Of a DNA stretch of 50,509 nt, positions 1 to 50,509 are shown one piece after another. Below the pieces are notes generated by a model that saw nothing but the letters and a program-made list of their open reading frames with translations, was not told where the DNA came from and ran no database searches. The translations under genes and the position numbers were made by a program. How positions within the stretch are numbered: position 1 is the first letter of the stretch; each line of letters begins with the position of its first letter. This DNA comes from a virus: the IMG/VR virus record IMGVR_UViG_3300021959_000071, positions 1 to 50,509 of that record. One strand, 5' to 3'.

Positions 1-15
1 TTAAAATCCCTTTAA

Positions 16-31
16 GGAACACCGGTATAAT
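16..31 (+). promoter_or_regulatory. GGAAC-N5-TATAAT promoter
   Basis: GGAAC at 16-20, five bases, TATAAT at 26-31. The same arrangement occurs ten times in the window. The start codon at 37 begins 6 nt after the last T, so the transcript would start at or next to the ATG. Confidence 0.65.
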
Positions 32-36
32 TATGT

Positions 37-306
37 ATGAAAAAAAATAAAGTAGTAGAGGGCAGAGGTAAACAGGTCCTTGAAGAAAATGATATAGATT
101 ATTTAGCTAGGTTTGCCTGCTTAATGGTAGGTGTAAATGTAGCGGCAGACGCTGCGGAGAGGTTAGGTATGGATCCTGAAAAGAATAATAAGTGGATTAA
201 ACCGATGGTTTTTCAAAAGTATATTGACGAACGATATGAAGATATGAAGTTTAATATTAAACGTGGTGTATTAGAGGGGAGAGACGATGCTACATATTCC
301 TGGTAG
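37..306 (+). CDS. Small hypothetical phage protein (89 aa)
   Basis: I do not recognise this protein. It is a soluble, charged, mostly helical-looking polypeptide with no signal peptide or membrane segment and no clear catalytic motif. It lies directly behind a GGAAC-N5-TATAAT promoter with essentially no leader, like other small middle-class genes near 47.5-48.0 kb. An ATG at 33 reads into a stop after five codons, so the start at 37 is the usable one. Its end overlaps the next gene by 20 nt, so the two are probably co-transcribed and translationally coupled. A DNA-binding or host-takeover role is possible but not shown. Confidence 0.65.
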   Translation: MKKNKVVEGRGKQVLEENDIDYLARFACLMVGVNVAADAAERLGMDPEKNNKWIKPMVFQKYIDERYEDMKFNIKRGVLEGRDDATYSW

Positions 307-502
307 TACCTTTCTCAATAATACGACAAGGTATGGTAAATTCCTTAAGAGAGGTGTTCAGTACAGGCTGCTTAATATTAGACCTAATAGGGGTGAGGAT
401 CAAAGCTTCGTGTATATATTTGATACAAGCTCTGGCCTGAAGGAGATTACATTCGCTTCGACAAAAGAGGCAGATGAGTTTTTATCAGCCTTTGCTATTT
501 AG
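287..502 (+). CDS. Small hypothetical phage protein (71 aa)
   Basis: Unrecognised. The protein has a basic first half (about residues 15-35) and looks beta-rich later, with no membrane segment. It starts inside the 3' end of the preceding gene (20 nt overlap), which suggests coupled translation from the promoter at 16-31. Its last 4 nt overlap the 3' end of the minus-strand neck-like gene, making a convergent junction between a middle-type and a late-type transcription unit with no visible terminator. Confidence 0.6.
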   Translation: MLHIPGSTFLNNTTRYGKFLKRGVQYRLLNIRPNRGEDQSFVYIFDTSSGLKEITFASTKEADEFLSAFAI

Positions 503-1305
503 TAATAATCACCATACACGTCAGTATCGTTAACCGACATGTCAAATACTTCCTCTCTACTGAACGAATCAGCATCGTACTCATCATAATTATCCTGCTT
601 AGGTGTTGATTGTGGATTCTCTCCACCTGATAACCTGCCGGCGAAAGAATCTTCGTAGATCTGGTCATTACTGGATAAGCTAGCACTTAGCGTATCACCA
701 ATATCTGTAAATGGTATACCAGGCTCGAAGCTGTAATCATAACGCTTGGCTTTCACAAGGAAAACGTAGTGACCTGCTAACGGATTTATTTGGGAGATAT
801 CTTCATCTAACTTTTCTGTTATTTCAAAATACTTAGGCTGTCTACCCGCCGGCCTATCATCACCAAATTCAGAGAGCTGGAAGATGTCTCCAGCTTTTGG
901 CTCAACCACTCCGTTCTGAGTACCCCATAAACCTTGTGCAGTTAGCGAGCTGAATGAAGATTCGAATGATTCAATATGTATAAAGCCTGTAACCTCGTCG
1001 TCACTAAGAAAGCCGAACTGGCTCAAGGTTATAGCATTATCGTTTAAGTTTATACCCATTACAAATTTAACAGGTGGTGCAAACTTCTTAGTAGGTTGCT
1101 CGCCGTATAGGTTATCAGCTGATAATGTATTGAAGGTATTAACATAGTAAGTTGTCTCAACACCAAACTGATTAATAATCTCTCTCCACCAGTTATCAAA
1201 CAGAATGCGCTCCGAATCTTGGTTACCCTTATCAGTAAACCGCCAACATGTTTCGTCGTTCTGTGCTATCCCAGGAAATGGGTTATTATTATAATCGATG
1301 CTCAT
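499..1305 (-). CDS. Neck protein, T4 gp14-like
   Basis: Probable neck or head-completion protein that joins the filled head to the tail. The 268 aa length is close to T4 gp14 (about 256). The N-terminal half has the layout expected of the T4-type neck family: an 'LFDNWWREIINQFGVETTYY' helix near residues 35-54, an acidic loop, then strands with 'FGFLSDDEVTGFIH'. The C-terminal third is low-complexity, acidic and Ser/Asp/Tyr-rich, probably disordered. It starts immediately after the stop of the upstream minus-strand gene (adjacent TAG and ATG), so it is co-transcribed from the late box at 1629-1636. The family call rests on remembered family resemblance and position near the terminase; another head-tail connector protein is the main alternative. 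Confidence 0.5.
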   Translation of the reverse strand: MSIDYNNNPFPGIAQNDETCWRFTDKGNQDSERILFDNWWREIINQFGVETTYYVNTFNTLSADNLYGEQPTKKFAPPVKFVMGINLNDNAITLSQFGFLSDDEVTGFIHIESFESSFSSLTAQGLWGTQNGVVEPKAGDIFQLSEFGDDRPAGRQPKYFEITEKLDEDISQINPLAGHYVFLVKAKRYDYSFEPGIPFTDIGDTLSASLSSNDQIYEDSFAGRLSGGENPQSTPKQDNYDEYDADSFSREEVFDMSVNDTDVYGDYY

Positions 1306-1623
1306 CTACTTTTTTAATACGAATGTATTGTTTTCAGGGTTATATGAGATGGTAATACCAGTTTTACCTAGCTTCTGCTCAGCATCCTTATGTGGTACAA
1401 TATTATATGTATCTCTAATAAACTCTAAATCCTTTTTAGTACATACACATGAACCAGGATGCTCTTTTAATCTCTCGATATTTTGATTCTTTGAATGATC
1501 CGTCTTATATGTATCTGGTACAAGGTTGAGTTTCTTCCTTCTATACGACTGATGTGTATCTGTAAATCCATGACCTCTATGTCTTGGTCCACGACTAGAG
1601 AAGAAGTTAGAGAAGCTATTCAT
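1306..1623 (-). CDS. Hypothetical late protein (105 aa)
   Basis: Not recognised. The N-terminal 60 residues are basic and rich in Ser, Arg, His and Lys. The C-terminal part carries two Cys in 'GSCVCTKK' (about residues 58-65) followed by a small alpha/beta-like segment. It is the first gene of a late minus-strand unit: a perfect TATAAATA lies at 1636-1629 and its T4-type +1 falls on the A of this ATG. The neck-like gene follows without any gap. Expression with a neck protein suggests a virion or head-completion role, which is inference. Confidence 0.65.
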   Translation of the reverse strand: MNSFSNFFSSRGPRHRGHGFTDTHQSYRRKKLNLVPDTYKTDHSKNQNIERLKEHPGSCVCTKKDLEFIRDTYNIVPHKDAEQKLGKTGITISYNPENNTFVLKK

Positions 1624-1628
1624 ATTTA

Positions 1629-1636
1629 TATTTATA
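1629..1636 (-). promoter_or_regulatory. Late promoter TATAAATA
   Basis: Perfect T4 late consensus on the minus strand, last A exactly 6 nt before the A of the ATG at 1623, predicting a leaderless message. It abuts a terminator hairpin. Confidence 0.8.
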
Positions 1637-1637
1637 C

Positions 1638-1675
1638 AAAAAAAAGGCTGTAACCTTAAGTTACAGCCTTTTTTA
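1638..1675. terminator. Bidirectional intrinsic terminator
   Basis: Eleven-base-pair stem AAGGCTGTAAC / GTTACAGCCTT (1644-1654 with 1660-1670), loop of five, flanked by an A run on the left and a T run on the right. It can end the minus-strand transcript of the acidic repeat protein (stop at 1697) just before the next late promoter, and would also stop plus-strand readthrough. Confidence 0.85.
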
Positions 1676-1696
1676 GTCTAGGTTGGTTATTTGATA

Positions 1697-2599
1697 TTAA
1701 GCGAAAAGTGAGTTACCTACTTTATTAGTCTTAGTAGCTTTTACCTTATTTGAACCAGCGCCAACTTTACTTAGTTGACTGTCCTTTTGATTTACAAGGG
1801 CGTGACCAAGATCTTCATCACAGCAGGCTTTCTGATCTTTAACTCGACCACTTGCCTTACCACCGGCTGTTTTACCAGTTGCTGTAGACTTAACCTTATT
1901 TGAACCAGCGCCAACTTTACTTAGTTGACTGTCCTTTTGATTTACAAGAGCGTGACCAAGATCTTCAGCATCAACTGCTTCATCCATTGTGTCATCGTCT
2001 TCATCTTCGTCTACTTCTTCCATCTCTTCATAATCTTCAACAGCAGCATCTTCGGACTCATCACCCATTGCAGCTTGGAGTAGATCACAAAGACCTTTTG
2101 CCATCTCACGATCGATTGTAATGGTAATGTCATCTTCACCTTCAGGAGCGTCTTCTGCTCCATCCACTTCAATACCAAGTGCGTCAAGCTCTTGGTCGTC
2201 GTCCATAACCTCTTCAAATAGTTTATCAAATGTTGACTTCATATTATTATTTATATCTACCTTGTACCTTTTTGCAAGCTTTTCGTCAAATTGTTCTGCT
2301 GAAAAATTACCTGGGTTATAAAGGTTACCAGCTTTATCCTTCTTTTTCATCTTTTTCGGATCTAGAGCTGGCTCGAAACCATCAATCTCTGCAATATCAG
2401 ACGTCATCTTATTTTGAATATCTTTAGCTTGCTTGCTATCAGTATCTACTGGACCAGTACCTACCTTGGTACCGAAATTCTTAAGACCACCCTGCATACA
2501 TCCCTTATCAGCAGCTTTCTTACGACTATCTGTCGACTCTTTAATTAGTGAGTCTTTATATATATCCCAAATTTCGGTTAGATTTTTATGTTTTGACAT
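1697..2599 (-). CDS. Acidic virion/scaffold-like protein with internal repeat
   Basis: A 300-aa protein of unknown exact role. Residues about 130-220 are extremely acidic (long Asp/Glu runs), and the C-terminal third contains two copies of a 25-residue repeat beginning 'EDLGHALVNQKDSQ', separated by a Lys/Gly/Ala-rich linker with a Cys-Cys pair. The repeat is nearly identical at DNA level (1743-1817 and 1893-1967). Its position between neck and terminase genes, its late promoter and the acidic, low-complexity composition suggest a head core/scaffold or minor structural protein; I cannot name the family. It is a single-gene unit with its own late promoter (2605-2612) and terminator (1638-1675). 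The start lies exactly at the predicted +1. Confidence 0.6.
   Translation of the reverse strand: MSKHKNLTEIWDIYKDSLIKESTDSRKKAADKGCMQGGLKNFGTKVGTGPVDTDSKQAKDIQNKMTSDIAEIDGFEPALDPKKMKKKDKAGNLYNPGNFSAEQFDEKLAKRYKVDINNNMKSTFDKLFEEVMDDDQELDALGIEVDGAEDAPEGEDDITITIDREMAKGLCDLLQAAMGDESEDAAVEDYEEMEEVDEDEDDDTMDEAVDAEDLGHALVNQKDSQLSKVGAGSNKVKSTATGKTAGGKASGRVKDQKACCDEDLGHALVNQKDSQLSKVGAGSNKVKATKTNKVGNSLFA
1743..1967. repeat. 75-bp direct repeat inside a gene
   Basis: Bases 1743-1817 and 1893-1967 match at 74 of 75 positions (the difference is at 1799/1949), offset by exactly 150 bp. Both copies are in the same reading frame and encode the repeated 25-residue unit of the acidic protein. Confidence 0.9.
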
Positions 2600-2606
2600 G
2601 TAAATA
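2599..2606 (+). promoter_or_regulatory. Late promoter TGTAAATA (terminase)
   Basis: Plus-strand late box interlocked with the oppositely oriented box at 2605-2612. The shared core TAAATATTTA (2601-2610) is palindromic. The predicted +1 is 3 nt before the terminase ATG. Confidence 0.55.
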
Positions 2607-2612
2607 TTTATT
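2605..2612 (-). promoter_or_regulatory. Late promoter AATAAATA
   Basis: Minus-strand box, last A 6 nt before the A of the ATG at 2599. Overlaps the divergent terminase box. Confidence 0.75.
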
Positions 2613-2614
2613 CA

Positions 2615-4309
2615 ATGGTTGATAAAAATAAACAGATTTATATGAATAACCCTAATCTACCCAGTAAGGGGTCAGTTTTTGAGTATTCATCACAACAAAT
2701 TAAGCAGCTTAAAAAAGCGACAAGGAACCTTTTATACTTTGCTGAGAGCTTCTTTCACATTATCTCTCTTGATGATGGTAAGCAGAAAATTAAATTACAC
2801 CCAGCTCAGAAACGAGCTCTACGTAAAATGAGAGATAACAGGTTCTTTATATTATTAGCATCACGTCAGATAGGTAAGACTACAATGATGACAATTTATG
2901 CATTATGGATAGCATGCTTTAATAAAGACCAGAAGATACTTATTGTAGCAAACAAGGAAGGTACTGCTATTGAGATTATGCAACGTATAAGAATGGCTTA
3001 CGAGGAGCTCCCTAACTGGCTCAAGCCTGGTGTTGAGGAGTACGGTAAGACTGCTGTAACATTTGCTAACGGTACTCGGATTGGTATATCCACCACAACC
3101 GGTACAGCTGCTCGTGGACAATCTGTAAACTGCCTGGTACTAGACGAGCTTGCCTTTATTGAACCTCACCTCGTCGATGAGTTCTGGAAGTCAGTATACC
3201 CTATTATTTCATCATCTAAGAAGTCTAAGATATTTGTAGCGTCAACGGCTAATGGTACAGGTAACTTATTCCATCGATTATATGACGCAGCCGATAAAGG
3301 TGAATCTAACTGGGCGTGTGATAAGATTCTATGGAACGAAATACCCGGGCGTGATGAAAGATGGAAAGACGATACTATTGCTTCTATTGGCTCGATGGAA
3401 GCCTTTAACCAGGAATTTAACTGTGAGTTCTTAGACTTGGGTGAGAGTTCGTTAAACGAGGAACAATACGCACGTATGGTAGCAGGTTGTGAAGATCCTA
3501 AATTTATATTTGAAGAAGGTAAGTACCGGTTATGGGAAGAGCCAGTTAGTGATGGTATATATATAGCAAGTGTTGATACAGCTGAAGGCATAGGCTCAGA
3601 TAGTTCAGTTATTCAGATCTTTGAATACTCTGATCTAACTAATATACGACAAGTAGCTATATACTCCTCTAACACTATATCACCAGTTAATTTTACAGAG
3701 AAGGTACATGAGATACTAAAGCACTGGGGAAGCCCTCTTGCATGTATCGAAAGGAATAATTGTGGAGCACAGGTTGTCGATAACTTAAAGAAAATTCACC
3801 AGTATGATAATATTGTATCGTGGGGTGCATCAACAGCTGGTAGGTCAAAAAATCAACTAGGTATCGTCGCCCACACTAATACAAAGCAGAAAGGTGTTAC
3901 TAATATGAGATACTGGCTAAATGATCTCGAAGCAGTTAGTCTAAAGGATATACATACAGTAAAGGAATTAAAGGACTTTGTGAGGTGGCCGAATGGTACA
4001 TGGGCAGCTAAGAGAGGTGCAGGTTACCATGATGATAAGGTAATGGCTATGCTATGGAACTTGATAATGCTTGACGATGAATTAATAACTAGATACTTCG
4101 AAGTATTACAGACTGATAAAAATAACAAGCCTCTAAAGATTAAGCAATTTGACTTCGGGATTAAATATTTTATGAACCCAACCTCTATATATAGTGGTGA
4201 AGGCAGAGAAGATGGTTTTAATGATACAACGCCTATTATAATAGGCAATGCTCAAAATACTGACTCTGACATGGATCAACTAATGGGAATGGGCTGGAAG
4301 CCTCTATAA
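2615..4309 (+). CDS. Terminase large subunit (T4 gp17 family)
   Basis: ATP-driven DNA-packaging motor and headful nuclease; acts at the portal of the prohead. At 564 aa it is slightly shorter than T4 gp17 (610). Visible motifs: Walker A SRQIGKTT at residues 83-90, Walker B CLVLDE at 173-178, coupling motif ASTANG at 209-214, then a RNase H-like nuclease domain with Asp 321 in SVDTAEG, Glu 379 in CIERNNCG and the Asp pair of YHDDK at 471-475. All key residues are present. The start is 16 bp from the divergent start at 2599 and 3 nt after the predicted late +1. The next gene begins two bases after the stop, so they form one transcript. Confidence 0.95.
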   Translation: MVDKNKQIYMNNPNLPSKGSVFEYSSQQIKQLKKATRNLLYFAESFFHIISLDDGKQKIKLHPAQKRALRKMRDNRFFILLASRQIGKTTMMTIYALWIACFNKDQKILIVANKEGTAIEIMQRIRMAYEELPNWLKPGVEEYGKTAVTFANGTRIGISTTTGTAARGQSVNCLVLDELAFIEPHLVDEFWKSVYPIISSSKKSKIFVASTANGTGNLFHRLYDAADKGESNWACDKILWNEIPGRDERWKDDTIASIGSMEAFNQEFNCEFLDLGESSLNEEQYARMVAGCEDPKFIFEEGKYRLWEEPVSDGIYIASVDTAEGIGSDSSVIQIFEYSDLTNIRQVAIYSSNTISPVNFTEKVHEILKHWGSPLACIERNNCGAQVVDNLKKIHQYDNIVSWGASTAGRSKNQLGIVAHTNTKQKGVTNMRYWLNDLEAVSLKDIHTVKELKDFVRWPNGTWAAKRGAGYHDDKVMAMLWNLIMLDDELITRYFEVLQTDKNNKPLKIKQFDFGIKYFMNPTSIYSGEGREDGFNDTTPIIIGNAQNTDSDMDQLMGMGWKPL

Positions 4310-4310
4310 T

Positions 4311-4934
4311 ATGTCAATACAACAATCACAGCTAAATAAAAGTAGGTTAGATAAATTCCTATGCGTCATCAACCTGCCTGAAGGTCTCAGGGGTATCAAC
4401 GATAATAACATCGGATCTACTGCTAATAATAAGATTAATGAAAATTCATTGCAATTTTCCGTATACGGTGCTGTTGTTCCTGATGTAACAGTACCTGACG
4501 TTATACTACCTTATGCTGGCCAGTCATTCAAGCTATCTAGTAATACAAGACCTCCTTATGCTAATGTAACTGTTAGTTTTACCGTTGATAGTAAATTCAA
4601 TAACTACTGGGTTATATATAAATGGCTTGATTTACTTAATGACGATAAAGAGTCTGTTTTTGATGCGCAGGATATTGCTGAAACAACCAAAGTATCTTCT
4701 GAATCCCGTACTTCAGATAAAGAGCGAAATAGATCCTCTACACCACCAGAGTTATACCAGTCACTTATTACCATATACGGTATGGATGAATTCGATAAAC
4801 CTATAGTTCAATTCGACTACACAAGAGCGTTTCCGGTATCCTTAGGCGGTATTAATTACAATTACCGTGAATCTGGTGAGATTGAAATAGATTTTGAATT
4901 TGCGTTCTCGCAATTTTTAGTGAAGTTACCGTAA
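4311..4934 (+). CDS. Tail-tube-fold protein
   Basis: A 207-aa protein with the general layout of T4-type tube proteins: an N-terminal 'DKFLCVINLP' strand, a 'VPDVTVPDVILPYAGQSFK' segment near residues 60-78, then 'VTVSFTVD', a central insertion rich in Ser/Asp/Arg, and C-terminal strands 'RAFPVSLGGINYNYRESGE'. The same order of segments occurs in the tail tube gene at 7395. It follows the terminase without its own promoter and precedes the sheath, so it could be a tube terminator, a tail completion protein or a second tube subunit. The fold call is moderate; the exact role is inference. Confidence 0.55.
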   Translation: MSIQQSQLNKSRLDKFLCVINLPEGLRGINDNNIGSTANNKINENSLQFSVYGAVVPDVTVPDVILPYAGQSFKLSSNTRPPYANVTVSFTVDSKFNNYWVIYKWLDLLNDDKESVFDAQDIAETTKVSSESRTSDKERNRSSTPPELYQSLITIYGMDEFDKPIVQFDYTRAFPVSLGGINYNYRESGEIEIDFEFAFSQFLVKLP

Positions 4935-4951
4935 TTTTTATCCCGTATAGC

Positions 4952-4959
4952 CATAAATA
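4952..4959 (+). promoter_or_regulatory. Late promoter CATAAATA (sheath)
   Basis: Last A is 6 nt before the A of the sheath ATG at 4965; leaderless transcript predicted. No Shine-Dalgarno-like sequence in the gap. Confidence 0.75.
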
Positions 4960-4964
4960 ATATT

Positions 4965-7376
4965 ATGGCACGTACAATTCAATCACCGGGTGTTGAGATT
5001 AATGAGATAGATTTATCTCTGAGACCTAACATACCTGCAGGCACCACAATTCTAGTTCCAGGCTTCTCAGATAAAGGCCCGACTGATGAAGTTATTCAAG
5101 TCACGAGCGCAAGTGAGTTCGAGCAAATCTACGGATTGCCCACTACACCCGCGGAGCGTTACTTCTACCATTCAGTTAGACCTCTATTCAATTCCCCAGC
5201 TAATATTCTTGCATACAGACTACCATATGGAGAATCGACCGGTGCAGGTTTTGGTAACAGTTATGGAGCACTTGCATACCCTGCAAAAGGTATTGCTCTA
5301 TCTGGTACAGGTGCCGATCTGGAGACATACACACAACCAACTTCAAGTAACTCAAACGGTGATGAAGTAGATGTACCGGGTGTCTATGTGCTAGGTAAAC
5401 CATACCACATGGAGTTAACTCAAGAGCAATACTTCCAGGTACTTCAAAATGAAGAATTCGAATGGTCAAATGTTCTATCAGCCGCTCCTGAGTCATTCGA
5501 AAAACTAGGAAACGCTGCTGCAATTGTTCTTAATAAAGGGCAGACGACAGTTAATAGTCGCTTTGAAGGTTACTATATCGGTCTTGCTGATAATACCAAC
5601 CTAAACGATGCAACAGACTTTGATGCTATATTAACGGCAGAGACTGTGGCCACGAGCGCGTCTGTTACATCCAGCTATCTAAGACTACCAACTCAGAGAT
5701 TAAACTTTACTCTCTCAGGTGCAAATGATGCAACGACTAACACATTCGGTCAAGAGACTGACAGTATATCCGAAATCATGGAGAATCTGACTGATTTTGA
5801 TATTGCAACACCACAATACGACGATGTACTATCAGTTGGCTTATTTAAACTAAGACAGTCAGTGTTCGCTGCTGATGTTATTAAGCTTGATTACATCCTA
5901 TCTGAAAACTATGTAGGTTCATTCGACTTCCACAGACAACAACAAAGTCAGCAAGGTGGAGCTCCTCAGAGCTTCTTCCTCGGATTTAGAGAAGATGAGT
6001 CACCTAATATATCAGTAATGATTAATGATAACCTTTCACACAGAAATGGTGAGACTTACCTCGATCTTAATGGTAACCCTATTAACAAGATAAGAGTTGC
6101 TAGCAGTAAGTTTACAAGCAACTCAACCGGTAAGGCTCACTTCTCAGCACTATCAGCTGGTTATATCCCTGAGACATCACTGGTACCAACAACAAGTACT
6201 GCTCTTATCAATAACGTATTCAGTACTCTATCTGGAGCGGTAGTTGATCTAGGAGCTGCTGACTCGCTATTTACTGTAGGTGCATATGCCAATGCTAACC
6301 TACAAGCAGAGCAAAAGGATCTAGGTAGTGTGCCGGAGAAGATTGATAGACTACTCGATACCATTGAAAACCCCGAAGTATTCGATCTAGATATTACAAT
6401 TGAAGCTGGTCTCGGTACTATTAACGCTGCAAGAACGCAGAATGGCGATGATAAGTACTTCGATGACCTGACAAACGTTTCAGCAATGTCCGGTTTCTAT
6501 ACATCAGACATTACTAAGATATCTGATGAAGCTGCGACTTACAGAGATAACTGGAAGGCAATCTACAATAGGTTTAACGACTTTGCGGAGAAGAGAAGAA
6601 AGGATCATATGTTTATTGCTGATTTGCCTAGACCTATATTTGTACAAGGACGGAACTTCAGGACCTTAGATGATCCTGATAAGAACTTCTCCTTGAATGT
6701 ATCCAAGCCAGTACAAGCTTTTACAACTATTCTTAATTCAAGTTACTCTACTACATATGCTTGCTGGAGTAAGGTTTATGATAGTTCATTAGACGATCAA
6801 GTATGGGTACCGTTCTCTGGTACTGCTGCGAGTCAAATGGCTAATACAGATGCTAACTTCCAACCATGGTTTGCACCAGCTGGATTTAGTAGAGGTAGAG
6901 TCGGTGGTGTTAATGATATTGCGCTATACCCGAAGCAGAAGCAAAGAGATCAACTCTATAAGAACTCGGTCAACCCAGTTGCATTCTTCCCAGGTGACGG
7001 TTTTGTAACATTCGGTCAGAAGACCTTACAAGCAGCTCCGACAGCGTTTGATAGAATCAATGTACGTAGACTATTCTTAAATCTTGAGAAAGCAACGAAG
7101 AATACTGTTAAATACTTCTTGTTTGAGCCTAACACACTACTTACAAGAACGAGAGTTATTAATACACTCACACCTATATTCGAGAACGCCAAGAATACTG
7201 ATGGACTATACGACTACCTGATCGTATGTGATGAGAGAAATAATACACCAGATATTATTGATCAGAATGAAATGGTTGTAGACATTTATCTAAAGCCAGT
7301 TCGCGCCGCTGAATTTATTCTCGTTAACTTCTACGCAACACGTACAGGTACAGACTTCACCGAAATCGTTGGATAA
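4965..7376 (+). CDS. Contractile tail sheath protein (gp18-like)
   Basis: Major sheath subunit that wraps the tail tube and contracts on infection. It has the typical T4-type sheath start: 'SPGVEINEIDLS' at residues 7-18, then 'VPGFSDKGPTDE' and 'FEQIYGLP'. The C-terminal third contains a conserved sheath core with 'NPVAFFPGDGFVTFGQKTL', 'INVRRLFLNLEK', and 'FEPNT', ending with strands that exchange between subunits. At 803 aa it is longer than T4 gp18 (659), as in many marine relatives; the extra length lies in the middle (about residues 100-450), the surface protrusion region. It has its own leaderless late promoter and is followed 18 nt later by the tube gene. Confidence 0.93.
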   Translation: MARTIQSPGVEINEIDLSLRPNIPAGTTILVPGFSDKGPTDEVIQVTSASEFEQIYGLPTTPAERYFYHSVRPLFNSPANILAYRLPYGESTGAGFGNSYGALAYPAKGIALSGTGADLETYTQPTSSNSNGDEVDVPGVYVLGKPYHMELTQEQYFQVLQNEEFEWSNVLSAAPESFEKLGNAAAIVLNKGQTTVNSRFEGYYIGLADNTNLNDATDFDAILTAETVATSASVTSSYLRLPTQRLNFTLSGANDATTNTFGQETDSISEIMENLTDFDIATPQYDDVLSVGLFKLRQSVFAADVIKLDYILSENYVGSFDFHRQQQSQQGGAPQSFFLGFREDESPNISVMINDNLSHRNGETYLDLNGNPINKIRVASSKFTSNSTGKAHFSALSAGYIPETSLVPTTSTALINNVFSTLSGAVVDLGAADSLFTVGAYANANLQAEQKDLGSVPEKIDRLLDTIENPEVFDLDITIEAGLGTINAARTQNGDDKYFDDLTNVSAMSGFYTSDITKISDEAATYRDNWKAIYNRFNDFAEKRRKDHMFIADLPRPIFVQGRNFRTLDDPDKNFSLNVSKPVQAFTTILNSSYSTTYACWSKVYDSSLDDQVWVPFSGTAASQMANTDANFQPWFAPAGFSRGRVGGVNDIALYPKQKQRDQLYKNSVNPVAFFPGDGFVTFGQKTLQAAPTAFDRINVRRLFLNLEKATKNTVKYFLFEPNTLLTRTRVINTLTPIFENAKNTDGLYDYLIVCDERNNTPDIIDQNEMVVDIYLKPVRAAEFILVNFYATRTGTDFTEIVG

Positions 7377-7377
7377 C

Positions 7378-7385
7378 ATTAAATA
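7378..7385 (+). promoter_or_regulatory. Late promoter ATTAAATA (tail tube)
   Basis: Box 10 nt before the ATG at 7395, predicting a leader of about 4 nt. It lies immediately after the sheath stop codon. Confidence 0.55.
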
Positions 7386-7394
7386 TAATTAGCT

Positions 7395-7940
7395 ATGGCA
7401 GACGTAAAACAAACAATACAGGACTTTTATACTCAGGCACAAGCAAAGGATTTCGCAAGAAATAACTTGTTTAGAGTGCTTAACATCGACTTTGGTAGTG
7501 GTAGTGATACATCTATTGGAGAAGATGATCTAATATATGCTACGACAGCTACTCTACCTGGTAAGACAATTCAGGATGTTGTAGTACCTTATATGGGTCT
7601 AGATTTCCACGTACCAGGCACTGTTAAATATAACAACTCTGCCGGATACAGCTTGACCTTTAGAGCTGATGAATCTTATAAATTGTATGAGAAGTTCCAG
7701 CAAGTTATTAATGATACTTTTGATGATTCAACATCCACAGGTAACTACTTTACACCTAAAGCTGATTCTGTTATTGACCTAGTACAGTTAGATAAGGAAT
7801 TAAACAAACAAGCACAGTATCAACTAGTTGGTGCGAGTATACGATCTGTAGGTGATCTTTCATACGATGTAACAGCCTCTGGTGAAGTACAAACCTTCAC
7901 CGTTACTATCGCATACCAGTATTATAGGAAGACATCATAA
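7395..7940 (+). CDS. Tail tube protein (gp19-like)
   Basis: Tube subunit that stacks as rings on the baseplate inside the sheath. The 181 aa length is close to T4 gp19 (163). Features are the N-terminal 'NLFRVLNIDFG' strand, 'TATLPGKTIQDVVVPYMGLD' near residues 52-71, 'YSLTFRADESYKLYEKF' in the middle and a C-terminal 'VQTFTVTIAYQYY' strand. Its location directly after the sheath is the conserved T4 order 18-19. It has its own late promoter, and a strong intrinsic terminator follows, so tube mRNA can be made in excess. Confidence 0.88.
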   Translation: MADVKQTIQDFYTQAQAKDFARNNLFRVLNIDFGSGSDTSIGEDDLIYATTATLPGKTIQDVVVPYMGLDFHVPGTVKYNNSAGYSLTFRADESYKLYEKFQQVINDTFDDSTSTGNYFTPKADSVIDLVQLDKELNKQAQYQLVGASIRSVGDLSYDVTASGEVQTFTVTIAYQYYRKTS

Positions 7941-7962
7941 CATCTTTTTTATAACTTTAAAG

Positions 7963-7989
7963 GCCGTACCGTAGGTACGGCTTTTTTTT
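7963..7989 (+). terminator. Intrinsic terminator after tail tube
   Basis: GCCGTACC / GGTACGGC stem (7963-7970 with 7974-7981), three-base loop GTA, followed by eight T. It separates the sheath-tube unit from the baseplate unit. Confidence 0.92.
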
Positions 7990-7990
7990 G

Positions 7991-7998
7991 CTTAAATA
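7991..7998 (+). promoter_or_regulatory. Late promoter CTTAAATA
   Basis: Box directly after the terminator T run, 8 nt before the ATG at 8006. It decides the start at 8006 rather than an upstream TTG at 7988 that lies before the box. Confidence 0.65.
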
Positions 7999-8005
7999 TT
8001 TGTGT

Positions 8006-8824
8006 ATGAGTATTCTTAACGCTGCCGGTAAATTTCTACAAGGTGTAAAAAGTGTAACACAGGGTAACCTAGGTGGTTCACTCGGGCAACCGAATGTGCA
8101 GCTATTCGGTACTAATATACCAGGGATACCGTTAGTTAGTTTTAGAGATTCATTCATAAAATCGATGGAGTCCTGGATAGGTGCTATCCCACTAAGAACG
8201 CAGTATATTATATTTTTCGACCGCTTCCCTAGCGGACTGAAAACTAGTATGTTACAGAGCCTTGAACCTGTTCAGGGAGATAAGAAGGGATTTGATATTG
8301 ATAGAGCGAGAGCAGTATTAACATCTTATCCGTTTCAAGGTATTAATGGGTGTATGTTTGCTCAAGGTGCCTCTATACCTGATGATACATTTGAGGTTAA
8401 TCACGCTACGATAACTAACAATAGAGGTTTTATTCCAGGTCCCGTTAGCAGCGGTAGATCTAACTTCTCTCCACTTACCCTAAACTTCAGAGAGACAAAT
8501 ACATCGTTTGTTGATAGTTTGGTTAGACCTTGGGTCATCTTGGGAGCACATGCAGGTATGGTTGCTAGACCTGAAGATTCAGACCTAAACGTTAAAACTA
8601 ATGCAACAATAGTACAGTATACAAGATCATTTCAAAAACTGTCACAGATACCTAGAAAGGTTTGGCGGTTTTATAATTGCGTGCCCATGAGTGTAGATAG
8701 CAGGAATTTATCATATGATGCTGAAGCACTAGAGACATATAATACTAAATGGGCATATACTCACTATACAGTCGAGGACAATTTATACTTGCCATTACCT
8801 GACTTGATTGATAAATTATTTTAA
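8006..8824 (+). CDS. Tail-tube-fold baseplate protein (gp48/gp54 class)
   Basis: Probably a baseplate or tube-initiation protein. The 272-aa product has an N-terminal helix-rich linker, then 'LRTQYIIFFDRFP' (about residues 65-77), a cysteine-containing 'QGINGCMFAQGASIPDDTFE' segment and 'SNFSPLTLNFRETNTSFVD', the strand pattern expected of proteins that copy the tube fold in the baseplate. It ends with 'YLPLPDLIDKLF'. The ATG is set by the late box at 7991-7998. The stop overlaps the next ATG by one base, so translation is coupled to a gp26-like gene. It could be a gp54-type tube initiator or an additional hub protein; the family call is inference from fold pattern and position. Confidence 0.5.
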   Translation: MSILNAAGKFLQGVKSVTQGNLGGSLGQPNVQLFGTNIPGIPLVSFRDSFIKSMESWIGAIPLRTQYIIFFDRFPSGLKTSMLQSLEPVQGDKKGFDIDRARAVLTSYPFQGINGCMFAQGASIPDDTFEVNHATITNNRGFIPGPVSSGRSNFSPLTLNFRETNTSFVDSLVRPWVILGAHAGMVARPEDSDLNVKTNATIVQYTRSFQKLSQIPRKVWRFYNCVPMSVDSRNLSYDAEALETYNTKWAYTHYTVEDNLYLPLPDLIDKLF

Positions 8825-9597
8825 TGGTCTCAAGTCAACTATCGATACCTCTTAAGAGAGGCCTGGTATTCTTTAAGGAATTATCATATCTAGAATATAA
8901 GAATGTATGTAAAATGCTACTTTCTAGTGATACTGCTGAGGTCAATAATTGCTTCGAATCAATCACTCAACGTATATCATCGAGTTATGATCTCAATATT
9001 ATCGATAAATTTGAAGCATTAATATATATCAGAAACTCTATACTAGGTAATGATATAGCACTCGCTTATGATAATAGAAGTATCAATTTTTCGCTAAAAG
9101 ACCAATGCATAGGTATGTTTCACGAGGATACTTTCGAATATGGGGGGTGTAAATTCAGAACACCTGAGTATTTTTATAATAAGGGTATTACAGCTACTGT
9201 AGCAGATTACCTATATGAAGTAAATGGTAATAGTTTAGACGGATTTTCAATACATGAAAAAACCTTAATATTAAATGAAACAGACATACATATTACAAAG
9301 GTTGTAAATATTATAAACGAAATTAAAGGTAAAAGTAGCATCGCTATTCTAGATGGCGGAGCAGAAATTAATGTGTATGATACTTCGATACTACAATTTC
9401 TTAGAGAAATTTTTAGTAGTGATTTAATGGAGCTGTATGAATTTGAGTATAATATAACACAACGATTAAATTTAAAAGGTGCTGACCTACTACATTATAC
9501 ATTACCAGAACTTAAGATTAATTTAAATTTCTATAGTAAGGAGCAGGTAGAAAAAGCTGAAGCTGAAAACAGTAGAAATCCTGATACCGGTGAGTAA
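8824..9597 (+). CDS. Baseplate hub protein, gp26-like
   Basis: Resembles the T4 baseplate gp26 family of hub assembly proteins. The first 45 residues follow the family pattern: a short strand with 'IPLKRGLVFFKELSYLEYKN' leading into helices, then a central beta region with 'FRTPEYFYNKGITATVADYL' and a helical C-terminus. Length 257 aa compares with 208 in T4 gp26. It overlaps the upstream stop by one base and is followed by a second gene of similar architecture (9606). The C-terminal tail is Lys/Glu-rich. Located just before the tape measure gene as in T4 relatives. Moderate confidence; an unrelated baseplate chaperone is possible. Confidence 0.5.
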   Translation: MVSSQLSIPLKRGLVFFKELSYLEYKNVCKMLLSSDTAEVNNCFESITQRISSSYDLNIIDKFEALIYIRNSILGNDIALAYDNRSINFSLKDQCIGMFHEDTFEYGGCKFRTPEYFYNKGITATVADYLYEVNGNSLDGFSIHEKTLILNETDIHITKVVNIINEIKGKSSIAILDGGAEINVYDTSILQFLREIFSSDLMELYEFEYNITQRLNLKGADLLHYTLPELKINLNFYSKEQVEKAEAENSRNPDTGE

Positions 9598-9600
9598 ATA
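9593..9600 (+). promoter_or_regulatory. Late promoter AGTAAATA
   Basis: Overlaps the stop codon of the upstream gene; last A exactly 6 nt before the ATG at 9606. Confidence 0.65.
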
Positions 9601-9605
9601 TTAAT

Positions 9606-10349
9606 ATGTCCGATGTAAATAGTATTATTCAAGAGCTTAAAAAAGCTAAAAAAGTTATAAGTGTATTCTCACCTACACTCAAAAACGATATCGATATCTC
9701 ACCTATTACACTGGCTCAGCAATCTAAAATCATTGAAACTGTAGCGAATATTACATCTAGCGCTAGCAGTCCCGTTTTAGCTATCTTAGAATTTAACAAC
9801 GTGATGTACTCTATTCTTAAAAAGAATATTAAGGAATATCAGCCCGTATTTAGTACTATTGACCGTACTAACTTTATGCTCGCGCTTAAAGGGTATATTG
9901 ATAATATTGTTACAAGTAGTGATAATATAGAGTTCAATATTAAGAAGATGCTCGAGAGAAACGAAAGTGTTGAATTAGAAGTCGGGCCTGAGAGCGCTAC
10001 TGTCGAAGATATTACATTTCACCTCTCACCACCTACAATGGACGATGACCATATTGTTAACAGCCTTGTTCTACGTAAATATAGAAATAACTCATCCGGT
10101 AAGACTCTTTTGAGTGATGTTTATCATTTTGAATCATTGAAATTTATTAAAGCTATCTCTATTGGTGATGAGACACTCCAAGTTAGGAAAGATACCAAGA
10201 GCCTAGACATTATTAAAGAGCTCGATACAGTGCAATTACGACCTGTATATGAGTATATTGCTAAGGTCAGAGCCGCTGAAGAGGTGTTAACTAATCACCT
10301 CACTGCTGATGAGCAGCTGGATATTACCCCAGACTTATTTATATCGTAG
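9606..10349 (+). CDS. Second gp26-like baseplate hub/chaperone protein
   Basis: A 247-aa protein with the same plan as its neighbour at 8824: a short strand 'VFSPTLKNDIDISPITLAQQ' near residues 19-38 feeding a helical region, a middle beta portion with 'VEDITFHLSPPTMDDDHIVN', and a helical C-terminus. The N-terminal 'P-x-L-K...I-x-P-I-x-x-x-Q' pattern is the one I associate with T4-type gp26 proteins. It has its own exactly spaced late promoter. Tandem gp26-like genes may reflect duplication and specialisation of the hub. The family name is inferred. Confidence 0.45.
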   Translation: MSDVNSIIQELKKAKKVISVFSPTLKNDIDISPITLAQQSKIIETVANITSSASSPVLAILEFNNVMYSILKKNIKEYQPVFSTIDRTNFMLALKGYIDNIVTSSDNIEFNIKKMLERNESVELEVGPESATVEDITFHLSPPTMDDDHIVNSLVLRKYRNNSSGKTLLSDVYHFESLKFIKAISIGDETLQVRKDTKSLDIIKELDTVQLRPVYEYIAKVRAAEEVLTNHLTADEQLDITPDLFIS

Positions 10350-10356
10350 TGTAGGG

Positions 10357-10364
10357 TATAAATA
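10357..10364 (+). promoter_or_regulatory. Late promoter TATAAATA (tape measure)
   Basis: Perfect consensus, last A 6 nt before the A of the ATG at 10370; leaderless message predicted. Confidence 0.82.
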
Positions 10365-10369
10365 TATGT

Positions 10370-12193
10370 ATGGCAGACCCTACTATTGCAGAAGCAATCT
10401 CTATACTAACTAAGGTATCAGCTGATACGGCGAATAAATTGAAATCCTTGGAAAAGGAGATTCGCTCATCTATCTCTGGTAAAGGCACTCCTGATCGTTC
10501 ACGAGGCTCTACTGAACCACGTGTCCCGCGTGAAATTGTAGAAAAGGCTGATGATGTTGTAGTTACTAATTTTGGCCCAGAAGCCGAGGCCGACCTTGCT
10601 GCTGCTTTTGGGCGTGAGACTGAACGTGTTCTCGAAAAACAGAAGAAGACGGATCCTCCTGACCTAAAGCAGTTATTAATGATGGCAGGTCTCGGTGCAG
10701 CAATGGCTGCACTGTTCGAGGGTGAAGGTTTCACAGGTCTAGTCCAAGGTTTACAGAATGTCTATAGGCGACTCGATAGGTTTGCTACAAGAGCTGGAAG
10801 GGTCCTAAGAAGAGTAGGAGGCCGGATATCTCGATTCGCAAGCCAGGTAGGTAGAAGAGCTTCATCGGCACTAAGAAGAGCAGGTCGAGCGATAAGTAGG
10901 TCCGTTTCGGCCATGAGGCAACAAGCGCGTAGGCTGGTCAGCCGTATAGGCAGTAAGCTTAGAAGCGTTGCATCTAGCGTTAGAAATGGTATAAGTAGAT
11001 CTATGTCAAGGGTCCGGCGTATAGTTGGATCTATATCAACACAAGGAATAAGAGGAACCTTCTCCAGGATTTCTAGTAGATTATCTAGTTTTGGAAAATC
11101 TATAACGGAGGGAATGGAAGCGGCTAAGAAAAAAGTAGCTGATATGGCTCGGAAGGTCACCCAATCCGCACCCGTTAAGGCTACGAAACGCGCGGCTTCC
11201 AGAGCCGCCAGCTTTGCCGGCAACTTGTTTTCCAAGGCCAAGGGTGCTGTTACGAAAGCGAAGAACGTTGCGATCAGTGCTGGAAAGAGCGCGGCCGGCG
11301 TCGCTGCCAGGGGCGCCCGAGCGGCTGGAAGAGCCGCGGCCGCGACTGGCGGAGCATTGAAAGGTGCAGCTTCTAAGGCGGTCCAATATACAAAGAGTAA
11401 GGTTTTAAAGCCACTAACTACTGCTATGAAAAAAGTTAAACCGCTGAAACTGTTAAAAGGGCTTTTAAAGAGCCCTCTTTTAGCGCCCATACTCGAGAGT
11501 TTTTTCACATATAAAGATGTAGAAGAGTTGGTAGCGCAAGAGGCTGCCGGTGAAATTAATGAGGCTGAGTTGAATCAAAAGGTCGGTACGAGGTTAATTA
11601 AAGCAGTAACTGGTGTCATAGGAGGTGCCGCGGGCGCCTCGCTTGGATTTGCTATTGGATCAGGAATCCCAGTAGCAGGCAATATAGTTGGTGCTATTGT
11701 TGGTGGTGTATTAGGTGACGTAGGTGGTAGGCTTATAGGTGGTCTTATTGCAGACAAGTTGGGTGATAAAGCTTCAATATTAGGAGAACGAGCATTAAAA
11801 TCAAAAATGTTTAACCACCTGGGGCAACCAGTAATTGGTGAACCACTCGCACAAATCGATGATGGTATTATCTTTAGCCAGGACGGCCGTGTATTAGCTC
11901 AAGCAAATCCGAGTGATACAATATACGCTATGAAAGAGGGCGGACCGCTACTAACAACCCTAGCATCCGGCTTCGAAAGTAATGGTAAAATATTAATAAA
12001 TCTACATGAAATGCATACTGAACACATGACCACTCAAATTGAATTAGATGAGGAGCGCAATAGCTTATTACTGGAGCTCGGAAAATTACTTTACGCTTCA
12101 TTAGATCTTGATTCTAAGGGTGGTGGTACTTTAAGCCCCAGCATGCTGAAATTTGCAGGCAATTCTATAGCAGATATCAGATCATTTTACTAA
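10370..12193 (+). CDS. Tail tape measure protein (gp29-like)
   Basis: Likely the ruler that sets tail length, packed inside the tube. The 607 aa is close to T4 gp29 (590), and the gene sits between gp26-like and tube-cap-like genes as in T4. Domains: N-terminal helices (1-90), a very long Arg/Lys/Ala/Ser-rich helical region (about 125-360) that is strongly basic, a glycine-rich hydrophobic segment (about 415-470, 'GVIGGAAGASLGFAIGSG...') with membrane-insertion character, and a folded C-terminus. Bases 11160-11360 are much richer in G and C than the surroundings because of Ala/Arg/Gly codons. Tape measures of this type could be ejected and insert in the host membrane; that role is inference. 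Confidence 0.7.
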   Translation: MADPTIAEAISILTKVSADTANKLKSLEKEIRSSISGKGTPDRSRGSTEPRVPREIVEKADDVVVTNFGPEAEADLAAAFGRETERVLEKQKKTDPPDLKQLLMMAGLGAAMAALFEGEGFTGLVQGLQNVYRRLDRFATRAGRVLRRVGGRISRFASQVGRRASSALRRAGRAISRSVSAMRQQARRLVSRIGSKLRSVASSVRNGISRSMSRVRRIVGSISTQGIRGTFSRISSRLSSFGKSITEGMEAAKKKVADMARKVTQSAPVKATKRAASRAASFAGNLFSKAKGAVTKAKNVAISAGKSAAGVAARGARAAGRAAAATGGALKGAASKAVQYTKSKVLKPLTTAMKKVKPLKLLKGLLKSPLLAPILESFFTYKDVEELVAQEAAGEINEAELNQKVGTRLIKAVTGVIGGAAGASLGFAIGSGIPVAGNIVGAIVGGVLGDVGGRLIGGLIADKLGDKASILGERALKSKMFNHLGQPVIGEPLAQIDDGIIFSQDGRVLAQANPSDTIYAMKEGGPLLTTLASGFESNGKILINLHEMHTEHMTTQIELDEERNSLLLELGKLLYASLDLDSKGGGTLSPSMLKFAGNSIADIRSFY

Positions 12194-12229
12194 CTTCACC
12201 AGCTTAGTATATGGTAAATATACATGCAA

Positions 12230-12237
12230 TATAAATA
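12230..12237 (+). promoter_or_regulatory. Late promoter TATAAATA
   Basis: Perfect consensus 7 nt before the ATG at 12244, so the leader is 0-1 nt. Confidence 0.8.
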
Positions 12238-12243
12238 TATATA

Positions 12244-13581
12244 ATGAACTTATGGCACCTTAAAATAGGGAACACCCCAACGTTACCTATACTGGAGAGA
12301 TCGGGTGGTGGTATCACCGCATCCGGCGGCGACCTAACTGACCTAACTAATCTCGCAGGATACACTGATGGTGCAATGGCCGATCCAATTAATGTCGTAG
12401 ATGATTTCCGATGGACTGTAAGCCCAGGTGGTTCGAGGTCTGATGTGCCGCGGTTACACATAACTGAGAAGAGAATTAAGCTCAACTCCACAGTTACAAA
12501 CCTCGCGTATAGTGCAACTGCTGCAGTTGATAGTATCGGAACTGCGGTTCAGACAGCAGGCGGTTTAGTCGGAGCTGTAGCCGGCAAGGCTGGTGTCCAG
12601 AGCGTACAAAAGTTTATTGATGAAGGGTCGCAAAAACTTAAAGCGCTGGAGAGAAAACTCCAACAGGAGGTTCTAAATACCGGCGGCTTCCAAACCTCTG
12701 AAAACCCAGCTCTTCAACCATATGATGGCTTGTATAGCCTTGAAAACACTGGATTCAGTTACTACTTTCCATATCTCGATGATCAATATAATTCGATTTC
12801 TAACAACTTCGGAGAATCTAGCGAAGGGTTTGTAGCACCACTAGCTAATAAAGCGTCTGCCCTCGCTGCGGGTGTCGCTGGCGTAGCGAATATAGTAAAG
12901 CCAGGTACTTATATTGAAAAGGCTAAGCAATTTACTATGGGCGACACAGGTAGGACCTTAACTTTTTCATTACCTCTACTTAATACCATATCTATTGATG
13001 ATATATCTAGAAACTGGCAGTTGTTATTCGGTTTAATCTACCAGAATACCCCCGGTAGAATTAGTAAGAGTATAATTGATCAACCAGTATTATATGAGAT
13101 ACGCCTCCCCGGGGTAGCATACATGCCCTATGCTTATATCTCCAAATTAGACGTAAAATTTATTGGTTCGCGTAGAAACATGAGGATACAGGTACCTATA
13201 CAGTCACCTGGATCAGATGTTTCTACGACTTCTATTGAGACAGTAATTCCTGACGCGTACCAGCTCGATATTTCTGTAACTGGTTTAAATGCTGAGACGA
13301 GAAACTTTTTATATGCTAATATATCTGATTCAAAATTGACTGTAACCTCTCCTCGCCCGTTTACAGAGGCTGAGCTCGATGCAACATCACCACCATATCT
13401 ACTACCCACTAATCGTGGAGATGGGTTTGAAGGACCTGGTGTACTACCGAGTCCACCTACACAAATTACAGCGGATGGAATCTTTGCAGAATTCATTGAC
13501 CCCCCTACACAAATTACAGCGGATGGAATCTCATTGAATCCTAGTGGTTTTAACCCAGTAGAGGTACCTGCACAACCCTAA
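12244..13581 (+). CDS. Baseplate tail tube cap (gp48-like)
   Basis: Probable baseplate protein that caps the tape measure and starts tube assembly. The 445-aa product has an N-terminal strand 'MNLWHLKIGN', an Ala/Gly-rich middle, then a tube-fold-like region: 'YIEKAKQFTMGDTGRTLTFS', 'NWQLLFGLIYQNTPGRISKS', 'YEIRLPGVAYMPYAYISKLD', 'RRNMRIQVPI' and 'VIPDAYQLDISVTGL'. Location right after the tape measure matches the T4 order 29-48-54. The C-terminus is proline-rich and contains two copies of 'PPTQITADGI' encoded by a 28-bp DNA repeat. gp48 versus gp54 cannot be decided here. Confidence 0.6.
   Translation: MNLWHLKIGNTPTLPILERSGGGITASGGDLTDLTNLAGYTDGAMADPINVVDDFRWTVSPGGSRSDVPRLHITEKRIKLNSTVTNLAYSATAAVDSIGTAVQTAGGLVGAVAGKAGVQSVQKFIDEGSQKLKALERKLQQEVLNTGGFQTSENPALQPYDGLYSLENTGFSYYFPYLDDQYNSISNNFGESSEGFVAPLANKASALAAGVAGVANIVKPGTYIEKAKQFTMGDTGRTLTFSLPLLNTISIDDISRNWQLLFGLIYQNTPGRISKSIIDQPVLYEIRLPGVAYMPYAYISKLDVKFIGSRRNMRIQVPIQSPGSDVSTTSIETVIPDAYQLDISVTGLNAETRNFLYANISDSKLTVTSPRPFTEAELDATSPPYLLPTNRGDGFEGPGVLPSPPTQITADGIFAEFIDPPTQITADGISLNPSGFNPVEVPAQP
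13456..13531. repeat. 28-bp direct repeat at gene 3' end
   Basis: Bases 13456-13483 and 13504-13531 are identical and in frame (48 bp apart). They encode repeated PPTQITADGI-type peptides in the flexible tail of the tube-cap-like protein. Confidence 0.85.
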
Positions 13582-13593
13582 GCCTAGTTAAAT

Positions 13594-13625
13594 ACCGGGA
13601 ATAGGTGATATAAGAGTTACCCGGT
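13594..13625. other. Hairpin abutting a late promoter
   Basis: ACCGGG (13594-13599) can pair with CCCGGT (13620-13625) across a 20-base loop; the right arm touches the TATAAATA box at 13626. There is no T run, so it may be a processing or weak termination signal, or chance. Confidence 0.35.
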
Positions 13626-13633
13626 TATAAATA
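13626..13633 (+). promoter_or_regulatory. Late promoter TATAAATA
   Basis: Perfect consensus, last A exactly 6 nt before the ATG at 13639. Confidence 0.82.
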
Positions 13634-13638
13634 TTAGT

Positions 13639-14007
13639 ATGACCGACTTAGGTAAATTTCAAGAGGGTATTACTGATTTAGATGTACTTGAACAGTACAG
13701 GTATGAGAATATCTTTAAGGTGTACGAAACCGGTGATAAAGATTTCTTCTACTATAATATACTAAAAAAAATACGATTACCTGATGATATCGATAATAAC
13801 CTACTCAATACTGTAGCATATAATAGTGCACTACCAGTCACAACACTGAGCTATAGAATATATGGTACTACATACCTATGGTGGTTGATTATGGTGGTGA
13901 ATAATATCTCAAATCCTGTAAAGATAGCAGGCGGTACACGGATAAGATATATTAAAAAGCAATACCTGAAGCCTGTCATAGATAGTTTAAAACAGCAATT
14001 GCAGTAA
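13639..14007 (+). CDS. Baseplate wedge subunit (gp53-like)
   Basis: Small wedge protein of the inner baseplate. Residues 72-93 contain the diagnostic 'YRIYGTTYLWWLIMVVNN' block (tyrosine-glycine-threonine, paired tryptophans, hydrophobic helix, then N-x-I-x-x-P), which resembles a LysM-like core found in T4 gp53 and related wedge proteins. At 122 aa it is shorter than T4 gp53 (196). It has a leaderless late promoter, and its stop overlaps the next start by one base, indicating coupled synthesis with the hub protein. Confidence 0.72.
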   Translation: MTDLGKFQEGITDLDVLEQYRYENIFKVYETGDKDFFYYNILKKIRLPDDIDNNLLNTVAYNSALPVTTLSYRIYGTTYLWWLIMVVNNISNPVKIAGGTRIRYIKKQYLKPVIDSLKQQLQ

Positions 14008-15548
14008 TGAGATATAACTTTGATACCTACTACGAGGAGAGATTTAGCTCTATTATAGATACGCAGAAGTATCTATTTAAAGTAACTTTGTTTAACCCAG
14101 AAGGGGATATGGTTACTCTTACTAAAAGAGAGGTTATAGAGCTTAAGCTCATCGACAATCTACGAGACCCATGGGTAAGAGGCTCTATAGCTCTCGATAA
14201 TACGGAGGCTGCTCTAGAGAGATTTGTAACTGACCCTGCTGAGCGTGAGTTTCGCCCTGAGATTGAACCGTTAAAAGGCTACACCTACCGTGGAGATGGT
14301 AGAGATTTTATTCAGATTGAGATCATACCTCTAGATGATGGTCCATTATCAGAGTTTACAAATAATGATGAAAGCTTTAACACATTATTTGGTCTCAGGT
14401 ATATTTTTAGTATAAAGCAAGGTAGTAGTACCACTATTAATGGTACAGACTGTAAGCTTTTTAATATCGGTGATGTAGATGAGGAGATCTTAAAGGAGAA
14501 GAAAGCATTTTTCTCAACTGGTAAGCTAGCTTCACCCGGGGGAGTAGAAGCAGCGCAATCTAATAATGAAGATAGATATGCTACCACGGGTCAGAGTATA
14601 AAGGCTATACTATCTGATACAATAGGTGAACAGGGTAATATTATTGATGATTCGAGTTTCGAAGACGGTGCATCTAAGCTATTCTACTCATCACCTATTA
14701 ATAATACGGCTTATGACGACATACAATACCTCTTAGAACGCCATGTAAGCGATGGTGCATCAAATGACTTCTCGTTTTTAAAAAAATCCAACTTCACAGG
14801 TGAATACACTTTACGGAGCGCGGAGAGTATGTATGCTCAGGCATTTCAAAAAAGCAGAAACGTAGGTGGTGAGCTATTTACTGAGAACTTTACCATTAAC
14901 GGGTTAAACGGTAGTGATTCAACCGTAATTGAACCATCTAAAAAAGTACCGGCCGGTGCTCCAGAGTTTGGTAGTAAGGGTGATATACTGAGTTATAATT
15001 TTTTTGATACCGACGGCGAGCAGTACAAGAAGGATATTAAGACTCAGGTTGTCAATTCATATGATTTTAAAAATAAGAAATTTAATATAGAGGTCAAGGA
15101 TAGTAACGCTACCACAGTACGTGATAAGTTTAGCGATATATATGTGAGCCCACTCAAAGGCGAAAATAACAAGCCCTTTCCTAACCTACCATTGACAAAT
15201 TCGCAAAAAGAAAATCAGACATTTGATTCAAATTTTTCTGAATATGGTGAGTCTCCGGAGATTAGAAAGGCATACGGTGTCAATAAACTATTAAAGTCAA
15301 GTCTGTTTTCTAATATGGCTATAGAGATTATTATTAAAGGTCAGCTTTTTAGGAAAACGGGGACTTTCTTCTCCGTCGATAGGGAAGGAGCGTATATTGA
15401 GAATCAATACGATAGTAAGGTATTAGGCATGTACCTATTAACAGAGATAGAGCATCAATTCATTGATGATGCAACCTATATTCAACGAATTGTCGGCATA
15501 AAAACCAATCACTTTAATAACCCTAACTTCGAAGAGAATATAACGTAA
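14007..15548 (+). CDS. Baseplate hub protein (gp27-like)
   Basis: Likely the hub subunit connecting tail tube and spike. The 513-aa sequence contains, in order, 'RFSSIIDTQKYLFKVTLFN', 'VIELKLIDNLRDPWVRGSI' (about residues 44-62), a beta-rich region, 'GQSIKAILSDTIGEQ', and a central 'NNTAYDDIQYLLERHVSDG' followed by 'DFSFLKKSNFTGEYTLRS'. This order agrees with what I recall of T4-type gp27 homologues in aquatic phages. T4 gp27 is 391 aa, so this version is extended. One-base overlaps with both neighbours make a compact three-gene operon. No lysozyme-like gp5 is visible in the window. Confidence 0.58.
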   Translation: MRYNFDTYYEERFSSIIDTQKYLFKVTLFNPEGDMVTLTKREVIELKLIDNLRDPWVRGSIALDNTEAALERFVTDPAEREFRPEIEPLKGYTYRGDGRDFIQIEIIPLDDGPLSEFTNNDESFNTLFGLRYIFSIKQGSSTTINGTDCKLFNIGDVDEEILKEKKAFFSTGKLASPGGVEAAQSNNEDRYATTGQSIKAILSDTIGEQGNIIDDSSFEDGASKLFYSSPINNTAYDDIQYLLERHVSDGASNDFSFLKKSNFTGEYTLRSAESMYAQAFQKSRNVGGELFTENFTINGLNGSDSTVIEPSKKVPAGAPEFGSKGDILSYNFFDTDGEQYKKDIKTQVVNSYDFKNKKFNIEVKDSNATTVRDKFSDIYVSPLKGENNKPFPNLPLTNSQKENQTFDSNFSEYGESPEIRKAYGVNKLLKSSLFSNMAIEIIIKGQLFRKTGTFFSVDREGAYIENQYDSKVLGMYLLTEIEHQFIDDATYIQRIVGIKTNHFNNPNFEENIT

Positions 15549-16417
15549 TGAGTAATCAAGTTTCCTTAACGCCCGAATACTTAGGAATGGTACAGCAAAC
15601 CAGTACCGATTTTTATGAATCAAATAACTCCCTATTTGAGAGTTTTCAAGAATTCCTAGATGAGCTAGGTACATGTATAGATTTAGAAAAGGCTAAGAGT
15701 AGCCAGGATATTGTACAGAGTATTAGTAACGTGTACATGGAGTTAAATAACACGAAACTTGATAACTATAACGAGCAATTTCAATTGTACTTTATCGAGA
15801 AATATCAAAGCCTCTTGACATCTGTTAAGGATTTTATTACTGATAGCTTGGGCGCGAATAATGTATATTTGATAGCCTTTAGTGATGATATAGGTAACAT
15901 TGCTAATCAAACTAGTGTAATTGATAACAGTACGTCACCTTTTTTTGACACGTACGATACTTTTTTTAACTACCCTAATAGTCTCCCCGCTTCACTTTAC
16001 AATAAAGTATCACAAACACAGTTAGATAACAATATAAGATTATCCGTATACACTGACGCTTTAATGAAAACAAACCTTAAAGGTCTACAGACATCTACAG
16101 ATGCAAATATTGCGCTCTCAGCGCATGGTGATAATCTAGTTAATGATAATCTTTATATAGATCGGTTATTCTTACTAAAGGACCCAGTAAATGCTAAGAT
16201 TAAAACTCTTCTTAAAAATATGGCTGACTTTATTAACTTCTTTAAAGAGGTTAACTGGCAGGATAGAGATATAAGCAGAGTTAGTATAGATCTAGCTTAT
16301 AGTACAACAGTTGAAGGTGTATCGACGACACTAGACATGTTAAAGAACAAAATAGAAGCTGGGGATAGTGCGAGTGAGTCGAACCTAGATGATAGGTACG
16401 ACGCAACCGGAGCTTAG
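15548..16417 (+). CDS. Virion-associated hypothetical protein (289 aa)
   Basis: Not recognised. The protein is helical, acidic and rich in Asn, Asp and Ser, with probable coiled segments in residues 20-110 and 185-270; there is no membrane helix. It is the last gene of the gp53-like/gp27-like operon, sharing one base with the previous stop. Its 3' end overlaps the convergent small-terminase-like gene by 4 nt. A baseplate or hub-assembly role is suggested by operon position only. Confidence 0.6.
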   Translation: MSNQVSLTPEYLGMVQQTSTDFYESNNSLFESFQEFLDELGTCIDLEKAKSSQDIVQSISNVYMELNNTKLDNYNEQFQLYFIEKYQSLLTSVKDFITDSLGANNVYLIAFSDDIGNIANQTSVIDNSTSPFFDTYDTFFNYPNSLPASLYNKVSQTQLDNNIRLSVYTDALMKTNLKGLQTSTDANIALSAHGDNLVNDNLYIDRLFLLKDPVNAKIKTLLKNMADFINFFKEVNWQDRDISRVSIDLAYSTTVEGVSTTLDMLKNKIEAGDSASESNLDDRYDATGA

Positions 16418-16890
16418 TCTCGTGTTGTAATAGATTCTACATCTTCAACAATATCTGCCTCAAGAATTAGTTTCGACATTAATTCCTCCCTGTTCAGTAG
16501 TAGCTTATGGTCCTGATCAGTCTGCTGTAATACCTTTTTACTTTCAATATCTAATGTCTTTATAAAGACAGCATTCTTATTCTTCTCATTCGATATGTGC
16601 ATCTTCTGCAGACTATCTAGTGCCGTTGATGACGATGATATTAATTTAGCAAGTGCTTCAACGTCTCTACTATCTGGAGCTGCAGAAACATATTCACCTA
16701 TTTCGTCAATATATGACATACTATCCTTAATTAGCTTACCGGTATTATTTAAAATAAAAGCTTCAATGTCATCTTTATCGAGCGTAAATTCTTCTTTTTG
16801 GTCAGAGGTAGCCTTTACTTTGATATCACCTTTCGCTTTGAGAGCATCTAGTAAATCATTGACATCTGGATTAGTTTCCTCGTTCGACAT
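16414..16890 (-). CDS. Terminase small subunit-like (gp16-like)
   Basis: Probable DNA-recognition subunit of the packaging machine. The 158-aa product is helical and has the T4 gp16-like middle: a helix 'LIKDSMSYIDEIGEYVSAAP', then 'SRDVEALAKLISSSSTALDS' and 'LQKMHISNEKNKNAVF' (roughly residues 56-110), consistent with the coiled-coil oligomerisation domain; N and C termini are acidic. T4 gp16 is 164 aa. The start is set at 16890 because the late box at 16896-16903 predicts +1 exactly there; an ATG at 16923 lies upstream of the promoter. It is unusual that this gene is about 12 kb from the large subunit and on the opposite strand. Confidence 0.58.
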   Translation of the reverse strand: MSNEETNPDVNDLLDALKAKGDIKVKATSDQKEEFTLDKDDIEAFILNNTGKLIKDSMSYIDEIGEYVSAAPDSRDVEALAKLISSSSTALDSLQKMHISNEKNKNAVFIKTLDIESKKVLQQTDQDHKLLLNREELMSKLILEADIVEDVESITTRD

Positions 16891-16895
16891 AAAAA

Positions 16896-16903
16896 TATTT
16901 AAT
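16896..16903 (-). promoter_or_regulatory. Late promoter ATTAAATA
   Basis: Minus-strand box with last A 6 nt before the A of the ATG at 16890; used to choose that start. Confidence 0.72.
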
Positions 16904-16910
16904 ATAATCG

Positions 16911-16924
16911 CTTGAATATTCAAG
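16911..16924. other. 14-bp perfect palindrome
   Basis: CTTGAATATTCAAG lies in the divergent gap between a late minus gene and the dUTPase gene. It could be an operator or a promoter element; no matching copy was noticed elsewhere. Confidence 0.4.
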
Positions 16925-16948
16925 ATTAGCCTTTACAATAAGCTATAT

Positions 16949-17446
16949 ATGAATAATAATTTTGTAAAAATTGACGCTGAGATTAAATTTGTTAAGACTC
17001 ATGATAACGCTAAGCTACCTCAAAAGGCTCATGGTGATGATAACTGCTACGACCTATTTGCAGTAGAAGATACAACCATTCCAGGTACTCGAACTACAGC
17101 CCTGTCCTCGTTTCATCAAACCGGTGTATCTGTTGGTAGTGCTGTGGTACCTGTTGGTATTAAAGTTGGCTATATTACCCCGGGATTCGGGTTTGTAATT
17201 AAACCTAAATCTGGTCTAGGTTTTAAGGCTAGCCTACAACCACACCTAGGTGAGATTGATACCGGATACCGTGGCGACTGTGCAGTAAAAATGTATAATT
17301 TCTCTGATACAGACTACTCTTATAAAGCAGGTGATAAAGTAGCTCAGATTAAGGTAGAGAGGAATTGGGAGACTAGTGTAGTATGGACTGATGAAGTTGA
17401 GGTAGCTGAAAGAGGTGAAGGCGGCTTTGGCTCAACTGGTAAGTAG
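16949..17446 (+). CDS. dut: dUTP diphosphatase
   Basis: Hydrolyses dUTP to dUMP and pyrophosphate, keeping uracil out of phage DNA and feeding dTMP synthesis. The trimeric dUTPase motifs are visible in order: motif 1 around NCYDLFA (32-38), motif 2 PKSGLG (86-91), motif 3 GEIDTGYRGDCAV (101-113) with catalytic Asp 104 and Tyr 107, motif 4 GDKVAQ (128-133) and the glycine-rich motif 5 RGEGGFGSTG (155-164). The 165 aa length is normal, with an insertion of about 20 residues between motifs 1 and 2. No late box or GGAAC element precedes it; a palindrome at 16911-16924 is the only upstream signal seen. The clamp-loader operon follows. Confidence 0.93.
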   Translation: MNNNFVKIDAEIKFVKTHDNAKLPQKAHGDDNCYDLFAVEDTTIPGTRTTALSSFHQTGVSVGSAVVPVGIKVGYITPGFGFVIKPKSGLGFKASLQPHLGEIDTGYRGDCAVKMYNFSDTDYSYKAGDKVAQIKVERNWETSVVWTDEVEVAERGEGGFGSTGK

Positions 17447-17456
17447 CCTATGCAAA

Positions 17457-17472
17457 GGAACTCCATTATAAT
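17457..17472 (+). promoter_or_regulatory. GGAAC-N5-TATAAT promoter
   Basis: GGAAC 17457-17461 and TATAAT 17467-17472, ten bases after the dUTPase stop. The predicted +1 near 17479 leaves about 20 nt of leader before the ATG at 17499. Confidence 0.7.
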
Positions 17473-17498
17473 AAATTAACATTTTAACTAAAAAAGAT

Positions 17499-17609
17499 AT
17501 GGGAAAAACAACAAGACAACGAATAACAGAAAAAAAAGTAGGTAACGCTAAAGTACGTAAGACAGTAACCGTAACTGTCACTAAACCACCTAAAAAGAAG
17601 AGAAAGTAA
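17499..17609 (+). CDS. Small very basic peptide (36 aa)
   Basis: A short ORF encoding a Lys/Arg/Thr-rich peptide that begins MGKTTRQRITEKK and ends in PPKKKRK, with almost no acidic residues. It has its own GGAAC-type promoter 27 nt upstream, and its TAA overlaps the clamp-loader ATG (TAATG at 17607-17611), a strong sign that it is translated and coupled to that gene. A nucleic-acid-binding role is plausible from charge; the family is unknown. The alternative is a leader peptide whose translation sets clamp-loader expression. Confidence 0.55.
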   Translation: MGKTTRQRITEKKVGNAKVRKTVTVTVTKPPKKKRK

Positions 17610-18523
17610 TGTTTAACAACCTTTGGGCCGAGAAGTATAGACCAAAAACACTAGCTGATTTAGTTCTATCAGATACTAATAGAAAGTATTTCGAGTCTGT
17701 TGAAGACGAAATACCGAACTTACTATTTGTTGGTACTCCTGGTTTAGGTAAAACTACACTAGCTAGAATTCTTGTCAAGGATACCTTAAAGTGTCAGTAC
17801 TTGTATATTAATGCATCTGATGAGAATGGAATCGATACTATCCGCTCAAAGGTTGTTGGGTTTAGTCAGACTAAATCGCTTACTGGCGGTATTAAGGTTG
17901 TTATACTTGACGAAGCTGATGGTATAACTATTGATGGTCAGCGTGCTTTACGTAATACTATGGAGGAGTATAGTAGTCAGACCCGCTTTATTCTAACTGC
18001 GAATTATAAGCATAAGATCATCCCTGCTATTCAGAGCCGTACTCAGTCATTCGATCTCAATCCTCCATTCGATGATGTGTTGAAGCGTATTGTCAATGTT
18101 ATAAAGATTGAAGGTATTAAGATCGGAGATGATCAGAAGGCTAATTTTATAAATGTAATCAAGCAGAATTATCCTGATATTCGTAAGATCATTAACGCTG
18201 TACATAAGGCGTGTGTAGATGGTGAGTTTAATATAGATATAGCCTTAGATAGTAAAGAGCTTGTCGATAGGATTCATACTGACATACAAGGTAGCGATGC
18301 AATGGGGCTGCGCAAGTATCTTATCGAGAATGAAAATGAGTTTCAAGGTGATTATCATAATCTCATGAAGCAGTACTTGAACTTTATATATTCAAGTACG
18401 CTCCATGACGATAAGAAACGAGAATATATCCTCGTGCTTAGTGATTATATGTATAAAGATGTCTTTGTATTAGACAAAGAGATTAATGCGTTTGCTTGCT
18501 GGGTAGCATTGAGCAAGATTTAG
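17609..18523 (+). CDS. Sliding clamp loader subunit (gp44-like)
   Basis: AAA+ ATPase that opens and loads the phage sliding clamp for DNA polymerase and for late transcription. Visible are the RFC/gp44 start 'WAEKYRPKTLADLV' (6-19), Walker A GTPGLGKTT (42-50), Walker B VVILDEAD (97-104), sensor 1 'ILTANY' (118-123) and the SRC motif 'SRTQSF' (133-138) for the arginine finger. Length 304 aa matches T4 gp44 (319). The C-terminus is helical, as needed for the collar domain. It is transcribed with the basic peptide upstream; its 3' end overlaps a convergent late gene by 4 nt. The gp62 partner is not in the window. Confidence 0.92.
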   Translation: MFNNLWAEKYRPKTLADLVLSDTNRKYFESVEDEIPNLLFVGTPGLGKTTLARILVKDTLKCQYLYINASDENGIDTIRSKVVGFSQTKSLTGGIKVVILDEADGITIDGQRALRNTMEEYSSQTRFILTANYKHKIIPAIQSRTQSFDLNPPFDDVLKRIVNVIKIEGIKIGDDQKANFINVIKQNYPDIRKIINAVHKACVDGEFNIDIALDSKELVDRIHTDIQGSDAMGLRKYLIENENEFQGDYHNLMKQYLNFIYSSTLHDDKKREYILVLSDYMYKDVFVLDKEINAFACWVALSKI

Positions 18524-19110
18524 GACATATACTGCGATGTATAGCTCTCATTAACCGCAGGAGATGGTGTCGCTGGCTTTGAAGGTATCTTAGTATTCTT
18601 CTTAGCTAGCGAGCGCTCTGATTTTTTAAGGCTATCACCTTGCTGTGTCATCGTTTGCTGTTGCTCTTCGTTTTCTTCAGCTTCGACCGGGTCAATTTGA
18701 ACCTTATTGTCATACTTTACTGAGTCAGGTACTGGAGCACTTCCAAAATCTGCACCGTGACCACCATCGTCAGCAACCAAAATACCCATAGGTACAGCAA
18801 CTGAATTCTGATTATCATAGAGCCCGTTAGTAAGTTCAATAGCTACAGTAGCGATAAAACAATTACCTCTGTTATCCTCATTACCTGGAGCGGAGCTAGG
18901 GTACTTTGTTTTAATATTGATTACCTTTTTATTAAGGTCTGTATCCTTAAACATCTTTACAACGAAGTCTTGAACTGATTTATCCAATTCCTTAAAACCG
19001 TCGTGAGACTTATAATCGTCTGCTAACTGAACCCTATCACCGGTCAGGATACCACCGTTGTTCATTTTCTGGATAGTTGCCTCTATGAGATTTAAAAAAT
19101 TGTTCGCCAT
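18520..19110 (-). CDS. Hypothetical late protein (196 aa)
   Basis: Not assigned. The N-terminal 130 residues look like a compact alpha/beta domain ('MANNFLNLIEATIQKMNNGG', then 'GNCFIATVAIELTNGLYDN' and 'VAVPMGILVADDGGHG'). The last 60 residues are Glu/Gln/Lys/Pro-rich and probably disordered. The late box at 19116-19123 places +1 exactly on its ATG, so it is a late, probably virion or assembly, protein. It is convergent with the clamp loader and divergent from the gp25 gene. Confidence 0.62.
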   Translation of the reverse strand: MANNFLNLIEATIQKMNNGGILTGDRVQLADDYKSHDGFKELDKSVQDFVVKMFKDTDLNKKVINIKTKYPSSAPGNEDNRGNCFIATVAIELTNGLYDNQNSVAVPMGILVADDGGHGADFGSAPVPDSVKYDNKVQIDPVEAEENEEQQQTMTQQGDSLKKSERSLAKKNTKIPSKPATPSPAVNESYTSQYMS

Positions 19111-19115
19111 ATTAT

Positions 19116-19123
19116 TATTTATG
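19116..19123 (-). promoter_or_regulatory. Late promoter CATAAATA
   Basis: Minus-strand box 6 nt before the ATG at 19110. Confidence 0.75.
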
Positions 19124-19146
19124 GTTTCGAGTTAATAATTCCATTG

Positions 19147-19154
19147 CTTAAATA
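19147..19154 (+). promoter_or_regulatory. Late promoter CTTAAATA (gp25)
   Basis: Divergent from the box at 19116-19123; 10 nt before the ATG at 19164, giving about 4 nt of leader. Confidence 0.55.
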
Positions 19155-19163
19155 ATATATACA

Positions 19164-19640
19164 ATGGCAGAGATTAACTTAAATATACTAACTCAAGACC
19201 AACCACAGAAAGCAGATAAAGTTATCTTTAACGACATCAGATTAGATCTGGTTCTAGGTTATACAAATAATGACCCTCTTGTTAAGGGTAAAGAGGTTAG
19301 AGATATTATTGACGACGTTAATGTTGATGCAATACAAAACGCATTTATCAACCTCATAACAACATCTCCAGGGGAGAAGCCACTGAACCCTACTTTTGGT
19401 ATTAATTTCGGTGATCTTCTATTTCTACCCGTAACAGAGGAGCGAGCTGATGTTATAGGTACAGGTATTATTGATACAGTAGCAGCAAATGAGCCACGAG
19501 TCAACATTATCAACTTAACAATAACACCGGATATTGAGAATCATAGCTATATATGTAATTTCACATATAGTATCCCTAGATTCGCAGGAGCTAAATTTAA
19601 TCTCTCCGGTAATTTATCTCGTTCCGGATTTTCCGTTTAA
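19164..19640 (+). CDS. Baseplate wedge protein gp25
   Basis: Wedge/sheath-initiator protein with a lysozyme-like fold but no lysis activity, shared by contractile machines. Residues 56-87 carry the core 'AIQNAFINLITTSPGEKPLN' then 'PTFGINFGDLLF', and residues 109-113 the family's conserved 'EPRV' motif needed to dock the first sheath ring. Length 158 aa compares with 132 in T4. Followed 28 bp later by gp6, the standard wedge partner, each with its own late box. Confidence 0.88.
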   Translation: MAEINLNILTQDQPQKADKVIFNDIRLDLVLGYTNNDPLVKGKEVRDIIDDVNVDAIQNAFINLITTSPGEKPLNPTFGINFGDLLFLPVTEERADVIGTGIIDTVAANEPRVNIINLTITPDIENHSYICNFTYSIPRFAGAKFNLSGNLSRSGFSV

Positions 19641-19655
19641 TTAATGTTTTTTATT

Positions 19656-19663
19656 CATAAATA
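19656..19663 (+). promoter_or_regulatory. Late promoter CATAAATA (gp6)
   Basis: Last A 6 nt before the ATG at 19669. A second overlapping box AATAAATA at 19660-19667 is too close to the ATG to be the functional one by T4 spacing. Confidence 0.72.
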
Positions 19664-19668
19664 AATAT

Positions 19669-21501
19669 ATGGCGGATAATACTGACTTTACTTTACCGAA
19701 GGATGCGTATGCAACTTTCGATGCCCTAACTTTAAAGAGCTTAATTAAGCAGCGCTTAAGGGAAGGTAATACTTTTACCGACCAGGATTTCGAAGGTAGT
19801 AACTTATCTGCTATTATTGATATAATTGCTCTATCATACCACCTTTCATTATTCTACCTCAACCAAACTTCTTCTGAATCTCTATTCAATGAATCAACTG
19901 TTTTTGAAAATATTAATAGGATTACAAAGCTTATTGGGTACAAGCCAACTGGTTATAAGACAGCAGTATTACCGTTTCAAGCAGAAGCTAGTAGTAGGTT
20001 ACCAGTAAATGTATATACTATAAAGAGGTATTCGTATTTCGCAGTTGATGGTACTGACTATTCATTTATTAGTGACGCGTCATTCAGTAAGACAACCGGC
20101 GCTGATGAGCAACTTACAGCCTTGTCTGAAAATACTCTACTGTATCAGGGCAAATACATCGAACATCCAGTCATTTCAGCTATTGGAGAAGAGTTTGAAA
20201 CTGTAACACTACTAGTTAGAGATAATATTAACCAGACCCCTGTCAATATTGAGACTGACTCAATTAATGTATATGTCAAGAGTGTTAATACAGGTAAGTA
20301 TAACGAGTTTACGGAAATTAATTCTCTCTTTAATACTAATAATACAGATTATGTATTTGAAAAACGGTTAAATGAGAACGGGTTTTATGAAATAAAATTC
20401 GGTAATGGTGTCAATGGTGCACGACTCAATCCTGCAGATGAAATTTTTATATACTACCTTAAGAGTGATGGTATAGCTGGTAAGGTCTCCGCGGGTAAGC
20501 TTGATGGTACTAACCTTAATACGTTTACGACGACACAATTTGAGGCAATATCACCTGATATCTACGAGTCTAATATACTTATCTTAACACCTAATCTCGC
20601 CTCAGCGATAGCATTTACAAACTCCGTCGGTTCTACAAGCCCTAATGACATTGAAACGGTTGATCAGATTAAAGAAAATGCTCCTAGAACCTTCTTCGCA
20701 CAGAATAGAATTGTTACGAATGACGATTTCCAGGCGTTTATTGAAAAGAGGTATAGTAATATAATTTCAAGCACTGTTCTAGTGAGTAATGAGTCATTTG
20801 TCGATAATGTTATAAAATATTATTATGATCTAGGGCTTGATAGACCTAACCAGGATTCGAGATTCTTATTTAACCAAGTAAAATTTTCCACTACAAACCA
20901 AGCTAACCAAGTATATGCTTTCATGGTACCTAAAATAAAGATAACGGATAGTGATAATAATTTATCTTACTTGACACAAGCTCAGAAGTCAGAAGTTATT
21001 AACACTGCTCAGTCACAGAAGATAATTAACTCCGAAATACAGCCCATGGACCCGGTATATGTAGGTGTTACGGTTGGACTACAAGATATATTCAATACCA
21101 AGCCTTCTGTCGATGATATCGAGTATACTGACTTAGTTATACAGCGTAAGCAGAACAATAGAATTAGCGCATCACGTATTATAGAGGAGGCCAATAACGT
21201 TTTTGAGGAAGCCTTTGACCCAGCGAATCTAGAACTAGGCGGTATAATTAACATTACAGCTATTACTACAAAGATTTTAGGTATTGAAGGTGTATCAGGC
21301 TTAAGAACCGTCAAGCGTAGTGCTGATACCGGTGAAGAAGTTAGAAGTGTACCGTTCCTAAACATATATAACTTCAACGCTGCCTACGCTGACGTCGATA
21401 TTGTAAGTACAGGCTCTAACGTGGCGTTACCATACTTCAAATTCCCATTTTTATATAATAGTGAGTTGAAGAGTAGAATTAAAGTAGAAATTATTGATTA
21501 A
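19669..21501 (+). CDS. Baseplate wedge protein gp6 (baseplate J-like)
   Basis: Wedge protein that forms the inner baseplate ring. The 610-aa length is close to T4 gp6 (660). The N-terminus 'LKSLIKQRLREGNTFTDQDFEGSNLSAIIDIIALSYH' pattern (residues about 24-60, start 'LKSLIKQRLREG') is typical of T4-type gp6, followed by 'RITKLIGYKP' and a beta-rich middle with 'YEIKFGNGVNGARLNPADEI'. Later, 'ENAPRTFFAQNRIVTNDDFQ' (about 339-358) is the conserved baseplate-J-like block. It is transcribed from its own leaderless late promoter and continues into the next gene two bases after the stop. Confidence 0.9.
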   Translation: MADNTDFTLPKDAYATFDALTLKSLIKQRLREGNTFTDQDFEGSNLSAIIDIIALSYHLSLFYLNQTSSESLFNESTVFENINRITKLIGYKPTGYKTAVLPFQAEASSRLPVNVYTIKRYSYFAVDGTDYSFISDASFSKTTGADEQLTALSENTLLYQGKYIEHPVISAIGEEFETVTLLVRDNINQTPVNIETDSINVYVKSVNTGKYNEFTEINSLFNTNNTDYVFEKRLNENGFYEIKFGNGVNGARLNPADEIFIYYLKSDGIAGKVSAGKLDGTNLNTFTTTQFEAISPDIYESNILILTPNLASAIAFTNSVGSTSPNDIETVDQIKENAPRTFFAQNRIVTNDDFQAFIEKRYSNIISSTVLVSNESFVDNVIKYYYDLGLDRPNQDSRFLFNQVKFSTTNQANQVYAFMVPKIKITDSDNNLSYLTQAQKSEVINTAQSQKIINSEIQPMDPVYVGVTVGLQDIFNTKPSVDDIEYTDLVIQRKQNNRISASRIIEEANNVFEEAFDPANLELGGIINITAITTKILGIEGVSGLRTVKRSADTGEEVRSVPFLNIYNFNAAYADVDIVSTGSNVALPYFKFPFLYNSELKSRIKVEIID

Positions 21502-21503
21502 TT

Positions 21504-22316
21504 ATGCCAATAACATCACCACAAACCCAGTTCTATAATTTTGATAGAGATTATAGCAGTCTGCCACCTATCAATCTACCCATACGTGTTGTTGACCCAG
21601 CTACGAGAGAGAGTAAATGGGGTGGTCTATCAGCTATTCCAGGATTCGCGAATGAGCAGTATACATTCAAAATCTTTCCGGATTTTTACGGGACAGATCT
21701 TAACGGAATATCGGCTTCACCACTTGCTGATAGCTACCGGTATTTTATTGACTTAGGCGACGGTACGATCTCAACCGACCTAACTGCATATCACTATTAT
21801 AAGTACCCAGGTGATTATAGAGTTACATTGGTAGCAGTAGATAGTGCAGCGAACTTCTATAGTGTCGTTACCCGACCTACTATCAGCATAAGCAACGCTA
21901 TACCTGATAAATTATTCCTAACATACCAAGAAGGTAGTAGCGCACTCAACTCCTCTCTTAAAAATCCAATTATACTAACTAGATTTAATTCATATCAAAG
22001 CTGGCCAGCGGTATCCGCAGATGGTGGTTATAGTATTAATTTGAGTGTGTCAGGTAATAAGAGTAAAGCTACGACGAATACAGATTATTATAGTGATATA
22101 AATGCTCACTTAAAACTCTTTAGTGGCTTCGTACAGATTGAAGATGATGGTGAGGGATTGGTAACCGACTCAGTGAAGACTAGCAACTCATTTATATACG
22201 GTAAGTTGAATACAGCTAGTTCAACACCGCCATACTTTCTATATAATGAATACCAAGATGGCACAATATTCTTAGGCACATCAGGTAGTACCTCTTTTTA
22301 TTACTACGAAGATTAG
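21504..22316 (+). CDS. Baseplate-associated protein with PKD-like domain
   Basis: A 270-aa structural protein translated from the gp6 transcript (2 nt gap, no promoter). Residues about 75-125 contain a PKD-like Ig fold: 'YFIDLGDGTISTD', an alternating 'HYYKYPGDYRVTLVAVD' and following strand. Such domains are common in virion surface proteins. The remainder is beta-rich, Ser/Tyr/Asn-rich. Position after gp25-gp6 suggests a baseplate wedge accessory or gp8/gp10-type position; the exact homologue is not recognised. Confidence 0.6.
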   Translation: MPITSPQTQFYNFDRDYSSLPPINLPIRVVDPATRESKWGGLSAIPGFANEQYTFKIFPDFYGTDLNGISASPLADSYRYFIDLGDGTISTDLTAYHYYKYPGDYRVTLVAVDSAANFYSVVTRPTISISNAIPDKLFLTYQEGSSALNSSLKNPIILTRFNSYQSWPAVSADGGYSINLSVSGNKSKATTNTDYYSDINAHLKLFSGFVQIEDDGEGLVTDSVKTSNSFIYGKLNTASSTPPYFLYNEYQDGTIFLGTSGSTSFYYYED

Positions 22317-22323
22317 AATTATA

Positions 22324-22331
22324 CATAAATA
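22324..22331 (+). promoter_or_regulatory. Late promoter CATAAATA
   Basis: Last A exactly 6 nt before the ATG at 22337. Confidence 0.75.
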
Positions 22332-22336
22332 ATCTT

Positions 22337-23830
22337 ATGGGTGAACATAATGTTATACTATTTGCTGCTTTTGATCAGCGTGTTTTTATTGACCCTGAGG
22401 GTACAGGTATAGGTGCTGATATTGACATGCCAATAATTAATGCCAATCCCGCTACTATCTCCTATTCTATATCAGCTAGGACTGAAACATTAGAAGATAA
22501 GACTCTGAGTATTACTACTAATGGTATTACAGGATTCGTAACACCTCTATCGTCATTTAATATACCTAAAATTAATTTTGCTAATCAAGATATATACTTT
22601 ACTGCCAAGGTGGTTGATCTAAGTGGTGCTCCTTTAAAGAGATACCCTAAACTAGATTTTGATGAAGAGCTACTACGTACTCAGACTCCCGGACCAGTCA
22701 ATGAGTTAATAGAGGTTCAAAATACCATAGCAGATTTTATAATAATAGAGGAGGCTAATCTGAATGTAGTTTTAATAAGAAGTGACGGTACAACTGTCTT
22801 GGACGGGGAATCAACATACCGTACTAATTATGGAGACCTTACTGCTAGTGAAGGTGGTGGCTACCTTAAAGGTGTCATTAAAACATCTATACCTGATACG
22901 GATCTAAGAATCAAGGTGACCTACACTGATGCGGACAATACTGTTTCTGGTATATCAACACCATTTGATGTATATCCAGCGGATGGTATATACGATATTA
23001 GAAAAGTCGGAGAAGATAATAACCAGTCTCAGAATTATAAAGACTTAGCTACGCAGCCCGTATTACAGCGCGAACCGGTCTTTATGGATGAGTTACTAGG
23101 TCAGATCGTCGGTGATAGTAGTAGTTATCCTGAGACTCTAGGTATCAAACTCCACGAGAAAGTTAGTAACTATATCGCTAACATCAACGACCCAGACTAT
23201 GCAAATGTTAAATCACTGAACTCCCTCGTCTCTCAGCTGTCCATGACCATGGATGAATATAACCAACAATTCCCACCTAGTTTATCACGGCTAATTGATA
23301 TACTATCTGTTAGTGTGAGTCGGCAGATGGGTAGTAAGAATCAATTTCAAGGTAATTATGATCCAAAGGGTTATATTAGTAAGGAGTTTTATGGCAAGAA
23401 CCGAGGAGACCTCCTACCAGTGGAGACCACCTTACTAGAGACTGGTACAAATTCAAAGAATATACTAGCGTATGAGAAGTTTAGTAATCAGTATAAATTA
23501 GTTAATACTAATATCTTAAGTGCTACCGATATTGGTTACACGAGTCATAATACATACCCACTTTCAGCTTACAATACATCCTGGGGCTGGGGTCTAATTA
23601 TACCTAATGGTATCCCTAGTATTGATATTAATAATTATTATGAATTCTATGACTTTATCGATACAGTTGAAGGTTCATATTTACAGAAATTTATTGATTA
23701 TGATAATGTGAATAATACATACCTGACTAGCTTAACCTCATATGATCAGTATACCGATAAGTGGGGTATAGCAGAAAAGGTCATTTCACATAATCTATAT
23801 ACTAACCTAGGTCTTGTATCAGGATCGTAA
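22337..23830 (+). CDS. Large virion protein, baseplate region (497 aa)
   Basis: Unrecognised structural protein. The first 240 residues look like repeated Ig/beta-sandwich strands ('LNVVLIRSDGTTVLDGES', 'LRIKVTYTDADN'). Residues about 240-400 are more helical, with 'SLVSQLSMTMDEYNQQFP' and 'LSRLIDILSVSVSRQMGSKN', and the C-terminus is Tyr/Asn-rich. It has a leaderless late promoter and lies among wedge genes, so it is probably a peripheral baseplate protein. No enzyme motif is seen. Confidence 0.6.
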   Translation: MGEHNVILFAAFDQRVFIDPEGTGIGADIDMPIINANPATISYSISARTETLEDKTLSITTNGITGFVTPLSSFNIPKINFANQDIYFTAKVVDLSGAPLKRYPKLDFDEELLRTQTPGPVNELIEVQNTIADFIIIEEANLNVVLIRSDGTTVLDGESTYRTNYGDLTASEGGGYLKGVIKTSIPDTDLRIKVTYTDADNTVSGISTPFDVYPADGIYDIRKVGEDNNQSQNYKDLATQPVLQREPVFMDELLGQIVGDSSSYPETLGIKLHEKVSNYIANINDPDYANVKSLNSLVSQLSMTMDEYNQQFPPSLSRLIDILSVSVSRQMGSKNQFQGNYDPKGYISKEFYGKNRGDLLPVETTLLETGTNSKNILAYEKFSNQYKLVNTNILSATDIGYTSHNTYPLSAYNTSWGWGLIIPNGIPSIDINNYYEFYDFIDTVEGSYLQKFIDYDNVNNTYLTSLTSYDQYTDKWGIAEKVISHNLYTNLGLVSGS

Positions 23831-23836
23831 TTTGAG

Positions 23837-23844
23837 AATAAATA
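23837..23844 (+). promoter_or_regulatory. Late promoter AATAAATA
   Basis: Last A 7 nt before the ATG at 23851. Confidence 0.68.
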
Positions 23845-23850
23845 TTTTAT

Positions 23851-26223
23851 ATGCCGGCTTTAAGCAACACTACCGTCTACTTTAGCGTAACAAATACTTT
23901 AGATGATGTAAAAAGAGATTTAAACGAACCTTTTTCTTTTCTTGATTATTTGAAGTATGCTGATACTAATGATAAAGCGAGTGAGTTATCGAGTTACCAG
24001 AGTTATCTACAGTCTTGGGAACTATATACAAATACCTCGTTAGTATCTATTAATATAGATGTCAGGACGCAGTTTATTAATTTCCTGTCAGAGATAAATT
24101 TGCTATTCTTCACTAACGAGGAGAAGCGTTATTTTGATAATATAGATCTAAGCAATAACGAGCAGTTAACAATTGCACTTCCGTTTTTTACATCGAAGAT
24201 TAAAGAAATAGCTATATATTTCAAGAAGAAGCGTAATAATATAACCAGTAACTTAGAGTATATTAAGAAAAAAGGTACTAGTACGGGTGCTGAAACATTC
24301 ATTAAAGATCAAATACTTGATATATTTTATGGCGATGATGTTGCACCGGGCATAAACCCCGGAGAAAGATCTCCTGAGGAGATTGTTAATGGTATCGATA
24401 TTAGTTTCGAAAGAGTATATGATACTTTTAACGATTATTTTGATTTAGATCCTAACAAATCCTCAACTTTTTATGACATAGTCTCAGGTGATAGGGCTGA
24501 TTACTTCACCTCGAATACAAATACGATAAGTAGTTCTTTTTATATAAATGATGATCAGGCCATTATCGATATTATAAACACTAATGGTGTAGAGCTGGCG
24601 GAGATTCCAGGACTACTAGCTACGTATAATCGACCAGATTTATCATTATTACCAGATGATCAATTTATTGATTATCAAAATACAGGCGACAGAGCGGACT
24701 TAAACTTCAATCTTACAAGAGAGGTTCCTACAAACTATCAGGGCACTGATATGTATTATATATCCGGTGGTGAGAGTACAGATTATGTGTATGAAAAGCT
24801 ATTTACGGCTAGATACCCTCACAGAAACTTACTAAACATCAATAACCCATCTACGCTAGCAGTAACCGGTGACTCGTTTAAGAATGAAAGAAGTGTAGGT
24901 TTATTCTTCAAACCATCTATAAGAGGTGCTCTTAAAATGGAGTGTGATTTTAGTAGCTATATTGTATCTGATGATATTGAAAGCAATGCTGTATATGTCA
25001 TACCAGACCCGTCCAGGTACGGTTCGGTGGAGGGTGTTGGTGGTTGTTCACGAGCAAATCCACTCATATTCAATAGTACATTTAACAGATTTAAAAATAC
25101 ATCATCCTCATTTGGTAGATTCTTACCAGAGGTGGATAGTAAGGATCAAACATTCCATTCATATAATACAACTGAGCAGAGATTGTTTGAACCTAATAAC
25201 ATTACCCCACTAGCCGGTATCGAGAAACTTAATGTACCAAGTCAGATCATTAAAGAAGTAGGTGATATTTATGGTAATCAGTTTTATATTACAAATGTAT
25301 CCAACACCGGTAACAAAAACCTAGATAATTTTGAAGGGGTTAACCCAGTCCAGCAGCGGTACTCAACGGTTTTCGAAACTGTGCCAACAGACAGCAATAA
25401 AGAAACATTAGCTGGTATTAGACATAAAGATAAGCTTATTGAAGTTAGTAACGTTGTTAACGGTACAGTAAAACCTATAACAGATGAGTTCGGAGACGTG
25501 TTTATTCGCTTTAGTTATGACCCAATCCTGCTTGAGCAATTGCAGGGAGGAAAGTATCAAGATTTAGATGTTTTTGAAACTGTATTCTTCTTTAAAACAG
25601 CAAATTACCTCGTCATTGATAGTATTAATTATAAAGATGGTAAATTTAGCCCAGCCGCATTTACGACAACGGTTCGGGAGTATAATAAGGAGATCATAAT
25701 TGACCAAGCCAATAAAACTATTAGTAATCTCAGTAACCCTGTTAGGTTAGGTAGTGATATCCTTTATATTAAACTCACTAGCGACCCATCTACTACATCA
25801 CCGACGAATATTAAGTTCTTTCAGTTTGAAATGTTTAAGTTTAATAAGGATACTATGAGAGAAGTAAACCTGGTAAGTAGCACCTCTCAAAATCAGAGTT
25901 ATTTCGCTGAAAATTTTACTTTCAACTTAGATACTAATATTGTCGAGATAACGAACATTGCCCTGGCATATAATGAAAAGCAAGGTAAGTATATTGCAGT
26001 TACCAACTTCAGGGATTTAAATCACACTAGCTTTATACACGTATTAGTATTCGGACTCGATGGTGATGTATTTACAGTTACTGATAACTATATAATAGCG
26101 CCAGACAACTTTACTAAAACTATAAACTTTTATTCTCCTAATACATTTATAAATAACTTTAACGCGCGGAGTATAACATCCGAGCCTGTACATGATTTGA
26201 CCTATGGCACACTTAGATTTTAA
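23851..26223 (+). CDS. Large baseplate/peripheral virion protein (790 aa)
   Basis: Unrecognised. Residues 1-230 are mostly helical, including 'FLSEINLLFFTNEEKRYFDN' and a basic helix 'FKKKRNNITSNLEYIKKKG' near 130-150. Residues 270-790 are beta-rich with many Asn/Ser/Thr, typical of elongated virion proteins. The size and place after gp6 recall the T4 order 6-7-8, so a gp7-like wedge function is possible, but I see no motif that proves it. Its 3' end overlaps the next start by 20 nt, which suggests coupled translation. Confidence 0.6.
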   Translation: MPALSNTTVYFSVTNTLDDVKRDLNEPFSFLDYLKYADTNDKASELSSYQSYLQSWELYTNTSLVSINIDVRTQFINFLSEINLLFFTNEEKRYFDNIDLSNNEQLTIALPFFTSKIKEIAIYFKKKRNNITSNLEYIKKKGTSTGAETFIKDQILDIFYGDDVAPGINPGERSPEEIVNGIDISFERVYDTFNDYFDLDPNKSSTFYDIVSGDRADYFTSNTNTISSSFYINDDQAIIDIINTNGVELAEIPGLLATYNRPDLSLLPDDQFIDYQNTGDRADLNFNLTREVPTNYQGTDMYYISGGESTDYVYEKLFTARYPHRNLLNINNPSTLAVTGDSFKNERSVGLFFKPSIRGALKMECDFSSYIVSDDIESNAVYVIPDPSRYGSVEGVGGCSRANPLIFNSTFNRFKNTSSSFGRFLPEVDSKDQTFHSYNTTEQRLFEPNNITPLAGIEKLNVPSQIIKEVGDIYGNQFYITNVSNTGNKNLDNFEGVNPVQQRYSTVFETVPTDSNKETLAGIRHKDKLIEVSNVVNGTVKPITDEFGDVFIRFSYDPILLEQLQGGKYQDLDVFETVFFFKTANYLVIDSINYKDGKFSPAAFTTTVREYNKEIIIDQANKTISNLSNPVRLGSDILYIKLTSDPSTTSPTNIKFFQFEMFKFNKDTMREVNLVSSTSQNQSYFAENFTFNLDTNIVEITNIALAYNEKQGKYIAVTNFRDLNHTSFIHVLVFGLDGDVFTVTDNYIIAPDNFTKTINFYSPNTFINNFNARSITSEPVHDLTYGTLRF

Positions 26224-27391
26224 ACATACTTTAACCGTAAACTTATCTAACTATCAACCCCAAGATAGTAGCGTTAATTTTATATCAAGAGAAGCTATTC
26301 AAGGCAATACGGTAGTCACTTTTCTGCTATCTGGTATCCAGGCCGATGTAAGAGACTTTCACTCAGATAAGCCTGGCTTTAATAGTGTTCAAATCGATTT
26401 CGGTGACCCTGTGTCAAACGGTGTTACAACATACTCAGCTAAATTTAATGCCGGTGTAACGGATACCTTACCGTTTACTAGTATATCACATACATACTTT
26501 ACTGACATATCAGCCTATACGACGTTATCGGCTAGTATTGCTATTAAATATGAGCAATTAGATCAAGCTTCCGGTCCCTTATCCGCGAACCACATTATTG
26601 AGTTTAGAACGACGCCAGAAAATATCGTAGATAGAAACGTAGAGATTCTGAATAGTCAGTTGTTTACTGTGGGTGGGAGTGCTGTACCGTACTTTAACGT
26701 AGAGACGGATGAAAATATTATCTACCCACTAACGTACTTAGAACTTCAACCACCGTCTCGTGTGTTGTCTGGTATTTATCTTAATACTGACCCTGAAGAC
26801 AGTGTTGAATATCCCGATGACTTCTTCTTAGCTAGGACTGAGCTATCTCCATCGAGCGCGTTATCAGCATTCGGTGATATTGGCTTGAGCGGTGGTGGTT
26901 TTCAGCTACAAGGTCATACTGGTAAACGATACGCTTTTGCTTTCTCGTTATCCGGTGAGGGGACAGCTATAACAAACCTCTCATCTACCAGTTTAATTAG
27001 ATATACTGATTTAGCTATACCTTATATACCAGCGACTACTTTAGAAACTGGGATACTATCGACCTACGCCACGTTCTTTGATGTTATTACAGCTGGTTTT
27101 GATAATCTAGGTATAGTTGGTACGGGTAACGAATTTACCAGTCTGGCTACAAGCTACAATCCAATTAAAATAACCTTCAACCAGACTAATTTATTACCAC
27201 CTGAGGCTACTATATATACATATGGTACACTCGTTTCGACGGGATATATACCAGGTACATCGGACACCAATAATATATTTATTTCCAGTGATACTGATTA
27301 CCTATATACTTACCCGACATCAGGTTACGGTTTAAGCGCTGTAAATAGAATAACAACTGACCCGGCTGGTGATAATATAACGGCATTATAA
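26204..27391 (+). CDS. Virion protein with PKD-like beta domains
   Basis: A 395-aa beta-rich protein beginning within the previous gene (20 nt overlap, no late box). Residues about 35-115 have 'FLSGIQADVRDF', 'VQIDFGDPVSNGVTTYS' and 'ISHTYFTDISAYTTLSASI', a PKD-like pattern (conserved DFGD and H-T-Y). It shares this theme with the gene at 21504. Probable baseplate or fibre-attachment protein; the collar-domain fibre follows 11 nt later with its own promoter. Confidence 0.58.
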   Translation: MAHLDFKHTLTVNLSNYQPQDSSVNFISREAIQGNTVVTFLLSGIQADVRDFHSDKPGFNSVQIDFGDPVSNGVTTYSAKFNAGVTDTLPFTSISHTYFTDISAYTTLSASIAIKYEQLDQASGPLSANHIIEFRTTPENIVDRNVEILNSQLFTVGGSAVPYFNVETDENIIYPLTYLELQPPSRVLSGIYLNTDPEDSVEYPDDFFLARTELSPSSALSAFGDIGLSGGGFQLQGHTGKRYAFAFSLSGEGTAITNLSSTSLIRYTDLAIPYIPATTLETGILSTYATFFDVITAGFDNLGIVGTGNEFTSLATSYNPIKITFNQTNLLPPEATIYTYGTLVSTGYIPGTSDTNNIFISSDTDYLYTYPTSGYGLSAVNRITTDPAGDNITAL

Positions 27392-27397
27392 TAAATA
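27390..27397 (+). promoter_or_regulatory. Late promoter AATAAATA
   Basis: Last A 6 nt before the ATG at 27403. Confidence 0.72.
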
Positions 27398-27402
27398 ATA
27401 AT

Positions 27403-29115
27403 ATGGCAAATGATATTCGTATATCGGAACTTAATGAGATTACTGTTAATAGTAATATTAACGAAATTGTTATTAATAACAGGGAGTCGGTAGCTGATGC
27501 AGGTGTTACTAAAAAGATCCAGGTAGCTAACCTGCTGACAGATAGTATAATTAACACTAATAATCTCGCTAACTCATCAGTAACTACTGATAAGATAGCT
27601 GATAAGTCAATATCAGCCGATAAGATAGCTGATAAAACAATTACAAACAGCCAGATAGCTAATTATACAATCGGTAATAATGAGTTAGCTACTAACTCTG
27701 TTGATAACAGGGTGTTAGATAATGATGAAAGTTTCGTAGCAGGGGGTTATACCGCTACACGTAGTATTCTTTCACCTAAGGTAGAGGCATCAGATAGGTT
27801 AACTGTAACATCGGGTCTTGTTGACCTTAATCAAATAACATACACATTCCCAGCAACCCAAGCTCCTCGGAGATTTCTTCGGACAGATGGATCTGGTAAC
27901 TTAACGTGGGAAGAAGCGGTACCTGGAGACGGCACTGCACTAGTTTTCGATAATATTTCTCCTGTTGGTACTGTTATACCATACGCTGGTAACGCGTCTA
28001 GTGTACCGAACGATAAATGGCTTAACTTATTTGCAGATCGTAGGTTTCTTGGTGCAGCATACCCAGAGCTTCGCGATCTACTCGATACGACTTGGGGTCC
28101 ACGTACTGATGCAGGTGGTGCAGAATCACCCACTGGTCCATATTATGCGTTACCAGATCTAAAAGTCGCAGCCCTTAGCGCCGGTGAGGTTAGTGATATT
28201 ATAAAAGGTACAGCTTTTGAACCGGCTCAAGTCGGGGTATACAATAGCGCTCATAACCTAGGTACGGTACCTGATGTATTCGGCGCTACAGCTATATGTA
28301 CAACTGCAGAGTATGGCTGGCAAGTTGGTGATGAGATTATCATTAATACCCAAGTCGACGGTTCGCATACTAGTAATAACGGTGCACCGACAACTGTGTA
28401 TGCTGACGATACTAATGTTTACTTCAGAACTACTAGCAAAGCGTCTGGATATTGGGTAGGTGAAATAGCGACAGCTGATGGATCCGGGACGAATGGAGAA
28501 GCGAGACTCACAGTAGGTAATTGGGATGTTGTACTATGGTGGTATGACAATACTATTGATAGCGCTATGAGTTACATCATTAAAGCTAAGCCTGATGATA
28601 TTCAGCAATATGACGTGGTTACCGGGCCTGGTCTATCAGCTATCGATGCACTCGGCGTTCAATCACCTACCATAACCTTATCTAGCTCAGAGATCGGCTT
28701 GAAGGTATCAGAAGACTTCACATTTGACGGTTCTAATAGATTAAAGTTAACAGGTACACAGGTATATGCAACAGTTGAGCATGACCCTATAACAGATACA
28801 ACGTATCTCAGGAATTGTACACTAACGAGAACAGATATTGGCAGATTTACTATAACAGTTGACGATATCGGTACTAGACCAACCGCGGTTGGTTCTTTAG
28901 CGAATAACTGGACATTAATAAGCAGCAGAAATAGCGCCTTTGAGGGTCAATATGCTATTTCTGTACGTACGGATAACAATAATACTTCAATCTTTGTCGA
29001 GATTGTAGAGCTCGATGCAGTAAAGGCTCATGGTGGAGGTAATGACAACAATACGGTTTCTGAGTATTCTAGAAGCTATGCTGATGTACCGTTCCAAGTG
29101 CTTATTGCTAATTAA
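27403..29115 (+). CDS. Tail fibre with collar domain
   Basis: A 570-aa fibre protein. Residues 1-30 form a short docking-type motif ('DIRISELNEIT...', see findings). Residues about 55-90 are short 'DKIADKSISADKIADKTI'-type repeats forming a shaft, and residues about 187-235 carry a phage tail collar domain ('GTVIPYAGNASSVPNDKWLN', 'RFLGAAYPELRDLL', 'YYALPDLK'). The C-terminal half is Thr/Ser/Gly/Asn-rich and probably the receptor-binding part. The collar domain is known from T4 gp12 short fibres, so a gp12-like role is plausible. Convergent with the ParB-like gene, 4 nt gap. Confidence 0.82.
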   Translation: MANDIRISELNEITVNSNINEIVINNRESVADAGVTKKIQVANLLTDSIINTNNLANSSVTTDKIADKSISADKIADKTITNSQIANYTIGNNELATNSVDNRVLDNDESFVAGGYTATRSILSPKVEASDRLTVTSGLVDLNQITYTFPATQAPRRFLRTDGSGNLTWEEAVPGDGTALVFDNISPVGTVIPYAGNASSVPNDKWLNLFADRRFLGAAYPELRDLLDTTWGPRTDAGGAESPTGPYYALPDLKVAALSAGEVSDIIKGTAFEPAQVGVYNSAHNLGTVPDVFGATAICTTAEYGWQVGDEIIINTQVDGSHTSNNGAPTTVYADDTNVYFRTTSKASGYWVGEIATADGSGTNGEARLTVGNWDVVLWWYDNTIDSAMSYIIKAKPDDIQQYDVVTGPGLSAIDALGVQSPTITLSSSEIGLKVSEDFTFDGSNRLKLTGTQVYATVEHDPITDTTYLRNCTLTRTDIGRFTITVDDIGTRPTAVGSLANNWTLISSRNSAFEGQYAISVRTDNNNTSIFVEIVELDAVKAHGGGNDNNTVSEYSRSYADVPFQVLIAN

Positions 29116-29119
29116 ATTA

Positions 29120-29461
29120 CTACCACCTTTTAATAAATTTATTGACGTACTCTTTTGGTACAATATATGCCGGGCATATCGTATCGCTTATCTGTTTTCT
29201 ATATGTTACTCGATGTCTACCGTCTAAGCAAAAATCATCATCTGTCACGACAATAGGGTCAGTACAAACTCCTTCTTTTTTATAGTAATTAATAACCTCA
29301 TCTTTTAGTTGATAGGATTTACATCGTGTGTTAGCAATATCATAATTGTCGTAATATTCTAAAACTCGTAGCGCATTAAGCGTCCTAATTAATGACTGTA
29401 TATCGATATATTTATTACCGTCTAGGACGTGCTTACTAAATGTTTGCTCAAACACTGACAT
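29120..29461 (-). CDS. ParB-like domain protein (113 aa)
   Basis: Small protein with a C-terminal ParB/sulfiredoxin-like motif: 'PIVVTDDDFCLDGRHRVTYR' at residues 69-88, where the L-D-G-R-H-R core is the family signature, then 'ICPAYIVP'. ParB-like domains in phages can bind CTP or DNA, or act as nucleases; which of these applies is not visible. It is the last gene of the minus-strand operon that starts with the S74 fibre, and it overlaps the oxygenase-like gene by 14 nt. Confidence 0.62.
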   Translation of the reverse strand: MSVFEQTFSKHVLDGNKYIDIQSLIRTLNALRVLEYYDNYDIANTRCKSYQLKDEVINYYKKEGVCTDPIVVTDDDFCLDGRHRVTYRKQISDTICPAYIVPKEYVNKFIKRW

Positions 29462-29996
29462 ATCTCAAACCAATTGAAACTCTGTAACCTGATTCACACT
29501 CAACTTTATGATAAGTGTAGGGCTCATGAGCAGTAAGTTCAAATGCTCTTAACGTAATACCATCAACAACGTCATAAGTATCGATAAAGTCATCATCCAG
29601 AGAAAAGCGATATGAGAACTTAGACTTACCAGTCGCATATGTAATATATAAAACATCGGACGGGTCATCAGAGTTTGTATGTTCATCGATAGCATCACCA
29701 GGCCCGTATATAAATTTACCACTTACTCTAAATCTTACTGATGGAAAACATTTCTTTAAGACTGGTAATAAGTCTATTATATCTGAGTCAGAAAGCTTTG
29801 CTAAGGATGCATTAATAGCGTGAGGAGCGTTAGGATCTGTAGGACCACTCCTTACAGTTTTCTCTAATCTATCATATACTCTTTTAGGTGATAGTAATTT
29901 TAAAGCAGCTTCTAAATCTTCCGCGTGTTGTAATTTTGGAACGCCTTTGCCGTGGATATCATACTCCGTATATTTTGTTACTGTAGTGTTGCTCAT
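29448..29996 (-). CDS. 2OG-Fe(II) oxygenase-like protein
   Basis: A 182-aa jelly-roll protein resembling small phage 2-oxoglutarate/iron(II)-dependent oxygenases. Visible are 'GKFIYGPGDAIDEHTNSDDP' (93-112) with His 106 in an H-T-N motif, 'VLYITYATGKSKFSYRF' (115-131), and 'EPYTYHKVECESGYRVSIGL' (158-177) with distal His 163 and Arg 172 for 2-oxoglutarate. The first metal motif is HTN rather than the usual HxD/E, a variant I associate with T4-like aquatic phages; activity is therefore likely but unproven. A substrate cannot be read from sequence. It sits inside a fibre operon, overlapping both neighbours. Confidence 0.6.
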   Translation of the reverse strand: MSNTTVTKYTEYDIHGKGVPKLQHAEDLEAALKLLSPKRVYDRLEKTVRSGPTDPNAPHAINASLAKLSDSDIIDLLPVLKKCFPSVRFRVSGKFIYGPGDAIDEHTNSDDPSDVLYITYATGKSKFSYRFSLDDDFIDTYDVVDGITLRAFELTAHEPYTYHKVECESGYRVSIGLRYVSV

Positions 29997-30417
29997 AATC
30001 TATGTGTAGTTCTGGACACGTAAGAGTGTCAATTTCTTGTATATCTGTAATACTTGAAAAATCCTCATTTATAAAATCGTTTAGTGATGTAATTGTCTGT
30101 CTAATCTGATCAATGACGTCTGTATTATTGAGAGCAGAAGCCTCCACAATTAATTTTCGCAGCGTCATCATGAGGTCGCGGCTACTGTGCGTCAAGTACT
30201 CTAGTCTTTGAGCTAAGACCATCACCGGGTCATATACCAACTTGCCATTTTTATCTAATTCGCAGCAATTTATATATTTAATATGTAAGCTATATTCTTG
30301 TGTTTCTGCTTGGCTCAACTCAATACATTGAGATTCCATGGTAATTTTTTTACACGAAGTAGTGAATACCAGCTTATCAGTATTAACACATTTATGCACG
30401 TAATAGTATAACCTCAT
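29959..30417 (-). CDS. Hypothetical protein in fibre operon (152 aa)
   Basis: Not recognised. The N-terminal half has several Cys ('YYYVHKCVN', 'TTSCKKI', 'ESQCIELS', 'INCCELD') in a strand-rich context; the second half is helical ('LMMTLRKLIVEASALNN', 'IDQIRQTITSLNDFIN'). It overlaps the oxygenase-like gene by 38 nt and follows the S74 fibre after 36 nt. It could be a fibre chaperone or an adaptor, by position only. Confidence 0.55.
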   Translation of the reverse strand: MRLYYYVHKCVNTDKLVFTTSCKKITMESQCIELSQAETQEYSLHIKYINCCELDKNGKLVYDPVMVLAQRLEYLTHSSRDLMMTLRKLIVEASALNNTDVIDQIRQTITSLNDFINEDFSSITDIQEIDTLTCPELHIDYEQHYSNKIYGV

Positions 30418-30453
30418 ATAATAACTCTACGAATAACACTACACCTAAAAGGA

Positions 30454-31149
30454 CTAAGCACCTTTTAACTCTTCTACCTCAGCGTCTAGACGCTTAACCT
30501 CTTCAATAAGGTATGGGATAAGCTTAACGTAGTCGACTGATTTAAATCCATCAGGTCTCTCATGTACTAATTCTGGAAGTACCTTTTCAACATCTTGGGC
30601 CATTACACCAAAATCTTTGCCCTCTCTATCCGCTTCTTCTTTCCAGTCGAATGAATAACCAGATATGTTATTAACTACCTCTTTAGAGTTTACGATTTTA
30701 TTAACGTTTTCCTTTAATCGCTCGTCGGAGGAGTAGAATGATATAATGTCGGAACAACCTCTAATAACACCAGTTACTGTAAGTATGTTATTTACGCATG
30801 TATTGTTACATGAAACTAAATCATTATTCGCAATAACGTCATTACCTCCTGTAATATCACCACAAGCTAGAACTGCTCCTGTAGTGTCAACTTGAGCAGC
30901 ATTAATATTACTAACATTTATAATGTCTCCAGTACACGCGTCGATATCACCACCAGCGACTTGTAGTGTACCGCAAGATAACATACCATTACCTTTAGTG
31001 CGGAGATAGAGGCTTGAGCACTGACCTATACCATCTGTAACAATACAATTCGAACTGCCGTTTAAAGTACAATTCGCAGTAGCACTAGATCCTAAATTCA
31101 GTATAGATTGAAATGTATTACATATATTTTTACCCGTAAAATCAGCCAT
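30454..31149 (-). CDS. Tail fibre with S74 intramolecular chaperone
   Basis: A 231-aa trimeric fibre or spike tip. Residues 1-135 are repetitive and Asn/Gly/Thr-rich, likely a beta-helix, with ten cysteines spaced through it. Residues 138-231 form a peptidase S74 (intramolecular chaperone auto-processing) domain: 'SSDERLKENVNKI' (140-152) with the autoproteolytic Ser-Asp, 'FDWKEEA' (167-173), 'DFGVMAQDVEKVLPELV' (179-195) and a terminal coiled coil. This domain folds the trimer and cuts itself off. The late box at 31155-31162 is exactly spaced. It heads a minus operon with an oxygenase-like and a ParB-like gene. Confidence 0.88.
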   Translation of the reverse strand: MADFTGKNICNTFQSILNLGSSATANCTLNGSSNCIVTDGIGQCSSLYLRTKGNGMLSCGTLQVAGGDIDACTGDIINVSNINAAQVDTTGAVLACGDITGGNDVIANNDLVSCNNTCVNNILTVTGVIRGCSDIISFYSSDERLKENVNKIVNSKEVVNNISGYSFDWKEEADREGKDFGVMAQDVEKVLPELVHERPDGFKSVDYVKLIPYLIEEVKRLDAEVEELKGA

Positions 31150-31154
31150 ACAAA

Positions 31155-31162
31155 TATTTAAT
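31155..31162 (-). promoter_or_regulatory. Late promoter ATTAAATA
   Basis: Last A 6 nt before the A of the ATG at 31149; drives the S74 fibre operon. Confidence 0.7.
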
Positions 31163-31176
31163 CAAAAAAAACGAGA

Positions 31177-33066
31177 TTAAAAGAGTACTATCTCACTATA
31201 CGGGTATTTTAGGTTAATAACATTGTATTCTAAACGCTTCATAATGGCTAACTGATAGTTGTATATACCTTCAATACATCTATTGAAAACTTGAGGTGTC
31301 AGAACTTCATTCATGCCAACAAAATTATCATAGGTTGGTTCCTGTACTACAGTAGCTGATAAACTAGTTATACCTGTTAGTGCTAGTAGATTCTCCGTGT
31401 TATATGCTAAATTAAATTGGAATTGAATATTTGCTGCTAGGTTACCGTGATTGTATAGTAGCTTCTGCAGACTCTTATTAAAAGTAATATTATTAAAATA
31501 TTGACTCTTAACTTTTATATCACTTCTATCATATATTTTAAAATTAGGATCTTCGAGTAGGTTTAATAGATTGTTAGGTTCATTGAACCTCATTAATCTA
31601 TCTCTGCCCCTATAATCATCGCCTACCTTAGTAGTATCTTTATCAAATATGAATAGAGAATCCCTATTCTCATTCTCCGGTAAAATTTTAGCGTCAAATA
31701 TTTTATGCGCTGTAGTAAAGTCAACACCTGGTAAGTCAGTAAAGTTAAAGCTGCCTATCAGCTCATCTGTACCAGTACATATTAGAAACTTGAATATATT
31801 AGTATCAGTGATAATATAGTATATACTACTATCATTTTGGGAAAATACGATACGTAGCGGTGTACCTGGCTCGCTTTGACCTACATCTGGGGTATGTAAC
31901 ACTGCAGTTGATCTAAACAAATAATCAATTTCTAATATAGTAAAATCATCAAAAATAATAAACAATACTCCTGTTATAGCATTAACGGCGAAGTCCTTTA
32001 CTTTCTTTTCCGTGAAAAGGTTATTATTATATTCTCGTTGTTTTGTTAAGTTATCACCTAAAACTACTATAGACTCACGACCTTCATTCCACGTATATAT
32101 CTCGTCATTAGAATAATACATATGAGTAACTCCGGAAAGAGTGCTTTTACCGGCAGTATTTAATTTAAATCCCCCCGCGTTTAATAATTCGATGTTATTA
32201 TCCCCGGAGTTGACGCTATTAATAATAGGGTCGATGTATAACCGATATATCTGATTATGAAAAGCATCACTAACATATAGTGTATCCATATCATTCGTTG
32301 TGATATCGGTAATATTTTGAAATTGTTGCGAGAATACACCATCTGCACGGTCGGTAGATAGTACAAAAACAGACGTACTGCCAATATCCGGATCATTTTC
32401 ATTACGAAATATATGAATAGCAGATGGGCTATAGTATACTGTTACGAATGTGCCTGGTGTACCGACTTTTAACGGATTACTTGAAGTATTAAAGTTACCT
32501 ATTAATTCGAATCCTCTAGTATCGCTCAAACCACCACCAACACTGCTGTTGGATGCGTATGCGCTACTAGTATCTGTGGTGTAGCTTAGATAGTCACTCT
32601 CCGCGACCCCTGTCACGCCGATAAACCCGGTGTAGTTGAAAGGTAAACTGTTATTACGTATGAAGCAGTAATTATAAAGGTCTAAGAAGTTTTCATAGAG
32701 TTTAGTTAGCTTAGTATTAATGGAGTTTTGGTTAATAAACTCACTTGGCTGGAATTTTATACTATCAAAATTATTTGTAAGCTCTAGCGTAGAATATGAA
32801 CTTCTACTAAAGAGGCTTTGATCTGTAATAAAATTGCCTTGGACGTTATCTGCTACCGATAGGGTAGCAGAGTCACTATCTATAACTCTACCAGAATATA
32901 CTTGTCTGTTTGATATTGTATAATACCCTATATAATCTTCACCGGCAAAGTTGAGAGTACCGCCCTCAGTATACTTAAAAACATCTACTGGTAATCCGGC
33001 ATAGGCTGAGTCTGCAGCTGATGTATCGCTTGCGCTGTCTAATTCTATTGTTGTATAGTTAGCCAT
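31177..33066 (-). CDS. Virion adhesin with propeller-like repeats (629 aa)
   Basis: Large surface protein. The N-terminus 'MANYTTIELDSASDTSAAD' matches the docking-type motif of other fibres here (compare 39880). Residues about 190-480 contain strand repeats of the kind seen in beta-propellers ('MDTLYVSDAFHNQIYRLYID', 'YIITDTNIFKFLICTG', 'DSLFIFDKDTTKVGDDYRG'). The C-terminal 100 residues are more helical ('NRCIEGIYNYQLAIMKRLEY'). It is late-expressed. The sequence immediately upstream of its ATG is identical to that of the fibre gene at 39880, suggesting module duplication. Exact receptor role unknown. Confidence 0.62.
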   Translation of the reverse strand: MANYTTIELDSASDTSAADSAYAGLPVDVFKYTEGGTLNFAGEDYIGYYTISNRQVYSGRVIDSDSATLSVADNVQGNFITDQSLFSRSSYSTLELTNNFDSIKFQPSEFINQNSINTKLTKLYENFLDLYNYCFIRNNSLPFNYTGFIGVTGVAESDYLSYTTDTSSAYASNSSVGGGLSDTRGFELIGNFNTSSNPLKVGTPGTFVTVYYSPSAIHIFRNENDPDIGSTSVFVLSTDRADGVFSQQFQNITDITTNDMDTLYVSDAFHNQIYRLYIDPIINSVNSGDNNIELLNAGGFKLNTAGKSTLSGVTHMYYSNDEIYTWNEGRESIVVLGDNLTKQREYNNNLFTEKKVKDFAVNAITGVLFIIFDDFTILEIDYLFRSTAVLHTPDVGQSEPGTPLRIVFSQNDSSIYYIITDTNIFKFLICTGTDELIGSFNFTDLPGVDFTTAHKIFDAKILPENENRDSLFIFDKDTTKVGDDYRGRDRLMRFNEPNNLLNLLEDPNFKIYDRSDIKVKSQYFNNITFNKSLQKLLYNHGNLAANIQFQFNLAYNTENLLALTGITSLSATVVQEPTYDNFVGMNEVLTPQVFNRCIEGIYNYQLAIMKRLEYNVINLKYPYSEIVLF

Positions 33067-33074
33067 GTTATTTA

Positions 33075-33082
33075 TATTTATG
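33075..33082 (-). promoter_or_regulatory. Late promoter CATAAATA
   Basis: 9 nt before the ATG at 33066; an overlapping TATAAATA (33069-33076) lies too close to the ATG. Same arrangement as at 39880. Confidence 0.6.
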
Positions 33083-33153
33083 ATACAAAACCATAGATCT
33101 ATACGCTGTTCAAATAAACCTTACCTGTATATGTAATAATATTTAATACTTTG

Positions 33154-33161
33154 AATAAATA
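33154..33161 (+). promoter_or_regulatory. Late promoter AATAAATA
   Basis: Last A 6 nt before the ATG at 33167. The 100-bp gap 33067-33166 holds this box and the divergent one at 33075 and nothing else evident. Confidence 0.72.
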
Positions 33162-33166
33162 TTCAT

Positions 33167-34750
33167 ATGGCAAGCGGAATAAAGGTATCAAATCTAACAC
33201 AGCAGGATGCAATTGACGGTAATGTAAATCTTCACGTTATTAAAGAAGTTAATGGTAGTCTGACATCATTTAAGACGAGTGTTGATAGCTTTTTATACCC
33301 TAATAGTATTACGTCTGATAAGATAGCAGCGAACGCAATTACATCCGAACATATAACTGCTAATACAATTATATCCGAACAAATAGCTGCTAATACAATT
33401 ACATCCGAACAAATAGCTGCTAATACAATTACAACCGAACAAATAGCTGCTAATACAATTACAACCGATACGTTAGCAGCAAACAGTATTACAACTGATA
33501 AGCTAGCAGCAAACAGTATTACAACCGATACGTTAGTAGCAAACAGTATTACAACTGATAAGCTAGCAGCAAACAGTATTACAACCGATACGTTAGTAGC
33601 GAATGCAATTACAACAGATACATTAGCAGCGAATGCAATTACAGCTGATAAGATATCCAACGGGACTATAGCATCTGAATCAATGATAGCATCGAATATT
33701 ATTACTGCTCAATCTATATCCTCTAATGCTATTATTACTGGCTCTGTACAGAGTAAAAACTTTGACGGTTCGTATAATGCAAATACCGGGTTAATAGGAG
33801 CAGGTACTGAAGGATTCTATCTAGAAGGTAATACCGGTACTATTATAGCTAATACTTTAGTTGCAAGAGACGACATTATCACCGGTAATATGATTAAATT
33901 CTCATCCGGCAAAGCATTACAATCTAACCCCGAAACCGGGGATCTAGAAGTAGTTGTAGATGACAATACTCTTTCTATTCAAGATGGTAAATTAGCTATT
34001 AAAACGATACCATCAACAGCTGTTTATACCCCGGTCGGTGATATAACTTATTCCGGCGCTACTTCAGAAAAGGAAATTGGTACATATTCTAGAGGAACAG
34101 GTAGTGTTTACTCTTCTATTATCCAAGCTGGTAGCCCAGCCGCCCCTTTTGCTGGTGAACTCATTTACGGCTCTGGGTTAGTGACCACGCGAGCCGCGGC
34201 TTCAATATTTACTATCGATTTACTTGACCATGTGTCAGGATCATCTGCAGTTACAGGCGTGACCCTATATAATCTAACATTTGAAGTGGATTATACAAAT
34301 ATTGTAAACCTTGCTAGTATCGATGGACTATGTAATTTAGGTCTTATAACAGTTCCGTCAGATAGTTTAACCGACTTTGTTAATGTAGGTAGTAATCAAT
34401 ACAGTACATTCTTTCAAATTCAAAACCCGACTTTTCCAGTAGCTAAAGTTGACTATACACTTAATAGTATTAATATTAAGCCGTATACCTTACAACCAAC
34501 TAATAGATACCTTCACGTATTCCCTTACTTTAGTTATGGCAAAGGAGGCCCAGATTATAACCCCTTCGACGCATCCGATACAATAGCTATAAAGATTAAG
34601 GCATCAACTGATATGAGATTAACTATAAACGCTACCGGTACTCTTACCAATACAAATAGAAATATGCAAGATCTATTAGATGTAACACCAGCAAATGATT
34701 ACTGGGTAGATGATCAAGGGTTCGACTACGATGATAGTGTATTCAACTAA
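33167..34750 (+). CDS. Repeat-shaft tail fibre (527 aa)
   Basis: Fibre with an N-terminal docking-type motif ('IKVSNLTQQDAIDGN'), then at residues about 47-165 roughly twelve 10-residue repeats of the form 'ANTITTEQIA / ANSITTDKLA', a regular beta/collagen-like shaft pattern often seen in phage fibres. Residues 215-300 contain a 'GFYLEGNTGTIIANTL' and 'GKALQSNPETGDLEVVVDDN' region, and the C-terminal 230 residues form a beta-rich head. The shaft is encoded by 30-bp DNA repeats that include a perfect 60-bp tandem duplication, so shaft length probably varies between relatives. Late promoter exactly spaced. Confidence 0.8.
   Translation: MASGIKVSNLTQQDAIDGNVNLHVIKEVNGSLTSFKTSVDSFLYPNSITSDKIAANAITSEHITANTIISEQIAANTITSEQIAANTITTEQIAANTITTDTLAANSITTDKLAANSITTDTLVANSITTDKLAANSITTDTLVANAITTDTLAANAITADKISNGTIASESMIASNIITAQSISSNAIITGSVQSKNFDGSYNANTGLIGAGTEGFYLEGNTGTIIANTLVARDDIITGNMIKFSSGKALQSNPETGDLEVVVDDNTLSIQDGKLAIKTIPSTAVYTPVGDITYSGATSEKEIGTYSRGTGSVYSSIIQAGSPAAPFAGELIYGSGLVTTRAAASIFTIDLLDHVSGSSAVTGVTLYNLTFEVDYTNIVNLASIDGLCNLGLITVPSDSLTDFVNVGSNQYSTFFQIQNPTFPVAKVDYTLNSINIKPYTLQPTNRYLHVFPYFSYGKGGPDYNPFDASDTIAIKIKASTDMRLTINATGTLTNTNRNMQDLLDVTPANDYWVDDQGFDYDDSVFN
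33305..33660 (+). repeat. 30-bp tandem repeats encoding fibre shaft
   Basis: About twelve in-frame 30-bp units. Bases 33481-33540 and 33541-33600 are identical over 60 bp, showing a recent duplication of a two-unit block. Confidence 0.92.
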
Positions 34751-34753
34751 ATA
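34746..34753 (+). promoter_or_regulatory. Late promoter ACTAAATA
   Basis: Overlaps the stop of the repeat fibre; 10 nt before the ATG at 34763. Confidence 0.45.
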
Positions 34754-34762
34754 ATTAAAGAT

Positions 34763-35014
34763 ATGTCATTCAAAAATAAACAAAACACCGACTGGAGCTC
34801 AGTATCAGGCAATTTTGATAACCTCCCTTATTATGCGAAGAGAGAAATGCATTATTCTGAAGCGTCTGATGCGGATATAGGACATATATATGATATTTTA
34901 ACTACGGTGATCGATACCTTATCTACACAGTATAATATCGATATCGACCTTCAAGGCGATCAATTCAAGCTTGATCATAGAAAAGCTATTAAAGCTAAGT
35001 TTCCGAAGGATTAG
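34763..35014 (+). CDS. Small late protein after repeat fibre (83 aa)
   Basis: Unrecognised. Acidic helical centre ('SEASDADIGHIYDILTTVID') and a Lys-rich end. Its position right behind a fibre gene recalls fibre-assembly chaperones, but no motif supports this. Its 3' end overlaps the convergent ParB-like gene by 20 nt. Confidence 0.55.
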   Translation: MSFKNKQNTDWSSVSGNFDNLPYYAKREMHYSEASDADIGHIYDILTTVIDTLSTQYNIDIDLQGDQFKLDHRKAIKAKFPKD

Positions 35015-35501
35015 TTACTTCACTCCATCCAGTTAGCTGGTCACCGAGTGTCTCGTAATATTTCATATCAGTACCATCTTCTGTCGATGATATAGAATAC
35101 CATTGACTTTTAAATACTAGCTCCCATAGTTGATACTGAATAGCAGAAGCTTTAGATCTAAATTCCTCGTCGCCCCATAGGTGCCATACATTCTCATACG
35201 GCTTATCAAATACGGCTAATTGTAGGAGTGGGTCATAATCTTTATCTACTTCTCTTATTTCTCTAATAGCTCTCAATCTCTGACTCCCAACTAAAGGCCA
35301 CCAGCTTGATAGGCATAAAAAAGGATTTTTAATAGACTCTTTTTTGAGATTTTCCATTAACGGTTCATTCAACGCTACCTTATCTAGATTACTCTTAACT
35401 ATCGGTCGATCGAGTATTATCGATGCCGGTTTCCAATACCATGTATGCGGTGGTATTGGACATAATTCACAAACTTCACTACTTACTCTATCTGCTGCCA
35501 T
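34995..35501 (-). CDS. ParB-like protein (168 aa)
   Basis: Contains a ParB-like core: 'KVALNEPLMENLKKESIKNP' (41-60), then 'WPLVGSQRLRAIREIRE' (68-84), where G-S-Q-R-L-R-A corresponds to the G-H/E-R-R motif of ParB-type domains, followed by 'LQLAVFDKP'. The C-terminal 60 residues are Trp-rich ('WHLWGDEEF', 'YQLWELVFKSQWYS'). It lies downstream of the giant adhesin on the minus strand with no clear late box, so it is probably co-transcribed. A second ParB-like gene sits at 29120. Enzymatic activity cannot be judged. Confidence 0.55.
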   Translation of the reverse strand: MAADRVSSEVCELCPIPPHTWYWKPASIILDRPIVKSNLDKVALNEPLMENLKKESIKNPFLCLSSWWPLVGSQRLRAIREIREVDKDYDPLLQLAVFDKPYENVWHLWGDEEFRSKASAIQYQLWELVFKSQWYSISSTEDGTDMKYYETLGDQLTGWSEVTNPSET

Positions 35502-35538
35502 ATTATTATTATATAGTAGGGGGGTATAATATCAACCT

Positions 35539-38500
35539 TTATTCATAGTAGATATAATCCCCGTCCTGCGTGAATATTGGAAGATCTGATTCAGCTAGCT
35601 TATAATCATATATAGGTTCTCCAGGAGACTCAGTAATTATAAGTGGAGCAGGTGTATCACGTGGATTAGGTGCATCAAATTCAGGAGTTGATGGTGGTAA
35701 TATTAACGCTGTAAGTCCATATGTTATTTCTTCATTTTCTTCAGCTTCAAAATTATTACCTATACTAAAGTCAAAAATAACATGCGTAACATTTTTCGGT
35801 AAGAAAGTTTTAATTTTCGATGTAAGAGCATCAGATAGTACCCGACCCTCTCTACTAGACAACCCACCATTCTTAATATATATCTTGACTCTATTAGAGA
35901 GGCTACCTGGTATAGTGTAGCTGAATAAGTTATCAATAGTCTCAGCATTGTTACGTGTACCGGTTGTAATATCAAAATTTATTGAGTCAATCTGTGAGCA
36001 TTCTAGTAACTGGTAATCAACTAAGTCCTGAAAGAGCTGTGTATTGTATGCTCGGAAGTTTCTAAATGTAACGAGGTCGGCGTTGAAATTCTGATTCGTA
36101 ATAAAATCTGATATTGGATCAATACTATAGTTTGGCTGACCTATAAAGAAGCTGTTGTTCAGGTAGTTCTTGAGAGGTCTCATACCTACAGTTATGAAAA
36201 CATCGGCTACCTTAATACCGTTAACATGTACCGTCGTTTTACCAGTCAAAAGGTCGCAGTTCATCGCGATGCAATTCTTACCTGGTATTATATTTGATAT
36301 TGCTATTATCTCACTGTTATCATTTAGATTTACACTAGCCCCGGTATAGTTAATAGTCCAGTTACCACTTGTTAAATCGCTCCATATACCCTGATCGGTA
36401 TCCCATATCTTATCGGCAACTGAGCCAGCATATTCGTTATCAAATCTAGTTAGTAAGCAGAACTTATTTTCATACTCTTTAAATGTCTGCTCCATACTGT
36501 ATACATTAGTAGGGTTTTCAAAGTTACCTAATTTATCGCTGAAGTTGTAACCGAGATCAGCACCTGTTATTGGTAGTGCATATGATGATAGTGTATAACC
36601 ACTTGAGGTAGTGGGAGTAAGTGTGATCTTATCTGCTATTAGCTTACCATTAATATCCTTTGAAAAGACTAACGGCTTAGTTATGTAATCCTCTGTGACA
36701 AAATCAATCTTGTGACCTGAAACTGCGGAAGTAGATAAAGTAAAGCTCGATAGTAGCTCCCTCTCAGTACTAAAGACTTGAAGCTTATTGTCGGCCTGTA
36801 TATATAGCTCTTCATTGAAGGAATTAATATCCCATATTTTAGTATTAGTAGAAAGGGCTAAGAATGTAGTATCATCTATAAAGTCTTTAAATATTACTTT
36901 ATTTGACATACTATAATCACTACCAGTACCGCTTATAGCTGCTCCAAGGGTATCATTCAAGTTGACACCTCTCAAACCTCGCATTGTACCAAATACAGTA
37001 TTATTATTCCGTCTAAGTACTGATTCATCTGCAGCTGTGAGTGTAGCGGTTGCAGGTTGACAAATTAAGGTCTGTGTATCTATGTCCCAAGCACCTGGTG
37101 CTACACTACTAAGACTCTTAACTAAGACTTTAGAACCAACTCCATACATTACACGTGAACTGTAGTCAGATGCGAAAATATCCTGTACAATGTCGTCGCT
37201 ATTTTCTGTCTGAACATCACCAGTATAAGCCACTCGCATGATCTTATTACCCTCAGGGCCTGAGCCCAAGACGACCATATCTGTAGTCTTACTTACATAT
37301 AATATATCTCTAATACCTGTTAAGGACGGTATTACTGTCTCCCTAAGTAGGTTAAAATCTGTATCATAATAGTAAATTGTATTACCCTCATAAAGGTAGA
37401 TGAGAGGAGTGAAGTAAAAATTCTTAACAATACCCAGGCCTCCATTGAATAGATTTCCTACTAATTGAAATGCTTTAGGGTCTTCGAGATTTGGTATATC
37501 TAATTCAAAAGAGATATTCAAACCATTAACTTTTCCGCGGTTATCAGCAAGTATACTGAAGGTGTCATAAGTAGATGGAGTAATTACTAATGTATCAGTA
37601 ACAGCGCCGGTATAAGCTATATCACTATTTCGTCTAGGTGTAAAGTCCCGCTTAACAAGATCACCAGATAGTTTATCTAAAATAGTAGATATAGATTTAT
37701 GGCCTATACGGTCGTAGTAATATACCCCACTAGGCTCGAACATTAAAGTACTCTCAATATCGATGTAGCTTAGATCACTAAAGCCTAGGGTATTTACTAT
37801 TTGGTCAATTACAGACGTTGACCCTGATAGTGGTATCGGTGGATTATGTAGATTACCTTCCTCTGCCCCAATACCAGTGATATTTTGTGGTAGGTAGTAT
37901 CTATCATACCATGTACCGGTATCACCATCATTATATAACCAGCTACATAAGTACTCACCATTTTCATTAAGAATATTAGCAACACCCTCTCGGTTACTTA
38001 TATCCTTATATATCCTATCACTAAAGTATGGTGAAGCGCCGGCATATGCACCAGCCTCCTGCAGACCTGCATCATTTAAGTTTATCTGGGTAAATGGTAA
38101 TATGTTATCAGGTAATACAAATTTTGTAAGGTTATCCGGTTGGAAGTTATACTCTACTGTATAGAAGTTATATTGTAGTTTTAAGAACTCTTCTGATACC
38201 TCCTGTGTCTCGTTATTCAGTATTGATGAATACTGTCTCTGCATTTGCTTATCAGCGAATGGTAAGTTCTTATTAACATTGTGATGATTTGAAACTTGAT
38301 TTTTTAAGTTAAAATAATTTAAATTAGCATATACATTACCGTTCTCAATATAATTATCCTCGTAATTACTGTACATTAGGAAGTTATATTTATTATCACT
38401 TAGTGTTTTAACCTTGTCAATATCAGCACCAGACGTGTAGTATACAAAGTTATTACTTTTATCAAGATATTTTGTGTTAGAGCTACCACTGTTAGATAAC

Positions 38501-39183
38501 ACTATTGTACTGGCAGTGTAATCATCATAATCCGGTGTATGTAGTGCGGTTACTGCACTACCATTTATACTAATTAAACTCGATGTTAAAGTACCTGTAG
38601 CGGTTTCACCTTGTAGCGATAGGCGTAAATAATTATCACTCTGAATAGCGTTAAAGTTTGTAGTTGCAGATAGACCGACAGTGTTAGTGATTGTATCAAA
38701 TATTATCTGATCCGTTCCAGTGTGATAGGCTAGGTACTTTCGTGTATCACCGTCGTAAGTAAATACACTACAATATAAATCATTATCAATAGAGGTTAAT
38801 AAGACTGTAAATGATTGTGCACTAGTAGTAGTATAGCTTGTTAAACTACATGCACTCGACAGGGTACTATTATTTCTGTCTATTGTGAGGTACCCGGCTG
38901 AGTTATTATCGAATTGTAGTGTTGTTGCGAAGCTATTTGATATGTCTTCTGGTTGATTAAGATCAAAAATATCTTGCTCAGTTTGAGGATTTGTTAGATA
39001 TGTCGTAGTGTAGTTTTTATTTAATAGATCGTTAGCACTCAACAGAAAGTTATATTCAAGTAAGCTCATTCCCTGCAAGGTCGAGAATTGACTCGGAATA
39101 GATAAGTCTAAAGCTCTATCAGGGTCCTCCAGCATGAAGTTAACTGGTTTGATATTACTATAACTCTTTATCTCAACAGGCAT
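35539..39183 (-). CDS. Giant tail adhesin (1214 aa)
   Basis: The largest protein of the window and a probable host-recognition fibre. The N-terminus is helical near 'LQGMSLLEYNFLLSANDLLN', residues 80-300 are beta-sandwich-like, and residues about 520-890 contain propeller-like strand repeats ('RDILYVSKTTDMVVLGSGPE', 'EELYIQADNKLQVFSTEREL'). Residues about 930-1100 look like a LamG/concanavalin module ('NKFCLLTRFDNEYAG', 'NCDLLTGKTTVHVNGIKVAD'), and the C-terminal 60 residues are Pro/Asp-rich and flexible. It has a late box 9 nt upstream and begins 34 bp after the preceding minus gene. The function is inferred from composition, modules and neighbours. Confidence 0.68.
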   Translation of the reverse strand: MPVEIKSYSNIKPVNFMLEDPDRALDLSIPSQFSTLQGMSLLEYNFLLSANDLLNKNYTTTYLTNPQTEQDIFDLNQPEDISNSFATTLQFDNNSAGYLTIDRNNSTLSSACSLTSYTTTSAQSFTVLLTSIDNDLYCSVFTYDGDTRKYLAYHTGTDQIIFDTITNTVGLSATTNFNAIQSDNYLRLSLQGETATGTLTSSLISINGSAVTALHTPDYDDYTASTIVLSNSGSSNTKYLDKSNNFVYYTSGADIDKVKTLSDNKYNFLMYSNYEDNYIENGNVYANLNYFNLKNQVSNHHNVNKNLPFADKQMQRQYSSILNNETQEVSEEFLKLQYNFYTVEYNFQPDNLTKFVLPDNILPFTQINLNDAGLQEAGAYAGASPYFSDRIYKDISNREGVANILNENGEYLCSWLYNDGDTGTWYDRYYLPQNITGIGAEEGNLHNPPIPLSGSTSVIDQIVNTLGFSDLSYIDIESTLMFEPSGVYYYDRIGHKSISTILDKLSGDLVKRDFTPRRNSDIAYTGAVTDTLVITPSTYDTFSILADNRGKVNGLNISFELDIPNLEDPKAFQLVGNLFNGGLGIVKNFYFTPLIYLYEGNTIYYYDTDFNLLRETVIPSLTGIRDILYVSKTTDMVVLGSGPEGNKIMRVAYTGDVQTENSDDIVQDIFASDYSSRVMYGVGSKVLVKSLSSVAPGAWDIDTQTLICQPATATLTAADESVLRRNNNTVFGTMRGLRGVNLNDTLGAAISGTGSDYSMSNKVIFKDFIDDTTFLALSTNTKIWDINSFNEELYIQADNKLQVFSTERELLSSFTLSTSAVSGHKIDFVTEDYITKPLVFSKDINGKLIADKITLTPTTSSGYTLSSYALPITGADLGYNFSDKLGNFENPTNVYSMEQTFKEYENKFCLLTRFDNEYAGSVADKIWDTDQGIWSDLTSGNWTINYTGASVNLNDNSEIIAISNIIPGKNCIAMNCDLLTGKTTVHVNGIKVADVFITVGMRPLKNYLNNSFFIGQPNYSIDPISDFITNQNFNADLVTFRNFRAYNTQLFQDLVDYQLLECSQIDSINFDITTGTRNNAETIDNLFSYTIPGSLSNRVKIYIKNGGLSSREGRVLSDALTSKIKTFLPKNVTHVIFDFSIGNNFEAEENEEITYGLTALILPPSTPEFDAPNPRDTPAPLIITESPGEPIYDYKLAESDLPIFTQDGDYIYYE

Positions 39184-39191
39184 CTTAATTA

Positions 39192-39199
39192 TATTTAAT
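39192..39199 (-). promoter_or_regulatory. Late promoter ATTAAATA
   Basis: Last A 9 nt before the ATG at 39183. Confidence 0.5.
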
Positions 39200-39217
39200 T
39201 AGAGACTAGGTCTCGAA

Positions 39218-39880
39218 CTATACCCAGTCAGATCTATTTGTACCTAACCCGTTACAGGATAGGCTATGAGTAACAACAAACTTATCTTCAGCGACCTGAT
39301 ACACCTCCATGGAGGAGAATGGTATCTCACCAGGTGCACCAGTATATCCGGAGCTCAAAGTATTATTGACTGATAGAATTGTAACACCGCCGCCGGCGCT
39401 GAGGTAAATTGGTAGCTCACCGGTTTGAACAAATTTAGCATTCCACCCTACTGGGAGTGCTTCTTCAGCGCTACTACGTAAACTAACATTCATACGTTGT
39501 ATTGAAGAAAGCGGTTCAATAACACCGCCGGATATACATACAATATTTTTACCATACCGTGTTAGTGTGTCTCCGCTACCAGGCCATTCAAAGGGATCGT
39601 TGGTGGTATTTTCAATATTTAACACTTCACTTGTATTCCTAGAAGAAAAGTCACCAGCTAGACCTATACTTAAATCCAGGCCACCAGATAAATATCTGCC
39701 ACCGTTAATACCAGGATTCACAATATCAAAATCACCAGTTGTGGTTACCGGTGCAGGTATATTGCTAAATAAATTTTCAATTGCAATACTCTTTGAGAGG
39801 TCTTGCTGTACAATATATATTAAGTCAGAAGCAGCTGTATCGCTTATACTATTTAATTCTGTTAATTTGAAGTTAGCCAT
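39218..39880 (-). CDS. Small tail fibre (220 aa)
   Basis: A beta-rich fibre protein whose first 30 residues, 'MANFKLTELNSISDTAASDL', are the clearest example of the docking-type motif shared by several fibres here. The rest includes 'INGGRYLSGGLDLSIGLAG' and 'YLSAGGGVTILSVNNTLSSG', typical of short trimeric fibre domains. Upstream sequence is identical to that of the gene at 33066. Late-expressed; lies between two larger adhesins on the same strand. Confidence 0.66.
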   Translation of the reverse strand: MANFKLTELNSISDTAASDLIYIVQQDLSKSIAIENLFSNIPAPVTTTGDFDIVNPGINGGRYLSGGLDLSIGLAGDFSSRNTSEVLNIENTTNDPFEWPGSGDTLTRYGKNIVCISGGVIEPLSSIQRMNVSLRSSAEEALPVGWNAKFVQTGELPIYLSAGGGVTILSVNNTLSSGYTGAPGEIPFSSMEVYQVAEDKFVVTHSLSCNGLGTNRSDWV

Positions 39881-39888
39881 GTTATTTA

Positions 39889-39896
39889 TATTTATG
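39889..39896 (-). promoter_or_regulatory. Late promoter CATAAATA
   Basis: 9 nt before the ATG at 39880; same sequence context as the box at 33075-33082. Confidence 0.6.
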
Positions 39897-39908
39897 ATGT
39901 TGATACTA

Positions 39909-41165
39909 TTATACTATTAATGGTGGTTCCGCGGAACCACCGATAAGAACCCCGTTGATGGTTAAGTTCTGAATTTCCATAGGCATATGACCTGAATACG
40001 AAATTCCTACCTTAATGCCAGCAGGTAGGTGCTCTAAATTAAAATCTGTACTAAAAACATGCTGTGATTCATATATACCATTTTCACGTATATACAATAC
40101 AACATCCTGTAGATTCCGCTTGAAGCCGACTCTTAAAAGCTTCCACTTATCGTCAATAGTCGAATATCCATCTTCAGGTACAATAGCACCTTTGAAATCA
40201 AATGTGCATAATTCTGCTGACCGTGTGGTCTGTAGTGCGGAAAGTGCACGTACACTAAATACCTTTGAGGATAGCGTCTCTGTACCGCTATTATAAAATC
40301 CCTCTTGACTGCCTGATAGACTAAAAGCGCCATTATTATCAACACAAGCTAGTACCAGTGCACCGGATAGAAAAGATCCAAACGCTGCGGGGTCTGGTTG
40401 TATTGATTTAGTTAGATCTGTTAAAACACTCGCCCCTGGCCCATCGAGATCGTACCCATTATTTGACTGCACACCATATTTAGTTGTGAAGCCTGATAGG
40501 GTCAAATTAACAGTACTAGCCGTGGATAGGGAATAGGTGTTAGAGCTATTGTTTGTAACATACCATGTCGGTATCTCCCATGGGAATAAACCACTGGCAG
40601 ATGAGACTGTGGTTGAGAAGCAGTTTGTGCTACTACCGGCTGCAGCTGAGGTATATCTAAACTCCCAACCATTTCGAGGGTTACCATAGTTAGCATCATC
40701 ATATGTATATCTAAATTCTGAAGCAGAAGCTGCATCAACCCATACAGTTGCTGAAGATGCTGTAGGATTAGCATTATTAGGTTGCCTATAATATCTATTA
40801 CCACCGCTCAAGAAAATATTACCAGGTAGACTAGCAACGTCAAAAGCGGAAATTGCCGTACTACGAGAAGGTCCCTCAACACTTGAGAAGTCTAATGTAT
40901 CGACTGATGCATCAAAGATATATAAGCATAGGTTCTCAAACTCGTTAGACATATTATAACTAAGTACACCGGCCGGGTTACGTTTAGTAGGCTCGAGTCC
41001 TAATAAGCTACCGGCGAAGGACCCACCTTCAAGCGTTAGCGACCCAAGATCCTCTTGATCTTCGTTTGTACGTACTAGTGATACAACAAGATCATCTCTA
41101 GGGTCAAATACTTCATTATATAATACTGTACTACTAAAATGGTATATGGACGTTCCTTTACTCAT
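39909..41165 (-). CDS. Virion protein with LamG-like C-terminus (418 aa)
   Basis: Ser/Thr/Asn-rich surface protein. The N-terminal 100 residues hold 'LEGGSFAGSLLGLEP' and 'NLCLYIFDASVDTLDF'; the middle is low complexity with many aromatics. The last 150 residues form a concanavalin-like pattern ('CTFDFKGAIVPEDGYS', 'WKLLRVGFKRNLQDVVLYIR', 'IKVGISYSGHMPMEIQNLTI'). Probably a glycan-binding accessory of the tail. Late box at 41172-41179. Confidence 0.6.
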   Translation of the reverse strand: MSKGTSIYHFSSTVLYNEVFDPRDDLVVSLVRTNEDQEDLGSLTLEGGSFAGSLLGLEPTKRNPAGVLSYNMSNEFENLCLYIFDASVDTLDFSSVEGPSRSTAISAFDVASLPGNIFLSGGNRYYRQPNNANPTASSATVWVDAASASEFRYTYDDANYGNPRNGWEFRYTSAAAGSSTNCFSTTVSSASGLFPWEIPTWYVTNNSSNTYSLSTASTVNLTLSGFTTKYGVQSNNGYDLDGPGASVLTDLTKSIQPDPAAFGSFLSGALVLACVDNNGAFSLSGSQEGFYNSGTETLSSKVFSVRALSALQTTRSAELCTFDFKGAIVPEDGYSTIDDKWKLLRVGFKRNLQDVVLYIRENGIYESQHVFSTDFNLEHLPAGIKVGISYSGHMPMEIQNLTINGVLIGGSAEPPLIV

Positions 41166-41171
41166 TAATAT

Positions 41172-41179
41172 TATTTAAG
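41172..41179 (-). promoter_or_regulatory. Late promoter CTTAAATA
   Basis: Last A 7 nt before the ATG at 41165. Confidence 0.62.
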
Positions 41180-41239
41180 ACGGATAATCTTTTATTCTAT
41201 AGTTGATCTTTAGAGTTTGTTGCATAAAATAATATATAT

Positions 41240-42172
41240 ATGGATAAAGAGGAATATCTTATTTTTAATCCCGAAGGGGGGTTGGGTAAAGTTATAGCAT
41301 CCACCGCTGTTACTAGAAATATTAAAGCTACATACCCTGAGCGAAAGATTATTGTGGTTACTCCCTGGCCTGAAGTGTATCTAAACAATCCTGATGTCTA
41401 TAGAGTCTTTAGATCAGGTGTTATTCCATATTTTTATAAAGACTATATAGAGGGCCGCGAAACAATCGTACTCAAAGGTGAACCATACTATAACACTGGT
41501 CACATATACAACAATCAAGTACTAGCCGAGTCTTGGTGCAAGACTCATAATATAGAATGGGATGGTATTAATACACCTTTATTATCATACACTCCCGCTG
41601 AGGTTGAAAGGATAGGTAACCAGTTTACCAGATCAAAACCTACTCTACTACTACAGACTAATGGTGGTATGTTTCATGATAACGAAACAGGCTATTGTTG
41701 GACTAGAGATATTCCTACCGAGCAGGCGCAAATACTAGTAGATAATTTAAAGGAACAATACCACATATTGCATGCAACTAGACCAAATTGCCCTACTCTA
41801 CATGGTGTCGAAGCATTGCCTGAGATGGATAAACGTACATTAATGTTACTACCGGCGATAGTTCAACAACGTATACTCATCGATAGCTGTCTGCAACATG
41901 CAGCAGCCGCATTTGATGTTGAATCATCTGTATTGTGGGTAGGTACTCACCCAGAAGTATTCGGGTATGAAGTGCATAAAAATTTCAAACCAGCTATTGA
42001 GCCTATTAAAGAACAGAATACAGCTGGAATTGACAGCTTTCTTTTTGATTATGACTTCAGTGGACCGGCTCATGAATTCCCTTACCCGCAACCAGACATA
42101 TTTAATTTACAAGATATCTTCGACTCAGTTGTAGGCGTCGCTTTCAACGAAGCCGCGGCTATACCTAGCTAG
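41240..42172 (+). CDS. Glycosyltransferase family 9-like protein
   Basis: A 310-aa protein resembling heptosyltransferase-type (GT9) enzymes. The N-terminus 'FNPEGGLGKVIASTAVTRNI' (8-27) is the glycine-rich donor-side loop, followed by 'YPERKIIVVTPWPEVYLNNP' and 'VYRVF'. The C-terminal Rossmann half has 'PTLLLQTNGGMF', and 'RILIDSCLQHAAAAFDVESS' then 'VLWVGTHPEVFGY' (from about 212), where the acceptor/donor pocket ends. Family enzymes transfer sugars to lipopolysaccharide cores. In a fibre cluster it may glycosylate virion proteins or alter host surface; this is inference. No clear late or GGAAC promoter is seen upstream, only an AT-rich stretch. Confidence 0.7.
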   Translation: MDKEEYLIFNPEGGLGKVIASTAVTRNIKATYPERKIIVVTPWPEVYLNNPDVYRVFRSGVIPYFYKDYIEGRETIVLKGEPYYNTGHIYNNQVLAESWCKTHNIEWDGINTPLLSYTPAEVERIGNQFTRSKPTLLLQTNGGMFHDNETGYCWTRDIPTEQAQILVDNLKEQYHILHATRPNCPTLHGVEALPEMDKRTLMLLPAIVQQRILIDSCLQHAAAAFDVESSVLWVGTHPEVFGYEVHKNFKPAIEPIKEQNTAGIDSFLFDYDFSGPAHEFPYPQPDIFNLQDIFDSVVGVAFNEAAAIPS

Positions 42173-42198
42173 TATCTTCTTCAGAAAATAACTAGTGT

Positions 42199-42215
42199 TA
42201 GGTGATATTTACCTA
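42199..42215. terminator. Weak hairpin between convergent genes
   Basis: TAGGT / ACCTA five-base stem with a seven-base loop between the ends of two convergent genes; it lacks a strong T run, so it is only a possible terminator. Confidence 0.25.
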
Positions 42216-42917
42216 TGCTATTGAAACGGCCCAGCCTCTGCTACTTAAGGCTATATAATCAGTATTTAGCGAACCGCTAGTAGGTGCTGAATTTGTACCT
42301 CCTAAATTCAATTCACCGTTATTAGTACCTGCAGTATTAACTGCAGCTAGTATACCATCAACTGCACCCTGTACTAAATTGTTATTCTCTGCCAGGAAGC
42401 TGGTAACGGTGCTAGAAATAGTACCACCACTAAATTCTGTCAAGTCATTACTAGTAACGTTAACTGATTGAAGATTTATATTAGAGCTTAAAGATGGTAT
42501 ATTACCAGTTAAACTACAAAACTGAGCATCAAATAATTTAAGACTAGCAGGTAACACCGGTATACCGCCTCCCATTGAGTAGTTAGAGCCTATGTTTAAA
42601 TTCTCGAGTAGTGTGTAGGATGACAAGTTAGCTAGCGGTACATCAAGTGTGTTGGATTGAAAGGTAGCTGTAATGATATTCTGTGGCATATACTGGTCTA
42701 CAGAACCGGTTAGTTTATTTGATGCAAAATTTATATATTGTAGGTTATCGTCGTTTACACTCGATATAATAAAATTAGTGACATCATTACCAACGCACGT
42801 AATACTAGTGAGACCAGTATACGACGTAACACTCACTTGCCCACTAAGCTTAGGGCAAGATGTACCTAAATCGACCTCAGTTGCTACTTCCTCCGTTGGT
42901 GTAAAATTTAATCTCAT
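42213..42917 (-). CDS. Leucine-rich-repeat-like virion protein (234 aa)
   Basis: Irregular leucine-rich repeats fill residues 20-190: 'LTSITCVGNDVTNFIIS', 'LQYINFASNKLTGSV', 'LLENLNIGSNYSMGG', 'LKLFDAQFCSLTGNIPSL', 'LQSVNVTSNDLTEFSGG'. The end, 'LNLGGTNSAPTSGSLN...SSRGWAVSIA', is a cap I associate with phage and bacterial LRR surface proteins. It is third in a minus late operon (43803 to 42213) and has no own late box. Likely a tail-surface ligand-binding protein. Confidence 0.7.
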   Translation of the reverse strand: MRLNFTPTEEVATEVDLGTSCPKLSGQVSVTSYTGLTSITCVGNDVTNFIISSVNDDNLQYINFASNKLTGSVDQYMPQNIITATFQSNTLDVPLANLSSYTLLENLNIGSNYSMGGGIPVLPASLKLFDAQFCSLTGNIPSLSSNINLQSVNVTSNDLTEFSGGTISSTVTSFLAENNNLVQGAVDGILAAVNTAGTNNGELNLGGTNSAPTSGSLNTDYIALSSRGWAVSIA

Positions 42918-42938
42918 TATATATTGATTAGTTTAAGT

Positions 42939-43289
42939 TTAAGGTGAACCAGGCCTCTTATACAAGCCACAAGTTACACCTGGTTGCATATACACAAACG
43001 TATCGTTCGGCGATGGTTGGTAATATAAATCACGAATCTCGCCGTTATATGTATGGTCTGCAGTATCAGTTGGTGCACTAAATACATCTGACAATCCATC
43101 ACCCCAGCTGACCGTAGAGTCGCTTGGGCTTGTTATTTCAAACCCCTTTATTGTTGTACCTGTTGCCGGTTCAGAGAAGTACCAGAGATGATTAGTACTA
43201 GGCCATACCTGGGCGGATCCTAAGTACGCTGCCGTTACTTGCGTGGAGCCTATTTTAAGATTATCTGCTAAATTTAAAGGTACGCTCAT
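42939..43289 (-). CDS. Small virion protein (116 aa)
   Basis: Begins one base after the stop of the upstream gene with AGGA in front of the ATG, so translation is coupled. Residues 9-29 'NLKIGSTQVTAAYLGSAQVW' are a motif common in phage structural proteins, followed by a PKD-like strand pair 'FEITSPSDSTVSWGDGLSD' and 'DHTYNGEIRDLYY'. Probably a baseplate or fibre accessory displayed with the LRR protein. Confidence 0.65.
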   Translation of the reverse strand: MSVPLNLADNLKIGSTQVTAAYLGSAQVWPSTNHLWYFSEPATGTTIKGFEITSPSDSTVSWGDGLSDVFSAPTDTADHTYNGEIRDLYYQPSPNDTFVYMQPGVTCGLYKRPGSP

Positions 43290-43290
43290 A

Positions 43291-43803
43291 TTATCCTACA
43301 ATTATGTAAAGTGTGGTTGGATCAGGTACAGCTATAGCATCATATTGCGCTTGAGTTAGTCTGTATAAGAACTGAACACCAGCAGTATTTTGCACGAATT
43401 GACCCTTGTAGGCAAAAACGTCTCCAAGATCTTCACCTCCAGATAATATAAACCCGTCTGTGACATTAAGGTCACCTTCCTCGACATCCACATCTCCGAA
43501 GAATTCCGTGAAACCTTCTACGGAAAATTCACCTGTTACTTCGAACCCAGTACTACCTGTAAGAGAATGAGCACCGGGCATTGTAACTGGTCCAGTAAAA
43601 TCTGCTGTACCGTTAAAAGTTGCATCACCAGTAACGTCTATAAAGGGAGCAGCTGACAGAGTGAACTCTTGTATTGCAGATAGAGTAGTCTGTACTGTGT
43701 CAATACCCGTCACAGATAGACTAGATTCCTGGTCCGTTACAAGCGCTTCAGTCCCTATTAACGTTTGGCTTTCTGGAAGGTCGGTTATGCGTTTATTTGA
43801 CAT
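43291..43803 (-). CDS. Small tail fibre protein (170 aa)
   Basis: N-terminal docking-type motif 'NKRITDLPESQTLIGTEALV' (3-22), then regular beta repeats ('GDATFNGTADFTGPVTM', 'GFEVTGEFSVEGFTEFFGDV') forming a shaft, and a C-terminal 'FLYRLTQAQYDAIAVPDPTT...LYIIVG' tag known to me from many phage tail proteins. It heads the operon with the 116-aa protein and the LRR protein. A late box lies 10 nt upstream. Confidence 0.72.
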   Translation of the reverse strand: MSNKRITDLPESQTLIGTEALVTDQESSLSVTGIDTVQTTLSAIQEFTLSAAPFIDVTGDATFNGTADFTGPVTMPGAHSLTGSTGFEVTGEFSVEGFTEFFGDVDVEEGDLNVTDGFILSGGEDLGDVFAYKGQFVQNTAGVQFLYRLTQAQYDAIAVPDPTTLYIIVG

Positions 43804-43812
43804 ATGTAATAT

Positions 43813-43820
43813 TATTTATT
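43813..43820 (-). promoter_or_regulatory. Late promoter AATAAATA
   Basis: 10 nt before the ATG at 43803; a second overlapping copy is at 43817-43824. Confidence 0.5.
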
Positions 43821-43863
43821 TATTCTATACTGTAATACCGTACCTTTTCGTGATTGTATGTAC

Positions 43864-43879
43864 GGAACACTATTATAAT
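43864..43879 (+). promoter_or_regulatory. GGAAC-N5-TATAAT promoter
   Basis: GGAAC 43864-43868, TATAAT 43874-43879; the ATG at 43886 is 7 nt after the last T, so +1 coincides with the start codon. Confidence 0.75.
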
Positions 43880-43885
43880 GGTTAT

Positions 43886-44047
43886 ATGAAAAGTAAAAAA
43901 CCTTTACGCATCAATGATTCGTCGTTCAAGCGTCGTAATTTAGCGAGACATCCAATGCCGCCACCTGGTTTTTCTTTCACTGATAAGAAGAAGCGAGAAG
44001 ATCGGAAGAAATGCCGGAAAAGTGTATGTGATCGCGATGGAGAATAA
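43886..44047 (+). CDS. Small basic conserved-type protein (53 aa)
   Basis: Lys/Arg-rich peptide 'KSKKPLRINDSSFKRRNLAR' followed by a proline stretch and a basic end with two Cys ('KKCRKSVCDRDG'). Short basic proteins of this style occur in T4-like aquatic phages; function unknown. The start is fixed by the GGAAC promoter, which predicts a leaderless message beginning at this ATG; a longer upstream frame would run through the promoter. A further GGAAC promoter begins 2 nt after its stop. Confidence 0.62.
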   Translation: MKSKKPLRINDSSFKRRNLARHPMPPPGFSFTDKKKREDRKKCRKSVCDRDGE

Positions 44048-44049
44048 CC

Positions 44050-44065
44050 GGAACACCGATATAAT
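44050..44065 (+). promoter_or_regulatory. GGAAC-N5-TATAAT promoter (RadA-like)
   Basis: GGAAC 44050-44054 and TATAAT 44060-44065; the predicted leader to the ATG at 44104 is about 32 nt and purine-rich. Confidence 0.75.
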
Positions 44066-44103
44066 TAAAGAGAAGAAAGAAACAATATCAATCAATTAAT
44101 ACA

Positions 44104-45024
44104 ATGAACTTAGGATACGATACAACGCAATTTCAGTCTGTCAGCAATATCAAAATACCAGATCTTTTCTACCGACGTTATAAGTCAGGTATCGAAACTA
44201 TCGATGATCTTTTCGGTGAAGGTGTTCTACCTGGTAGTGCTATTACGATGACTGCTCCTGCTGGTTGCGGTAAGACTACTTTCTTATTGCAGATGCTCGA
44301 AGGTTTGAGTAAGCAGGGGTACGAGACTGCTTATGCTTCAGGTGAAGAGAGTGCTGTGCAGCTAGCTTTTACATGTAACCGGATTACGGTTAAGAGCGTT
44401 AAGGTCGCTAACGAGACAGATATTGATACTCTTTGTGATGCTATGAAGCAGTTCGACGTTTTAGTTGTCGATTCTTTTCAAGCTCTAACTTCTACAAAGA
44501 AGATGAATCGCGCTGAGCTTGAACGCCATGCCGTCAGCCGGTTAACTCGCGCTGCTAAAGATACTGAGTGTACTGTATTCTTTGTTATGCATCTTACTAA
44601 AGATGGTAAGCTTAAAGGTAGTACTATTGTACCGCATACCGTTGATGTTAATATGGAGATTGCTGTTGAAGGTGAGTTCGAAGATGGGCTTCGTAAGATT
44701 CACTTTAGTAAGAACCGCTTCGGAGCTTTGAACGAGGTAGTATTATCTCTCGGACATGCCGGATACGACTTCGGTAACCCTGTTAAGATTGATGATTCTG
44801 ATAAGGCTCCGTCCAAGAAGAATCGAAAGCAGACAGAGTTTGAAGCTATACTTGATATGAAAGAGCCTCCTCACATTAGCATCGACCGTGTTATGGAGAA
44901 GCTTAACTGCGACTACAATACTGCATATAATCGTTTACGTGAGCTAGTATTGAATAATAAGCTCGAGAAGTTTGGTAAAGGTAAGACTTCTATCTACAAG
45001 CATACGACTACTACAGCAGTTTAA
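44104..45024 (+). CDS. RadA-like recombination ATPase with winged-helix tail
   Basis: A RecA-fold ATPase of the RadA/Sms type, probably acting in recombination-dependent replication or branch migration. Visible: Walker A APAGCGKTT (51-59), 'YASGEES' (77-83, RadA has YVSGEES), Walker B 'VLVVDSFQAL' (119-128), 'VMHLTKDGKLKGSTIVPHTV' (161-180) matching RadA's H-V-T-K...H region, and KNRFG (203-207), the RadA hallmark. The N-terminal zinc finger and the C-terminal Lon-like domain of bacterial RadA are absent. Instead residues about 241-300 look like a winged helix ('TEFEAILDMKEPPHISIDRV', 'YNTAYNRLRELVLNNKLEKF'). A UvsX role is the alternative, but KNRFG argues for RadA. Confidence 0.82.
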   Translation: MNLGYDTTQFQSVSNIKIPDLFYRRYKSGIETIDDLFGEGVLPGSAITMTAPAGCGKTTFLLQMLEGLSKQGYETAYASGEESAVQLAFTCNRITVKSVKVANETDIDTLCDAMKQFDVLVVDSFQALTSTKKMNRAELERHAVSRLTRAAKDTECTVFFVMHLTKDGKLKGSTIVPHTVDVNMEIAVEGEFEDGLRKIHFSKNRFGALNEVVLSLGHAGYDFGNPVKIDDSDKAPSKKNRKQTEFEAILDMKEPPHISIDRVMEKLNCDYNTAYNRLRELVLNNKLEKFGKGKTSIYKHTTTTAV

Positions 45025-45047
45025 AGGAAAAAGATCTTGAACAATAA

Positions 45048-45063
45048 GGAACTACGATATAAT
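45048..45063 (+). promoter_or_regulatory. GGAAC-N5-TATAAT promoter
   Basis: GGAAC 45048-45052, TATAAT 45058-45063; predicted +1 near 45070 at the foot of a hairpin. Confidence 0.75.
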
Positions 45064-45073
45064 TAAATAGTAA

Positions 45074-45090
45074 GAAGGAACGACTCCTTC
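45074..45090 (+). promoter_or_regulatory. 5'-leader hairpin
   Basis: GAAGGA / TCCTTC perfect stem with a five-base loop at the very start of the predicted transcript. It may protect the mRNA end; no T run follows. Confidence 0.5.
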
Positions 45091-45126
45091 AGTAATAAAT
45101 CAAACAAACTAAAAAAAACTAAGAAA

Positions 45127-46131
45127 ATGGGACATAATATTACGGCACGAGACAAACAAGAAGGCCTTAGGCAAGCTTGGCATAACTTGACAGATGTAAA
45201 GGAGGTTATCCACCTAAAGGACAACTATCTAACATCATGGGATGTTGAGCGACGTGAACTCTTATTTGATGCAAATGGTGAGACTGTTGACTCAGGGTTT
45301 GACATTCTAGTCGGTAGTGATGATGGTCAGCTGATTGGTAAGCCGATGTCAAAGGCATATAAAGAAGTATCGAACGAATCGTTTATGGATCTTGTCAGCG
45401 ATGCTATGCACCGACTACCGAAGGCTAAGCTCGAGAGTGTTGGTTCAGTCGGTAACCGTGGTAAGGTTTTTGCGACTATAAGTCTCAGTGACCATAAAGA
45501 GTATAATATCGGTGACCGTCAATTCCAGGACTTCTTAAACTTCGGTAATGCTCATGATCAGAGCTCGCGTCTGTGGATTAACAATACAAATATATGTACT
45601 GTATGTGAGAATACATTCAACTTCAACCTAAGATCTAATGATGGTCTAGTAGGGTCAGCTGTTCACCGCGGTGATGTTGAGCTCAAGCTAGCTGATCTAA
45701 CAGTACTGGTAGATGAGTTTCTCGGTACGCAGCAAGATTTCAAGACGAAGTTCGATAAGCTTTTGAAGCGCCGGATTGATCTAGAAAACGCTCAGCAGCT
45801 ATTTACAGGCTTCCTTACCCGCAATAGACCTAAGGATAATGTGAGTACGCGTTGCCTCAATACAGTTGAACGCCTTGGTGAATTGTTTACCAGAGGTGCT
45901 GGTAACCGCGGAGAGAGTTACGCTGATGCGTTCTCTGCAGTGACTGACTATTATACTCACAGCAGTACGCGCGGTGGTGGTAAGAATAAATCTAGTCAGT
46001 ACTACTCATCTGAGCACGGACTTGGTCGTATGAATAAAAATGCATTTTGGACTGTAGTTAACAACCGCCATCTTTGCGAAAGGACAATTAACCGAGGTAA
46101 AACTCTCTTAGATATCGCATCAATTAACTAA
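45127..46131 (+). CDS. DUF932 family phage protein
   Basis: A 334-aa protein matching the phage/plasmid DUF932 layout: N-terminal 'LKDNYLTSWDVERRELLFDA' (30-49), 'DILVGSDDGQLIGKP', 'FATISLSDHKEYNIGDRQFQ' (120-139), then 'LNFGNAHDQSSRLWINNTNI' and 'CTVCENTFN', and a helical C-terminal half. The molecular role of the family is not established; some members are linked to anti-restriction annotation. A long A-rich leader (about 55 nt with a 5' hairpin) distinguishes it from the leaderless genes. Confidence 0.72.
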   Translation: MGHNITARDKQEGLRQAWHNLTDVKEVIHLKDNYLTSWDVERRELLFDANGETVDSGFDILVGSDDGQLIGKPMSKAYKEVSNESFMDLVSDAMHRLPKAKLESVGSVGNRGKVFATISLSDHKEYNIGDRQFQDFLNFGNAHDQSSRLWINNTNICTVCENTFNFNLRSNDGLVGSAVHRGDVELKLADLTVLVDEFLGTQQDFKTKFDKLLKRRIDLENAQQLFTGFLTRNRPKDNVSTRCLNTVERLGELFTRGAGNRGESYADAFSAVTDYYTHSSTRGGGKNKSSQYYSSEHGLGRMNKNAFWTVVNNRHLCERTINRGKTLLDIASIN

Positions 46132-46152
46132 CGAGTATTCTATATATAATAA

Positions 46153-46160
46153 TATAAATA
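46153..46160 (+). promoter_or_regulatory. Late promoter TATAAATA
   Basis: Perfect consensus 8 nt before the ATG at 46168, inside the middle-gene region, giving late expression to the following small genes. Confidence 0.62.
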
Positions 46161-46167
46161 AGTAGTA

Positions 46168-46359
46168 ATGGATATGAATAATATTAAAACCGAAGGATAT
46201 ACTTTCACTCTTAATTCAAACACAGGAGTGGTCTTAGTATATACAGATGAGGATGTAATGAATCCTATATATGTCGGCCGGAACCGTAATATTACGGATC
46301 AGAAATCTTTCGAGATTGAGGTTGCATATATACTCAATGAACTACCTACATGTCAGTAA
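46168..46359 (+). CDS. Small hypothetical protein (63 aa)
   Basis: Unrecognised, acidic, with 'YTFTLNSNTGVVLVYTDEDV' near residues 11-30 and a helical end. It begins 2 nt after a predicted late +1 and overlaps the next gene by 10 nt. First gene of a run of five small genes. Confidence 0.6.
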   Translation: MDMNNIKTEGYTFTLNSNTGVVLVYTDEDVMNPIYVGRNRNITDQKSFEIEVAYILNELPTCQ

Positions 46360-46580
46360 ATCGAATACTTGAAGTTGTACAGAAGGGTCGCACTCACTTA
46401 GTTAAGTTTGACCTAGAAGCAACTTATAACACAGATGAATTTAGAGAGTTCGTCGTAATGAAAGAAAGCAACCTCAAGGTTAGCGGTGCAACATTGAAGC
46501 GTAAGTTCGGGCCAGATTTATATCTACATTTAGACCTAGCCTATAACCTATTAAAAGAAGTTGATATTAGTAATAAATAA
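46350..46580 (+). CDS. Small hypothetical protein (76 aa)
   Basis: Unrecognised. A strand-helix pattern with 'RTHLVKFDLEATYNTDEFRE' and a basic 'ATLKRKFGPD' turn. Starts inside the preceding gene (10 nt overlap), so it is translationally coupled. No membrane segment or known motif. Confidence 0.6.
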   Translation: MSVNRILEVVQKGRTHLVKFDLEATYNTDEFREFVVMKESNLKVSGATLKRKFGPDLYLHLDLAYNLLKEVDISNK

Positions 46581-46594
46581 TATATAATAAAATT

Positions 46595-46798
46595 ATGCAA
46601 CCGAAATATACAAAAGGTCAAACAATTAATTATAAATCCGGAGACCACTTTCACTCCTATGGAGAAGTAATTAGTATAGAAGAAAAAATGATTGCTGGAG
46701 AAACGCAAGTAGTTTACCTCGTATCAGAAGGCAATGGTGGTCAGAGAATGACCTACGTTAATCAGTCTGATGTACTGACTCTACTCACAGAGAATTAA
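46595..46798 (+). CDS. Small beta-rich protein (67 aa)
   Basis: Looks like a small SH3-like barrel: 'YTKGQTINYKSGDHFHSYGE', 'VISIEEKMIAGETQVVYLVS', 'GGQRMTYVNQSDVL'. Unknown function. It lies 14 nt after the preceding gene; a weak NNTAAATA box at 46572-46579 is 16 nt upstream, farther than in typical late genes. Confidence 0.6.
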   Translation: MQPKYTKGQTINYKSGDHFHSYGEVISIEEKMIAGETQVVYLVSEGNGGQRMTYVNQSDVLTLLTEN

Positions 46799-46802
46799 AA
46801 TC

Positions 46803-47174
46803 ATGTCATGTAAAGATAAAGGTATTCTGCCTATCATTAGCTGTATATGTATAGCTAACGTAGCAGCTGCTATCACTCTCGTCGCTATTTTCAGACCATG
46901 GGAGGTGCGAAAAGCTTCACCGCAGACTAGAGCTACTCCAATTGCCCTGATAGATGAGAACTCTATTTTTACATCTGATTATATCTTACCTAAGCCACCA
47001 GTACCTGAGCTAGCTATTGTAAGAGAGAACGAATCTAAAGTAAATATAGAGCATAAGGAGCATCCGACGAAGGTGGAATATACAAAGCAACCTAAACCAG
47101 CCATAGGACCTGAACCTGTGAAGAAAAAGAAATGGCTCAGGTTTAGGAGTCCAAGCCGACATATTAATCAGTAG
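46803..47174 (+). CDS. Membrane-anchored small protein (123 aa)
   Basis: A single N-terminal hydrophobic helix at about residues 8-30 ('ILPIISCICIANVAAAITLV') is followed by a Pro/Lys/Glu-rich extended region and a basic end ('KKKKWLRFRSPSRHINQ'). Two Cys lie in the hydrophobic part, but no canonical lipobox follows a signal. Topology with the tail in periplasm or cytoplasm cannot be told. A spanin-like or superinfection-exclusion role is conceivable only from shape. It starts 4 nt after the previous stop. Confidence 0.6.
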   Translation: MSCKDKGILPIISCICIANVAAAITLVAIFRPWEVRKASPQTRATPIALIDENSIFTSDYILPKPPVPELAIVRENESKVNIEHKEHPTKVEYTKQPKPAIGPEPVKKKKWLRFRSPSRHINQ

Positions 47175-47190
47175 AGATCACAAGAAAACT

Positions 47191-47463
47191 ATGCAAACAA
47201 AAAAACAACGACCTAGGTCCGACAGAGCTCAAGCTGCCCTAGATAAGAAGAAGGAAACGGACCCTCAATCCGCCCAGAGAGACTTAATGTATATTCAAAG
47301 GAGAAAAGAAGAGAATGCGTTTATAAATGAGCAGGTAGATATGTTACATGCTACAGGTGTTACAGCCATTATTGAGAAGTACGGTACTGATGATGTTGAT
47401 AAAATTGACAGGATGTGGTTCAAAGTGCTTGGTAAGATGGTTGATGGCTATATGACTAGTTAA
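47191..47463 (+). CDS. Small hypothetical protein (90 aa)
   Basis: Basic N-terminus ('KKQRPRSDRAQAALDKKKET') followed by an alpha-helical C-terminal half with 'ATGVTAIIEKYGTDDVDKID'. Unknown. 16 nt after the membrane-protein gene and probably in the same transcript. Confidence 0.58.
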   Translation: MQTKKQRPRSDRAQAALDKKKETDPQSAQRDLMYIQRRKEENAFINEQVDMLHATGVTAIIEKYGTDDVDKIDRMWFKVLGKMVDGYMTS

Positions 47464-47499
47464 GTGTAATTTATAAGACTACATAAATCGATACAAAGA

Positions 47500-47515
47500 G
47501 GAACACCAATATAAT
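47500..47515 (+). promoter_or_regulatory. GGAAC-N5-TATAAT promoter
   Basis: GGAAC 47500-47504, TATAAT 47510-47515; ATG at 47522 exactly 7 nt after the last T, predicting a leaderless transcript. Confidence 0.78.
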
Positions 47516-47521
47516 AATATT

Positions 47522-47719
47522 ATGTCAATGATTATTAAGTTTAAAACTAAAGAAGCGTATGATACATGTCATACATTTATTAACGGTAACGGGTTCTGTT
47601 TTAGAACACGTGGTGAGGATAAGATGATTGAATTCTCCTATGAGTACGCAATGCAGGAAGTTGTAGGATTTTGCAACGGCATTCTAGGTCTAGAGGGTAA
47701 TTTTGAAATTGTTGTATAG
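47522..47719 (+). CDS. Small hypothetical protein (65 aa)
   Basis: Alpha/beta protein with 'IIKFKTKEAYDTCHTFINGN' and 'GLEGNFEIVV', a ferredoxin-like or ACT-like small fold by pattern. Function unknown. Driven by a leaderless GGAAC promoter; the next gene starts 2 nt after its stop. Confidence 0.62.
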   Translation: MSMIIKFKTKEAYDTCHTFINGNGFCFRTRGEDKMIEFSYEYAMQEVVGFCNGILGLEGNFEIVV

Positions 47720-47721
47720 AT

Positions 47722-48015
47722 ATGAAGACGAAAGAAACACGTGTGAAGCTCACGCCGTTGCGAGATACTCTTAAAATGCTATTGAGCGGCAATTCTATGC
47801 AGGTTACCTTTACAAAGAAAGATGGTACAGAACGTACTATGATTTGTACAACAAAGGCTAGTAGCATTCCGGAAGATAAACAACCAACAGGCGAAAATAC
47901 TCTCAAAGAGAATACTGATATACTCAGAGTTTATGATATTGAGAATGAAGGTTGGCGCTCATTCAGAGTCGAGAATATACAATCATGGCAATTTGCAAGC
48001 GAGTATAAGTTATAG
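47722..48015 (+). CDS. DUF2693-like SH3-barrel protein (97 aa)
   Basis: Resembles a small phage family annotated as DUF2693 or SH3-barrel: N-terminal helix 'TPLRDTLKMLLSGNSMQVTF' (11-30), strand 'KKDGTERTMICTT' (32-44) and the end 'ILRVYDIENEGWRSFRVENI' (67-86). Common in T4-like aquatic phages; role unknown. Second gene of the 47522 transcript. A new GGAAC promoter begins at its stop codon. Confidence 0.66.
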   Translation: MKTKETRVKLTPLRDTLKMLLSGNSMQVTFTKKDGTERTMICTTKASSIPEDKQPTGENTLKENTDILRVYDIENEGWRSFRVENIQSWQFASEYKL

Positions 48016-48030
48016 GAACTCTGATATAAT
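48015..48030 (+). promoter_or_regulatory. GGAAC-N5-TATAAT promoter
   Basis: GGAAC 48015-48019 (overlapping the upstream stop region), TATAAT 48025-48030; ATG at 48037 exactly 7 nt after the last T. Confidence 0.78.
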
Positions 48031-48036
48031 AATAGT

Positions 48037-48261
48037 ATGACAATGATTATTACCAAGAAGTCGATTGAAAAACAAGAGCGAGAAATTCAGTATGAGCAAC
48101 TGCTAGCAGATGAGCATCATAAACTTGCTCTCGATAAAGCAATGCTGTTAGACTTTGTACACCTCGTAGTTGCTAACAAGCAACGGTCCGGAGAGTATAG
48201 CAACAGCAGAGACGATCTACGGGTAAAGGCGGGTGAGCTATTAACACAATTAAACCTTTAA
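48037..48261 (+). CDS. Small helical protein (74 aa)
   Basis: Almost wholly helical and charged ('KKSIEKQEREIQYEQLLADE', 'LDKAMLLDFVHLVVANKQRS'), probably a coiled coil. Unknown function. Leaderless middle-type promoter; the membrane-protein gene follows after 6 nt. Confidence 0.6.
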   Translation: MTMIITKKSIEKQEREIQYEQLLADEHHKLALDKAMLLDFVHLVVANKQRSGEYSNSRDDLRVKAGELLTQLNL

Positions 48262-48267
48262 TAATAT

Positions 48268-48558
48268 ATGGTTATATTTAAACGTGTAAAGAAGTTCTGT
48301 TTGCATAGCTATGAAACTGATCACACTGCGTTCACTTGCGAGTTAATAAGTCTGGTATTTGCTGTAGTAGCAAGTTTAATGTTAGCAGTAACAGCTGAAG
48401 CACCTAATATGAAATACATATACCCTGGCTTTTTTGTTAGCTGTACTGCTGCAACGTACGGTTATTATAGACGCAAGCTAGCCTGGCCAATGATATTGAC
48501 ATCGTATTATATGGTAGTAAATATATTTGGAATGGGAGTAGTATATAAAATATGGTAG
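48268..48558 (+). CDS. Small integral membrane protein (96 aa)
   Basis: Three predicted membrane helices: about 25-46 ('CELISLVFAVVASLMLAVTA'), 50-67 ('YIYPGFFVSCTAATYGYY') and 71-95 ('AWPMILTSYYMVVNIFGMGV'), with a basic N-terminus inside. Early or middle expression from the promoter at 48015. Candidates are a holin-like, exclusion or host-membrane modulating protein; three helices with short loops would suit a holin but no neighbouring lysin is visible. Confidence 0.6.
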   Translation: MVIFKRVKKFCLHSYETDHTAFTCELISLVFAVVASLMLAVTAEAPNMKYIYPGFFVSCTAATYGYYRRKLAWPMILTSYYMVVNIFGMGVVYKIW

Positions 48559-48589
48559 CTGAATCTTTAATTTAAGTAGCCATTGAATA

Positions 48590-48605
48590 GGAACTAGCAT
48601 ATAAT
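48590..48605 (+). promoter_or_regulatory. GGAAC-N5-TATAAT promoter
   Basis: GGAAC 48590-48594, TATAAT 48600-48605; followed by a hairpin and a small ORF, then the terminator at 48809. Confidence 0.7.
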
Positions 48606-48629
48606 AAGGAAGATTAAAAGTAAAATAAA

Positions 48630-48648
48630 CACTAGCAAGTCGCTAGTG
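48630..48648 (+). other. Hairpin in untranslated leader
   Basis: CACTAGC / GCTAGTG seven-base perfect stem, five-base loop, about 18 nt downstream of the predicted +1 of the 48590 promoter. No T run. Confidence 0.5.
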
Positions 48649-48652
48649 TATG

Positions 48653-48660
48653 CATAAATA
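48653..48660 (+). promoter_or_regulatory. Late promoter CATAAATA
   Basis: Last A 7 nt before an ATG at 48667. Confidence 0.5.
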
Positions 48661-48666
48661 AATTAA

Positions 48667-48777
48667 ATGAAACAGAATAACCATATATTCACCGGTACAT
48701 ATTTACCGCAGCTCGTCACGAGCCGCAGTATCTGTACTAGACCGAATATGTCAGAAGGGAGTATGGGTCTATTTTAG
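48667..48777 (+). CDS. Possible small late ORF (36 aa)
   Basis: A 36-codon frame starting MKQNNHIFTGTYLPQ with no recognisable domain. The only support is a late box placed 7 nt before its ATG, the spacing seen at real late genes. Bases within it can also form a GCTCGT/ACGAGC hairpin, so the segment may instead be untranslated RNA. Confidence 0.35.
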   Translation: MKQNNHIFTGTYLPQLVTSRSICTRPNMSEGSMGLF

Positions 48778-48789
48778 TTAAGTTCAAAA

Positions 48790-48805
48790 GGAACATAATT
48801 ATAAT
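48790..48805 (+). promoter_or_regulatory. GGAAC-N5-TATAAT promoter facing a terminator
   Basis: GGAAC 48790-48794, TATAAT 48800-48805; predicted +1 at about 48812 lies inside the left arm of the terminator stem. Confidence 0.55.
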
Positions 48806-48808
48806 AGA

Positions 48809-48836
48809 CCTTGGCAACAACAGCCAAGGTTTTTTT
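48809..48836 (+). terminator. Intrinsic terminator
   Basis: CCTTGGC / GCCAAGG seven-base stem (48809-48815 with 48823-48829), loop AACAACA, seven T. Ends transcripts of the small-gene region before the RNA locus. Confidence 0.92.
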
Positions 48837-48856
48837 ATGTAACGAATAACAGAAAA

Positions 48857-48872
48857 GGAACTCCGATATAAT
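48857..48872 (+). promoter_or_regulatory. GGAAC-N5-TATAAT promoter for structured RNA
   Basis: GGAAC 48857-48861, TATAAT 48867-48872; predicted +1 near 48879. No gene-sized reading frame follows on this strand, so it most likely drives the RNA locus and perhaps the tRNA array. Confidence 0.75.
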
Positions 48873-48878
48873 TTAATA

Positions 48879-49290
48879 ACAGAAAAGGTCTTAAAGAGAT
48901 TGTACCTGAAACAATCGAACATCCACCGTGAATCCGTGGGTAGCAGCCAAGCTGCTAGAGGTGAGAGTTTAAAAATTGTTGTAAGAAATAAACATAGCGC
49001 GGTCTGTAAATAGTGTGCTGTGTGGCGCTGTGAAAGGCAGCATTAATGATTCGCGTGACCAGGACACCACACGTTTCTTACAATAGCTTGACAATTTAAC
49101 CTGCCTTTACGTGGCGTCAAGCATAAGTAACGTTTAAGGTTTCACAGCCTTGGGGCTAACCGTTCCGATCAACTGGCCTTATTCGCGAAACTAAATGGTT
49201 AAACTCTAAACAAACGAATCCTAGAAGCGGGCAGATGAAATTGCTTAAGTAGGCTGCCAAGGTTAAGCAAATCGTTTGTTTCTTATCTTA
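48879..49290 (+). ncRNA. Large structured non-coding RNA candidate
   Basis: About 400 nt without a plausible plus-strand gene but full of exact complementary segments. 5' hairpins: GATTGT/ACAATC (48898-48903 with 48911-48916) and TAGCAGC/GCTGCTA (48941-48947 with 48951-48957). Multi-branch domain: 9 bp 48964-48972 with 49199-49207, enclosing 10 bp 48979-48988 with 49074-49083, 6 bp 49020-49025 with 49067-49072, hairpin 49027-49030 with 49038-49041, 7 bp 49086-49092 with 49116-49122, and hairpin 49138-49161. 3' domain: 10 bp 49208-49217 with 49272-49281 enclosing a pseudoknot. It has its own promoter and lies next to tRNA genes, the usual setting of large phage RNAs such as GOLLD and ROOL. I cannot match it to a family, and no tRNA-like end was found that would make it a tmRNA. 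Confidence 0.75.
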
Positions 49291-49409
49291 CTCAAAGAAA
49301 GCCAATCCTTTAAAATCACCGAGCATGGGGTGGATTTGGTAATGCGTTGAGGACAGCGAGGGGTGCGTTGATAAGGTTGATAAGTTAATATACACCTCAA
49401 GGTTTTTAT
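49291..49409 (+). other. Spacer between structured RNA and tRNA array
   Basis: No convincing gene. CCAA/TTGG-type partial pairing (around 49303-49342) and a weak ACCT/AGGT hairpin with a short T run just before the first tRNA are visible. It may be the 3' end of the structured RNA or a processing spacer. Confidence 0.35.
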
Positions 49410-49484
49410 TCCAGAGTAGCATAACGGTAGTGCATACGACTGTTAATCGTAAAAGTGAAGGTTCGAATCCTTCCTCTGGAGCCA
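49410..49484 (+). tRNA. tRNA-Asn(GTT)
   Basis: Acceptor TCCAGAG/CTCTGGA, anticodon stem TACGA/TCGTA with loop CTGTTAA, T arm GAAGG-TTCGAAT-CCTTC, discriminator G and encoded CCA. Confidence 0.95.
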
Positions 49485-49493
49485 ATTTAAAAT

Positions 49494-49569
49494 GCTGGAT
49501 TAGCTCAGTTGGTAGAGCGCCTCTCTTGTAAAGAGGATGTCGTCAGTTCGAATCTGACATTCAGCTCCA
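49494..49569 (+). tRNA. tRNA-Thr(TGT)
   Basis: Acceptor GCTGGAT/ATTCAGC (one G-U), anticodon loop CTTGTAA, T arm GTCAG-TTCGAAT-CTGAC, discriminator T and encoded CCA. Confidence 0.95.
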
Positions 49570-49573
49570 TAAT

Positions 49574-49650
49574 GCACTAGTAGCTCAGATGGACAGAGCA
49601 AAGCACTTCTAATGCTTGGGTCGGGGGTTCAAATCCCTCCTGGTGTACCA
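49574..49650 (+). tRNA. tRNA-Arg(TCT)
   Basis: Acceptor GCACTAG/CTGGTGT (G-U pairs allowed), anticodon loop CTTCTAA within AGCA/TGCT-type stem, T loop TTCAAAT, discriminator A, encoded CCA. Confidence 0.93.
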
Positions 49651-49658
49651 TTTTTAAC

Positions 49659-49748
49659 GGAAGATTGACCAGATAGGTTCTGGACTTGTTTGCTAAACAA
49701 TGGGATGGCTTTATAGCTATTAGGTTTCGATTACCTAATCTTCCTCCA
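49659..49748 (+). tRNA. tRNA-Ser(GCT)
   Basis: Class II tRNA of 90 nt with long variable arm (ATGGCTTTATAGCTAT). Acceptor GGAAGAT/ATCTTCC, anticodon loop TTGCTAA, T loop TTCGATT, encoded CCA. Confidence 0.92.
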
Positions 49749-49761
49749 TTTTTAAAATTCA

Positions 49762-49844
49762 ACATGGCTACCGTGATAGCTAGCGGCAGTGGTTCTATAA
49801 TAAGTATTTGCTTAAGAAAATACGTTCGATTCGTATGTCATGTT
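49762..49844 (+). tRNA. Aberrant class II tRNA-like gene (Tyr-like, ATA)
   Basis: Acceptor ACATGGC pairs with GTCATGT, directly contiguous with a perfect T arm ATACG-TTCGATT-CGTAT, the correct tRNA geometry. An anticodon arm TGGTT-CTATAAT-AAGTA can form with one G-G mismatch, giving anticodon ATA, followed by a TTT/AAA variable arm as in tRNA-Tyr. The D arm is reduced to CCG/CGG. No CCA is encoded, unlike the canonical neighbours. The 12-bp flanking inverted repeat 49755-49766 with 49839-49850 could replace the tRNA fold. It may be a decayed tRNA, a noncanonical one, or a tRNA-like regulator. Confidence 0.5.
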
Positions 49845-49859
49845 GAATTTAATTTTTAT

Positions 49860-49934
49860 GTTCCAGTAGTGAAGTGGTTATCACTCCGCCCTTTCACGGC
49901 GGTATCACGGGTTCGAATCCCGTCTGGAATGCCA
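49860..49934 (+). tRNA. tRNA-Glu(TTC)
   Basis: Acceptor GTTCCAG/CTGGAAT, D stem GTGA/TCAC, anticodon stem CCGCC/GGCGG with loop CTTTCAC, T arm ACGGG-TTCGAAT-CCCGT, discriminator G and encoded CCA. Confidence 0.94.
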
Positions 49935-49940
49935 ATTTTT

Positions 49941-49984
49941 TGTTATGACCTAAAGTTAGTGTAGGACTACTTTAAAATATAACA
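49941..49984 (+). other. Inter-tRNA stem-loop
   Basis: TGTTAT (49941-49946) pairs with ATAACA (49979-49984); inside, AAAGT/ACTTT plus AG/CT form a bulged stem (49952-49959 with 49967-49973) with a seven-base loop. Possibly a processing signal or small RNA. Confidence 0.45.
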
Positions 49985-49993
49985 TTAATCACC

Positions 49994-50029
49994 CACTAAT
50001 AATATGATTTCCTACGCTTATTATTAGTG
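49994..50029. repeat. 11-bp perfect inverted repeat before a tRNA
   Basis: CACTAATAATA (49994-50004) and TATTATTAGTG (50019-50029) form an 11-bp stem with a 14-base loop ending one base before the tRNA-like gene at 50031. Confidence 0.65.
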
Positions 50030-50030
50030 C

Positions 50031-50104
50031 GCTTCAATCGTCTAGGTGGACTAGGGCACCGTCACTATCCGACGGAAACGCAGGTTCGAATCCTGCTTGA
50101 AACA
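50031..50104 (+). tRNA. Aberrant tRNA, anticodon TAT by position
   Basis: Built on a Glu-like scaffold (D arm TCGTCTAGG...AGGGC; anticodon stem CCGTC/GACGG; T arm GCAGG-TTCGAAT-CCTGC). The anticodon loop is ACTATCC, which puts TAT in positions 34-36 (Ile, AUA) but has C instead of the near-universal T at 33. The acceptor GCTTCAA/TTGAAAC has one C-A mismatch, and CCA is not encoded. Identity is therefore uncertain. Confidence 0.65.
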
Positions 50105-50128
50105 TTGTGATTTAATCATTCGTTTTTG

Positions 50129-50223
50129 GTGGTGATAGGTAACATCCTATTATGAAGACTCTTGTCGTAAGAGTCTACCACACAGAGGGCGCATCGGCCG
50201 TCCATAGCTTAAATGCGCAGCCG
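50129..50223 (+). ncRNA. Small structured RNA candidate between tRNAs
   Basis: A three-way junction is exact: GTGGT/ACCAC (50129-50133 with 50177-50181) closes two hairpins, ATAGG/CCTAT (50135-50139 with 50146-50150) and AGACTCTT/AAGAGTCT (50156-50163 with 50169-50176). Next to it GCGCAT/ATGCGC (50189-50194 with 50213-50218) and CGGC/GCCG (50195-50198 with 50220-50223) cross each other as a pseudoknot. No reading frame is evident. Family unknown. Confidence 0.6.
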
Positions 50224-50234
50224 AATATTTTTAA

Positions 50235-50309
50235 GGGGATGTAGCTCAGAGGAAGAGCGCCGGCCTGTCACGCCGGAGGTCGCGATATCGTAATTCGTCA
50301 TTCCCGCCA
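50235..50309 (+). tRNA. tRNA-Asp(GTC) with atypical T arm
   Basis: Acceptor GGGGATG/CATTCCC, D stem GCTC/GAGC, anticodon stem CCGGC/GCCGG with loop CTGTCAC, discriminator G, encoded CCA. The T arm is unusual: GCGAT-ATCGTAA-TTCGT, with the consensus TTC-A pattern missing. Confidence 0.85.
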
Positions 50310-50315
50310 ATTTTT

Positions 50316-50423
50316 AAACTATACACATATAGCAAAATAGGTATGCTTATGGCAAAGAAACGCAGCCGAAAGGTGTCGAAGCGGAGTAAGTTGTGAGGTG
50401 CAGATCCTCACTGTGTATAGTTT
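50316..50423 (+). ncRNA. Folded RNA element between tRNA-Asp and tRNA-Ile
   Basis: A perfect 12-bp closing helix AAACTATACACA (50316-50327) with TGTGTATAGTTT (50412-50423). Inside are GCC-GAAA-GGT (a GNRA-capped hairpin) and GTGAGG-TGCAGAT-CCTCAC, a stem with a seven-base loop directly against the closing helix, which mimics the T-arm/acceptor layout of a tRNA. No anticodon arm can be defined. It may be a tRNA-like or independent small RNA. Confidence 0.55.
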
Positions 50424-50427
50424 TCAT

Positions 50428-50504
50428 AGGACTGTAGCTCAGTTGGTTAGAGCATTCGCTTGATAAGCGAGAGGTCGAAGGTTCAAATCCTTTCAGTCCT
50501 ACCA
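50428..50504 (+). tRNA. tRNA-Ile(GAT)
   Basis: Acceptor AGGACTG/CAGTCCT, D stem GCTC/GAGC, anticodon loop TTGATAA in TTCGC/GCGAG stem, T loop TTCAAAT, discriminator A and encoded CCA. Confidence 0.95.
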
Positions 50505-50509
50505 TTTTT

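Follow-up and report, generated by a model that had tools for sequence, protein, structure and literature searches.

A candidate two-part structured RNA beside a T4-like phage tRNA array contains a recurrent pseudoknot module

Phage tRNA arrays harbour RNAs without an assigned function, such as T4 RNA C and RNA D, GOLLD and ROOL. RNA C and RNA D (species 1 and 2) are stable small RNAs of about 120-140 nt within the T4 tRNA cluster, a placement similar to that of the RNA described here. GOLLD and ROOL are structured, pseudoknotted phage RNAs located near tRNA islands (PMC12286853), and HDV-like theta ribozymes occur at the 3′ ends of phage tRNAs (PMC10879173). The DNA analysed here (the window, meaning the whole stretch of 50,509 nt) is an IMG/VR record that represents a piece of a T4-like myovirus, as judged from its terminase, tail sheath, tail tube and clamp loader. 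Near a tRNA island headed by tRNA-Asn at 49410, it contains a candidate RNA of about 400 nt that resembles GOLLD and ROOL in this location but shows no sequence or covariance match to them, is shorter than GOLLD (over 800 nt) and has as its conserved part a 74-nt module, which also occurs alone. This module is a pseudoknotted RNA beside phage tRNAs, as theta ribozymes are; the latter, however, begin at the tRNA 3′ end and adopt the HDV nested double pseudoknot, whereas the module has another topology and another core. T4 sequences contain neither the module nor its invariant decamer CCUAGAAGCG, and homology to RNA C or RNA D was rejected (L064, searched with model R1, gave no match). One copy of the module (L238) sits within the intervening segment of a permuted tmRNA (RF04321), but outside the mature tmRNA, and the window itself has no tmRNA.

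The window RNA matched no family of Rfam 15, GOLLD, ROOL, OLE, tmRNA, RNase P and group I introns included, even at E ≤ 10, and neither did the module copies of other records, even at E ≤ 10 or 5 where tested. The preliminary description of the locus could not match the RNA to GOLLD or ROOL and suggested that it may be undescribed; the Rfam searches agree on both counts, and searches of open-licence papers found no account of the motif. Identity with tmRNA, RNase P or a group I intron was rejected on the missing covariance match and, for tmRNA, on its absence from the window. An HDV identity was likewise discarded: the HDV-F-prausnitzii match at 49086-49167 reaches only 20.6 bits (cut-off 44), lies in the first of the two domains defined below and, by inspection, has a P2 that cannot pair, so that the P1-P4 fold with a catalytic C in J4/2 is not obtained.

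The segment 48857-49290 contains no plus-strand ORF of at least 40 aa, in line with the initial reading that no plausible plus-strand gene occupies it, and the strong terminator noticed upstream is indeed present at 48806-48832. The GGAAC-N5-TATAAT promoter assigned to the RNA is equally real, since the motif occurs 10 times in the window, always on the plus strand, against 0.02 expected. Most of these copies sit a short way upstream of genes, and the motif is also abundant in the relatives L017 and L018 (~90-94% amino-acid identity). From the copy at 48857-48872 we predict a transcription start at about 48880, followed by a leader with a 7-bp hairpin (TAGCAGC-CAA-GCTGCTA, 48941-48957). Between the promoter and tRNA-Asn (49410) no terminator-like site was found, so the RNA is probably the head, or first product, of the tRNA-array transcript rather than a stand-alone gene. 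Of the earlier proposal of an RNA gene with its own promoter, the structured non-coding RNA and the phage promoter are thus retained, but the stand-alone status probably not. The tRNAs follow on the same strand, and in the near-identical phage L027 the array extends to 25 of them. The RNA itself has two parts, Domain I and a recurrent pseudoknot module, which are placed as follows.

48806-48832, plus strand: intrinsic terminator closing the upstream transcript (10-pair stem, then a T run)
48857-48872, plus strand: phage promoter GGAACTCCGATATAAT, one of 10 motifs with identical spacing in the window
48880-48963, plus strand: predicted 5′ leader of the RNA, from the sequence and the helix list
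48964-49207, plus strand: Domain I, with a helix excess; near-identical in L027 from 49046 on
48964-48972/49199-49207, plus strand: PA, exact helix of Domain I
48979-48988/49074-49083, plus strand: PB, exact helix of Domain I
49086-49092/49116-49122, plus strand: PC, exact helix of Domain I
49033-49040/49101-49108, plus strand: K1, long-range pairing in Domain I
49027-49035/49140-49148, plus strand: K2, long-range pairing in Domain I; 49033-49035 are common to K1 and K2
49208-49281, plus strand: pseudoknot module (Domain II), 74 nt, with covariation, recurring in at least 14 other IMG/VR records
49285-49409, plus strand: linker to the tRNA array, without terminator; 49289-49358 diverged and 49350-49409 conserved in L027
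49410-50504, plus strand: start of the tRNA array, 3′ of the RNA, tRNA-Asn first

Perfect Watson-Crick helices, with pseudoknots allowed, were counted and compared with dinucleotide shuffles. The segment 48857-49290 holds 13 helices of at least 7 bp (5.3 in shuffles), 6 of at least 8 bp (1.3), 4 of at least 9 bp (0.36) and 2 of at least 10 bp (0.07), with p ≤ 0.003. The contention that so many pairings are unlikely by chance is therefore upheld, and the four helices first quoted (PA, PB, PC and the stem 49208-49217/49272-49281) are exact. To these we add K1 and K2, by which 49027-49040 can pair with 49101-49108 and 49140-49148, and an H-type pseudoknot in 49208-49281. Domain I taken alone (48960-49207) has 4 helices of at least 8 bp versus 0.48 and 3 of at least 9 bp versus 0.13 (p < 0.001). 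Two coding stretches served as controls; one had no excess, the other 3 helices of at least 8 bp versus 0.51 (p = 0.014). Nested folding gives an unexceptional minimum free energy (z = -1.12, or -1.53 for 48960-49285), as would fit a structure held together by long-range pairings, to which such folding is blind.

Domain I may be a compact fold with long-range pseudoknots, a suggestion that draws on helix statistics and one near-identical homologue. This homologue, L027, covers the RNA from 49046 and differs by two substitutions up to about 49288, after which its linker is rearranged. A 15-mer scan with Domain I found L027 as the only record sharing the domain with the window, and neither blastn nor k-mer scans revealed a diverged homologue of it. 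Fifteen IMG/VR matches to an exact Domain I 18-mer all belong to one unrelated phage family and were dismissed as chance. A blastn search of the RNA against 50,697 phage records and 72,556 plasmids returned no homologue.

The module has the consensus outer stem, CCUAGAAGCG, S1 (5 bp), AUGAA, S2 (4-8 bp), a loop ending in NGG, S1′, AAGG, S2′ and outer stem, where the crossing of S1 and S2 creates the H-type pseudoknot. Positions 49207-49281 of the window fit this full pattern, outer stem included, with UAGG ahead of S1′, and are arranged as listed.

49208-49217/49272-49281, plus strand: outer stem closing the module, exact helix
49220-49229, plus strand: invariant CCUAGAAGCG, unchanged in every full copy of the module; L238 has one nested copy that is degenerate
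49230-49234, plus strand: S1 5′ strand GGCAG, pairing with CUGCC at 49254-49258
49235-49239, plus strand: conserved AUGAA loop (alignments A1 and A2)
49241-49248, plus strand: S2 5′ strand UUGCUUAA, pairing with UUAAGCAA at 49263-49270
49250-49253, plus strand: conserved UAGG preceding S1′, from copy comparison
49254-49258, plus strand: S1 3′ strand CUGCC, covarying with the S1 5′ strand
49259-49262, plus strand: AAGG between S1′ and S2′, invariant, though itself part of the scan pattern
49263-49270, plus strand: S2 3′ strand UUAAGCAA, complementary to the S2 5′ strand

Scanning IMG/VR with the pattern CCTAGAAGCG-N5-ATGAAA (49220-49240) recovered L027 as well as phages in which the similarity is confined to the final 74 nt, with other stem sequences. 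A second, looser pattern in which complementarity was not required gave 17 distinct sequences, six with at least 4/5 S1 pairs and eleven with at most three; one of the eleven, L063, is nevertheless a true copy, in which the 3′ strand of an outer copy had been scored. Five of the six high-S1 sequences also form S2, and four of those five have a long outer stem. The sixth, L026, is an inner nested copy whose S2 partner lies farther downstream, past the AAGG of the outer copy. S2 and the outer stem had played no part in the selection; both are present in the true hits, and chance hits mostly have neither. A second module is nested inside the first in three lineages: L026/L028, L063 and, in degenerate form, L238.

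Across 12 copies, including members found by inspection, S1 is paired in 59/60 cells and is built from nine different 5-mers. Its nine unique pairs fill 44/45 cells, compared with a mean of 26.4 and a maximum of 41 after swapping of the 3′ strands. The pair counter applied to alignment A2 found 96.7% of cells paired, versus 23-47% when slid, with changes on both sides in 4/5 pairs. In six single modules S2 has six different sequences, all complementary, and the S2 and outer-stem sequences differ almost everywhere between copies while complementarity is kept. Three independent helices of the module (S1, S2 and the outer stem) show compensatory change. The preliminary description had suggested that homologues be examined for covariation, with conservation of a reading frame instead of pairing as the contrary outcome; in the 3′ module pairing is kept by compensatory change and no frame is preserved, whereas Domain I has only its near-identical counterpart in L027 to offer. 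A mini-ORF that would open at AUGAA can be dismissed, as start codon and frame vary among copies.

A covariance model seeded with six copies, the window's included, finds the module once in each of at least 14 IMG/VR records besides the window, among the matches listed; as the scans used exact patterns, this census is a lower bound. The window copy, being part of the seed, scores 64.1 bits at 49207-49281, and the non-seed copies L029, L063, L238 and L026 score 31-36 bits. A second match in L045 (6309-6384) has the look of a coding region and was set aside. Among the phages with the module are some of high GC content and one whose terminase shares only 35% identity with that of the window; unrelated flanks, GC content and distant terminases argue that the module lineages may be independent. 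A relaxed CTAGAAGCG scan (GAAGCG... only, 81 stretches) gave no new member, which indicates strict conservation of the 10-mer. Three matches in 84,980 prokaryote species genomes were not modules by the pairing filter, and module queries against isolate phages returned nothing convincing.

The module was seen in about eight contexts, usually between tRNAs, and in 11/14 records it is enclosed or adjoined by a tRNA array or a tmRNA of the same strand. The entire spacer between tRNA-Lys and tRNA-Asp is taken up by the module in L035 and L053, where the 20-bp outer stem begins at the CCA of tRNA-Lys and reaches into the first bases of tRNA-Asp; a 13-bp outer stem likewise makes it fill a tRNA spacer in L028. 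It lies among tRNAs, on their strand, in L026, L041, L043, L045 and L055, and upstream of them, on their strand, in L050. The tmRNA around the L238 copy was recognised in a 651-nt search by alpha_tmRNA (E 1e-8) and, 2 bits below the cut-off, by tmRNA_permuted (E 1e-7). The module of L034 is a free-standing gene, about 95 nt long and equipped with a terminator and a TG-extended -10 promoter; no tRNA was found in its 11.9-kb locus. Intergenic copies with no tRNA to process occur in L029 and L063. Each phage record has one copy or locus, although arrays hold 20 or more tRNAs. The module is missing from the close relatives L017 and L018, as searched with the covariance model; these carry a small ORF and tRNA-Tyr at the locus of the window RNA, which points to an RNA that is dispensable or exchangeable.

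On balance, we propose that a two-part, structured non-coding RNA of about 400 nt is encoded at the head of the tRNA array, is freed as a stable product and acts in trans. The RNA would be transcribed from about 48880 by the phage's own GGAAC-N5-TATAAT promoter and released by tRNA processing (RNase P and 3′ endonucleases) as a stable product that may act in trans during infection, comparable to T4 RNA C and RNA D beside the T4 tRNAs. The module would form an H-type pseudoknot that caps a variable outer stem and offers, in its invariant core, a surface to which a translation- or tRNA-related partner could bind. The free-standing gene of L034 favours a product acting in trans, and this one example is the main ground on which we consider such a role the most likely. 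Within CCUAGAAGCG, C-UAGAAGC-G could form a T-loop, with U1 and A5 suitably placed. The T-loop is a fold seen in tRNA elbows and in elbow-binding RNAs. In addition, CUAGAAGC (49220-49229) may resemble the UUAGAAGC loop of the GTPase-associated centre of 23S rRNA. More tentatively, the module could define a phage-specific class of small RNAs whose T-loop-like core targets the tRNA or ribosome machinery by mimicking the elbow or the GTPase centre, or else a new class of self-cleaving ribozyme; phages would carry it on the tips of stems within tRNA arrays, inside tmRNA precursors and as a separate sRNA.

The place of the module in spacers and in a tmRNA precursor makes a cis-acting processing element the main rival reading. 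Such an element would serve to cut tRNA-array and permuted-tmRNA precursors, either as a self-cleaving ribozyme of an undescribed kind or by offering a landing site to an RNase. The tRNA-to-tRNA stems of L035 and L053, the filled spacer of L028 and the L238 copy inside the intervening segment all suit such an element; theta ribozymes at phage tRNA 3′ ends provide a precedent (PMC10879173), and the extent of invariant sequence is compatible with a catalytic core. There is, however, nothing to process at the free-standing L034 or the intergenic L029 and L063, a single copy per record contrasts with arrays of 20 or more tRNAs, and Rfam holds no matching ribozyme, the weak HDV match being in Domain I and devoid of P2. 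We regard this possibility as doubtful.

It is unlikely that Domain I and the module together form an ornate GOLLD/ROOL-like RNA, copies of which would assemble by themselves into a multimer such as the homo-oligomeric cage of those families. The phage niche with adjoining tRNA genes is shared (PMC12286853), long helices and long-range pairings are numerous, and the 8-nt palindromes CATTAATG (49041-49048) and TTCGCGAA (49182-49189) could kiss, but two such palindromes are close to chance expectation. Rfam gives no match to GOLLD, ROOL or OLE, the window RNA is clearly below GOLLD size, and the module exists on its own at about 75 nt. Less probable still is a small mobile RNA-coding insert at the hairpin tips of stable-RNA genes, with Domain I as an unrelated neighbouring structure; a constant core within wholly different outer stems, the nested double copies of L026, L063 and L238 and the absence from close relatives would agree with mobility, the single locus per record would not. 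Chance pairing in a non-functional spacer, or a disguised coding region, is the least credible reading: apart from the non-significant MFE z-score, it faces the helix excess of Domain I, the absence of any conserved frame, the retention of the RNA next to a rearranged linker in L027 and the covariation of the module, for which it is already contradicted.

What is new here is a compact RNA family of about 75 nt, supported by covariation, across very different phages. Its small size makes the module amenable to structure determination, cleavage assays and pull-downs, and as a concrete search motif it makes the role of non-tRNA genes in tRNA arrays directly testable.

Several further observations were made in these records. 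L238 982-1501 is a permuted tmRNA in a viral contig, with the module in an intervening segment of about 375 nt and a predicted tag ANSNFAPSGFALAA; another permuted tmRNA, above the Rfam cut-off, lies far from the module at 48704-48943 of the L035 record (G008), a 170-kb phage contig. A second spacer of L035 (124-252), also present in L053, has a 20-bp stem joining tRNA-Glu and tRNA-Lys around a different core of about 87 nt and perhaps hides another RNA. L017 14272-14635 and L018 13354-13960 mark an exchange hotspot, where the window has the RNA, tRNA-Asn and tRNA-Thr. In the window, 48590-48832 is a second hairpin-rich non-coding stretch and a candidate small RNA, with its own GGAAC-N5-TATAAT promoter (48590) and the terminator 48806-48832; among all 326-nt segments, the one starting at 48412 is the richest in helices of at least 8 bp. 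A probable tRNA-Ser (GCT) with a long variable arm at 49659-49748 escaped both ARAGORN and, at its cut-off, the Rfam tRNA model. An element at 50309-50427 that is closed by a stem (AACTATACACA...TGTGTATAGTT) and includes a T-arm-like hairpin drew no tRNA call; it is 99% conserved in L027.
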